DNA of 38,285 nt from Bacteroidota bacterium (GTDB lineage Bacteria > Bacteroidota > Bacteroidia > Flavobacteriales_D > JABDKJ01): positions 1-38,285 of the forward strand of contig JAJRRH010000197.1 of assembly GCA_024279715.1 (NCBI GenBank). The letters are read 5' to 3'. Shown here in pieces: positions 1 to 38,285 of this stretch. The position numbers and the translations under genes are program-made. Numbering within the stretch: position 1 is the first letter of the stretch; each line of letters starts with the position of its first letter. The notes below the pieces were generated by a model. That model was given only the letters and a program-made list of their open reading frames with translations. It did no database searches and was not told where the DNA came from.

Positions 1-2662
1 ATCGCATTTTCCCATTAAATGAAACAGGATACGAGAAGGAAGTTTCTATTAAGTGCTTTTCATCATATTGAGGCCATGGCTGATCCAATACGGAATCAGT
101 ATTTCCTAAGGAAGCCCATAATTCCTCTGCGAGATGAGGTGCATATGGAGAGAGTATTACACAGTATAGTTTTAAGACTTCTGTGTATTGTACTTTCATC
201 GCTGTCAATTCGTTTACCGCTATCATCATGGCGCTCACATTGGTGTTGAAGGAATAGCGATTTAGATCACCAGTGACTTGTTTGATGCATTTGTGAATGG
301 CTTTCATCGCTGCTGCATCGGGTTTGTCTATGCTCGGATTTGAATATAATCGAGCACTTTTTTTAAGGAAATTAAAGACGCCAGTAATACCATTCGTATC
401 CCAGGGTTTATGCTGTTCCAGTGGCCCAAGAAACATCTCATAGCACCGCAATGTATCCGCACCATATTCGTCGCAAAGGTCATCAGGATTCACCACATTA
501 TACCATCGCTTCGACATCTTCTCTACTTCATGCCCACAATGATATTTGCCGTCTTCGAGGATAAACTCCGCGTTTTTATAATCCTCTCTCCATGCCTTAA
601 ATGCATCCGTGTCTAGTATGTCATTGCTCACCATCTTAATGTCCACGTGAAGTGCCGTAGTGTCATATTCGTTTCTCAATCCTTTAGAGACAAACTTATT
701 CGTCCCTTTGATGCGATAGACCAAGCTTGACCGACCTTGAATCATCCCTTGATTAATCATCTTGAAAAATGGTTCGTCAAATGGAATCAAATCCAAATCA
801 TAGAGAAATTTCGTCCAAAAACGACTGTAAAGTAAATGTCCAGTAGCATGTTCAGACCCACCGATATAGAGATCTACTTGTCCCCAATAATCTGATTTAT
901 CTCGAGCGCAAAATGCATTGTCATTATGTGGATCCATGTAACGTAAGAAATACCAACTTGAACCAGCCCATCCTGGCATCGTGGAGTATTCTAAAGGATA
1001 ATTCTCTCCATCTACTTTATAAGTCCAATCTGTCGCTCTTGCTAATGGGGGTTCGCCATCTTCAGTAGGGAGATACTTATCCACCACAGGCAATTCAAGC
1101 GCCTCATCTCCATCAATAGTATAGGGAATGCCATTTTTCATATACACAGGAATCGGTTCGCCCCAATATCGCTGACGACCAAATATGGCATCTCGCAGTC
1201 GGAAGTTTACCTTCGCTCTGCCTATGCCATCTTCTTCAAGTTTTTTGTTACACAATGCCATGGCTTCTTCCGCTTTCAGTCCATTCATGAAATCTGAATT
1301 AATCATGAGAGCTCCCTTTTCCGTATATGCTCCTTCGCTAAGATCTACTCCGTCATGGATAGGTAAAATAGGCAGGTCAAAATATTTGGCAAAATCATAA
1401 TCCCGTTGATCTCCTGAAGGCACAGCCATGACAGCACCTGTGCCATAACCCATCAACACGTACTCTCCTATCCATAAGGCAACCTTCTCGCCACTGAACG
1501 GATGGATAGCATAAGCACCAGTAAACTGTCCGGATATATTCTTGACATTGGCTTGACGCTCTACATCACTTTTGCTGCCGACCATTTTCTTATAAGTGGC
1601 GATGTCATCCGCATATTCAGAGGTAGTTATTTTATCCACCAGAGGGTGTTCAGGCGCCAACACCATGAAGCTTACGCCAAATATAGTGTCGGGTCGAGTC
1701 GTGAATACTTCTATCTGCTCTGAATGATTATCTATCGAAAAACGAATGGAAGACCCAATGGATTTTCCAATCCAGTTCGTCTGTTGCAGTTTGATGGCTT
1801 TGCTCCATTCCACTGTTTCAAGACCTTGGAGCAACCTATCTGCATAGGCTGTGATCCGCATCGACCATTGCATCATCTTCTTGCGCATCACAGGATGTCC
1901 ACCCCGCTCGGACACACCTCCTTTCACTTCGTCATTGGCAAGTACCGTCCCCAGAGCTGGACACCAGTTCACTTCTGTTTCGGCAAGATATGCCATGCGG
2001 TAGTGAAGCAATATGACCTGCTTTTGCTCTTCATTCATCGACTGCCAATCCACGGCGGTCAATCCTCCTTCCCAGTGTTCGCCAAATGGGAAATTCCATT
2101 TTTTAATATCCAATTGCTTGTGCCAATCCTCATCCATGTGTGCATTCACATTATAATTGCCATTGTTTTCTAATTTGGCAACAAGCGTTTCGATAGGTTC
2201 CGCTTTATTGGTATCAAGATTATACCATGAATGAAATAGTTTTTTGAAAATCCATTGCGTCCATCTGAAAAAATCAGGACTAGAAGTTCGCACTTCTCTC
2301 GACCAGTCGTAACACATTCCGAGGCGTTCTAGTTGCGAACGATACCTCGCAATATTGTTTTTTGTGGTAACGGCAGGGTGTTGTCCAGTCTCTATGGCAT
2401 ATTGTTCGGCAGGTAGCCCAAAAGAATCATAACCCATCGGGTGCAATACATTATACCCTTGGTGTCGTTTGTATCGAGCAAAAATATCCGAAGCAATATA
2501 TCCCAATGGATGACCAATGTGTAGTCCAGATCCAGAAGGGTAGGGGAACATGTCTAAGACATAAAACTTCTCTTTGTCATTCTTTTCAATGGTTTTATAA
2601 GCATCGGTTTTATCCCACGCTTGTTTCCACTTTTTTTCTATTTCACTGAATTTGTATTCCAT
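1..2662 (-). CDS. leuS: Leucyl-tRNA synthetase, 3' end missing (partial)
   Basis: Class I aminoacyl-tRNA synthetase that charges tRNA-Leu in the cytoplasm. I translated the minus strand by hand from ATG at 2662 and found about 887 codons without a stop. The HIGH motif (GLHIGHPLG) is at residues about 48-51. The KMSKR motif (EKMSKRWYN) is encoded at 506-520, near residue 715. Between them lie an editing (CP1) domain with TRPDTIFG and the catalytic-core WAGSSWYFLRY segment. Bacteroidota LeuRS proteins are usually somewhat over 900 residues, so only the last few tens of the anticodon-binding/C-terminal part lie beyond base 1. A second ATG at 2665 is directly in front (ATGATGGAA) and could be the true start. 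A TAACTTCG box lies about 45 bases upstream. The next gene, ftsX, is divergent. Confidence 0.97.
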   Translation of the reverse strand, partial: MEYKFSEIEKKWKQAWDKTDAYKTIEKNDKEKFYVLDMFPYPSGSGLHIGHPLGYIASDIFARYKRHQGYNVLHPMGYDSFGLPAEQYAIETGQHPAVTTKNNIARYRSQLERLGMCYDWSREVRTSSPDFFRWTQWIFKKLFHSWYNLDTNKAEPIETLVAKLENNGNYNVNAHMDEDWHKQLDIKKWNFPFGEHWEGGLTAVDWQSMNEEQKQVILLHYRMAYLAETEVNWCPALGTVLANDEVKGGVSERGGHPVMRKKMMQWSMRITAYADRLLQGLETVEWSKAIKLQQTNWIGKSIGSSIRFSIDNHSEQIEVFTTRPDTIFGVSFMVLAPEHPLVDKITTSEYADDIATYKKMVGSKSDVERQANVKNISGQFTGAYAIHPFSGEKVALWIGEYVLMGYGTGAVMAVPSGDQRDYDFAKYFDLPILPIHDGVDLSEGAYTEKGALMINSDFMNGLKAEEAMALCNKKLEEDGIGRAKVNFRLRDAIFGRQRYWGEPIPVYMKNGIPYTIDGDEALELPVVDKYLPTEDGEPPLARATDWTYKVDGENYPLEYSTMPGWAGSSWYFLRYMDPHNDNAFCARDKSDYWGQVDLYIGGSEHATGHLLYSRFWTKFLYDLDLIPFDEPFFKMINQGMIQGRSSLVYRIKGTNKFVSKGLRNEYDTTALHVDIKMVSNDILDTDAFKAWREDYKNAEFILEDGKYHCGHEVEKMSKRWYNVVNPDDLCDEYGADTLRCYEMFLGPLEQHKPWDTNGITGVFNFLKKSARLYSNPSIDKPDAAAMKAIHKCIKQVTGDLNRYSFNTNVSAMMIAVNELTAMKVQYTEVLKLYCVILSPYAPHLAEELWASLGNTDSVLDQPWPQYDEKHLIETSFSYPVSFNGKMR

Positions 2663-2706
2663 CATCTACTTTTTTTCAAAAAAATCTTCTTTTTCATAAG
2701 ACGGGA

Positions 2707-2733
2707 CGAAGTTAATTTGATTTGCCAAATCAA
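2707..2733 (-). promoter_or_regulatory. Candidate leuS promoter box with adjoining palindrome
   Basis: On the minus strand TAACTTCG (2714-2707) matches the Bacteroidota -7 consensus TANNTTYG and sits about 45 bases before the leuS ATG. Immediately upstream, 2717-2733 is a perfect inverted repeat, TTGATTTG-C-CAAATCAA, lying in the -33/-7 spacer. This is a natural place for a repressor or activator site, but it could also be chance. No clear -33 TTTG at the standard spacing is seen. Confidence 0.4.
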
Positions 2734-3135
2734 TGATATAATAATGATGAAAAATATTTGAATCTGAATTATGTATTAGAAAAACGCCAACAAGTCGAAG
2801 GGATATGTCTCCAACAAAGCGGGGCGCGGAGCTCAAGCGTCAGAGCAAAATCCAGAAGTGGCGCAATAACGAACAAACACCACTAAAACGACAAAATCAA
2901 AACGCAAAGGGCGAAATCAAGCCAAGAAAGACAAGTTTAAACGAAATATTTGGTGACGGTTGGCACTTTTTTCGTTCTTTTTTGTTCTGCTGAGCGGAGC
3001 CGAAGTATTGACAAAAAAAGGACAACAAAAAACTTTAAAAGAAATGCCATTAACATTTAAAATACTAAGTCTGCAAAGAAATAGAAAGCTTTCAAAAAAA
3101 AGGAAACCACGACTATTCAATGGTAAAATCTCCAA
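2734..3135. other. Long non-coding block between leuS and ftsX
   Basis: The 586-base gap 2663-3248 has no convincing gene. This part is purine-rich on the plus strand and dense in AAAAC/CAAAA words. At 2978-3018 an imperfect hairpin has arms TTTTTTGT (2978-2985) and ACAAAAAA (3011-3018) around the GC-rich word CTGAGCGGAGCCGAAG. This looks like the dispersed intergenic repeats common in Bacteroidota, although no second copy occurs in the window. Short ORFs here (such as 2805-2993) are Lys/Gln/Arg-rich translations without domain features. Confidence 0.4.
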
Positions 3136-3157
3136 GCGATTGTAGATTTACAATCGC
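3136..3157. other. Perfect 9-bp hairpin upstream of ftsX
   Basis: GCGATTGTA-gatt-TACAATCGC is a perfect inverted repeat with a 4-base loop. It lies about 50 bases upstream of the ftsX -33 box. No T-run follows, so a Rho-independent terminator is unlikely. It may be a protein-binding site. Confidence 0.35.
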
Positions 3158-3206
3158 ATAAAGATTTATTAACTTTTAAATTTAAGAACGTTTAACACAT
3201 CAATGG

Positions 3207-3236
3207 TTTGTACAGTAAATAATTTCTTTAAATTCG
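3207..3236 (+). promoter_or_regulatory. Candidate ftsX promoter (TTTG-N18-TAAATTCG)
   Basis: TTTG at 3207-3210 and TAAATTCG at 3229-3236 are separated by 18 bases, close to the Bacteroidota housekeeping consensus TTTG-N19-TANNTTTG. The ATG at 3249 is only 12 bases past the -7 box, so the leader would be very short. Confidence 0.55.
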
Positions 3237-3248
3237 TCACCTGTAATT

Positions 3249-4127
3249 ATGTCCAAATCAAGAGATAAAATAGCCAAAAGAAAACTACGCAGCTCCTATG
3301 TTTCTACCGTACTGGGAATTGCACTAGTACTGTTTATGTTAGGTTTTTTTGGACTGCTATTGTTAAAAGCCAATGAGCTCTCCTCGTATGCCAAGGAGAA
3401 TATTCGATTTGAAATATTTATGCTGGACAAAGCGAAAGAGGCGGATATCATAAAATTACAAAAAACTTTAGACAACTCTAATTTTTCGAAAGGCAGTACC
3501 TATATCACCAAAGAGGAAGCCACAAAGAAACATGTGGAAGAGCTGGGACAAGACTTTACAGAGTTTCTTGATGGATATAGTCCAATACCAGCCACTATAG
3601 AAATGAAACTCAATGCTGATTTTATCCACCCTGATAGTGTGAAATGGATAGTGGAGGAAATAAAATCCGAATCTGTAGTAAAAGATGTAAGCTATGTGCC
3701 AGACCTAGTTGGGCAGATATATGAGAATACGAAGAAAATAAGACTGTTGATACTCGTGTTTAGCGGTGTACTATTACTGATAGCTATCGCCCTCATCAAT
3801 AACACTATACGCTTGGCAATGTACTCAAAGCGTTTTATTATTCGTAGCATGAAACTCGTAGGAGCTACCAAGTCTTTCATACAATTTCCGTTTTTCAAAA
3901 GTGGTATAGTGCAGGGAATACTTGGCGGTATCATTGCCATGGGCATGTTGTTGGGCGTACTCTATTTTTTCAAGCAAAGCATACCAGATGTTTTTCAAAT
4001 GAAAGACATGAATATGTTCGCAAAGCTATTTGGAGGAATATTGGCTATGGGAATTATTATTGCTTTAATAAGTACTTTTTTAGCCGTAAGGAAGTATTTG
4101 AGAATGGAATTAGATGATTTGTATTAA
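3249..4127 (+). CDS. ftsX: Cell division protein FtsX (permease-like)
   Basis: Integral membrane partner of the ATPase FtsE. In other bacteria FtsEX links the divisome to peptidoglycan hydrolase activation. The 292-residue protein has the FtsX layout: a basic cytoplasmic N-terminus (MSKSRDKIAKRKLRSS), TM1 at about 20-41, a periplasmic domain at about 42-165, then three more TM segments (about 168-188, 215-240, 262-285). The conserved stretch RSMKLVGATKSFI before TM3 is the FtsX/permease motif. No ftsE is present nearby, which is usual in this phylum. It heads the ftsX-DUF3098-uppP-truB run. Confidence 0.95.
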   Translation: MSKSRDKIAKRKLRSSYVSTVLGIALVLFMLGFFGLLLLKANELSSYAKENIRFEIFMLDKAKEADIIKLQKTLDNSNFSKGSTYITKEEATKKHVEELGQDFTEFLDGYSPIPATIEMKLNADFIHPDSVKWIVEEIKSESVVKDVSYVPDLVGQIYENTKKIRLLILVFSGVLLLIAIALINNTIRLAMYSKRFIIRSMKLVGATKSFIQFPFFKSGIVQGILGGIIAMGMLLGVLYFFKQSIPDVFQMKDMNMFAKLFGGILAMGIIIALISTFLAVRKYLRMELDDLY

Positions 4128-4145
4128 CTTAATTTGATACCTTTG
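4118..4145 (+). promoter_or_regulatory. Candidate promoter for the DUF3098-uppP-truB run
   Basis: TTTG (4118-4121, inside the last ftsX codons) and TACCTTTG (4138-4145) have 16 bases between them, a little short of the optimum. The -7 box is an exact TANNTTTG match, 34 bases before the GTG start at 4180. It could let uppP and truB be expressed apart from ftsX. Confidence 0.5.
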
Positions 4146-4179
4146 TTTTTTCAAGGAATCAATAAAATAGAACTCAATC

Positions 4180-4425
4180 GTGAATAAAGAATTAGAGAAA
4201 ATAAAAGAAAATGAGTTTGTTTCATTTGACAAGACCAATTACAAGGTCTTGATTATTGGTGTGATTATCATTGTCCTTGGTTTTGTTATGATGAGTGGTG
4301 GCGGAAGTAATGACCCGAATGTATTCAATGAAGAAATATTCAGTGCTCGACGAATCACCTTTGCTCCTTTGGCAGTAATGATCGGGTATGTCGTAATTAT
4401 TTACGCCATCATGCGAAAAGCTTAA
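4180..4425 (+). CDS. DUF3098 family two-TM membrane protein
   Basis: An 81-residue protein of a family found almost only in Bacteroidota and usually located between ftsX and uppP; its function is unknown. It has a charged N-terminus (about 1-22), TM1 at about 23-41 (VLIIGVIIIVLGFVMM), a conserved loop with SGGGSNDPNVFNEEIFSARR and TM2 at about 58-78. The start is GTG; the next in-frame ATG would lie inside TM1. The stop is 9 bases before uppP. From its neighbours a role in division or in undecaprenyl-phosphate recycling can be guessed, but nothing in the sequence proves it. Confidence 0.9.
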   Translation: MNKELEKIKENEFVSFDKTNYKVLIIGVIIIVLGFVMMSGGGSNDPNVFNEEIFSARRITFAPLAVMIGYVVIIYAIMRKA

Positions 4426-4434
4426 GCCATTTTC

Positions 4435-5250
4435 TTGGAACTATTAAAAGCAATCATATTAGGTATAATACAAGGACTGACGGAATTTCTTCCAGTCAGT
4501 AGCAGTGGACACCTTGAAATAGCCAAAGCCATTTTAGGCGAGAACTATTCTGCAGAGGAAAGCATGATGATGACAATTGTCCTGCATGCTGCCACGGCTT
4601 TAAGCACCATTATAGTTTTTAGAAAAGACATCTTGGAGATTATAAAAGGGATTTTTAGCTTTAAAAAGAATGCGCAAGGAGGGATGAATGAACAAATGGC
4701 ATTCGCTTTAAAAATTGTTTTATCCATGATACCTGCTGTATTCATTGGGTTAAAATATGACGAAGCTTTGGAAGTGTTGTTTGAAGGAAAGATAATGCTT
4801 GTAGGATTTATGTTATTGGTGACAGGCGTATTATTGTTTTTGGCAGACAAGGCGAAACGAACCAATAAAGAAGTAAGTTGGGGCAATGCAATTATCATTG
4901 GTGTGGCACAAGCCATTGCCATGCTACCGGGTATATCAAGGTCTGGTGCTACTATTTCTACTTCCGTCCTTTTAGGAATAGATAGAACAAAAGCTGCTAG
5001 ATTCTCATTCTTAATGGTAGTGCCATTGATTATGGGTAAAGTAGCAAAAGATATTCTTAGTGGAGATTTGTCTTCGGAATCCGTCAATGTACTACCCATG
5101 ATGTTAGGGTTCATCGCGGCACTAATCACAGGGTGGCTCGCTTGCAAGTGGATGATTAAATTGGTGCAAAAGAGCAGTCTCAAAGGTTTTGCAATATATT
5201 GTTTTGTAATAGGATTCATTGCTATTGGATATACATTCATGGTAAGCTAG
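4435..5250 (+). CDS. uppP: Undecaprenyl-diphosphatase UppP/BacA
   Basis: Integral membrane phosphatase that converts undecaprenyl diphosphate to the monophosphate, recycling the lipid carrier for peptidoglycan and O-antigen; overexpression of family members gives bacitracin resistance. Both family signatures are present: the E-rich loop GLTEFLPVSSSGH (residues 14-26) and PGISRSGATIS (165-175), which contains the catalytic Ser/Arg. The length of 271 residues and about eight hydrophobic segments are normal. The start is TTG at 4435, since no upstream ATG is in frame and the protein must begin just before MELLKAIILGIIQG. The gene follows DUF3098 by 9 bases and precedes truB by 10, so the three are likely one transcript. 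Confidence 0.96.
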   Translation: MELLKAIILGIIQGLTEFLPVSSSGHLEIAKAILGENYSAEESMMMTIVLHAATALSTIIVFRKDILEIIKGIFSFKKNAQGGMNEQMAFALKIVLSMIPAVFIGLKYDEALEVLFEGKIMLVGFMLLVTGVLLFLADKAKRTNKEVSWGNAIIIGVAQAIAMLPGISRSGATISTSVLLGIDRTKAARFSFLMVVPLIMGKVAKDILSGDLSSESVNVLPMMLGFIAALITGWLACKWMIKLVQKSSLKGFAIYCFVIGFIAIGYTFMVS

Positions 5251-5260
5251 TGAGAAGAAG

Positions 5261-5962
5261 ATGAAAGAAAACGATGTGCTAGATTTTCAAGCTGGGGAGG
5301 TGTTGCTATTGGATAAGCCCTATGGTTGGACTTCTTTTGATGTGGTAAAAAAAGTGCGATATGCCATCAAGCAAAAACTCAATATAAAGAAAATCAAAGT
5401 GGGCCATGCTGGCACGCTCGACCCTTTAGCAACAGGGTTACTGGTGATATGTACCGGTAGAAAAACCAAGGAAATTCAGCATTACATGAATGGCACCAAG
5501 GAGTATACAGGGACAATATTCTTAGGGGCAACTCGCCCTTCCTATGATATGGAAACCGAAATCAACAAGACCTATGATATCAGTAATATTAGTAAGGAAG
5601 ATATTGAAAAGGTTAAAGAAAAATTAACTGGGGAATACTTACAAGTACCTCCAATTTTTTCAGCCAAAAAAATTGACGGCAAAAGAGCTTATGACCTCGC
5701 TCGAAAGGGGGAAGAGATGCAAATGAAGAAAAATCTAATCCATGTACATTCATTTGAACTGACAAAGGTCGATCTTCCAAATATAGAATTCAAAATCGTC
5801 TGTAGTAAAGGGACCTATATTCGTTCTATTGCCAATGATATGGGGGAACTATTAGGGGTTGGGGCATATCTAAGTGAATTAAGACGAACAAAGTCTGGCG
5901 ACCATGACGTGAGTCAATCGATTGAAGTCGAGCAATTTGTATCTATGGTTTCAGTAATGTAA
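5261..5962 (+). CDS. truB: tRNA pseudouridine-55 synthase TruB
   Basis: Converts U55 in the T-loop of elongator tRNAs to pseudouridine. The 233-residue protein shows LLLDKPYGWTSFDVV at about 15-29 and the catalytic motif VGHAGTLDPLATGLL with the nucleophile Asp54. It also has QVPPIFSAKKIDGKRAYDLAR and the C-terminal RSIANDMGELLGVGAYLSELRR segment. It is short, with no PUA domain after the catalytic core, as in many Bacteroidota TruB proteins. Start ATG 5261, 10 bases after uppP. A purine-rich GAGAAGAAG in front may serve as a weak ribosome-binding site. Confidence 0.96.
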   Translation: MKENDVLDFQAGEVLLLDKPYGWTSFDVVKKVRYAIKQKLNIKKIKVGHAGTLDPLATGLLVICTGRKTKEIQHYMNGTKEYTGTIFLGATRPSYDMETEINKTYDISNISKEDIEKVKEKLTGEYLQVPPIFSAKKIDGKRAYDLARKGEEMQMKKNLIHVHSFELTKVDLPNIEFKIVCSKGTYIRSIANDMGELLGVGAYLSELRRTKSGDHDVSQSIEVEQFVSMVSVM

Positions 5963-5968
5963 ACATAT

Positions 5969-5999
5969 TTTGTAGAGTACTGAATTTGTAGTAAATTCG
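5969..5999 (+). promoter_or_regulatory. Candidate queA promoter (TTTG-N19-TAAATTCG)
   Basis: TTTG at 5969-5972 and TAAATTCG at 5992-5999 are spaced by exactly 19 bases. The -7 octamer is identical to that of ftsX. It lies just after the truB stop, 40 bases before the queA ATG. Confidence 0.6.
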
Positions 6000-6039
6000 C
6001 CCTCTATTTCTTTAATTCAAAATATTTCAATAATTCTAC

Positions 6040-7095
6040 ATGAAATTATCAAAATTTAAATTCGATTTACCCGAAGAGCTAATTGCAAAATATCCTGAGC
6101 GATACAGAGATGAATCACGATTAATGGTTCTCCATAAAAAAGATGGGAAAATAGAACATAAACTTTTTAAAGATATCATTGATTATTTTGATGAGGATGA
6201 TATGTTTGTCTTGAATGACACGAAAGTCTTCCCAGCAAGACTCTATGGAAACAAAGAAAAAACAGGAGCTAGAATTGAGGTTTTTCTTCTGAGAGAACTT
6301 AAGCCTGGTGGTCTTCTTTGGGATGTACTAGTCGATCCGGCACGTAAGATTCGAATCGGAAATAAATTATATTTCGAAAGTGACGATGGTGACGACCTAG
6401 TAGCAGAAGTGATTGACAATACCACTTCTAGAGGCCGTACACTACGTTTCCTATATGATGGAGAATATGAAGATTTTAGAGAGAAGTTACGTAAGATTGG
6501 AAAAATGCCAATTCCGAAATACCTCGGTAGAGACTCGGAAGACTCGGACATAGAGAGATATCAAACGATATATTCCAAAAAAGAGGGCGCAGTAGCTGCT
6601 CCAACGGCTGGATTACATTTTAGTCGTCAATTATTGAAGAGGTTAGAGATTAAGGGAATAGCTCTAGAGCATGTAACGCTGCATGTTGGACTTGGGACTT
6701 TCAGGCCAGTAGAAGTAGAGGACGTTACTAAACATAAGATGGACTCTGAAGAGATACATATTTCTGAACAAACGGCTGATGCCGTGACTCAGGCTATAAA
6801 AAAGAAAAGAAAAATTTGTGCAGTAGGTACTACCGTGATGAGGTCAATGGAGTCTTCCGTAAGTACTGAAGGAACACTCAAGCCGTTTGATGGTTGGGCA
6901 AATACTTACATCTATCCACCGTATGAATTTTCAATCGCAGATGCATTGGTGACTAATTTTCATCTACCAGGTTCAACACTCCTAATGATGGCAAGTGCAT
7001 TTGGTGGACATGATCACATGATGAATGCGTACAAAGTAGCAATCAAAGAGAAGTATAGATTCTTCTCCTATGGTGATGCTATGCTCATCATATAG
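6040..7095 (+). CDS. queA: S-adenosylmethionine:tRNA ribosyltransferase-isomerase
   Basis: Transfers and isomerises the ribosyl part of SAM onto 7-aminomethyl-7-deazaguanine at tRNA position 34, giving epoxyqueuosine. The 351 residues match the family throughout: the N-terminal [39 protein letters not shown], the conserved [14 protein letters not shown] segment and [24 protein letters not shown]. Near the end are [11 protein letters not shown] and the C-terminal [21 protein letters not shown]. Start ATG 6040 follows its own promoter. No other queuosine genes (queC/D/E/F, tgt) are in the window. Confidence 0.97.
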
Positions 7096-7169
7096 TACTT
7101 GTACAATGCTTTATTCTTTGAGTGTAGTTGTACTTCTCAATGAATTACTAGTTAATAAACTATTCTGTT

Positions 7170-8216
7170 ATGTCAATAGCTAAGCGAAATATTCGAAGTC
7201 TAACACTGGACGATATGATAGAATATTTCAAAGAAATTGGCGAGCCCAGTTATCGTGCGAAACAGGTGTATCAATGGTTATGGAATAAATCTGTGCTTGC
7301 GTTTGACGACATGAATAATCTGTCATTGTCCTTACGAACGAAGTTAGAAGAAGATTTCATTATTCATAAACTCTCTATCAAGGTCAAACAAAAAAGTACA
7401 GATGGAACATTTAAATATGCATTCGAACTACACGATGGAAATATTGTAGAGGGCGTACTGATTCCTACCAAAAAACGTATTACAGCATGTATTTCTACGC
7501 AAGTCGGATGCAGCCTTAGTTGTAAGTTCTGCGCTACTGGAAAATTAAAAATTCAACGTAATCTCGGCTATGATGAAGTGTACGATCAGGTGGTCATGAT
7601 CAAGCAAGAAGCTGAAAAAGAGTACGGGAGGCCATTGACTAACATCGTATATATGGGCATGGGTGAGCCGTTGTTGAATTACAAAGGCACCATCGAATCC
7701 GTAAAAAAAATCACAGAAGATACAGGATTGGGTATGGCGAGTAAGCGTATTACTATCTCTACCGCTGGTATTGCCAAGATGATACGCAAAATGGGCGATG
7801 ATCAAGTGAAAACCAAACTTGCTATCTCTCTACATGCTGCCAATGACGAGAAAAGGAATAAGATCATGCCTATCAATGAGACCAATACATTGGAAATACT
7901 CACGGATGCTATACGGTACTACTACGCAAAGACCAATATCCCTGTGACTTACGAGTATATTCTGTTCAAAAATTTTAACGATAGCCTTGCCGATGCCGAT
8001 GAATTAGCAGAGATATGCAGAGTAGTGCCTTGTAAAGTGAATTTGATAGAATATAATGCCATAGGAGATGGAGAATTTCAAAAGACGCTTCCCGAAAACA
8101 CTCTAAAATTTATAGAACGTCTTAATAAACATGGTTTTCACGCTAAAGTACGTAACAGTAGAGGGCAAGATATCGACGCGGCTTGTGGTCAATTAGCCAA
8201 CAAAGAAGAGGCTTAG
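7170..8216 (+). CDS. rlmN: Dual-specificity 23S rRNA (A2503)/tRNA (A37) C2-methyltransferase RlmN
   Basis: Radical-SAM enzyme that methylates C2 of A2503 in 23S rRNA and A37 in some tRNAs. The 348-residue protein has the CxxxCxxC cluster-binding motif at Cys114, Cys118 and Cys121 (CSLSCKFCATG). It also has the GMGEPLLNY motif and the catalytic Cys near the C-terminus (AACGQL, about Cys339). The N-terminal YRAKQVYQWLWNK segment is the usual accessory domain. It follows queA by 74 bases; both act on RNA modification but no shared regulation is visible. Confidence 0.97.
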   Translation: MSIAKRNIRSLTLDDMIEYFKEIGEPSYRAKQVYQWLWNKSVLAFDDMNNLSLSLRTKLEEDFIIHKLSIKVKQKSTDGTFKYAFELHDGNIVEGVLIPTKKRITACISTQVGCSLSCKFCATGKLKIQRNLGYDEVYDQVVMIKQEAEKEYGRPLTNIVYMGMGEPLLNYKGTIESVKKITEDTGLGMASKRITISTAGIAKMIRKMGDDQVKTKLAISLHAANDEKRNKIMPINETNTLEILTDAIRYYYAKTNIPVTYEYILFKNFNDSLADADELAEICRVVPCKVNLIEYNAIGDGEFQKTLPENTLKFIERLNKHGFHAKVRNSRGQDIDAACGQLANKEEA

Positions 8217-8320
8217 ATTCTGCTCTTTGTCTATTGATTTGATAAGTTTATCGATAGAAAAAGCTCGAGATTGAAAAAAATTCATATCTTCATCATATTA
8301 AACACAAGCAAGGATCATAT

Positions 8321-9073
8321 ATGTTTAAAAAAGACGCATTTGGATATTATGTTTTTTTAAAAAAGACAGCTTCAAGGATTATTGGAATTCTATCTTATCC
8401 GGGCTTCAATTGGTACAATAAGACAGAAATAACAGGTTCCTCAATCTTTAAAGAATTACCTACAAACAAAGTGTTGATTGTATCTAATCATCAGACTTAT
8501 TTTGCGGATGCTGCCATGATTGGTCTTATTGTATATTCATCTGTTCTTGGAAAATTTAATACCGTTCGCTACCCAGGGTTTCTTAGACCCAGAAGGACAG
8601 TATATGCCATAGCAGCCGAGGAAACAATGAATAAGGGCTTGATCCCAAAAATAATGAAGTATGTAGGAGCCATTACCGTAAAAAGAAGTTGGCGAACCGA
8701 AGGGTCAGATGTAAAAAGAGGGCTTGATAAAACTGCCCCTGATAATATAGGTAAAGCTTTGAACGATGGTTGGGTAATTAGTTTTCCGCAAGGTACGACA
8801 ACGCCGTTTGCGCCAGGTAGAAAAGGGACAGCACATATTATAAAAGAACACCAACCCATAGTCATACCAGTAAAAATAGACGGCTTCAGAAGAGCGTTCG
8901 ATAAAAAAGGAATGTTCTTTAAAAAGAAAAAAACCACACTAAAAGTGGAAGTACAACAGCCAGTTGATATTGACTATAGTGCAAGTGTTGAAGATATCAT
9001 GAAGCAGATAATGGAGGCTATTGGGCAAAGCAGTCACTTCAACAAAGTATCTCGATTATTACCTGGTAAATAA
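8321..9073 (+). CDS. Lysophospholipid acyltransferase family protein (PlsC-like)
   Basis: Probable membrane-associated 1-acylglycerol-3-phosphate acyltransferase or related acyltransferase in phospholipid or lipid A-type lipid synthesis. The 250-residue protein shows the PF01553 blocks: VSNHQTYFADAAMIG at about 55-67 (block I, with His57 and Asp63), YPGFLRPRR around 84-92 and FPQGTTTPFAPGRKGTA at about 155-171 (block III). VIPVKIDGFRRAF is block IV. Block I spacing is H-x5-D, not the classic H-x4-D; I believe this is usual for a Bacteroidota subgroup. The neighbouring prenyl synthase and uppP fit a lipid theme. The exact substrate cannot be read from sequence. Confidence 0.85.
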   Translation: MFKKDAFGYYVFLKKTASRIIGILSYPGFNWYNKTEITGSSIFKELPTNKVLIVSNHQTYFADAAMIGLIVYSSVLGKFNTVRYPGFLRPRRTVYAIAAEETMNKGLIPKIMKYVGAITVKRSWRTEGSDVKRGLDKTAPDNIGKALNDGWVISFPQGTTTPFAPGRKGTAHIIKEHQPIVIPVKIDGFRRAFDKKGMFFKKKKTTLKVEVQQPVDIDYSASVEDIMKQIMEAIGQSSHFNKVSRLLPGK

Positions 9074-9119
9074 CTAATTTATAATTTATCGTATCGTAGG
9101 CAGACATCCATAATAGAGC

Positions 9120-9127
9120 TACCTTCG
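9120..9127 (+). promoter_or_regulatory. Candidate -7 box TACCTTCG before the polyprenyl synthase
   Basis: TACCTTCG fits TANNTTYG and lies 22 bases before the ATG at 9150. No TTTG is found 18-20 bases upstream, so only the -7 half is supported. Confidence 0.35.
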
Positions 9128-9149
9128 TCTCACAAAATTCCTGTTCCTA

Positions 9150-10124
9150 ATGACAGAAATAAATCGCATCAAAGCGCCTATCGCTGATGAAATGATAAAA
9201 TTTGAGGAGCACTTCAAGCAATCTATGAAGAGCAATGTCTCCCTGCTGGATAAAATCACCCATTATATTGTCAAACGAAAAGGAAAACAAGTGCGACCTA
9301 TGTTTGTATTCCTTTCTGCCAAAGCCTGTGGAACTATAAATGATTCTACCTATACTGCCGCTTCATTAATTGAATTATTTCATACCGCTACTTTAGTACA
9401 CGATGATGTAGTCGATGATTCAAATAAAAGAAGAGGTTTTTTCTCAATAAACAGCCTTTGGAAGAATAAAATCGCTGTATTGGTAGGTGATTTTCTATTG
9501 TCAAAAGGCCTCTCTATGACTATAGATAAAGGGGAAGTGGAGATGCTAAAAATATTCTCTGATGCTGTAAAACAGATATCTGAAGGAGAATTACTGCAAA
9601 TAGAAAAAAGCCGAAAACTGAATTTTGATGAAGGAATATATTTTGATATTATTCGACAAAAAACAGCGTCATTGATTGCTGCTTGCTGCAAAACGGGTGC
9701 TATCTCAACAACGGATGACCCTGTTTTAATTCAAAAAATGTATGATTTCGGACTTCATACCGGTATCGCTTTTCAAATAAAAGATGATCTATTTGACTAT
9801 GGTAGCTCTGATAAAATTGGAAAACCAACAGGTATTGATATCAAAGAAAAAAAATTAACCCTTCCAATCATTCATGTTTTAAATAAAGTCTCTCGCTCCG
9901 AAAGGAGAAAACTCATCAATATTATAAAAAACAAAAACCAAGACAAGGTGAAAGTTGCGTATTTAATTGATGTCGTATATCGTGAAGGGGGGATAGAATA
10001 CGCTCAAAATAAAATGTTGGACTATCGCAGCAAAGCACTGTCCTCCTTGGAGGGAATTCCTCATTCTGAAGCTTTAGATAGCCTGATAGGTTTACTCAAC
10101 TATACGGTAGAACGGGAAAAATAA
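9150..10124 (+). CDS. Trans-polyprenyl diphosphate synthase (IspB/octaprenyl-type)
   Basis: Condenses isopentenyl diphosphate units onto an allylic primer to make the long all-trans side chain, in Bacteroidota normally that of menaquinone. The 324 residues carry the first aspartate-rich motif LVHDDVVDDSNKRRG (about 83-96), GDFLLSKG at 113-120 and the second aspartate motif QIKDDLFDYGSS (about 209-220). These are followed by GKPTGIDIKEKKLTLPIIHVL. FELF-type residues before the first motif (ELFHTATLVHDD) have small residues Ala80/Thr81 at the chain-length position, which suggests a long product (inference). Start ATG 9150. Confidence 0.93.
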   Translation: MTEINRIKAPIADEMIKFEEHFKQSMKSNVSLLDKITHYIVKRKGKQVRPMFVFLSAKACGTINDSTYTAASLIELFHTATLVHDDVVDDSNKRRGFFSINSLWKNKIAVLVGDFLLSKGLSMTIDKGEVEMLKIFSDAVKQISEGELLQIEKSRKLNFDEGIYFDIIRQKTASLIAACCKTGAISTTDDPVLIQKMYDFGLHTGIAFQIKDDLFDYGSSDKIGKPTGIDIKEKKLTLPIIHVLNKVSRSERRKLINIIKNKNQDKVKVAYLIDVVYREGGIEYAQNKMLDYRSKALSSLEGIPHSEALDSLIGLLNYTVEREK

Positions 10125-10186
10125 GTTTTTTTTGTTTTATTAATTAAAAGGAAGATTGTAACTTCACCTCATAATATAACCTTACG

Positions 10187-10600
10187 ATGAAACTAATTAT
10201 TGGACTGCTTCTTACCCTTACCCTTGTTTCTTGCAGTGTGCAGCAAGAGGCAGATACTAGTCAAGCCGAAAAGGAGGAATCAACAGAAATTCAAGAAGAC
10301 ACCACGCCGTATCAAGAGTTATATCCTTCCGGTCAGATAAAAATTACGGGACAGATGCTCGGAGAAAACCGTCACGGGCGGTGGGTGTCCTACTTTAAGA
10401 ACGGATTGGTATGGAGCGAAACAGAGTATTTTAATGGGCAAAAGAGCGGGAAGTGTTCCGGATTTTTTGATAATGGAATGATGAGATTCAAAGGCGCATA
10501 TGTCAACAATCTTAAACAAAGCGCTTGGCATTTCTATGATAAAGATGGCGCCTTAGTGAAGACAGTGGTTTATCATCGAGGAGAAATCAAAGAACCTTAA
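10187..10600 (+). CDS. Lipoprotein with MORN-2 type repeats (YwqK-like)
   Basis: A 137-residue exported lipoprotein. An SPII signal ends with lipobox LVSC, Cys16 being the acylated residue. An acidic linker (about 17-42) follows, then three or four degenerate MORN_2 repeats of about 22 residues: YPSGQIKITGQMLGENRHG, FKNGLVWSETEYFNGQKSG, FDNGMMRFKGAYVNNLKQS and KDGALVKTVVYHRGE. Such proteins are often labelled toxin-antitoxin system YwqK family antitoxin, but no toxin is adjacent and the fold alone does not show a function. It probably sits on the periplasmic or outer face of a membrane. It follows the polyprenyl synthase by 62 bases. Confidence 0.8.
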   Translation: MKLIIGLLLTLTLVSCSVQQEADTSQAEKEESTEIQEDTTPYQELYPSGQIKITGQMLGENRHGRWVSYFKNGLVWSETEYFNGQKSGKCSGFFDNGMMRFKGAYVNNLKQSAWHFYDKDGALVKTVVYHRGEIKEP

Positions 10601-10684
10601 GGTTTTGAACAATGTGCATAACGGATGTTCATCCAATGTGTATTATTAAGAATGTATTTCCAAACAAATCATGGGCATATTCCC

Positions 10685-10692
10685 TATCTTTG
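10685..10692 (+). promoter_or_regulatory. Candidate -7 box TATCTTTG upstream of dnaG
   Basis: An exact TANNTTTG match 67 bases before the dnaG TTG start. No -33 TTTG stands at the right distance. The purine-rich AAGGAG at about 10700-10705 is too far from the start to act as a ribosome-binding site. Confidence 0.4.
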
Positions 10693-10759
10693 AATCTTTA
10701 AGGAGAACTTCTATTTTTTTGTAACTTTTACATATACATAAGAAAAAACAACCACTCAA

Positions 10760-12703
10760 TTGATACCAAAAGACACCATAGACGAAATATTTAATCGCGC
10801 TATCATTGAAGAAGTGGTGGGTGATTTTATACATCTTAAAAAAAGAGGTGTCAATTTCTTAGGTCTTTGCCCGTTTCATAACGAAAAATCACCCTCATTT
10901 ACAGTATCTCCTGCCAAAGGAATATATAAGTGTTTTGGTTGTGGCAAAGGGGGTAATTCTGTCAATTTCATCATGGAGCATGAGATGTCAAGCTATCCAG
11001 AGGCACTTAAATACCTTGCAAGAAAGTATAACATCGAAATACAGGAAGAAGAACAAACACCAGAGCAACGCAAAGCAGCAAATGAACGTGAGAGCCTTCA
11101 TCTAATCAATGCCTTTGCAGGAGATTATTTCTCCAAAAGCCTGACGGAGACAGAAGAAGGGAAGTCCATTGGATTAAGCTATTTCAAAGAAAGAGGGTTC
11201 AGAGATGACACCATTGAAAATTTTATATTAGGCTATAACCCCAATAACGAAAAGAGCCTTACAAAATCTGCGCTTGATAAATCTTATCAAATCGAATACC
11301 TGTTAAAGCTCGGACTATCCAAAAAGGGACATTCTGGATACTTCGACTTCTTCAAAGGCAGAGTGATTTTTCCAATTCGTAATCTTAGTGGCAGGATAAT
11401 TGGTTTTGGTGGTCGGATATTGGGCAACGACAAGAAGATGGCCAAATACTTCAATAGCCCTGAAAGCGAAGTGTATAATAAGAGTAAAGTACTCTACGGG
11501 CTATTTGAAAGCAAGAAAAAAATTGTGGCTGACGATAGAGTATACCTGGTAGAGGGGTATACCGATGTTATATCGATGCACCAAGCAGGAATACACAATG
11601 TCGTCTCCTCATCAGGAACTTCACTTACCGAAGATCAGATTCGACTCATACGGCGATACACACAAAATATAGTGGTCGTCTTTGATGGGGATGCAGCTGG
11701 GATGAAAGCAGCATTTAGAGGTATCGATATGCTCCTAGAAGAGAATATGAAGGTTAAGGTCATTGCCTTGGATGAAAATGATGACCCTGACACCTTAGCC
11801 AGACGGCTCACACAAGAAGAATTAGAGACCTACTTAAAAGAACAAGCACAAGATTACTTCCATTTTAAAACAAAAACCTTACTCAAGGCTTGTGGAGATG
11901 ACCCTGCTCTAAGGTCAAAAGCTATCCGGGAAGTGATCAAAACTTTAGCAATCATACCAGATAAGATTGATCTTAATCTACAGTCTTTGAGTTTAAGCCG
12001 AGAGTTGGATATAGATCAAGAAACCTTGCTATATGAGATAAGTAAGTTTCAACAAAAACGAAAAAACGATCAGTACAAACAGAGTAAATATAATCACCTC
12101 TCCGTCGTAGAACCTAAAACTTCGGTGCCAAAGCAAGTTGTATCTACACATAACCCTACTGAAAATCAGGAGCGTGATCTTGTCAGAATTCTATTGAACC
12201 ATGGAGAGACGAAGTATGTTACGGAAATTGAAGATGAAGAAGGCGAGATGCAAACGGAAGAAACGTATGTGGCACTCTTCATCCTAGAAGAATTACTAGG
12301 CAATAAACTTCATTTTAATAACCCTCTGTATCAATCAATATTGGAAAAATATGTTTTTCACTATCACCAAGATGAGTTATTGACCGCCAAACAATTGCTA
12401 AGGAGCAATAACCCAGAAGTTTCACAGCTAGTAGCAACTCTTACGACAGAGAAACATGAGATAGGGCAATGGGAGCGTCATGGAATATATATCGAAACAG
12501 AGGACTTGCAGCTGAAAAGAATGCTGCACTCGTCCATTAATTCTTTCAAACTGCGAAGAGTAACGGAGATGATAAAATTAAATCAATCTCACCTAAAAGA
12601 TATATCCGATGAAAAAAAGTGGAAAAAATATCTTAAAAAACAAAAACAATTAGAGGGACTAAAGAAAGAATTAAGTAGTTACTTTGGCTCAGCCATTATT
12701 TAA
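10760..12703 (+). CDS. dnaG: DNA primase DnaG
   Basis: Makes the RNA primers for DNA replication. The 647-residue protein has the three DnaG parts. First is an N-terminal CHC2 zinc finger with Cys37, His40, Cys58 and Cys61 (LCPFHNEK ... YKCFGCGKGGN). Second is the RNA polymerase/TOPRIM core with YLVEGYTDVISMHQAG (Glu265) and VVVFDGDAAGMKAA (Asp309, Asp311). Third is a C-terminal helicase-binding region from about 435. The start must be TTG at 10760, because the zinc finger begins only about 36 residues later and the first in-frame ATG would remove it. The stop is 3 bases before the MscS gene, so the two are probably cotranscribed. Confidence 0.97.
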   Translation: MIPKDTIDEIFNRAIIEEVVGDFIHLKKRGVNFLGLCPFHNEKSPSFTVSPAKGIYKCFGCGKGGNSVNFIMEHEMSSYPEALKYLARKYNIEIQEEEQTPEQRKAANERESLHLINAFAGDYFSKSLTETEEGKSIGLSYFKERGFRDDTIENFILGYNPNNEKSLTKSALDKSYQIEYLLKLGLSKKGHSGYFDFFKGRVIFPIRNLSGRIIGFGGRILGNDKKMAKYFNSPESEVYNKSKVLYGLFESKKKIVADDRVYLVEGYTDVISMHQAGIHNVVSSSGTSLTEDQIRLIRRYTQNIVVVFDGDAAGMKAAFRGIDMLLEENMKVKVIALDENDDPDTLARRLTQEELETYLKEQAQDYFHFKTKTLLKACGDDPALRSKAIREVIKTLAIIPDKIDLNLQSLSLSRELDIDQETLLYEISKFQQKRKNDQYKQSKYNHLSVVEPKTSVPKQVVSTHNPTENQERDLVRILLNHGETKYVTEIEDEEGEMQTEETYVALFILEELLGNKLHFNNPLYQSILEKYVFHYHQDELLTAKQLLRSNNPEVSQLVATLTTEKHEIGQWERHGIYIETEDLQLKRMLHSSINSFKLRRVTEMIKLNQSHLKDISDEKKWKKYLKKQKQLEGLKKELSSYFGSAII

Positions 12704-12706
12704 AGT

Positions 12707-13810
12707 ATGGAAACCGTAAAAACCTTTATAGAGTATATTTTATTTACAATAGGAAACTATCATTTTCGGTTGTATAATCTATTGTTGCTGATAGTCGTTT
12801 TATTGGTAATGCGTGCTTTGGCAAAGCTCTTTCGAATATTTGTAAACAAAACAATTAAGACGAAAGATTGGATAGACGAGGAAAAGACTAAAATCTTTTA
12901 TCGCATAGGTCGATTAATAATCATTTTTGTGGGATTGCTTCTTTCGATAAGAGCATTGAGTTTAGGAAAAGTATTCGAGCAATTCATGGGCGTGGAACTA
13001 ATATCTGGAGAGCATCCAATACTGGTAGGAAGAGTACTCTTCGGTATATTCATTCTTTTTATCTCAGTTATGTTAATTCGATTGACAGTAGTACTTTTGA
13101 AAGTATCGATTCGAAAACATGGAACTATCGATCAAGGAAGAGAATTCTCCATTATAAGACTATATAAGTACTTTGCATATATTGTTGCCGTAGTTATCGC
13201 TCTTTATCTTGCAGGAGTCAACCTTCGAGGACTATTTATTGGATCCGCAGCTCTATTGGTGGGAATAGGGTTCGCTATTCAAAACCTGTTTAATGACTTC
13301 TTCTCAGGTCTAATATTACTCTTCGAAGATTCATTTGATGTCGGCGATATTATATACATGGACGGTGAAATAGTGCAAGTCAAAAGAATTGACCTTCGTA
13401 CGTCTACGGTACAAAAAAGAGATGGTAATCTTTTGTCAATACCCAACAGACTTCTTACAGATGATAAAATCACCAATTGGAGTCATGGAACACCCGAAGT
13501 GAGATTGGAGATTAAAGTAGGAGTAGCTTATGGCTCAGACTTGGAGCAGGTGAAGGCAATCTTATACCAATCAGCCATTAGCCAGCCAAAAGTATCCAAA
13601 AATAAACCGATTAAGATATTGTTTGACGACTTTGGGGATAGTGGACTTCAATTCACTTTACTCTTTTGGATTCGATCTACATGGGAATATCGTGAGCTTT
13701 TGAGTGATATCCGATATTCTATAGACGCCAAATTCAGAGAAAGTAATATTGAAATACCGTTTCCACAACGTGATATTCGATTTAGGAATTCTATTCCTAA
13801 ATTGGATTAG
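12707..13810 (+). CDS. Mechanosensitive ion channel, MscS family
   Basis: Membrane channel that opens under tension and protects against hypo-osmotic shock. The 367 residues hold about four hydrophobic segments (about 23-36, 68-84, 107-131, 152-170). The pore helix with small-residue packing follows at about 174-204 (GSAALLVGIGFAIQNLFNDF), then the beta domain beginning FEDSFDVGDIIYMDG. SIPNRLLTDDKITNWS is the usual MscS signature, and a C-terminal alpha/beta domain ends the protein. It is longer than E. coli MscS (286 residues) because of extra N-terminal TM segments. It starts 3 bases after dnaG. Confidence 0.93.
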   Translation: METVKTFIEYILFTIGNYHFRLYNLLLLIVVLLVMRALAKLFRIFVNKTIKTKDWIDEEKTKIFYRIGRLIIIFVGLLLSIRALSLGKVFEQFMGVELISGEHPILVGRVLFGIFILFISVMLIRLTVVLLKVSIRKHGTIDQGREFSIIRLYKYFAYIVAVVIALYLAGVNLRGLFIGSAALLVGIGFAIQNLFNDFFSGLILLFEDSFDVGDIIYMDGEIVQVKRIDLRTSTVQKRDGNLLSIPNRLLTDDKITNWSHGTPEVRLEIKVGVAYGSDLEQVKAILYQSAISQPKVSKNKPIKILFDDFGDSGLQFTLLFWIRSTWEYRELLSDIRYSIDAKFRESNIEIPFPQRDIRFRNSIPKLD

Positions 13811-13874
13811 TCCGAAAAATCTATCATTTTACAGCAAATAGGAAACACCAGTATTTATGGGGGTTTTTAAACAG

Positions 13875-13900
13875 CCGAATTGAGGAGATGCTCAATTCGG
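13875..13900. other. Perfect 10-bp hairpin after the MscS gene
   Basis: CCGAATTGAG-gagatg-CTCAATTCGG lies 65 bases after the MscS stop. Only GTTTCTCTC follows, so it is a weak Rho-independent terminator candidate. The surrounding words (GGGTTTTTAAACAGCC before, AATTCGGGTTT after) recur in altered form at about 20026-20070. No gene was found in 13811-14048. Confidence 0.45.
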
Positions 13901-14048
13901 GTTTCTCTCAACTTTCATTAAAAGTTCTAATGCGTAATCGGGTTTAAATAATATTGTAGCGAATTAGTCGAGTAGAATACTTGCGAATGCTAATATGACG
14001 GCAACTGCAATTATCTACGTGTTTCCCGCAACTTTACTGACTAATAAA

Positions 14049-14522
14049 TTAGAGCATGTATCTCACACTTAGAGCAACGTTGTCACCCCAAAATCCAGTA
14101 CTCCCAACTAATTCAAAAGCGGGCTTCCAGTCAAGAGAGATATTGATAGGTACTTCTATAAAATTATATTCTATACCAACAATACCATCCAAGCCCAGAG
14201 AAATAGAACTTTTGTTTTCCAACCCAGTAATAAAACCTCTTCTATAACCTCTATAAGAACCTACATGTGCTCCGCCACCATAATACCAATTCAAGCGGTC
14301 TACATCAAAAGCAGCGTAACGATTTATTTCGTACAGTCCTGTAAGGTTAATGCCATAATAAAACATGGCAATAGCTTCAAGGCTAGCATTGTCAGATATT
14401 GATTTCTTATAGGTTATTCCAGTACCTATCCCGAGACGTGCTCCAATGGCTTGGTCATATTCTTGAGCAGAGACGTTTCCAACAAAGAAAGCAAGAGTAA
14501 TAATTAAAATTGAGTTTTTCAT
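14049..14522 (-). CDS. Small outer-membrane beta-barrel protein, function unknown
   Basis: A 157-residue exported protein: signal peptide MKNSILIITLAFFVGNVSAQ (cleavage after the SAQ at about residue 20), followed by alternating hydrophobic/aromatic strands with Gly turns. The final residues, VALSVRYML, resemble the last strand of OmpA/OmpX-like 8-strand barrels. It looks like the porin_fam/opacity-like proteins common in Bacteroidota. No enzymatic motif is visible. The start is ATG at 14522, with a -7 box TATCTTTG about 15 bases upstream. It is on the same strand as the EamA transporter but has its own promoter. Confidence 0.75.
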   Translation of the reverse strand: MKNSILIITLAFFVGNVSAQEYDQAIGARLGIGTGITYKKSISDNASLEAIAMFYYGINLTGLYEINRYAAFDVDRLNWYYGGGAHVGSYRGYRRGFITGLENKSSISLGLDGIVGIEYNFIEVPINISLDWKPAFELVGSTGFWGDNVALSVRYML

Positions 14523-14536
14523 GTGATTATTTTTTG

Positions 14537-14544
14537 CAAAGATA
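14537..14544 (-). promoter_or_regulatory. Candidate -7 box TATCTTTG for the small barrel gene
   Basis: On the minus strand TATCTTTG (14544-14537) is an exact TANNTTTG match, 14 bases before the ATG at 14522. A T-rich stretch, but no clean TTTG, lies at -33. Confidence 0.45.
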
Positions 14545-14606
14545 GTATGCTTTTTTATAAAAAGTAACTACCTCATTTGAATATTCTATAAATGTGTAGA
14601 GTGTAC

Positions 14607-15518
14607 TTACTCCAATCCTTGCACCTTCTTATTGACTAAGAATACACCACTTAATATAAGCCCAATCATGGCTATCTGCATCGGAGATAGAATCTCACCA
14701 TCCATTATTCCCCAAAAAATCGCGACAATCGGGATCAAATAGGTAACGGAAGAGGCAAATATTACATTTTCATTCTTAACAAGTTTATTAAACAATATCA
14801 GCGCAAGGCTTGTGCCTACTACGGAGAGAATCAATAAGTATCCTGCAGCAGTAGGAGCCAAAGGATTGTCTCGGAGCGTCACCAAGAAGTCAGTATTTAG
14901 TAAATAGATCAAGCAAGGGATAATAAAAAAACTAAGGGATAGGGCGGTAATCGTTATAGGCCTTACATCATGTAGTTTTTCTTTGATGATGTTGACACTG
15001 ATACCATAGCATAAAGTGGCAACAATTAGATATAAACTGTAAATTCCAATAGAAATATCCTCAGTATTTCCAAAATAAACTAGTCCAAGAGTACCAATAA
15101 AGCCAATTAGGATTCCAAGGATATTCTGATTGGAAAATTTGGCTTTAAAGACAATTGCAGCGATGAGAAAAACAAATATTGGGGTCGTACCATTGAGCAT
15201 ACCCGCTACAGCACTAGCAACTTTTGTCTCACCAATAGCAAATAGGAAAGCAGGTATGGTATTACCAAAAAAGCCAACTAATACAAGCCAGAAAATTTCT
15301 TTTCGACTGACCTCCTTCCATCTGAGAATCACATAAGGCAAGAGGGAGAGCCCAGCTAATACAATTCGAAGAGCGCCAACTTGTTGCGGAGTGAATATCT
15401 CATTGCCATTCCCGTCATATAATCCCCTTTTTATTAGAATAAATGAACTGCCCCAAATCAACGTTAGAATAATCAAAAGCAACCATGAGCTCAATTTAAC
15501 ATTTTTTTCAGAATTCAT
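14607..15518 (-). CDS. EamA/DMT family transporter
   Basis: A 303-residue inner-membrane protein with about ten hydrophobic segments arranged as two EamA repeats. The first repeat begins LLIILTLIWGSSFILIKRGL, the typical N-terminal drug/metabolite transporter motif. The second begins at about residue 158 (LYLIVATLCYGISVNIIKEKL). Members export amino acids, nucleosides or other metabolites, and the substrate cannot be predicted here. A conserved internal stretch, VASAVAGMLNGTTPIFVFLIA, is typical of the family. Start ATG 15518. The neighbouring genes give no hint of a pathway. Confidence 0.9.
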   Translation of the reverse strand: MNSEKNVKLSSWLLLIILTLIWGSSFILIKRGLYDGNGNEIFTPQQVGALRIVLAGLSLLPYVILRWKEVSRKEIFWLVLVGFFGNTIPAFLFAIGETKVASAVAGMLNGTTPIFVFLIAAIVFKAKFSNQNILGILIGFIGTLGLVYFGNTEDISIGIYSLYLIVATLCYGISVNIIKEKLHDVRPITITALSLSFFIIPCLIYLLNTDFLVTLRDNPLAPTAAGYLLILSVVGTSLALILFNKLVKNENVIFASSVTYLIPIVAIFWGIMDGEILSPMQIAMIGLILSGVFLVNKKVQGLE

Positions 15519-15543
15519 AGTTTCATTTTATCTCTAGATATCG

Positions 15544-15551
15544 TATATTTG
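15544..15551 (+). promoter_or_regulatory. Candidate -7 box TATATTTG before the HMA lipoprotein
   Basis: An exact TANNTTTG match on the plus strand, 104 bases before the ATG at 15655. It lies in the divergent gap to the EamA gene. No good -33 element is seen. Confidence 0.35.
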
Positions 15552-15654
15552 CGAAACCGTAAAGGTGCAATTTATTTGGAGTGATTGAATAATTATATCG
15601 GAAAGCTTTGAGCTAAATGCACCTAACCAGCATAAATTCAAAATTAGGTAAGAG

Positions 15655-16218
15655 ATGATCGATTCCATATCAGAAGTAAAGTTAAAAATAATTCGACCGT
15701 ACAGCAGAAGAGTTACTTACGCAATTATACTATTTTCTTCCCTTTTTTATTCTTGTAATTCAAATGATAATATAGCTAGTACAGATTCTATCAATTCTGG
15801 CATTGTAATCACGCATTCTAAAGAGACAGGTACTGTTGCTAAACAAACTGCGGCTATCGTTATAGAGGGTATGTCGTGTGAGATGGCATGCGTAAGCGCC
15901 GTCAACAAGACAATGAAAGGACTTGAAGGTACAAGTAATATCGATATGCATTTTGATGCTAGCCTGACGCTAGACACTTGTTATGTAGATTTCAATGCTG
16001 AAAAAATTACGCCGAATGATATGATTCAGGCAATACAAGAAACCAACGGAGGATTATACAAAGTAAAAAGTGTTGAAATAATCACAGTCGCTCCTTCAAG
16101 CGGATGCAAGAGTGCGCCTACAAATCATCCCAACACTAGTGATGATTTCGAGAAGTCAAAGAATAGTAAGTTTAATTTCCCAAGTGTTCTTGACATCATC
16201 AAGCGAGTCAATCTATAA
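15655..16218 (+). CDS. Lipoprotein with heavy-metal-associated (HMA) domain
   Basis: A 187-residue exported protein. After a basic N-terminus, a hydrophobic stretch (VTYAIILFSSLFYSC) ends in a lipobox with Cys34. A Ser/Thr-rich linker is followed by an HMA ferredoxin-like domain at about 65-140, with the metal site GMSCEMACV (Cys75, Cys79). The two Cys are three residues apart (CxxxC) instead of the classic CxxC; I believe this CxMxC form is common in Bacteroidota. The tail (about 145-187) is polar and has one more Cys in SSGCKSAP. A role in copper or other soft-metal handling in the periplasm is likely (inference). The TlpA-like gene follows by 87 bases. Confidence 0.8.
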   Translation: MIDSISEVKLKIIRPYSRRVTYAIILFSSLFYSCNSNDNIASTDSINSGIVITHSKETGTVAKQTAAIVIEGMSCEMACVSAVNKTMKGLEGTSNIDMHFDASLTLDTCYVDFNAEKITPNDMIQAIQETNGGLYKVKSVEIITVAPSSGCKSAPTNHPNTSDDFEKSKNSKFNFPSVLDIIKRVNL

Positions 16219-16282
16219 TCGTTGAAGGTGTTAAAATTTAGCTAATTACTTCTGTGGTTACCTAAGTATCCAACTGTATTTA

Positions 16283-16290
16283 TATATTTG
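16283..16290 (+). promoter_or_regulatory. Candidate -7 box TATATTTG before the TlpA-like gene
   Basis: An exact TANNTTTG match ending 15 bases before the ATG at 16306, so this gene can be transcribed separately from the HMA lipoprotein. No TTTG at -33. Confidence 0.4.
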
Positions 16291-16305
16291 TAAAAAAAAA
16301 TAGTA

Positions 16306-17757
16306 ATGAATAACCTAGTCACCATAGCCTTGTTTTTATTTTTATCAGTCGTGTCTTGTCAGTCTCAAGCTGAAAAAAACACTAGTAATAAATCAAGTGA
16401 GACAACTGCTGTGGAGAATAATTCCTCTGAAATAACCGATTTTATTGAAATGGGAACAGATGACATTGTGGGACCAATGACTATTCATGGCAAGTTTACC
16501 AAACGCAATGGGATGAATGGTAAGTACGTTAGACTATATGAAACGGAGGGAAAAGATATTTTTTTAATCGATAGTGCAAAGATAGTAAATGGGGCATTCA
16601 CCTTTACACCCAAGGAAGTGCATGTGGGCTTACATAGATTCGGAGTAATACCTGATGAGCGAAGCTTGGGCGAGATAATACTTAATCCCAATGAAAAAGA
16701 ATTCACCATAAACTTTAGTTCTGCCAGTTTCAAAAAAGGATATACAGTTGAAAACTCTAGAGAGAATGAGGGTTGGATTGCATATATGAAGGATAGAGCT
16801 ATTCAGAAAGCAGTTTTGAGCAATATTAAAAAGAGCAAAGATGAACGGTCTGTAAAGCTCAAACGATTATACAAATCACAAAAAGAATTAAAAGTAAAAG
16901 AGGATTCTTTCGCCAAAGCGTATGCCGGTACATTCTTTGGAAAAATGGTAAGACGGTTCCAAAGCCCGAACCGATGGGATAAAAACAAATACTGGGAGGA
17001 TATCAAATTTGATGACCCAAACCTTATCCATAGCCGTGTTTATTCCAATAGAATCATGGACTATATGAGAAATCATGCAAAGAAGGAAAATACGGATAAA
17101 GACCCGACCCTTGGATACTATAACGCCGTGGATATCATTGCTCAAAAGATTAAAGAAGGTAAGAATGATAGAGTATTGGAATTTATGCTCTACACGATGT
17201 CAGAGGGCATGTACAGTAGTGGACATGAAGATGTGAGTATGTATGTGATAGATAATTACTTTTATGGGGAGTCGTGTGGAGACGCAGAGATTTCAGAATT
17301 ATTTAAAAGAAAGGCAGCTGGCATCCGTAATCTTCAAGTGGGTAATGAGCCACCAATGTTTGTAGGAGCTGGTCATGATGGAAAAAGGGTGGATCTTGCA
17401 AAAATTGTAAAGGATAACAAATATACGCTAGTGTTCTTTTGGGCTTCCTACTGTCATAAGTGTGAAGCTGAAATTCCTATTCTAAAAACCGTTTATGATA
17501 GTTATCATTCAAAAGGTTTTGAAGTTGTTGGTGTATCGGTAGATTTGCAAAAGCAAGCCTGGCTCAACGCAATAAAAGCCAATAGTTTTAAATGGCGAAA
17601 TTGTTCCGAAATAAAAGGTTGGAAAGGGGATGTGCCTCGAGAATATCGCGTGTCAAGTACACCAGCAATGTTTCTTATAGACAGTAATGGTAAACTAGTT
17701 TATAAAGGGAAAACAGCGAAGGAGATTAAGAATTTCCTCACAAAGAATTTGAAATAG
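16306..17757 (+). CDS. TlpA-like thioredoxin lipoprotein with DUF4369-like N-domain
   Basis: A 483-residue periplasmic or surface lipoprotein: SPII signal with lipobox VVSC (Cys18), then an N-terminal beta-rich domain at about 58-138 like DUF4369 (MTIHGKFTKRNGMNGKYVRL). A helical, charged middle region spans about 150-340. The C-terminal thioredoxin fold (about 345-483) has the active site FFWASYCHKCEAEIP (Cys383, Cys386), followed by VVGVSVDLQKQAW and the cis-Pro segment VSSTPAMFLID. It probably reduces disulfides or helps cytochrome c or metalloprotein maturation. Such architectures are very common in Bacteroidota and the partner is unknown. Next to it, the HMA lipoprotein has a Cys pair that could be a substrate (inference). 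Confidence 0.88.
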   Translation: MNNLVTIALFLFLSVVSCQSQAEKNTSNKSSETTAVENNSSEITDFIEMGTDDIVGPMTIHGKFTKRNGMNGKYVRLYETEGKDIFLIDSAKIVNGAFTFTPKEVHVGLHRFGVIPDERSLGEIILNPNEKEFTINFSSASFKKGYTVENSRENEGWIAYMKDRAIQKAVLSNIKKSKDERSVKLKRLYKSQKELKVKEDSFAKAYAGTFFGKMVRRFQSPNRWDKNKYWEDIKFDDPNLIHSRVYSNRIMDYMRNHAKKENTDKDPTLGYYNAVDIIAQKIKEGKNDRVLEFMLYTMSEGMYSSGHEDVSMYVIDNYFYGESCGDAEISELFKRKAAGIRNLQVGNEPPMFVGAGHDGKRVDLAKIVKDNKYTLVFFWASYCHKCEAEIPILKTVYDSYHSKGFEVVGVSVDLQKQAWLNAIKANSFKWRNCSEIKGWKGDVPREYRVSSTPAMFLIDSNGKLVYKGKTAKEIKNFLTKNLK

Positions 17758-17950
17758 CCTAAGAGTCGATATTTTTAGTTCAAGTTACTCACGCAAAACG
17801 AAATGAATTGCACGAACAAAAGAAGGTTCGATAGAACTTACCGTAGGGTAATGGAGAACATTGCGTAAATCCAATTATCAATACCCAAATATTTAGATGC
17901 AATATAGTTTAAAAGAATGAGGTATATTTTGAATTAATAGAATCGAAATA

Positions 17951-19291
17951 CTACTCCTTTAATTCAAAATCATCAAGAAAACCAGTATTGAAGTTACCCG
18001 CTCTGAAATCCTCATTGTTGAGTAATTGAATATGAAAAGGGATGGTCGTTTTTACTCCTTCAATAATGTATTCATTCAGAGCTCTTAACATTTTACTAAT
18101 AGCTTCTTCTCTTGTCTGAGCAACAGTAATTAGTTTAGCAATCATACTGTCATAATGAGGTGGAATAGTGTATCCAGAATAGACATGTGTGTCAATTCGT
18201 ACACCATGTCCACCAGGGGCATGATAAGTCGTAATCTTACCAGGGCTTGGACGCCAATCGTTAAATGGGTCTTCAGCGTTTATCCTACATTGAATGGAAT
18301 GTTTCGTTGGGAAATAGTCCATTCCGCTAATTTTAATTCCAGCAGCTACCTTTATCTGTTCTTGAACCAAATCGTGGTCAATAACCTCTTCGGTAATAGT
18401 GTGCTCCACTTGTAGCCTTGTATTCATTTCCATAAAATAGAAATTCCGATCCTTATCCACAAGGAATTCTACTGTGCCTACGCCTTCATATTTCACGGCG
18501 CTAGCCGCTTTTACTGCTGCATCCCCCATGGCTTTTCTTAATTTGTCCGTCATGAAAGGGGAAGGAGTTTCTTCTACTAATTTCTGATGTCTCCTTTGAA
18601 TGCTACAATCTCTTTCACTTAGATGGCAATAGTTACCATGGCTATCACCCACAATTTGTATTTCGATATGTCTAGGGTCTACGATGAATTTCTCCATATA
18701 CATGTCATCATTTCCAAAAGCGGCTTTGGCTTCTCTACGTGTGGTTTTCCATGCTTCTTTGAGATCCTTGTCCGAATTGCAAACTTTCATCCCCTTGCCT
18801 CCGCCACCAGCAGTGGCTTTAAGCATTATGGGATATTTAATTTTTTTGGCAGCTTTTTTGGCATCTTCAAATGAAGAAACGATCCCGTCTGTACCGGGTA
18901 CAGTAGGTACGCCAGCCTTTTTCATCGTTTTGATAGCAGTGGCTTTATCCCCCATTTTGGAAATCATATCGGGTGATGCGCCAATAAATTTAATGCCATT
19001 TTCTTCACATATCTTAGAGAATTTAGCATTCTCAGATAAAAAACCATATCCTGGGTGAATAGCATCTACATTGGTGATCTCCGCTGCTGCAATAATAGCA
19101 GGTATGTGGAGGTAAGAATCTGTACTAGAGGCAGGGCCGATGCATACCGCTTCGTCTGCAAATCTTACATGTAAGCTCTCCTCGTCCGCTTTCGAATATA
19201 CCGCAACTGTCTTTATCCCCATTTCGTGGCACGTACGAATAATTCTTAGGGCAATTTCACCTCTATTGGCTATTAGTATTTTCTTGAACAT
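17951..19291 (-). CDS. accC: Acetyl-CoA carboxylase, biotin carboxylase subunit
   Basis: ATP-dependent carboxylation of the biotin on AccB, the first half-reaction of malonyl-CoA synthesis. The 446 residues begin [20 protein letters not shown], the biotin carboxylase N-domain. The ATP-grasp part contains the Gly-rich loop [13 protein letters not shown], the [23 protein letters not shown] segment and the catalytic [14 protein letters not shown] (Glu, Asn, Arg). The C-terminal domain includes [17 protein letters not shown]. The length equals that of E. coli AccC (449). It starts 39 bases after accB and is surely cotranscribed with it. Confidence 0.97.
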
Positions 19292-19330
19292 ATATTCCCT
19301 GTACTTTTTATTATTGATTAAGCAAATAGA

Positions 19331-19834
19331 CTATGAAGGATCCACTAAGAATAATGGCTGATCATATTCAACAGGCGTAGAGTCATCGATAAGCACCTTT
19401 ACAATTTTACCAGTAATCTCTGATTCAATTTCATTGAATAGTTTCATGGCTTCTACAATACATACTGTCGTGCCAGGTTTGATATTGTCTCCTACTCCCA
19501 CAAATGGATCATCGTCTGGACTAGCTGATCGATAGAATGTGCCAATGATTGGTGACTTCACAGTGATATACTTATCTTCTTCTGATACCGCAGGCGCAGC
19601 AACGTTAGGAGCTTGTGGAGCGACGGCAACAGGTACTTCTTGATGAGGTGGTGTGATTGCTACTGGCGCCATATTGATAGGCATCTGAGCAGGCATCGTT
19701 ATTATTTCTCTGTGTTTCTTCGACTGTTTCTCTTTTTTGATGGTTATCTTGAAATCATCTTTCTCAATATCCACTTGAGTGACAGCACTTTTAGAGATGA
19801 ATTTAATTAGGTCTTGAATTTCTTTGAGGTTCAT
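19331..19834 (-). CDS. accB: Acetyl-CoA carboxylase, biotin carboxyl carrier protein
   Basis: Carries the biotin that moves CO2 from AccC to the carboxyltransferase AccAD. The 167 residues have three parts. The first is an N-terminal helix-rich segment (MNLKEIQDLIKFISKSAVTQ). The second is a Pro/Ala/Val-rich flexible linker (about 48-82). The third is the biotinyl domain at about 88-167, with the modified lysine Lys131 in VEAMKLFNEIESE and the thumb-region sequence SPIIGTFYRSASPDDDPF. The gene order accB-accC is standard. A 233-base gap separates it from fabH, so it may have its own promoter, although no clean -7 box is visible. Confidence 0.97.
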   Translation of the reverse strand: MNLKEIQDLIKFISKSAVTQVDIEKDDFKITIKKEKQSKKHREIITMPAQMPINMAPVAITPPHQEVPVAVAPQAPNVAAPAVSEEDKYITVKSPIIGTFYRSASPDDDPFVGVGDNIKPGTTVCIVEAMKLFNEIESEITGKIVKVLIDDSTPVEYDQPLFLVDPS

Positions 19835-20019
19835 AAAATCTTTGGTTTTAATTCTCTTACTTGTAAGTAAAAGTAAAAAATAAATTGGATTGAATCGCTA
19901 CAAATAAAGAAAATAGTAGCAATTGTTAATAACAAGCGTTTTATTAATACTAAAGTAACATTGTGGACTACTTAACCTGAAAAAATTCATTAATTTTTCA
20001 GCGATTAAGTAACACCTGC

Positions 20020-20050
20020 AAATTTGGGATTTTTCAAACAGCCAAATTTG
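20020..20050. other. 9-bp inverted repeat downstream of fabH
   Basis: CAAATTTGG (20020-20028) and CCAAATTTG (20042-20050) are perfect inverted arms around a 13-base A/T-rich loop, 18 bases past the fabH stop. No T-run follows on the minus strand. The flanking words GGGATTTTTC/AAACAGCC and AATCGGGTTA resemble the hairpin region at 13855-13905, which suggests a degenerate dispersed element. A second weak hairpin, CTGAAAAA/TTTTTCAG, lies at about 19978-20002. Confidence 0.35.
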
Positions 20051-20067
20051 AATGTTTCTAAATCGGG

Positions 20068-21063
20068 TTAAGAGTCATACGCCCACTTAATATATACGGA
20101 TCCCCATGTGAACCCTCCACCAAATGCAGCAAGAATGATATTGTCGCCTTTTTTTAATTTCTTCTCCCATTCCCAAAGACATAAGGGGATTGTGCCACTG
20201 GTCGTGTTGCCATACTTTTCAATATTTATCATCACTTTGTTTGGGTCAATTCCCATTCTTCTGCCAGTAGCATCGATTATTCTTAGATTGGCTTGATGTG
20301 GAACTAGCCATGCGACATCATCCGAACTAAGATCATTGTCTTCCATGATTTCGGCAGCGACATCCGCCATCTTGGTGACTGCGTATTTAAATACTGTCTT
20401 GCCATCTTGATAAGCGTAATGCTCTCTGTTCTTAACAGTTTCAAGTGTTGGTGGTTTTACAGATCCTCCCGCAGTTTGATATAAAAAATTTCTTCCCACA
20501 CCATCAGATCGCATAATAGAATCCTTAACGCCATAACCTTCTGTGTCCGGTTGAAGTAATACCGCTCCCGCACCATCACCAAAGATAATGCAAGTAGCTC
20601 GGTCTTCATAATTAGTAATAGCAGACATCTTATCTGCTCCAACCACGATGACATTCTTGTACTTTCCAGTTTCGATAAACTGCGAAGCTGTGCCAAGGGC
20701 AAATAGGAATCCCGAGCATGCTGCATTTATATCAAAGCTCAATGCATTTTTAATACCTACTTTATCGCAAACGATAGTCGCTGTGGCAGGAAAAACATGA
20801 TCTCCAGTCACCGTTGCTACAATTAGAAGGTCGATGTCTTCAGGCTTGAGTTTTGTCTTTTTAAGCAGATCAATGACACAAGGGGTGGCAAGGTCAGAAG
20901 TGCCTTTACCTTCTCCTTTTAAAATTCTCCTTTCTTTAATTCCAGTACGACTTACGATCCATTCATCATTCGTATCCACCATGGTTTCAAGTTCTGCATT
21001 GGTCAATACATAATCTGGAACATATCCGCTAACGCCTTTTATAGCTGCTGTTATTGCTTTCAT
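20068..21063 (-). CDS. fabH: 3-oxoacyl-ACP synthase III (FabH)
   Basis: Starts each fatty acid by condensing an acyl-CoA with malonyl-ACP. The 331 residues contain the full Cys-His-Asn triad: Cys116 in [13 protein letters not shown], His256 in [11 protein letters not shown] and Asn286 in [11 protein letters not shown]. The N-terminus ([19 protein letters not shown]) and [17 protein letters not shown] are typical. Start ATG 21063. It lies between rpmF and accB-accC on the same strand, but a terminator separates it from rpmF. The usual neighbour plsX is absent. Confidence 0.97.
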
Positions 21064-21152
21064 TTGTGATTTAGTTTTCCTTGTAAATGTAAATAGATGC
21101 TTAGCTATTGCAATAGTAAAGCAATTTATCCCAAAAAGAACATGCTAAGAAC

Positions 21153-21185
21153 AAAAAAGGGCAGCATGTTATTCACAATGCCACC
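21153..21185 (-). terminator. Rho-independent terminator after yceD-rpmF
   Basis: On the minus strand GGTGGCAT-tgtgaataac-ATGCTGCC forms an 8-bp stem (two G-U pairs; 21185-21160) followed by CTTTTTTG. It comes about 70 bases after the rpmF stop. On the plus strand the same hairpin is also followed by T6, so it could work in both directions. It sets rpmF apart from fabH. Confidence 0.65.
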
Positions 21186-21254
21186 TTTTTTATACGGTGT
21201 ATGCGTAATTTAGAAATCTACGCAATATATCTTTTTGGAAAATAATAAGATGAA

Positions 21255-21443
21255 TTAAGCTTCCGCTTTTTCCATCACTACCTTTCCACGGTAGTATAAT
21301 TTCCCTTCATACCAATGCGCTCTGTGCATTAGATGAGGCTCGCCAGTAGTTTGGCAAGTTAGCACATGCGGCGTATTCGCCTTGTAGTGCGTTCTTCTTT
21401 TGTCTCTTCTCGTGGTCGACTGACGTCTCTTAGGATGTGCCAT
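21255..21443 (-). CDS. rpmF: Large ribosomal subunit protein bL32, cysteine-poor form
   Basis: A 62-residue ribosomal protein beginning [21 protein letters not shown], the classic bL32 N-terminus. The zinc-binding forms have two Cys pairs. Here only one Cys remains (Cys30 in [17 protein letters not shown]), with [22 protein letters not shown] in place of the zinc knuckle, so it is a zinc-independent (C-minus-like) form. It starts one base after the yceD stop and must be translated from the same message. Confidence 0.95.
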
Positions 21444-21444
21444 A

Positions 21445-21969
21445 TTACCTTTGTTTTAATTTTTTTAATGCTTCCCAACGGGGATCTATTTCTTCTGTTT
21501 CTTCATTTCTTACAGACCACTCTTCAAGTTGATTTAATACCTCTTGATCGCAATCATCTGACTCGTGTGACCTCTTCAGCGGTAAAGTTAAGATAATCAT
21601 CTCATAAAAAAAGCTAGCAACATTAATGATTGATTCAGAAATAGACATGTAAATTATCTCTTCACTTTTAGAATCAATGTCTCTGCCGCTAAATTTCACC
21701 ACAACCTTTTCGGTGCATTCTACAGGGAGTTGAAATGGCGCTGTACAGCGGTCACAATCAAACCCAATAGTGCCATGAAGATCAAAATTCATCTTCATGT
21801 AGGTGCTCTCTTTTCGCAATGTTAAATTTCCCTTTGCGCTGATGTCGTTAAAATCAGTGTAGTCGTAAAAATCAAAGATCTCTCTCCCTATTTCAAATTG
21901 AAATTGATGTTCGCCTTCTTGTAAGGCTTCAAAAGCAATATCAAATTCTTTTAGCTTTTTCAATTCCAA
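21445..21969 (-). CDS. yceD: YceD/DUF177 family protein
   Basis: A 174-residue protein of the DUF177 family, whose genes nearly always precede rpmF; family members have been linked to 23S rRNA accumulation in other organisms. The conserved core is [15 protein letters not shown] (CxxC at about residues 77-80), and the C-terminal [16 protein letters not shown] is the usual PRW ending. The best start is TTG at 21969 ([11 protein letters not shown] follows), because there is no upstream in-frame ATG. The -7 box TACCTTTG is about 17 bases upstream, so the leader is very short. rpmF follows after one base. Confidence 0.9.
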
Positions 21970-21985
21970 TAAAAAATTCGGGCTG

Positions 21986-21993
21986 CAAAGGTA
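21986..21993 (-). promoter_or_regulatory. Candidate -7 box TACCTTTG for yceD-rpmF
   Basis: An exact TANNTTTG match on the minus strand (21993-21986), in the divergent yceD/pepA gap. The -33 part is not clear. A near-match TACCTTTA lies further up at about 22057-22064. Confidence 0.45.
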
Positions 21994-22087
21994 GAAAAAT
22001 TGTTTTACTATTCCTACCGAATGCAGTAATTGTTCGTTTTCGAGTTATTACTGTGTAAAGGTAGTCCAAATTAGTCTATTTTTCCAC

Positions 22088-22095
22088 TACATTTG
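22088..22095 (+). promoter_or_regulatory. Candidate -7 box TACATTTG for pepA
   Basis: An exact TANNTTTG match 21 bases before the pepA ATG (22117), divergent from the yceD box. No TTTG at -33 was found. Confidence 0.45.
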
Positions 22096-22116
22096 CCCAC
22101 TTAATTACAAAACATC

Positions 22117-23547
22117 ATGATGAACACCAGTATCAAGGAAATAAAAAAGGAAGAAAAGAAGACGACGACAATTTATATTATTGATAAGATATCATATATT
22201 AGTAAGTTAGGTCTCAGTCCAAAGGCCGTGAAGTATGGTAGAGATCAACTGAAAGCAAAAAACTCGATGGTGTCTCTAAACTTGATGGATAGGCATGTTT
22301 TTGTAGTGTTAAGCGGTGAGAAAATGCCAAATGATTATTTGGAGCAATTGAGAGTCAATGGAAGTAAAGTGTGCGACACTGTCAATCTATTGAAAATAAA
22401 CGAAGTACAAGTCGTAGGTTTTACGTCAGAAAAAGTCATTGCTTTTGTGGAGGGCATGGCGCTTGCAAACTATCAATTTCTGAAATATTTCAACGATAAG
22501 AAGGAACGTAAGAACAGCCTATCAGTGATAAAGGTTTTGAGCGAGTCGACAAAGCCAGGAGCGATTTCTACTCTCAAAGCTATTATCGAAGGGGTGTGTC
22601 ATGCACGGGATCTTGTCAATGAACCCTTTTCTTTTCTCACAGCAACGCAATTGGCTAGTGAGATTACAAAGCTAGGTAAGAGCGCCAAGTTCAAGGTAGA
22701 CGTGCTGACAAAGAAGAAAATAGAATCCTTAAAAATGGGAGGACTTTTGGCTGTGAATAAGGGGAGTATCGATCCTCCAACATTCTCAATTCTAGAGTGG
22801 AAACCAAAGAAAATTAATAATAAAAAGCCAATTGTTCTAGTTGGAAAGGGCGTGGTGTATGATACGGGTGGATTGAGTCTTAAACCTACAGCAAACTCAA
22901 TGGATCTTATGAAAAGTGATATGGGAGGTGCTGCCATGATGATAGGCACGATGTATGCTATTGCTAAAGCTAAATTACCGATTCATGTTATTGCTTTGAT
23001 TCCCGCAACAGATAATCGTCCGAGTGGAAATGCGTATGCGCCGGGAGATGTAATTACAATGCACAGTGGAAAGACTGTAGAGGTTCTTAATACCGATGCC
23101 GAAGGACGTATGTTGTTGGCAGATGCACTTAGTTTTGCTAAAAAGTATAAGCCTGAATTAGTGATAGACAGTGCTACGCTAACCGGAGCAGCAATACGTG
23201 CTATTGGAATCAAGGCCAGTTGTATCATGGGTACTGCTAATGACAAGGTGTTTGAGCAGATTGAAAAAAGTGGTTTTCGAACCCATGAAAGAGTGGTCAG
23301 AATGCCATTTTGGGATGACTTTGGGGATGATATTAAGTCTGATATTGCAGACATTAAAAACCTTGGAGGGCCATACGCTGGGCAGATTACGGCTGGAAAA
23401 TTTCTAGAGCACTTTGTGGATTATCCATGGGTACATATTGATATTGCTGGACCAGCATTTATAAGTGCTAGAGATACTTATCGTACAAAATGGGCGACAG
23501 GAGTAGGGGTGAGATTATTGTTTGATTTCCTTTCTGAGAATGTATAG
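22117..23547 (+). CDS. pepA: Leucyl aminopeptidase (M17 family)
   Basis: Di-zinc exopeptidase that removes N-terminal residues, usually a cytosolic hexamer. The 476 residues hold a variable N-domain (about 1-150) and the M17 catalytic domain. All metal ligands and catalytic residues are visible: Lys244 and Asp249 in VGKGVVYDTGGLSLKP, Lys256, Asp268 in MKSDMGGAA, and Asp327, Glu329 and Arg331 in the NTDAEGRMLLADAL signature. The start is ATG 22117, with a second ATG directly after it. Its last 8 bases overlap the pdxA start, so the two are translationally coupled. Some PepA proteins also bind DNA, but nothing here shows that. Confidence 0.95.
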   Translation: MMNTSIKEIKKEEKKTTTIYIIDKISYISKLGLSPKAVKYGRDQLKAKNSMVSLNLMDRHVFVVLSGEKMPNDYLEQLRVNGSKVCDTVNLLKINEVQVVGFTSEKVIAFVEGMALANYQFLKYFNDKKERKNSLSVIKVLSESTKPGAISTLKAIIEGVCHARDLVNEPFSFLTATQLASEITKLGKSAKFKVDVLTKKKIESLKMGGLLAVNKGSIDPPTFSILEWKPKKINNKKPIVLVGKGVVYDTGGLSLKPTANSMDLMKSDMGGAAMMIGTMYAIAKAKLPIHVIALIPATDNRPSGNAYAPGDVITMHSGKTVEVLNTDAEGRMLLADALSFAKKYKPELVIDSATLTGAAIRAIGIKASCIMGTANDKVFEQIEKSGFRTHERVVRMPFWDDFGDDIKSDIADIKNLGGPYAGQITAGKFLEHFVDYPWVHIDIAGPAFISARDTYRTKWATGVGVRLLFDFLSENV

Positions 23548-24556
23548 TAAAAGTATAAGGGTCGGTATTTCTATGGGTGACCTTAATGGAATAGGACTGG
23601 AGGTGGTACTCAAAAGCTTTTCTAATCAAGACCTGTTGAGAGATATCACTCCTGTGGTCTATAGTTCTATGGGAGCTTGTGAATTCTATAAGCAGCTGCT
23701 GTCTTTAGATTCTATTAATTTTCATTCCATTGATTCTATGGGTAATATAAAGGATAACGTCATCAATGTGATGAATGTGTGGAAGGAGGATGTGAAAATA
23801 GAACCTGGTGTTCCAACGAAGATATCTGGACAGAAAGCTCTTCAGTCATTGCAGGTCGCTGTGGATGATCTCGTGAATAATCGAATAGATGTGTTGGTGA
23901 CAGCGCCTATCGATAAAAATAATATTCAGTCAAAAGACTTCAAATTCCCTGGACATACGGAATTTCTCGCCAAAACAGCTGGGGTAGAGGAGGCATTGAT
24001 GTTTCTTGTGGCGGATAATCTTCGTGTAGGAGTGCTGACAGGGCATATTCCATTATGTGAAGTAGCTAATAATGTTACGCAGCAAAAAATCATTGCCAAG
24101 TTAAGTCAAATGCACAAGAGTCTAAAAGGTGATTTTGGCATCAAACAGCCAAAAATTGCAGTACTTGGTTTGAATCCACATGCTGGCGATAATGGTTTGA
24201 TAGGAAAAGAAGATATAGAGATTATTGTTCCTGCTATTGAAGAAGCGAATATTCAAGGGATGGCGACCTTCGGACCGTTTGCCTCTGATGGACTTTTTGG
24301 ATCATTGGCATACAAAAAATATGATGGGATACTAGCCATGTATCACGATCAAGGTTTGATTCCGTTTAAGGTATTAGCATTTGATACTGGCGTTAATTTC
24401 ACGGCAGGCTTGCCTTTCGTACGAACATCACCAGATCATGGAACGGCATTTGACATCGCAGGGAAAAATTTAGCCAGTCCTACTTCTTTTAGGAATGCAG
24501 TCTATCTTGCTATTAAGGTTTTTAATACTAGAAAAATAGTATTTGAAGATAGCTGA
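23540..24556 (+). CDS. pdxA: 4-hydroxythreonine-4-phosphate dehydrogenase PdxA
   Basis: NAD-dependent oxidation in the DXP-dependent pathway to pyridoxal phosphate. The 338 residues begin SIRVGISMGDLNGIGLEVVLKSF (G-D-x-x-G-I-G motif). They contain the metal-binding histidines in FPGHTEFLA, MYHDQGLIPFK and TSPDHGTAFDIAGK. I chose ATG 23540 over an in-frame TTG at 23522, because family members start only a few residues before the VGISMGD strand. This start overlaps the pepA stop by 8 bases (ATGTATAG). In many Bacteroidota pdxA lies beside yceD-rpmF; here it is near them but divergent, with pepA in between. Confidence 0.95.
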   Translation: MYSKSIRVGISMGDLNGIGLEVVLKSFSNQDLLRDITPVVYSSMGACEFYKQLLSLDSINFHSIDSMGNIKDNVINVMNVWKEDVKIEPGVPTKISGQKALQSLQVAVDDLVNNRIDVLVTAPIDKNNIQSKDFKFPGHTEFLAKTAGVEEALMFLVADNLRVGVLTGHIPLCEVANNVTQQKIIAKLSQMHKSLKGDFGIKQPKIAVLGLNPHAGDNGLIGKEDIEIIVPAIEEANIQGMATFGPFASDGLFGSLAYKKYDGILAMYHDQGLIPFKVLAFDTGVNFTAGLPFVRTSPDHGTAFDIAGKNLASPTSFRNAVYLAIKVFNTRKIVFEDS

Positions 24557-24642
24557 ACAGGTGGGGAAAACCATAAAGACACTATTTCAATTCTCCAATA
24601 ATGGATTTCATAGGCTAGCATTGAAGCTTAGAAAACCAATAA

Positions 24643-26724
24643 CTAAAACTTATACCTCAATTGTAGTTTAATCTCAGATTTGGTGTCATCTTGTATCTCA
24701 TTTAATCCCGAGCTTATTTCTTCTCTGTCATTGTATATCCACTGACTCCAACGAACCCATAGGTCTAAATGTCTGCTGAATCGATATTTTGTACTCAAAT
24801 AATATCGGCTGCCTCGATTGGCATATCCCGGTATTGAAAAATAATATAACACATCATTTTCATAGGCATAGATCCTTGAATTGTAGCTGTCCGTGTCGAA
24901 CAATGCGTATCGAACGGCAAAAGAAAAAGGGGAGGATAAGGCTTTGTATATGACATCTTGATAGATTAAAAATCCACTTTCCTCTTCTCCATCAATCTTG
25001 TATTTCGTCCATTCCACACGACTTTTAAGACGAACCGATGGGTTTACTTTTGTAGAAATGTTAATTCTAAAATTATTTTGTGACCGTGGAACAACAAGGT
25101 CTATTGGTACTTCAAGAAGAGTGTTTCTAGGTTTGTTTCTTCTTCTATATCGAACATATAACTCCGTGCCTCTTTTGGGTTTCCATGCCAACTGAACGAT
25201 GCCTTCATGCCCTTGGGATGGGGCATCCACTTGGTATTTCAACCATGGGAATTCAAACCGGTCAAGGTAAGTGCTCAATGTCCATTTCAGACCAAACTTG
25301 GCTCGAAAACCAAGCAACAATCCTTTTTCATTGATAGTCTTTGAATTCTCCGCAACACCATTATTGTTTATTGTTCTGAAGTCTCTATCATAATGCCTGT
25401 ATAGCGCCACAGCAGTTAGATTCTTGTCCAGTGCTATAAGTAATCCTTGTACTCCACCAAGAGCACCATTATCTGCTCTACTTATTTCACCAAAGAGATT
25501 CATGTTCTTGTGCGTCCAATTGTAATCGAGGCCGGTCATTAAGTTTTTGTTAGTGGAAAATTCAAATTGATTGTACACACCAAGATTTCTTTCGAAATTA
25601 CCTTCGTATCCTGTGTAAGCTACTGTTGATCCAATGGAAAACAACCCTTTGCGATAGTTGATGTTCCCTGCAATCACCGTTTCTTGAATAGCATCTTTGT
25701 CAAAAATCTCATTTGGGGTTGCATGAAATCCAGACAGCTGTAGAGAGCTAAATACATTATCGATGTTATTGATTGTATCCGTCTTTAGGTTAGCGTCTAT
25801 TCTTTTCAAAGAACCAATCACGCTGACATTAAATTTACCAAGATCAAAAGTTGCACCCACACCACGTAGAAAAAGATTTTCATCCACGGAGGTGTATGGT
25901 CTTAGACCTCTAGCGTTTCTCTTAATGCTTAATAGGTCAATAGATTTACCAAATGCTTGTCCTGTCCATAGCGTCAGTCCTTGTCCGAATTGCGCATGAA
26001 AATCACCCACGATGACATTTTTTACGATACCATAGTCAGAAATAGCAAGGTGGGCAGAATAGAAGTCAAAACCATTTTTCTGACTGCCCTTGAAGAATTC
26101 CTCTCCTTGGTCTTTGTCGCCAGTGATTCCCCAGCTGACATGATTGAGGTATTTGAATCTATATCTGAAATATATTTTATCAGGACTACCAAGATATCTC
26201 CTATTCGGATTAGAAGCTAATTCTTGTTCGTCTATTGATGAAAAACCTTTTTGTTCTTCAATAGTTCTAATGTATCTAAGAAAAATATAGCTCTTGCCAT
26301 CTTTGATTGCCCGAGCCATATCAAATTGTGACCGATCGATATCGCCACTTATTTTCACAAATGGAAGTATGCTTTGAATAGTCTCGATATCAAATCCATC
26401 GATGGTTTGTAGCTCGTAGATGTTTAGTAGTTTGCCATTTTTTTGAAGGTGACTTTGTAGTGCATTGATCTGAATGTCATTCAGAAGATAAAGTTCCCGC
26501 AGTTCGTCAATGCTACAAGTATTAAGATTGAGTGGATGGTCATAGTACGTGTTGAGCGATTCAAAAAGTGTTGTATAGTCAATCTCCTCATCTTCCGTAT
26601 CAAATAGTTCTATACGAGATTCGATAATATCGTTTTTTACCTCTTCATCTTTTTTTTGCCCAAAAGTGACCATGGTCATATGGAGAGTGATAAATAAGAG
26701 AAATATTTTTCTCATCGTATTCAT
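24643..26724 (-). CDS. Helix-hairpin-helix domain fused to an outer-membrane beta-barrel
   Basis: A 693-residue exported protein of unknown function. A signal peptide (RKIFLLFITLHMTMVTFGQ, to about residue 23) and an acidic linker are followed by a ComEA-like helix-hairpin-helix pair at about 64-125 (LNLNTCSIDELRELYLLN and LLNIYELQTIDGFDIETIQS). From about 130 to the end the sequence is made of alternating aromatic/polar strands. Its last residues, KSEIKLQLRYKF, end in aromatic Phe as in outer-membrane barrels. HhH domains usually bind DNA, so this points to something at the cell surface or in the periplasm such as DNA uptake, but that is inference. Start ATG 26724 overlaps the upstream gene stop by four bases (ATGA). 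Confidence 0.8.
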   Translation of the reverse strand: MNTMRKIFLLFITLHMTMVTFGQKKDEEVKNDIIESRIELFDTEDEEIDYTTLFESLNTYYDHPLNLNTCSIDELRELYLLNDIQINALQSHLQKNGKLLNIYELQTIDGFDIETIQSILPFVKISGDIDRSQFDMARAIKDGKSYIFLRYIRTIEEQKGFSSIDEQELASNPNRRYLGSPDKIYFRYRFKYLNHVSWGITGDKDQGEEFFKGSQKNGFDFYSAHLAISDYGIVKNVIVGDFHAQFGQGLTLWTGQAFGKSIDLLSIKRNARGLRPYTSVDENLFLRGVGATFDLGKFNVSVIGSLKRIDANLKTDTINNIDNVFSSLQLSGFHATPNEIFDKDAIQETVIAGNINYRKGLFSIGSTVAYTGYEGNFERNLGVYNQFEFSTNKNLMTGLDYNWTHKNMNLFGEISRADNGALGGVQGLLIALDKNLTAVALYRHYDRDFRTINNNGVAENSKTINEKGLLLGFRAKFGLKWTLSTYLDRFEFPWLKYQVDAPSQGHEGIVQLAWKPKRGTELYVRYRRRNKPRNTLLEVPIDLVVPRSQNNFRINISTKVNPSVRLKSRVEWTKYKIDGEEESGFLIYQDVIYKALSSPFSFAVRYALFDTDSYNSRIYAYENDVLYYFSIPGYANRGSRYYLSTKYRFSRHLDLWVRWSQWIYNDREEISSGLNEIQDDTKSEIKLQLRYKF

Positions 26725-27551
26725 TCCCTTGAGGATTTACTTAAGGCGTAGGAGAGAGAGAGGTTTGGGCTGAATCCTAAAAGTTGATGATACCATACGG
26801 CAACATCTATTTTTAGTTTTTTGGTAGCATACCCAAAGCCAAAATTACTTTTGACAGGACCAGTGCCCGTTCCGCCTCTAAGAATTATATTTTCATTTAC
26901 GAGGTATTCTATTCCAGCATTAAAGATAAATTCAAAATCCGTAGCTTTTCGAACTTCCATGGCGACCATCACTTTTTTTGAAAACTGATATTGACTCCCT
27001 ATCTTAATGGTACTCATGATGTATTCATTAGGGTTCTCAGTAAGTGGAAGCCGAACTGGGTTAGTAATATGTGCCCCCATGGTTAGTTTGTCAGTGATAT
27101 TGGTAAGCAGACCTATCTCTCCCGATAGATTTGATCTGTTACCATATCTGCTAGGAAGTCGTAAGTTTTGATAATTCAATTGAATGCCTATGCGAATATT
27201 TTCACCGAGCAATCGGCCATACGAAATACCATATTTAGATTCTAAGAAATCTGAAAATCCATAGGTAGATGCAACAAATCCAAAAACACCAGATTTTGTG
27301 GGTAGAACGACAGCAAAGCTTTTGGTTGAAAGTTCTTTAAGGGCAAAGCGAGTTTCATAGGCTATTCCAGCTTCTATGGTCGTGAGGTCAGCCATGCCAG
27401 CTTGGTTGTTAAAGGAAGACCAAAGGTCAGTCAGTGTGGTTGAAACACCTCCTATTCCAGTACTTCTCGCACCAATTATATTTGCTTGACCAGACGCTTG
27501 GTGATGTGTACTGAATAGTACGATAAGAATTAAGATGGTTTTTATCTTCAT
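26721..27551 (-). CDS. PorV/PorQ-like outer-membrane protein, function unknown
   Basis: A 276-residue exported protein. The signal peptide (MKIKTILILIVLFSTHHQASGQ) is followed by ANIIGARSTGIGGVSTTLTDLWSSFNNQAGMADL. That arrangement (Ala/Gly-Ala-Arg ... NNPAG-like motif) is the N-terminal pattern of FadL/PorV-type barrels of Bacteroidota. The rest alternates strands, with a C-terminal LSYALSKSSRE. It overlaps the start of the HhH-barrel gene by four bases and follows purE by 18, so the three are likely one operon. PorV itself works in T9SS attachment; whether this paralog does is unknown. Confidence 0.7.
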   Translation of the reverse strand: MKIKTILILIVLFSTHHQASGQANIIGARSTGIGGVSTTLTDLWSSFNNQAGMADLTTIEAGIAYETRFALKELSTKSFAVVLPTKSGVFGFVASTYGFSDFLESKYGISYGRLLGENIRIGIQLNYQNLRLPSRYGNRSNLSGEIGLLTNITDKLTMGAHITNPVRLPLTENPNEYIMSTIKIGSQYQFSKKVMVAMEVRKATDFEFIFNAGIEYLVNENIILRGGTGTGPVKSNFGFGYATKKLKIDVAVWYHQLLGFSPNLSLSYALSKSSRE

Positions 27552-27569
27552 GAGCGGTCAGGTTTAAAA

Positions 27570-28043
27570 TTACAACTCCTGAGCAGTTTTAAGGACATTG
27601 TTTTTCAGCGATTCGTTGTATTCCCGAAGGCGACTATAGATTTCATCATTGCTAGTGGCGAGTATCTGAGCGGCAAGTATACCGGCATTTTTGGCGCCAT
27701 CTAATGCAACAGTAGCTACGGGTATTCCTCCAGGCATTTGTAGGATAGATAAGATGGAGTCCCATCCATCAATAGAATTTCGACTTTTTATAGGTACGCC
27801 TATGACAGGTACGGAGGTAAAAGAAGCGGTCATCCCCGGCAAATGAGCAGCTCCACCAGCACCAGCAATTATTACTCGGATGCCTCTTTGGTATGCATTC
27901 TGAGCGTATTCCATCATCCGTTCTGGTGTTCGGTGTGCAGATACAATCGTCATTTCAAAGTCAACTTCCAGTGCTTTAAGTATCTCTGCGGCCTCTTTCA
28001 TTATTGGCAGGTCACTCTTGCTACCCATTATTATTCCAACCAT
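27570..28043 (-). CDS. purE: N5-carboxyaminoimidazole ribonucleotide mutase PurE
   Basis: Purine synthesis step that turns N5-CAIR into CAIR. The 157 residues show the class I PurE motifs: [20 protein letters not shown] at the N-terminus, [10 protein letters not shown] with the catalytic His, and [24 protein letters not shown] follows these, and the C-terminal helix ([16 protein letters not shown]) completes the fold. The partner purK is not in the window. Start ATG 28043. A promoter of the form TTG-N20-TATCTTCA lies just upstream. Two outer-membrane protein genes follow at 18 bases, which is an unusual partnership. Confidence 0.96.
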
Positions 28044-28064
28044 AACTTCTTATTATTTTCGTGG

Positions 28065-28095
28065 TGAAGATAATCATAAATTGAAAATCACCCAA
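28065..28095 (-). promoter_or_regulatory. Candidate promoter of the purE operon
   Basis: On the minus strand TTG (28095-28093), then 20 bases, then TATCTTCA (28072-28065), 21 bases before the purE ATG. TATCTTCA departs from TANNTTTG in two positions. Confidence 0.4.
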
Positions 28096-28139
28096 TAGGG
28101 TCATTTAGGACTATCTTCGTGAAGTGTGCTTTACGCTAA

Positions 28140-29267
28140 CTATAGTTCTAGTTTTTTTGATATGTCTGAAGGTAGAGCATCTTTATGAAGTAAGATAGAA
28201 ATCGTTTTCATTTCAAAATACGGAATAGAGATGTATTGGTAGCCGTCATACGGATTGTCCGTGCCCCAAGAGTTTTTGATGATGAAATATTCTACGCCAT
28301 CTTGATCTTTGGCCAGTCCCGTGATTTGCATCAAATGGTCATCGGTGGTATCAAAGTTATCGAAGCCTTCTTGTCTTAGTTCTTGCGTAGGTGTGATTTC
28401 TTCTACCTTTTCTTTGAATAACTGTCCTCTTCTCAGCGTCTTGTCTTTTGGTAAAATCGCTATACCGTTTTTAAAAGAAAACCCAGCCTCACTCACGTCC
28501 GCATCCCATGCGATAGTGAACCCGTGTTTCAACCCGTTTTTGACGGTCGCCGTAAGTTCCTTCATTTTTACGTTATGGAAGGTGCCTTGTGAAAAATTAT
28601 CAGGCACTTCAAGTACAAATTCTTCGTAAAAAGGATGATGGGTAAAAGAGGTCAGATTCACATAATCCTCTACCTTTATTTCTAGTGCTTCTTTGAACTT
28701 TAGTGGGGTATATGACTTGCCGTCGATATCAAAACTCTTAGGAGCTTCTCCTAGGTATACATCAAGAACAGCATTTACTGCCTCATCCCAATGGTCTGTA
28801 ATATGACCATTCTTAATCACGGCATCCATCATGGCTTTCAGTACATTGTCTAACTCTCCATGATTATAGTCTTCCTCTTCAGACTCTCTAGCCATGTATG
28901 CTTCTTCTGGAACAAGACCAAATTCATCTATTGATTTCATCACATCATGCGATAAGCTGCCTGCGCTAAAAGTGTTGTTGCCATGGTATCGTAGATATTT
29001 CTCCGCTTTTTTAGGGTAAGTCATACGTACATTGTACATCTCTGAGATGTTGTACTCGCCATGTCCAAGTCGTAGAATTTCTGATTCTATAAAGGAAGTG
29101 GTGGCAAAACTCCAGCAAGTGCCAGTCTGACATTGGTCTTTTGTTTTGGTTGAAAAACTTCGCTTTACGTCTTCAAATTCGTAAGCCTTTGTCTTTGTTG
29201 GTTTGTCTTGTGCGAAAACCGAAGAGGTGATAGCAAGTAGAAAGGTAAGGAATAAGGTCTTTTTCAT
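28140..29267 (-). CDS. Exported C1-family (aminopeptidase C-like) cysteine peptidase
   Basis: A 375-residue papain-like peptidase resembling aminopeptidase C/bleomycin hydrolase, but with a signal peptide (MKKTLFLTFLLAITSSVFAQ). That start, at 29267, is preferred to an in-frame TTG at 29288 that would add seven polar residues before the signal. The catalytic Cys51 lies in QTGTCWSFATTSFIESE with the oxyanion Gln47. The His is in DDHLMQITGLAKD and the Asn in YFIIKNSWGTDNPYDGYQY. The C-terminus runs on past the catalytic core as in PepC. It is probably periplasmic. The gene is divergent from rplU, with overlapping control elements. Confidence 0.92.
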   Translation of the reverse strand: MKKTLFLTFLLAITSSVFAQDKPTKTKAYEFEDVKRSFSTKTKDQCQTGTCWSFATTSFIESEILRLGHGEYNISEMYNVRMTYPKKAEKYLRYHGNNTFSAGSLSHDVMKSIDEFGLVPEEAYMARESEEEDYNHGELDNVLKAMMDAVIKNGHITDHWDEAVNAVLDVYLGEAPKSFDIDGKSYTPLKFKEALEIKVEDYVNLTSFTHHPFYEEFVLEVPDNFSQGTFHNVKMKELTATVKNGLKHGFTIAWDADVSEAGFSFKNGIAILPKDKTLRRGQLFKEKVEEITPTQELRQEGFDNFDTTDDHLMQITGLAKDQDGVEYFIIKNSWGTDNPYDGYQYISIPYFEMKTISILLHKDALPSDISKKLEL

Positions 29268-29285
29268 AGTATATCTGTTATCTCG

Positions 29286-29317
29286 CAAATATCTATTAAA
29301 TCGCCTTAAACACCAAA
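29286..29317 (-). promoter_or_regulatory. Candidate promoter of the C1 peptidase gene
   Basis: On the minus strand TTTG (29317-29314), 20 bases, then GATATTTG (29293-29286), 18 bases before the ATG at 29267. The -33 TTTG falls inside the palindrome 29311-29326, so a protein bound there would block this promoter. Confidence 0.4.
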
Positions 29318-29326
29318 CGTTTGGTG
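29311..29326. promoter_or_regulatory. Perfect 16-bp palindrome, likely operator
   Basis: CACCAAAC-GTTTGGTG is a perfect palindrome in the divergent gap between the C1 peptidase and rplU. It overlaps the -33 of the minus-strand promoter and directly abuts a plus-strand -7-like box, TATATTTG (29327-29334). The half-site and length suit a dimeric helix-turn-helix regulator. No regulator gene is next to it. Confidence 0.55.
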
Positions 29327-29385
29327 TATATTTGCGTCTATAAAGGAAATTAGTTTTGACGGTATGTAATATTTTGTCAAATACG

Positions 29386-29416
29386 TTTGATAGTATTGAT
29401 TAAATAATTACATTTG
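29386..29416 (+). promoter_or_regulatory. Promoter of rplU-rpmA (TTTG-N19-TACATTTG)
   Basis: TTTG at 29386-29389, a spacer of exactly 19 bases and TACATTTG at 29409-29416 form the best match to the Bacteroidota housekeeping consensus in the window. The rplU ATG is 45 bases further on. Confidence 0.7.
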
Positions 29417-29418
29417 CA

Positions 29419-29436
29419 CCCCTTTTAAAAGAGGGG
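29419..29436 (+). other. Hairpin at the 5' end of the rplU leader
   Basis: CCCCTTTTAAAAGAGGGG can fold into a stem of CCCCT/AGGGG extended by a T-G and A-T pairs. It lies directly at the expected transcription start. It might affect mRNA stability or ribosomal-protein feedback, which cannot be shown from sequence alone. Confidence 0.35.
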
Positions 29437-29461
29437 AATAAACTTAAAAACTCATAAAAAG

Positions 29462-30292
29462 ATGTACGCAATAGTAGAAATAGCAGGGCTTCAGTACAAA
29501 GTACAAAAAGATCAGCAACTCTATGTTCATCGTATCGATGCTAAAGAAGGTGACAAAGTCCAATTTGACAATGTTATGCTTATCGACGATGGAGGTAAAG
29601 TAAGTGTTGGCGCCCCAGTTATAGACGGAGCAGCAGTGTCTGCCAAAATCGTCAAACATCTTAAAGGCGATAAAGTAATCGTGTTTAAGAAAAAAAGAAG
29701 AAAAGGATACAAGAAGAAAAATGGTCATCGTCAAGCGTTGACTTCTCTTGAGATCGATAAAATTATCACCACTGGTGCCAAAAGGGTAACTCCTAAAAAA
29801 GAGGCAGCGCCTAAAAAGGTGGCTCCAAAAGCAGCAGCACCAAAGGTGGAAGCTAAGAAAGTAGCACCAAAAGCAGCAGCACCAAAGGTAGAAGCTAAGA
29901 AAGAAGCGCCAAAAACTGTTGCCCCAAAGGTAGAAGCTAAGAAAGAAGCACCAAAAACTGTTGCCCCAAAGGTAGAAGCTAAGAAAGAAGCACCTAAAAC
30001 AGCAGCGCCCAAGGCGGAGCCAAAGAAAGCAGCAGCAACAAAGTCTTCGAAAGATGATTTGAAGAAAGTAGAAGGTATCGGTCCAAAAATCGAAGAAACC
30101 TTAAATGCAGCTGGAATTAATACATTTGCGGAATTGGCAAAAACATCTTCAGAAAAAATCTCTGAGATAATTACTGATGTAAGAGGGAAACATGTTACGG
30201 ATACATGGCCAAAACAAGCACAAATGGCTCACGATGGAGAGTGGGATGCATTGAAAAAATGGCAAGACGAACTTGACGGAGGAAAAGAATAA
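29462..30292 (+). CDS. rplU: Large ribosomal subunit protein bL21 with Lys/Ala repeats and a C-terminal HhH domain
   Basis: The N-terminal 100 residues are ordinary bL21 (MYAIVEIAGLQYKVQKDQQL, then VIVFKKKRRKGYKKKNGHRQ, the rRNA-binding part). A normal bL21 would stop near here, but the protein goes on to 276 residues. Residues about 108-195 are a Lys/Ala/Pro/Glu-rich tail with a 14-residue repeat, A/TxAPKVEAKKxAPK, repeated over four times. Residues about 198-245 form a helix-hairpin-helix module (LKKVEGIGPKIEETLNAAGI, TFAELA), and the end (WPKQAQMAHDGEWDALKKWQ) is conserved with such modules. Tails of this kind occur in several Bacteroidota bL21 proteins; their role is not known to me. rpmA follows by 25 bases. 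Confidence 0.95.
   Translation: MYAIVEIAGLQYKVQKDQQLYVHRIDAKEGDKVQFDNVMLIDDGGKVSVGAPVIDGAAVSAKIVKHLKGDKVIVFKKKRRKGYKKKNGHRQALTSLEIDKIITTGAKRVTPKKEAAPKKVAPKAAAPKVEAKKVAPKAAAPKVEAKKEAPKTVAPKVEAKKEAPKTVAPKVEAKKEAPKTAAPKAEPKKAAATKSSKDDLKKVEGIGPKIEETLNAAGINTFAELAKTSSEKISEIITDVRGKHVTDTWPKQAQMAHDGEWDALKKWQDELDGGKE
29831..30028 (+). repeat. 42-bp tandem repeat inside rplU
   Basis: About 4.7 copies of a 42-base unit that encodes the 14-residue A/TxAPKVEAKKxAPK motif. Copies 3 and 4 are nearly identical at DNA level, so copy number may vary between strains without changing the frame (42 is divisible by 3). Confidence 0.8.
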
Positions 30293-30317
30293 CAAGGATT
30301 TTTAAAAAAGTAAAGCA

Positions 30318-30575
30318 ATGGCACATAAGAAAGGAGCAGGTAGCTCGAAAAACGGAAGAGAGTCGCATAGTAAAAGATTAGGCGTAAAGAAATTTGGCGG
30401 CGAAATAGTAATTGCAGGCAACATTATTATAAGACAAAGAGGTACAAAACATAACCCAGGTGTAAATGTGGGTATTGGTAAAGACCATACTTTGTATGCT
30501 TTAACGGACGGAAAAGTCGAGTTTAAGAAAAAGAGAAATAACAAATCGTATGTTTCAGTAATCGCTGAAGCATAG
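30318..30575 (+). CDS. rpmA: Large ribosomal subunit protein bL27
   Basis: An 85-residue protein near the peptidyl-transferase centre. It starts [29 protein letters not shown], i.e. with the usual flexible basic N-terminus and without the cleavable N-terminal extension seen in Firmicutes. [15 protein letters not shown] and [12 protein letters not shown] are the conserved core. It lies 25 bases after rplU in the standard rplU-rpmA order and ends with a good terminator. Confidence 0.98.
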
Positions 30576-30595
30576 AGAATAATATATTTTGAAAG

Positions 30596-30628
30596 AACTC
30601 TTGGCTTCATAAGGTCAGGAGTTTTTTT
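30596..30628 (+). terminator. Rho-independent terminator after rpmA
   Basis: AACTCTTG (30596-30603) pairs with CAGGAGTT (30616-30623) with one G-U pair. An inner CTT/AAG extends the stem, and T7 follows. It ends the rplU-rpmA message 20 bases past the stop. Confidence 0.75.
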
Positions 30629-30709
30629 GTTTAATATCATAGGCGGTGATGTGGTTTTACTCCCATTTTTGCGAGCGTATGTAAGTGTATCAAAGATAAA
30701 AATCGAGTC

Positions 30710-31981
30710 ATGTTAGAAGTAAATAACATAAGAAATAAAAGAAAAGAATACATCGAAAGGCTACAAAAACGTGGTTTTGAAGCAGAAAGTGTTTTTGAAG
30801 AAATTATTGCATTGGACGACCAGCGTAAAGAAACGCAACAGGCGAGTGATGCACTTTTGCAGGAAACCAATGCCATTGCCAAACAAATAGGGGAGCTATT
30901 CGCTAGCGGAAAACGAGAGGAGGCAGAGGTGTTGAAGTCAAAGCCAGCAGCATTAAAGGAAGAGATAGCTTCTCTTAAAGAAAAGATGAAGAGTATTGAA
31001 GAGGGGCTGATTCAGAAACTCTATACTGTTCCAAATGTACCACACGCAAGTGTGCCTAAAGGTCATGATGAGAAGGACAACGAAACGATATATGAATGGG
31101 GTGAGATGCCAAAGCTCTACGATGGTGCATTACCACATTGGGAATTAGCGAAGAAGTATAATCTGATAGATTTTGAATTGGGCGTTAAAATAACAGGTGC
31201 GGGATTTCCTGTATATCTTGGCAAAGGAGCGATTTTTCAAAGGGCGTTGATTAATTTTTTTCTCAATGAAGGCATTGCTGCCGGATTTCAAGAAGTTATT
31301 CCGCCATTGGTAGTCAATGAAGCCTCAGGATACGGGACAGGTCAATTGCCTGATAAAGAGGGGCAAATGTACTATATTCCTGAGGACGATTTATATTTGA
31401 TACCTACTGCTGAAGTGCCTATCACCAATCTCTATCGAGGGGAGATAGTGGAGGAAGAAAAATTACCCATCAAGATGTGTGGATATACGCCATGCTTTAG
31501 GAGAGAGGCTGGCTCTTATGGCAAGCACGTTCGGGGCTTGAACCGATTGCATCAATTTGACAAAGTGGAGATTGTGACCATTGAGCATCCCGAAAGATCC
31601 TACGCTACGCTTGAGGCCATGTCTGCGCATGTGCAGAGCCTGCTTAAAAAGCTTGAATTGCCATATAGAGTACTCAGGTTGTGTGGTGGAGATACTGGTT
31701 TTGCAGCAGCACTTACTTATGATATGGAAGTCTATTCTGCAGCGCAAGAACGTTGGCTGGAGACCAGCTCTGTGTCTAATTTTGAAACTTTTCAAGCCCA
31801 ACGACTCAAACTTAGATTCAAGGACAAAGACAATAAAAAACAATTAGTACACACTCTTAATGGTAGCGCTCTAGCATTACCACGAATATTAGCGGCGCTA
31901 TTGGAGAATAATCAAACGCCTGAAGGTATTACTATTCCTAAAGTTTTGCGTCCTTTTACTGGGTTTGATATGATTGAATAG
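30710..31981 (+). CDS. serS: Seryl-tRNA synthetase
   Basis: Class II synthetase that charges tRNA-Ser and tRNA-Sec. The 423-residue protein begins with MLEVNNIRNKRKEYIERLQK and a long antiparallel coiled-coil arm (about 25-105) that binds the tRNA variable arm. The catalytic core contains TAEVPITNLYRGEIV, motif 2 (CFRREAGSYGKHVRGLNRLHQFDKVE) and motif 3 (NGSALALPRILAALLENNQ). Length is normal. Start ATG 30710 follows the rpmA terminator by about 80 bases, so serS has its own promoter, but I see no clear -7 box. A terminator follows the stop at once. Confidence 0.97.
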   Translation: MLEVNNIRNKRKEYIERLQKRGFEAESVFEEIIALDDQRKETQQASDALLQETNAIAKQIGELFASGKREEAEVLKSKPAALKEEIASLKEKMKSIEEGLIQKLYTVPNVPHASVPKGHDEKDNETIYEWGEMPKLYDGALPHWELAKKYNLIDFELGVKITGAGFPVYLGKGAIFQRALINFFLNEGIAAGFQEVIPPLVVNEASGYGTGQLPDKEGQMYYIPEDDLYLIPTAEVPITNLYRGEIVEEEKLPIKMCGYTPCFRREAGSYGKHVRGLNRLHQFDKVEIVTIEHPERSYATLEAMSAHVQSLLKKLELPYRVLRLCGGDTGFAAALTYDMEVYSAAQERWLETSSVSNFETFQAQRLKLRFKDKDNKKQLVHTLNGSALALPRILAALLENNQTPEGITIPKVLRPFTGFDMIE

Positions 31982-31982
31982 A

Positions 31983-32008
31983 ACACCAAATCGGTTGGTG
32001 TGTTTTTT
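31983..32008 (+). terminator. Rho-independent terminator after serS
   Basis: ACACCAA-atcgg-TTGGTGT is a perfect 7-bp stem followed by G and T6, beginning directly after the serS stop codon. Confidence 0.75.
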
Positions 32009-32093
32009 GAGCATGGTTTTTTGTATTTTTACACCACTAAAAACCAAAAGGATTGAGAATAACCAATTCGGCACTTTATAAAATAGATCTAGA

Positions 32094-32663
32094 ATGAAAT
32101 ATTTGTTTTACCCATCATTTTTAATACTCGTTGCTTCATTCATGAGTGTTTCGTGTACGACCAATACAGACTACAGTCATGAAGTAGCAGTGGTAGACAG
32201 CTTGCAGATACACTTAGACGAGGCGGTACAGCAATACACGCGATGGAATGTGGATTCTCTCAGTAATATAAGAGCATCTATGAAAGTGAAGTTGGGTACA
32301 TTAGCCAATATCCTTAATCAAAAGAAAGATACGATATCCAAAGAAGATGGTTTCTTTCTTGGAGATTATAAGTCAGCAAGCGATGTGTTCAAAAATATAA
32401 TAGACAAAAATAAGATATTTCGCAAGGAGATAGATTATAGCAATAAGCAATTGGCAAATCTCAAATCCGACCTGCAATCTGGGACTTCTATTCCTGCAGA
32501 CTCTATTGAGTCGTGCCTACAGACAGAGCGAAAAGCAGTACGGGAGTTAATCGCCAGTTTGCAGTTAGCGGACAGTAAATTTGCTACCGGCGTGAAGAAG
32601 CACGCTGAAATGACTCCTAAGGTAGATAGTCTTCTGGAGCAATTGACCAAAAAGGAACAATAG
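32094..32663 (+). CDS. Lipoprotein, coiled-coil rich, function unknown
   Basis: A 189-residue exported protein with an SPII signal (FLILVASFMSVSC; Cys21 is the lipidated residue). The mature part is polar and predicted mostly helical, with heptad-like patterns at about 37-75 and 100-185 (EIDYSNKQLANLKSDLQ and ERKAVRELIASLQLADS). No catalytic motif is seen and I recognise no named family. It ends directly before the TPR gene, so the two are almost certainly one operon and may act together at the envelope. Confidence 0.75.
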   Translation: MKYLFYPSFLILVASFMSVSCTTNTDYSHEVAVVDSLQIHLDEAVQQYTRWNVDSLSNIRASMKVKLGTLANILNQKKDTISKEDGFFLGDYKSASDVFKNIIDKNKIFRKEIDYSNKQLANLKSDLQSGTSIPADSIESCLQTERKAVRELIASLQLADSKFATGVKKHAEMTPKVDSLLEQLTKKEQ

Positions 32664-32666
32664 TTG

Positions 32667-34508
32667 ATGGTATTATCAATAAAAAACATGCGAAGTTTTC
32701 TTCTTACGATAGTCATGGGTATGACGGTCATCATAGGGGTAGGGCAGACCACTGCAGCAGATCTCAAATTGGCAGAGCAATATTATAATAATCAAGAGTA
32801 CGCAAAAGCAGAGATATATTATGAAGTGTTCTACAAAGAACAACCCACTAAGAAGAATTATACCGTTTACTTAGATATCCTCACCCATTTAGAGAAGTAT
32901 AAGGAAGCAAAAAAAATCATCAATAAGCGTCAAAAGAAGATGCCAGACTTCCTAGAGCTGCACCTTGATATGGCAAAAATTTACACCCTAGAAGACAATG
33001 AATCGAAGGCGGATCAAGAGTGTAAGAAGGCGATTTCAAAAGTAGGAAAGAATAAATCACAAGTAAAGAACCTAGCACAGGCATTCGTAAAGCAAAATAT
33101 GATGGAATATGCCATGGAGACATATATTAATGGCAAGAAAATACTTGGGGATACCTATCCATTTAATTATGAAATGGCAACACTATATGGTCAGATGGGG
33201 GACACCAAACGGATGATAAGTGAATATCTGGATCTTATAGGCTTCAATGAAGCATACATGCGTACTGTTCAGAATGCGCTCTCCCGATCCATAGACTTCG
33301 AGTCGGATGAAGAGAATATAGACGTACTCAAAGAAGGTCTGTTGTCTAGAATACAGAAACAACCTGGAAAGGAGATATATTATAATTTTCTAATATGGCT
33401 GTTCACACAAAAGAAGGATTTTAATGCCGCTTTTATTCAAACCAAAGCCATAGATAAAAGAACGGGAGGCGATGGCAGTCGGTTGATAGCCTTGGCAGAT
33501 CTTTGTACTAATAATGAAGATTATGGACTGGCTGAAAAATGCTATCAATATGTGAGTGAAAAAGGTCGGTCTGGTAAATATTATGAAATATCAAAAATGA
33601 TGGCATTGTCGTCATCTCTGAAGGCATTAGAAAGTGGGTACGAAACCAATGAGGAACAGGTAAGACTATTAGACGAGCAATATACGCAAACGATTGCTGA
33701 ATTAGGGATGACTGCCGAATCTATGCGTCTGCTACAAGAACAAGCAAAGTTGAAATTCAAATATCTACATGATTCGGAAGGGGCTGTTAAGTTGTTACAC
33801 GACGCAATAAATCAACCAGGAATAAAGAAAAAATTTCAGGCATATTGCAAACTAGATCTTGCGGATGTACTCCTTGCTTCTGGATATATTTGGGATGCTT
33901 CACTGTATTATTCGCAAGTGGAGAAAGACTTCAAGAACGATTTGTTGGGGGCAGAAGCAAAATACCGCAACGCCAAAATATCATTTTATGTCGGTGATTT
34001 TGAATGGGCACAAGCACAGTTGGATGTATTAAAAGCCTCTACCTCTAAGTTGATATCCAACGATGCGATAGACCTATCTCTTTTGATTACGGACAACCTC
34101 AATTTGGACACCATCCTGGATCCAATGAAAATGTATGCTCGTGCAGATTTATTGCTATTTCAAAATCAATATGATGCGGCATTGGTTACTCTAGATTCTA
34201 TTGTTAATGGATATCCAGGGCATGCTTTGGAGGATGAAATACTCTATTCTCGATACCAGATTGAAATAAAAAGAGGGAATATGGAAGTGGCAGCAGGTCA
34301 TTTGCAAGAGATAATCGATTACTACTTTGATGATATCCTTGCGGATAACGCCATCTATGAATTGGCAGAATTGGAAGAGAAGTATTTCAAGAACCCTGAA
34401 AAAGCGCAAGCTCTATATAAGAAGCTAATCATGGAATACCCTGGAAGTTTATTTGGAGTTGAAGCCCGTAAGAGATTCAGAGAACTTCGGGGAGACGACA
34501 TCAATTAA
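32667..34508 (+). CDS. Large TPR-repeat protein, probably exported
   Basis: A protein of about 613 residues with a hydrophobic N-terminus (MRSFLLTIVMGMTVIIGVGQTT) that looks like a signal peptide or anchor. I take ATG 32667; an adjacent TTG at 32664 and ATG 32688 are other choices, the last giving the cleanest signal. The rest is built of tetratricopeptide-like helix pairs: AEQYYNNQEYAKAEIYYEVFY at about 34-54, and further ones near 270-300, 370-460 and the C-terminus (NAIYELAELEEKYFKNPEKAQALYKKLI). TPR proteins of this size usually act as scaffolds in gliding, secretion or envelope assembly. Nothing here identifies the partner, except the lipoprotein just upstream. Confidence 0.85.
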   Translation: MVLSIKNMRSFLLTIVMGMTVIIGVGQTTAADLKLAEQYYNNQEYAKAEIYYEVFYKEQPTKKNYTVYLDILTHLEKYKEAKKIINKRQKKMPDFLELHLDMAKIYTLEDNESKADQECKKAISKVGKNKSQVKNLAQAFVKQNMMEYAMETYINGKKILGDTYPFNYEMATLYGQMGDTKRMISEYLDLIGFNEAYMRTVQNALSRSIDFESDEENIDVLKEGLLSRIQKQPGKEIYYNFLIWLFTQKKDFNAAFIQTKAIDKRTGGDGSRLIALADLCTNNEDYGLAEKCYQYVSEKGRSGKYYEISKMMALSSSLKALESGYETNEEQVRLLDEQYTQTIAELGMTAESMRLLQEQAKLKFKYLHDSEGAVKLLHDAINQPGIKKKFQAYCKLDLADVLLASGYIWDASLYYSQVEKDFKNDLLGAEAKYRNAKISFYVGDFEWAQAQLDVLKASTSKLISNDAIDLSLLITDNLNLDTILDPMKMYARADLLLFQNQYDAALVTLDSIVNGYPGHALEDEILYSRYQIEIKRGNMEVAAGHLQEIIDYYFDDILADNAIYELAELEEKYFKNPEKAQALYKKLIMEYPGSLFGVEARKRFRELRGDDIN

Positions 34509-34510
34509 GG

Positions 34511-35110
34511 CTAATCTTTACGTCTAAATATACCGAATAATTCCTTGCCTCTTCTTGGTTTGATAGAGTTATAGCATGGTTCAAAAATCAAGGTGTCAAA
34601 ATAGGGTTGGAGGTATTTTTCATATTCTTTTAAGGATCCTCCAAAAGGGCGTTTTACCATGTCGTCCGTCAGAGGAAAGCAAAACCATAGTCCAATCAAT
34701 TTGCCGTTGGAAATCAACAGCGAATGCATTTTTTTCATATACTCTCTTCTTCTTTCTGGTGTGGGAGGGAAGGAGCAAAAAAACGTCTGCTCTATGATCA
34801 AATCATATTGACCTTTATGTTTGAAAAAATCATCTTGAATAAGATGTTCTTTTGGAAAATCAGGCAATCGCTCGGCAAAGGATTGTAATGGCACGGCACT
34901 TATATCCAATACAACGACATTGGTAAATCCATGCTTATGCAGGTATTCGGCTTCATGTGCATTGCCTGCGCCGGGTATAAGTATGGTCATGGACTTATTT
35001 GTCAATTGGTCAAAGTATTCTTCTAGGGGAGTAGAGGCATGGCCGATATCCCATCCAGTACTGTGATTGAGATATCTATCAGTCCATAGTTTCTCTTCGT
35101 TTTCTTGCAT
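34511..35110 (-). CDS. TPMT-like SAM-dependent methyltransferase
   Basis: A 199-residue cytoplasmic enzyme of the thiopurine S-methyltransferase (PF05724) type. The conserved N-terminus KLWTDRYLNHSTGWDIG is followed by motif I ILIPGAGNAHEAEYLHKHG (SAM-binding loop). Next come VVVLDISAVPLQSFAERLPDF, QDDFFKHKGQYDLIIEQTFFCSFPP and a C-terminal strand pair. In bacteria such enzymes methylate thiols, selenium or tellurium compounds, or halides; the substrate here is not evident. The gene is convergent with the TPR gene, and only two bases separate the stops. Confidence 0.88.
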   Translation of the reverse strand: MQENEEKLWTDRYLNHSTGWDIGHASTPLEEYFDQLTNKSMTILIPGAGNAHEAEYLHKHGFTNVVVLDISAVPLQSFAERLPDFPKEHLIQDDFFKHKGQYDLIIEQTFFCSFPPTPERRREYMKKMHSLLISNGKLIGLWFCFPLTDDMVKRPFGGSLKEYEKYLQPYFDTLIFEPCYNSIKPRRGKELFGIFRRKD

Positions 35111-35325
35111 GACAGGTTAGTTTTGTGTTTGTGGTGTTTTGAATTACGAATTTACTAAAAATTGGTGAGGATTGGGAGTGTTATTTGAAGATGGGACGGT
35201 TTATGTGGAGCGGATTGGGGTTGAGGATTGATTTTTTAGGGAGGTACGAAGAGGCGTAAGGATTCTTATTTGAGCCAAGGCAATGCCTTGGTGGTACTGC
35301 ATGAGGATTGGTGTGTTGATGAAGC

Positions 35326-35470
35326 CCCTCTCACACCCCCATCCCCTAAAGGGGTGTCTGCGCACGGTGGCTCGACTTGTGGCGATTGAGCTATTAATGG
35401 GGATTTTGTTGATATTGAGAATGTGGCTTGTGTGTAGGCTCCCTTTAGGGATGCAAGGGTGCGGGGAGGC
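35326..35470. repeat. G/C-rich imperfect inverted repeat, probable dispersed element
   Basis: Arm 1 (about 35330-35357) contains CACACCCCCATCCCCTAAAG, itself with the small palindrome CCCCTAAAGGGG. Arm 2 (about 35439-35466) is an inverted, slightly shortened copy whose reverse complement reads CGCACCCTTGCATCCCTAAA. The composition is far from that of the neighbours. Similar (A)CCCCTAAAGGGG words occur in intergenic repeats of many Bacteroidota genomes, so I suspect a mobile or multi-copy element, but only one is in this window. Confidence 0.5.
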
Positions 35471-35533
35471 GGATGGAGGAATTGGTTTTTAGAATTAAAT
35501 TCAAAGTAACCAAGTAGCACCGTGATAGCGCCC

Positions 35534-35552
35534 TTACAATTCGTAATTGTAA
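35534..35552. other. Small perfect hairpin
   Basis: TTACAATT-cgt-AATTGTAA: an 8-bp stem with a 3-base loop in the spacer. No T-run follows and the purpose is unknown. Confidence 0.35.
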
Positions 35553-35775
35553 CTAGTAGAACTGTAATATTCCCCAATTTTTCTCCCCCCAGTTGAAAAA
35601 CAAACTAGAGAAATCACTTTGTAATTCAAAAGAATATCATTACATTACAGCCGATAATCTGGAGCGCAATAAAACGACCTCCTTTTGTATAACTCTATGA
35701 ACCAGGGAAAATCTGACACGAATGGTTCAAACCACATAATAAAACAACAATTATTAATTTTAAAAAACCATTATA

Positions 35776-36301
35776 ATGAAAAGCTTAAGACAAGACAAGA
35801 CAAGACAAGACAAGATATATAGTTAAAGTTATATGTGTATTTATGTTGCTTTTTTATAACTCGAATAGTGCGAAAGGGCAATCTGAATGGAGTTGTCAAG
35901 TTGAAAATAATAACACATTTTTATCCTCAACACCTGATGATGCTATTCCGCCGTGTACAACGGAAACAGCTCTATATACTACTGATGAGTTTACTTTTGA
36001 TAAAACAATAAAGATAAACATACACTATGTTCAGAAAAGTTTAGTAGAGCCATTTAACTTTACTGAAACAGATGATGGAAATGGTAATACAGATGTTAAT
36101 GGAGGTGATATGGCGCAACAAATAGTAGATTATTGTAATAATATGTCAAACTCTAATTCCCAAATGAATATGTTGCCTGGCAATTCTACTCAAATTCTTG
36201 ATAGAAAATATCATTTTGTTCTTAATGAGGTATATTATTGGCAAGATGAAATACAATATCTTTTTAATAACACTTCTTTTGGTTACATCAATAATTGGTA
36301 A
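35776..36301 (+). pseudogene. N-terminal part of a secreted protein, out of frame at a pentanucleotide repeat
   Basis: ATG 35776 reads MKSLRQDKTRQDKIYS and then stops (35824-35826). The frame that really looks coding is shifted by one base. It runs open from 35789 through TRYIVKVICVFMLLFYNS, a signal-peptide core, then SAKGQSEWSCQVENN and a domain with IKINIHYVQKSLVEPFNF and NEVYYWQDEIQYLF. This resembles the N-terminus of secreted M43-like or related proteins, but that is only a hint. Its only in-frame start is ATG 35843, which would cut the signal peptide in half. Adding one AAGAC unit (or losing two) would join ATG 35776 to this frame. The coding frame ends at 36301, inside the next ORF. 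See findings. Confidence 0.6.
35787..35815 (+). repeat. Pentanucleotide microsatellite (AAGAC)5.8
   Basis: Five full AAGAC units (35787-35811) plus AAGA, nine bases after the A of an ATG. Each unit changes the reading frame by two. Tracts like this are classic slipped-strand mispairing sites. Confidence 0.9.
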
Positions 36302-38144
36302 AAGTGTGAAAAAATTTATCTCAGAAATAAAAAACTCAAATTTTGAAACATGCTGGAGAGGAGTGTATATTGCTTCACAATACAATCCTGAAATATGGCT
36401 CAATGACTTTGAAGTGACCCCTTATGATAACGCAACGCCAGGTGTGAATAATTGGCCCGTGGGCATCTATCTAGGGGATAATGTCAAAGGATATATTGTT
36501 GAGGAGAATAGTTTCTTTCCTATTGAGAATAGTACAGAGTTGTTAGATGGTACTGCCATTGGTATTGTAGCAAATACAGACCATGGTGAGACGGAGAGGA
36601 TTTACAAAAATTCATTCAAGCACCTTACTGTAGCATTTGAATCTATTGGTGAAAATAGGTACGATCAGTTTCAAACTCATAATGGATTACGAATCACTTG
36701 CAACGATTTTGAGATGAATAGAGCTGATATTTATATGACCCAAGGGAGTTTTAATACTGATTATGCAGGAATTGCTTTTGATCAGGGGTTTGCCCCAAAT
36801 GACCTTGCCTTCAATACTTTTACGGCAAGTAATTTCTTTAATATCGATAATGAAGTAGATTATATAAACTACAGATATAAAGCTGGTGACCCGTCACATT
36901 TTCCATTACAGGTGTTTGACTTGGATGTTAATGTTAATTTGGATGCAGTTAATCCAAGTCAAATAGGTAGCTGTGGGAGTAATATTGATCTTGACGAATC
37001 AAATGAACGCAATACCCGAACAGCAGCAATAACCAATAAAGAGGAAAAAGAATATCAGATGGCACAGGTTCTTGATGGTGGAGATACTCAAAGTTTGCAA
37101 ACCAATGTGGCTGCTACTAGTAACACAACGGTATGGACAAATTATTTGGAATTGATGTCCAAGGCTGGGTATATTACTGAAGAAGTACTCAAGGAGCTCA
37201 TTAATAATGAGTCAGGATTTACCAAAGCCATGACTCGGGATGTGCTGGTTGCCAACCCACATGCTGCCAAATCAAAAGAAATATCGACTACTCTGGACGA
37301 ACGAGCAGATCCTCTTCCTGATTATATGCGTGAGCAAATAAAATTAGGATTGACGCAAATGTCGGCTAAGGAATTTCTACAAGCTCAGAAAGATCGTTAT
37401 AAGATGAAGGAAGATATCGCTACTAGAAATATACAACACCTGCTTTTAAGAGAAGAAATGAATGTTGAAAATCAACAAGAACTAGTAGAGTTATTGTCAA
37501 ATACTGGGGATATAGAAAATGACTATAAGCTAGTGGAACTGTATGATGCTTTCGGACAGCAATATCTAGGTGATGCGTTGTTAGAATCCATGCAGGTCAT
37601 GTATGAATTGAAATCCAATGATGAGGAAGAGCTAGAACGATATATTAGTTATAGACAAATGATGGATAACTGGCAGCTAGAAGGTAAAGATTTCACTAAC
37701 TTAAATGAACCAGATATTGTAGCTCTCGAGAACTACACCGAGGTTAGAGATAGAGTGGCTTCAGAGGCAAAGGGCTTGTTAATAATGAATGATGAAATGG
37801 TGGACGTAGCACCTGTCTATTTACCCGACTTCAATAAAACGTTCAACGTATTCAAACCTAAGATGGAAGAGTTCAGGGAGGATAATGGTCAGCTAGAGGT
37901 GTTTCCTAATCCTGCAGAGGACTACTTCACCATAAAGTATAGAATTGATAAAGCGTTTAATAAAGGTGAGATTCGGATTGTTGATGTTAATGGGAAAGAG
38001 GTGTTCAGTAGGGCAATTTTCAATGAAGAAGATCAAGTCATCATCGATGCAATGAGGAATGCTAATTTCACATCAGGTACGTATATATGTGAAATAAGAA
38101 TTGATGGCAAAACCTACTCTGTCGAAAACATCACGATTAAATAG
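36246..38144 (+). CDS. T9SS-secreted protein, beta-helix-like remnant with type A sorting tail
   Basis: From ATG 36246 the product has 632 residues; the frame is open from 36198, which would add 16. The N-terminus MKYNIFLITLLLVTSIIGKS could pass for a signal peptide. However, it is read from DNA that also codes, in another frame, for the previous protein. From about residue 27 the sequence (NSNFETCWRGVYIASQYNP, then VGIYLGDNVKGYIVEENSF) looks like inside rungs of a right-handed beta-helix. The middle (about 270-545) is Glu/Asp/Met-rich and mostly helical. The last 80 residues form a T9SS type A sorting domain: LEVFPNPAEDYFTIKY, IRIVDVNGKEVF, SGTYICEIRIDGK. The natural N-terminus is probably missing. 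The next gene starts 7 bases later. Confidence 0.7.
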   Translation: MKYNIFLITLLLVTSIIGKSVKKFISEIKNSNFETCWRGVYIASQYNPEIWLNDFEVTPYDNATPGVNNWPVGIYLGDNVKGYIVEENSFFPIENSTELLDGTAIGIVANTDHGETERIYKNSFKHLTVAFESIGENRYDQFQTHNGLRITCNDFEMNRADIYMTQGSFNTDYAGIAFDQGFAPNDLAFNTFTASNFFNIDNEVDYINYRYKAGDPSHFPLQVFDLDVNVNLDAVNPSQIGSCGSNIDLDESNERNTRTAAITNKEEKEYQMAQVLDGGDTQSLQTNVAATSNTTVWTNYLELMSKAGYITEEVLKELINNESGFTKAMTRDVLVANPHAAKSKEISTTLDERADPLPDYMREQIKLGLTQMSAKEFLQAQKDRYKMKEDIATRNIQHLLLREEMNVENQQELVELLSNTGDIENDYKLVELYDAFGQQYLGDALLESMQVMYELKSNDEEELERYISYRQMMDNWQLEGKDFTNLNEPDIVALENYTEVRDRVASEAKGLLIMNDEMVDVAPVYLPDFNKTFNVFKPKMEEFREDNGQLEVFPNPAEDYFTIKYRIDKAFNKGEIRIVDVNGKEVFSRAIFNEEDQVIIDAMRNANFTSGTYICEIRIDGKTYSVENITIK

Positions 38145-38151
38145 GTCTGAT

Positions 38152-38285
38152 ATGAAATGTTTATTAATCATATTATCTATCTTGAGCACCAACATGGTTG
38201 GTGCTCAAGATACTTTTTTTGAGATGACAGATGGCTGGGTAAGTAATTATTGTGTTGAAAATGAATCGAGTTATCAATATTTCGG
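38152..38285 (+). CDS. Exported protein, 5' end only (partial)
   Basis: ATG 38152 opens a frame that runs off the right edge after 44 codons. The first residues, MKCLLIILSILSTNMVGAQ, are a good Sec signal peptide with cleavage after GAQ. The mature part starts DTFFEMTDGWVSNYCVENE. It follows the T9SS protein stop by only 7 bases, so it is likely in the same operon and is perhaps another secreted surface protein. No family can be assigned from 44 residues. Confidence 0.7.
   Translation, partial: MKCLLIILSILSTNMVGAQDTFFEMTDGWVSNYCVENESSYQYF
38181..38220 (+). other. Perfect 13-bp hairpin plus T7 inside the signal-peptide codons
   Basis: CTTGAGCACCAAC-atg-GTTGGTGCTCAAG (38181-38209), then four bases, then T7 (38214-38220). 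This has the form of an intrinsic terminator, but it lies within the coding start of the last gene (codons for about residues 11-23). Confidence 0.6.

Follow-up and report, generated by a model that had tools for sequence, protein, structure and literature searches.

An AAGAC tract as a probable switch in a multi-locus, Opa-like repeat-slippage phasome of T9SS-secreted surface proteins

In Bacteroidota, the best-known form of phase variation is DNA inversion. The Opa proteins of Neisseria are outer-membrane barrels of a betaproteobacterium, and the Opa repeat encodes the hydrophobic core of the signal sequence. Opa provides the model for switching by slippage, in which a change in the number of repeat units shifts the reading frame so that the protein is either made or not (PMC13183285). 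A non-triplet repeat that toggles a secreted surface protein ON and OFF is also described for the Haemophilus influenzae autotransporter lav, where the tract is GCAA(n) (PMC9022572). For Bacteroides, a review mentions inversion-type systems (PMC11868660). No report of repeat-slippage phase variation for T9SS or for Bacteroidota was found in the open-access literature searched, which is not proof of absence. The AAGAC tract described here in all likelihood belongs to an Opa-like phasome in which repeat slippage at multiple loci switches T9SS-secreted surface proteins.

The window analysed is the whole of contig C26, a stretch of 38,285 nucleotides from a 2.36-Mb, 207-contig MAG that is 72% complete. 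A sequence-only reading of this DNA had noticed an AAGAC repeat lying 11 nt after an ATG at 35776 that opens a 16-codon ORF, and TRF bears this out (Table 1). As assembled, the ATG gives MKSLRQDKTRQDKIYS before a stop codon is reached. The earliest start codon within the signal-peptide frame IVKVICVFMLLFYNSNSAKGQ is the ATG at 35843, which falls within the hydrophobic core. The OFF phase ascribed to the present assembly is correct, as the signal-peptide frame is out of phase at five full units, and so is the arithmetic of the proposed switch: in-silico addition of one unit or removal of two joins ATG 35776 to the signal-peptide frame and yields 176 or 171 aa, with ON states at 3, 6 or 9 units.

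Table 1. Repeat tracts and neighbouring features in the window (C26) and at the loci compared with it
Locus	Feature	Position	Strand	Basis or state
C26	Upstream region common to C26 and the second AAGAC locus (C206); last ~90 bp also in C195	35306..35786	+	blastn
C26	ATG start codon	35776..35778	+	11 nt from repeat, as at all three AAGAC loci
C26	(AAGAC)5.8 tract, encodes RQDKT; probable switch element	35787-35815	+	TRF, 100% match
C26	Signal peptide IVKVICVFMLLFYNSNSAKGQ	35819..35881	+	Out of frame with ATG 35776 as assembled
C26	ORF1, first open frame after repeat, 160 aa	35819..36301	+	Stop TAA 36299-36301; no confident Pfam family
C26	ORF2, C-terminal part of T9SS surface-protein family, other frame than ORF1	36318..38144 (open frame 36198-38144)	+	48% identical to C-terminal part of C206 protein
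C26	T9SS type A sorting domain (Por_Secre_tail)	37899..38126	+	PF18962 E=1.7e-9, TIGR04183 E=1.2e-8
C26	Start of second gene, signal peptide (MKCLLIILSILSTNMVGAQ), cut by contig end	38152..38285	+	Sequence; T9SS partner genes hold this place at C206, C137, C53, C100
C195	AAGAC-led gene with lamin-tail domain and T9SS tail			OFF as assembled
C206	AAGAC-led gene, 1836-codon open frame, sortilin/VPS10-like part and T9SS tail			OFF as assembled
C53	(AAAC)9			OFF; 950-codon product two units away
C137	(GCACAATC)5.6			OFF; 924-codon product one unit away
C90	(AAGTACAA)4.25			ON as assembled; 906 aa read straight through tract
C139	(AAACACC)3.7			Second frame break behind signal peptide
G729 (L325)	(CAAA)6 directly after ATGAA, before lipoprotein signal peptide	1506-1529	minus	Assembled out of frame; 4 or 7 units give 353-357 aa

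The sequence AAGACAAGACAAGAC occurs at exactly three places in the genome, namely C26, C195 and C206 (15-mer search; the reversed control pattern gave 0). Each of these loci reads ATG, 8 nt, tract, basic stretch and hydrophobic signal peptide, and each gene has a T9SS tail, that of C26 in another frame. The tracts hold 5, 7 and 7 full units at C26, C195 and C206 respectively and all three are OFF as assembled, with ON states at 0 mod 3 units though the downstream genes differ. The DNA upstream of the C26 tract is 88.5% identical to that of C206 over 513 bp and 84% identical to that of C195 over 93 bp, and both blastn alignments reach into the tract. C26 and C206 are 88% identical upstream and yet hold 5 and 7 full units respectively, so tract length has changed since duplication. 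The length difference between related copies that marks SSR phase variation is seen here between paralogues only.

Tracts of other units lead further genes of the same kind. The genome holds about 92 T9SS-tail genes, and the 5' ends of nearly all were surveyed for perfect tracts with a unit of 4-12 nt and at least 3 copies. At least seven T9SS genes carry a tract between start codon and signal peptide; the search suggested by the sequence-only reading, for more repeat-led signal-peptide genes, returned two further AAGAC loci and four with other units. The latter four (C53, C137, C90 and C139) are related to the window family as paralogues. Unit lengths across the seven are 4, 5, 7 and 8 nt, none a multiple of 3, and at every locus the tract has the form expected of an SSR switch, being perfect, tandem, non-triplet and inside 5' coding sequence. 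Changes of unit number convert between a long ORF and an early stop at C195, C206, C137, C90 and C53; they give only 171-176 aa at C26 and 33 aa at C139. The same five genes encode, in their ON frame, a Sec signal peptide and a Por_Secre_tail on one polypeptide, as T9SS type A cargo should, while in the C26 gene the two lie in different frames. That a frame can be restored is weak evidence alone because any stop-free tract opens at some unit count, and the proportion of ON loci (one of seven) is not different from the 1 in 3 given by chance. At four OFF loci, cargo of about 1830, 447, 924 and 950 codons is one or two unit changes away, the last two sizes belonging to C137 and C53. Because the cargo frame stays open over these 447-1830 codons, the OFF state looks reversible rather than a product of decay.

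A T9SS partner gene directly follows at C206, C137 and C53, the three loci taken into the partner-gene alignment, and apparently also at the window end (38152). On contig C100 (L194, minus strand, ~1570) a poly-G(11) splits a T9SS partner gene into frames of 231 and 300 codons. One more G would join both frames. This may be a switch of the homopolymer type, again within this gene family.

The tracts are concentrated at T9SS gene starts. None of at least 3.5 copies was found in 327 kb of own-genome DNA away from T9SS genes, where the longest reach 3.0-3.25 copies, and a 3-Mb order-4 Markov simulation (unit 4-12) produced four tracts of at least 3.5 copies and none of at least 4. If placement were random, the probability that the T9SS 5' ends (94 kb) would receive all seven tracts and the 327 kb control none would be about 3e-5, an approximate value as some loci were reached via pattern and paralogue searches. 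Homopolymers and di- and trinucleotide tracts show no strong overall excess. Poly-G/C tracts of at least 9 number two in the own-genome sets, both in the T9SS set and none in the control.

These observations fit a mechanism in which a non-triplet tract within the coding sequence of each gene separates the start codon from the hydrophobic core of the signal peptide. At replication, slipped-strand mispairing would alter the unit count and shift the frame, and translation from the upstream ATG would then either enter the signal-peptide and cargo frame (ON) or end some 10-25 codons later (OFF). When ON, the tract would encode RQDKT, QTNK or similar polar residues, a possible extended n-region of the signal peptide. 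Early termination upstream might also lower expression of the partner T9SS gene. Tract length is expected to change at high frequency in living cells, and secretion and surface display would depend on it, such that the set of large surface proteins, which probably resemble adhesins or enzymes, would vary at random from cell to cell. Phage, grazers, a host or surface attachment may supply the selective reason. To the extent that sequence can tell, the earlier proposal of slipped-strand switching rather than inversion in a member of the Bacteroidota is right.

The further claim, that the repeat controls the frame of a secreted protein, is strongly supported across the genome by seven T9SS genes with 4-, 5-, 7- and 8-nt units in the same position, together with a 10-nt case in another family. 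It is weaker at C26 itself. A second frame break near 36300, which the sequence-only reading did not see, parts the signal peptide from the T9SS tail, and because it cuts off the C-terminal region as well as the tail, the ON state of C26 is only a secreted fragment of 171-176 aa. No confident family and no close relative were found for the ORF1 protein. Its N-terminal 160 aa show no similarity to the C206 protein, whose C-terminus is 48% identical to ORF2, and the C26 gene therefore has the look of a remnant left by deletion or fusion, or else of a misassembly. The switch itself is present at C26, but what follows it is probably a remnant gene or one derived by deletion.

A stronger form of this reading takes the C26 locus, independently of what happens at the others, as a decayed pseudogene only and its repeat as a passive leftover. 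We regard this as somewhat the better bet for C26 given the frame break, the N-terminus that is not homologous to that of C206, and the similar broken arrangement on C100. However, the C26 tract is perfect, its 5' region is conserved with C206, and the signal peptide and first frame are still open, while the break itself may be a misassembly of repeated family members. Furthermore, ATG 36249 in the ORF2 frame starts a signal-peptide-like stretch (MKYNIFLITLLLVTSIIG, 36249-36310) that overlaps the end of ORF1 in another frame, from which the C-terminal part could be exported separately.

Two other repeats were observed in the window. An intergenic stretch at 35186-35472 matches DNA at one end of contig C206 with ~92% identity, and an overlapping part recurs at the opposite end of C206; it resembles a dispersed intergenic repeat that interrupts the assembly. 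At 29825-30038, 42-bp coding repeats (4.5 copies) form part of a 276-aa protein rich in Lys, Ala and Pro (29462-30292), where length but not frame would vary because the unit is triplet.

It is improbable that the tracts belong to 5' untranslated regions, with real starts downstream and repeats that tune translation or are neutral. Downstream in-frame starts do exist (ATG 35843, which opens an ORF at 35843-36301, a GTG at C195 and an ATG in C206), but these lie within or right at the hydrophobic core, so that hardly any basic n-region, or none, would remain. At C90, the frame from the ATG ahead of the tract runs through it to give 906 aa, and the ATG-to-tract spacing of 11 nt recurs at C26, C195, C206 and C139 and in the 10-nt case of genome G027. 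Unit counts could represent an assembly consensus because the MAG is 72% complete and in 207 contigs. About equally improbable is that they are assembly or sequencing errors in genes constitutively in frame, as a draft MAG, error-prone repeats and six of seven loci out of frame might suggest, since the tracts (26-45 bp) are shorter than ordinary reads, perfect non-triplet tracts of at least 3.5 copies are confined to T9SS 5' ends, and even with every count wrong seven unusual tracts in 5' coding sequence remain.

Outside the source genome, the comparison with relatives that had been proposed for the C26 tract found no orthologous tract to compare, with an AAGAC tract after a start codon in 0 of 398 other genomes of the order (399 sampled including the source). 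The three nearest relatives, the same-family genomes G001-G003, have no tract above 3.25 copies in 298 kb of T9SS-rich contigs. The tracts of the source genome are thus lineage-specific. In G027, which belongs to another family, a homologous gene with a 1904-codon frame begins right at the edge of a contig, where (CAGCAACACT)9.1 precedes a signal peptide, and the end of a second contig consists of ATGACAACACT and 8.7 copies of this 10-nt unit. We infer that the two edges are two sides of one CAGCAACACT tract, with the assembly breaking inside it; the reconstructed order is ATG, 8 nt, repeat and signal peptide. Other genes N-terminally homologous to the G027 gene have a normal signal peptide directly after the start without a tract, and the G027 tract therefore looks like an addition. 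A search of 395 genomes of the class found three more CAAA tracts after an ATG, including that of G729. Given the G027 case and these CAAA tracts, the design recurs sporadically.

On balance, we lean towards a wider reading in which Bacteroidota switch T9SS cargo, often in two-gene cassettes, by multi-locus slippage of coding repeats whose unit differs at almost every locus. Such a mechanism would recur in several families of the class and represent Opa-like bet-hedging unrecognised in the phylum.

The AAGAC motif is also found elsewhere. A scan of the genome collection with TTAAGACAAGACAAGACAAG matched 10 stretches, all from unrelated bacteria and set aside, as were two unrelated viral contigs with the repeat. 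In Pilibacter termitis (L025, 1097-1151), (AAGAC)11 follows MVQL and precedes a hydrophobic segment of a 299-codon open frame, apparently an independent instance of AAGAC at a membrane-protein start in a Firmicute. In one genome of Candidatus Endomicrobiellum siamense (L021, L027-L030), long AAGAC tracts of up to 19 units stand on several contigs, in a context that hardly varies (GGAGTT...TAAAAAGGTGTACC) and in some cases at contig ends; they look like a dispersed repeat family.

If correct, a slippage-driven repertoire of T9SS cargo would represent Opa-like surface variation for environmental Bacteroidota. It would explain T9SS genes annotated as truncated, as lacking a signal peptide or as broken across contigs, and it predicts tract-length polymorphism at T9SS gene starts that can be checked in existing metagenome reads. 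The closest likeness is to Neisseria Opa, where a pentanucleotide (CTCTT) tract in the 5' end encoding the signal sequence similarly sets the reading frame and many unlinked family members are each switched independently. Membership of the Opa family was considered and rejected, as the unit is AAGAC rather than CTCTT and scans of Pfam and NCBIfam match the cargo to a T9SS tail and not to Opa; no homology is claimed. Unlike in Opa, the residues encoded by the repeat here make up a hydrophilic n-region ahead of the core, the unit varies between loci (4, 5, 7 and 8 nt) and the cargo is T9SS-secreted. The tetranucleotide contingency loci of Haemophilus influenzae differ in phylum, in secretion route and in their unrelated proteins. 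The invertible promoters of Bacteroides share with the tracts both the phylum and stochastic surface variation, but they act transcriptionally through recombinase-mediated DNA inversion, whereas the switch proposed here would be translational and act by slippage within coding sequence.
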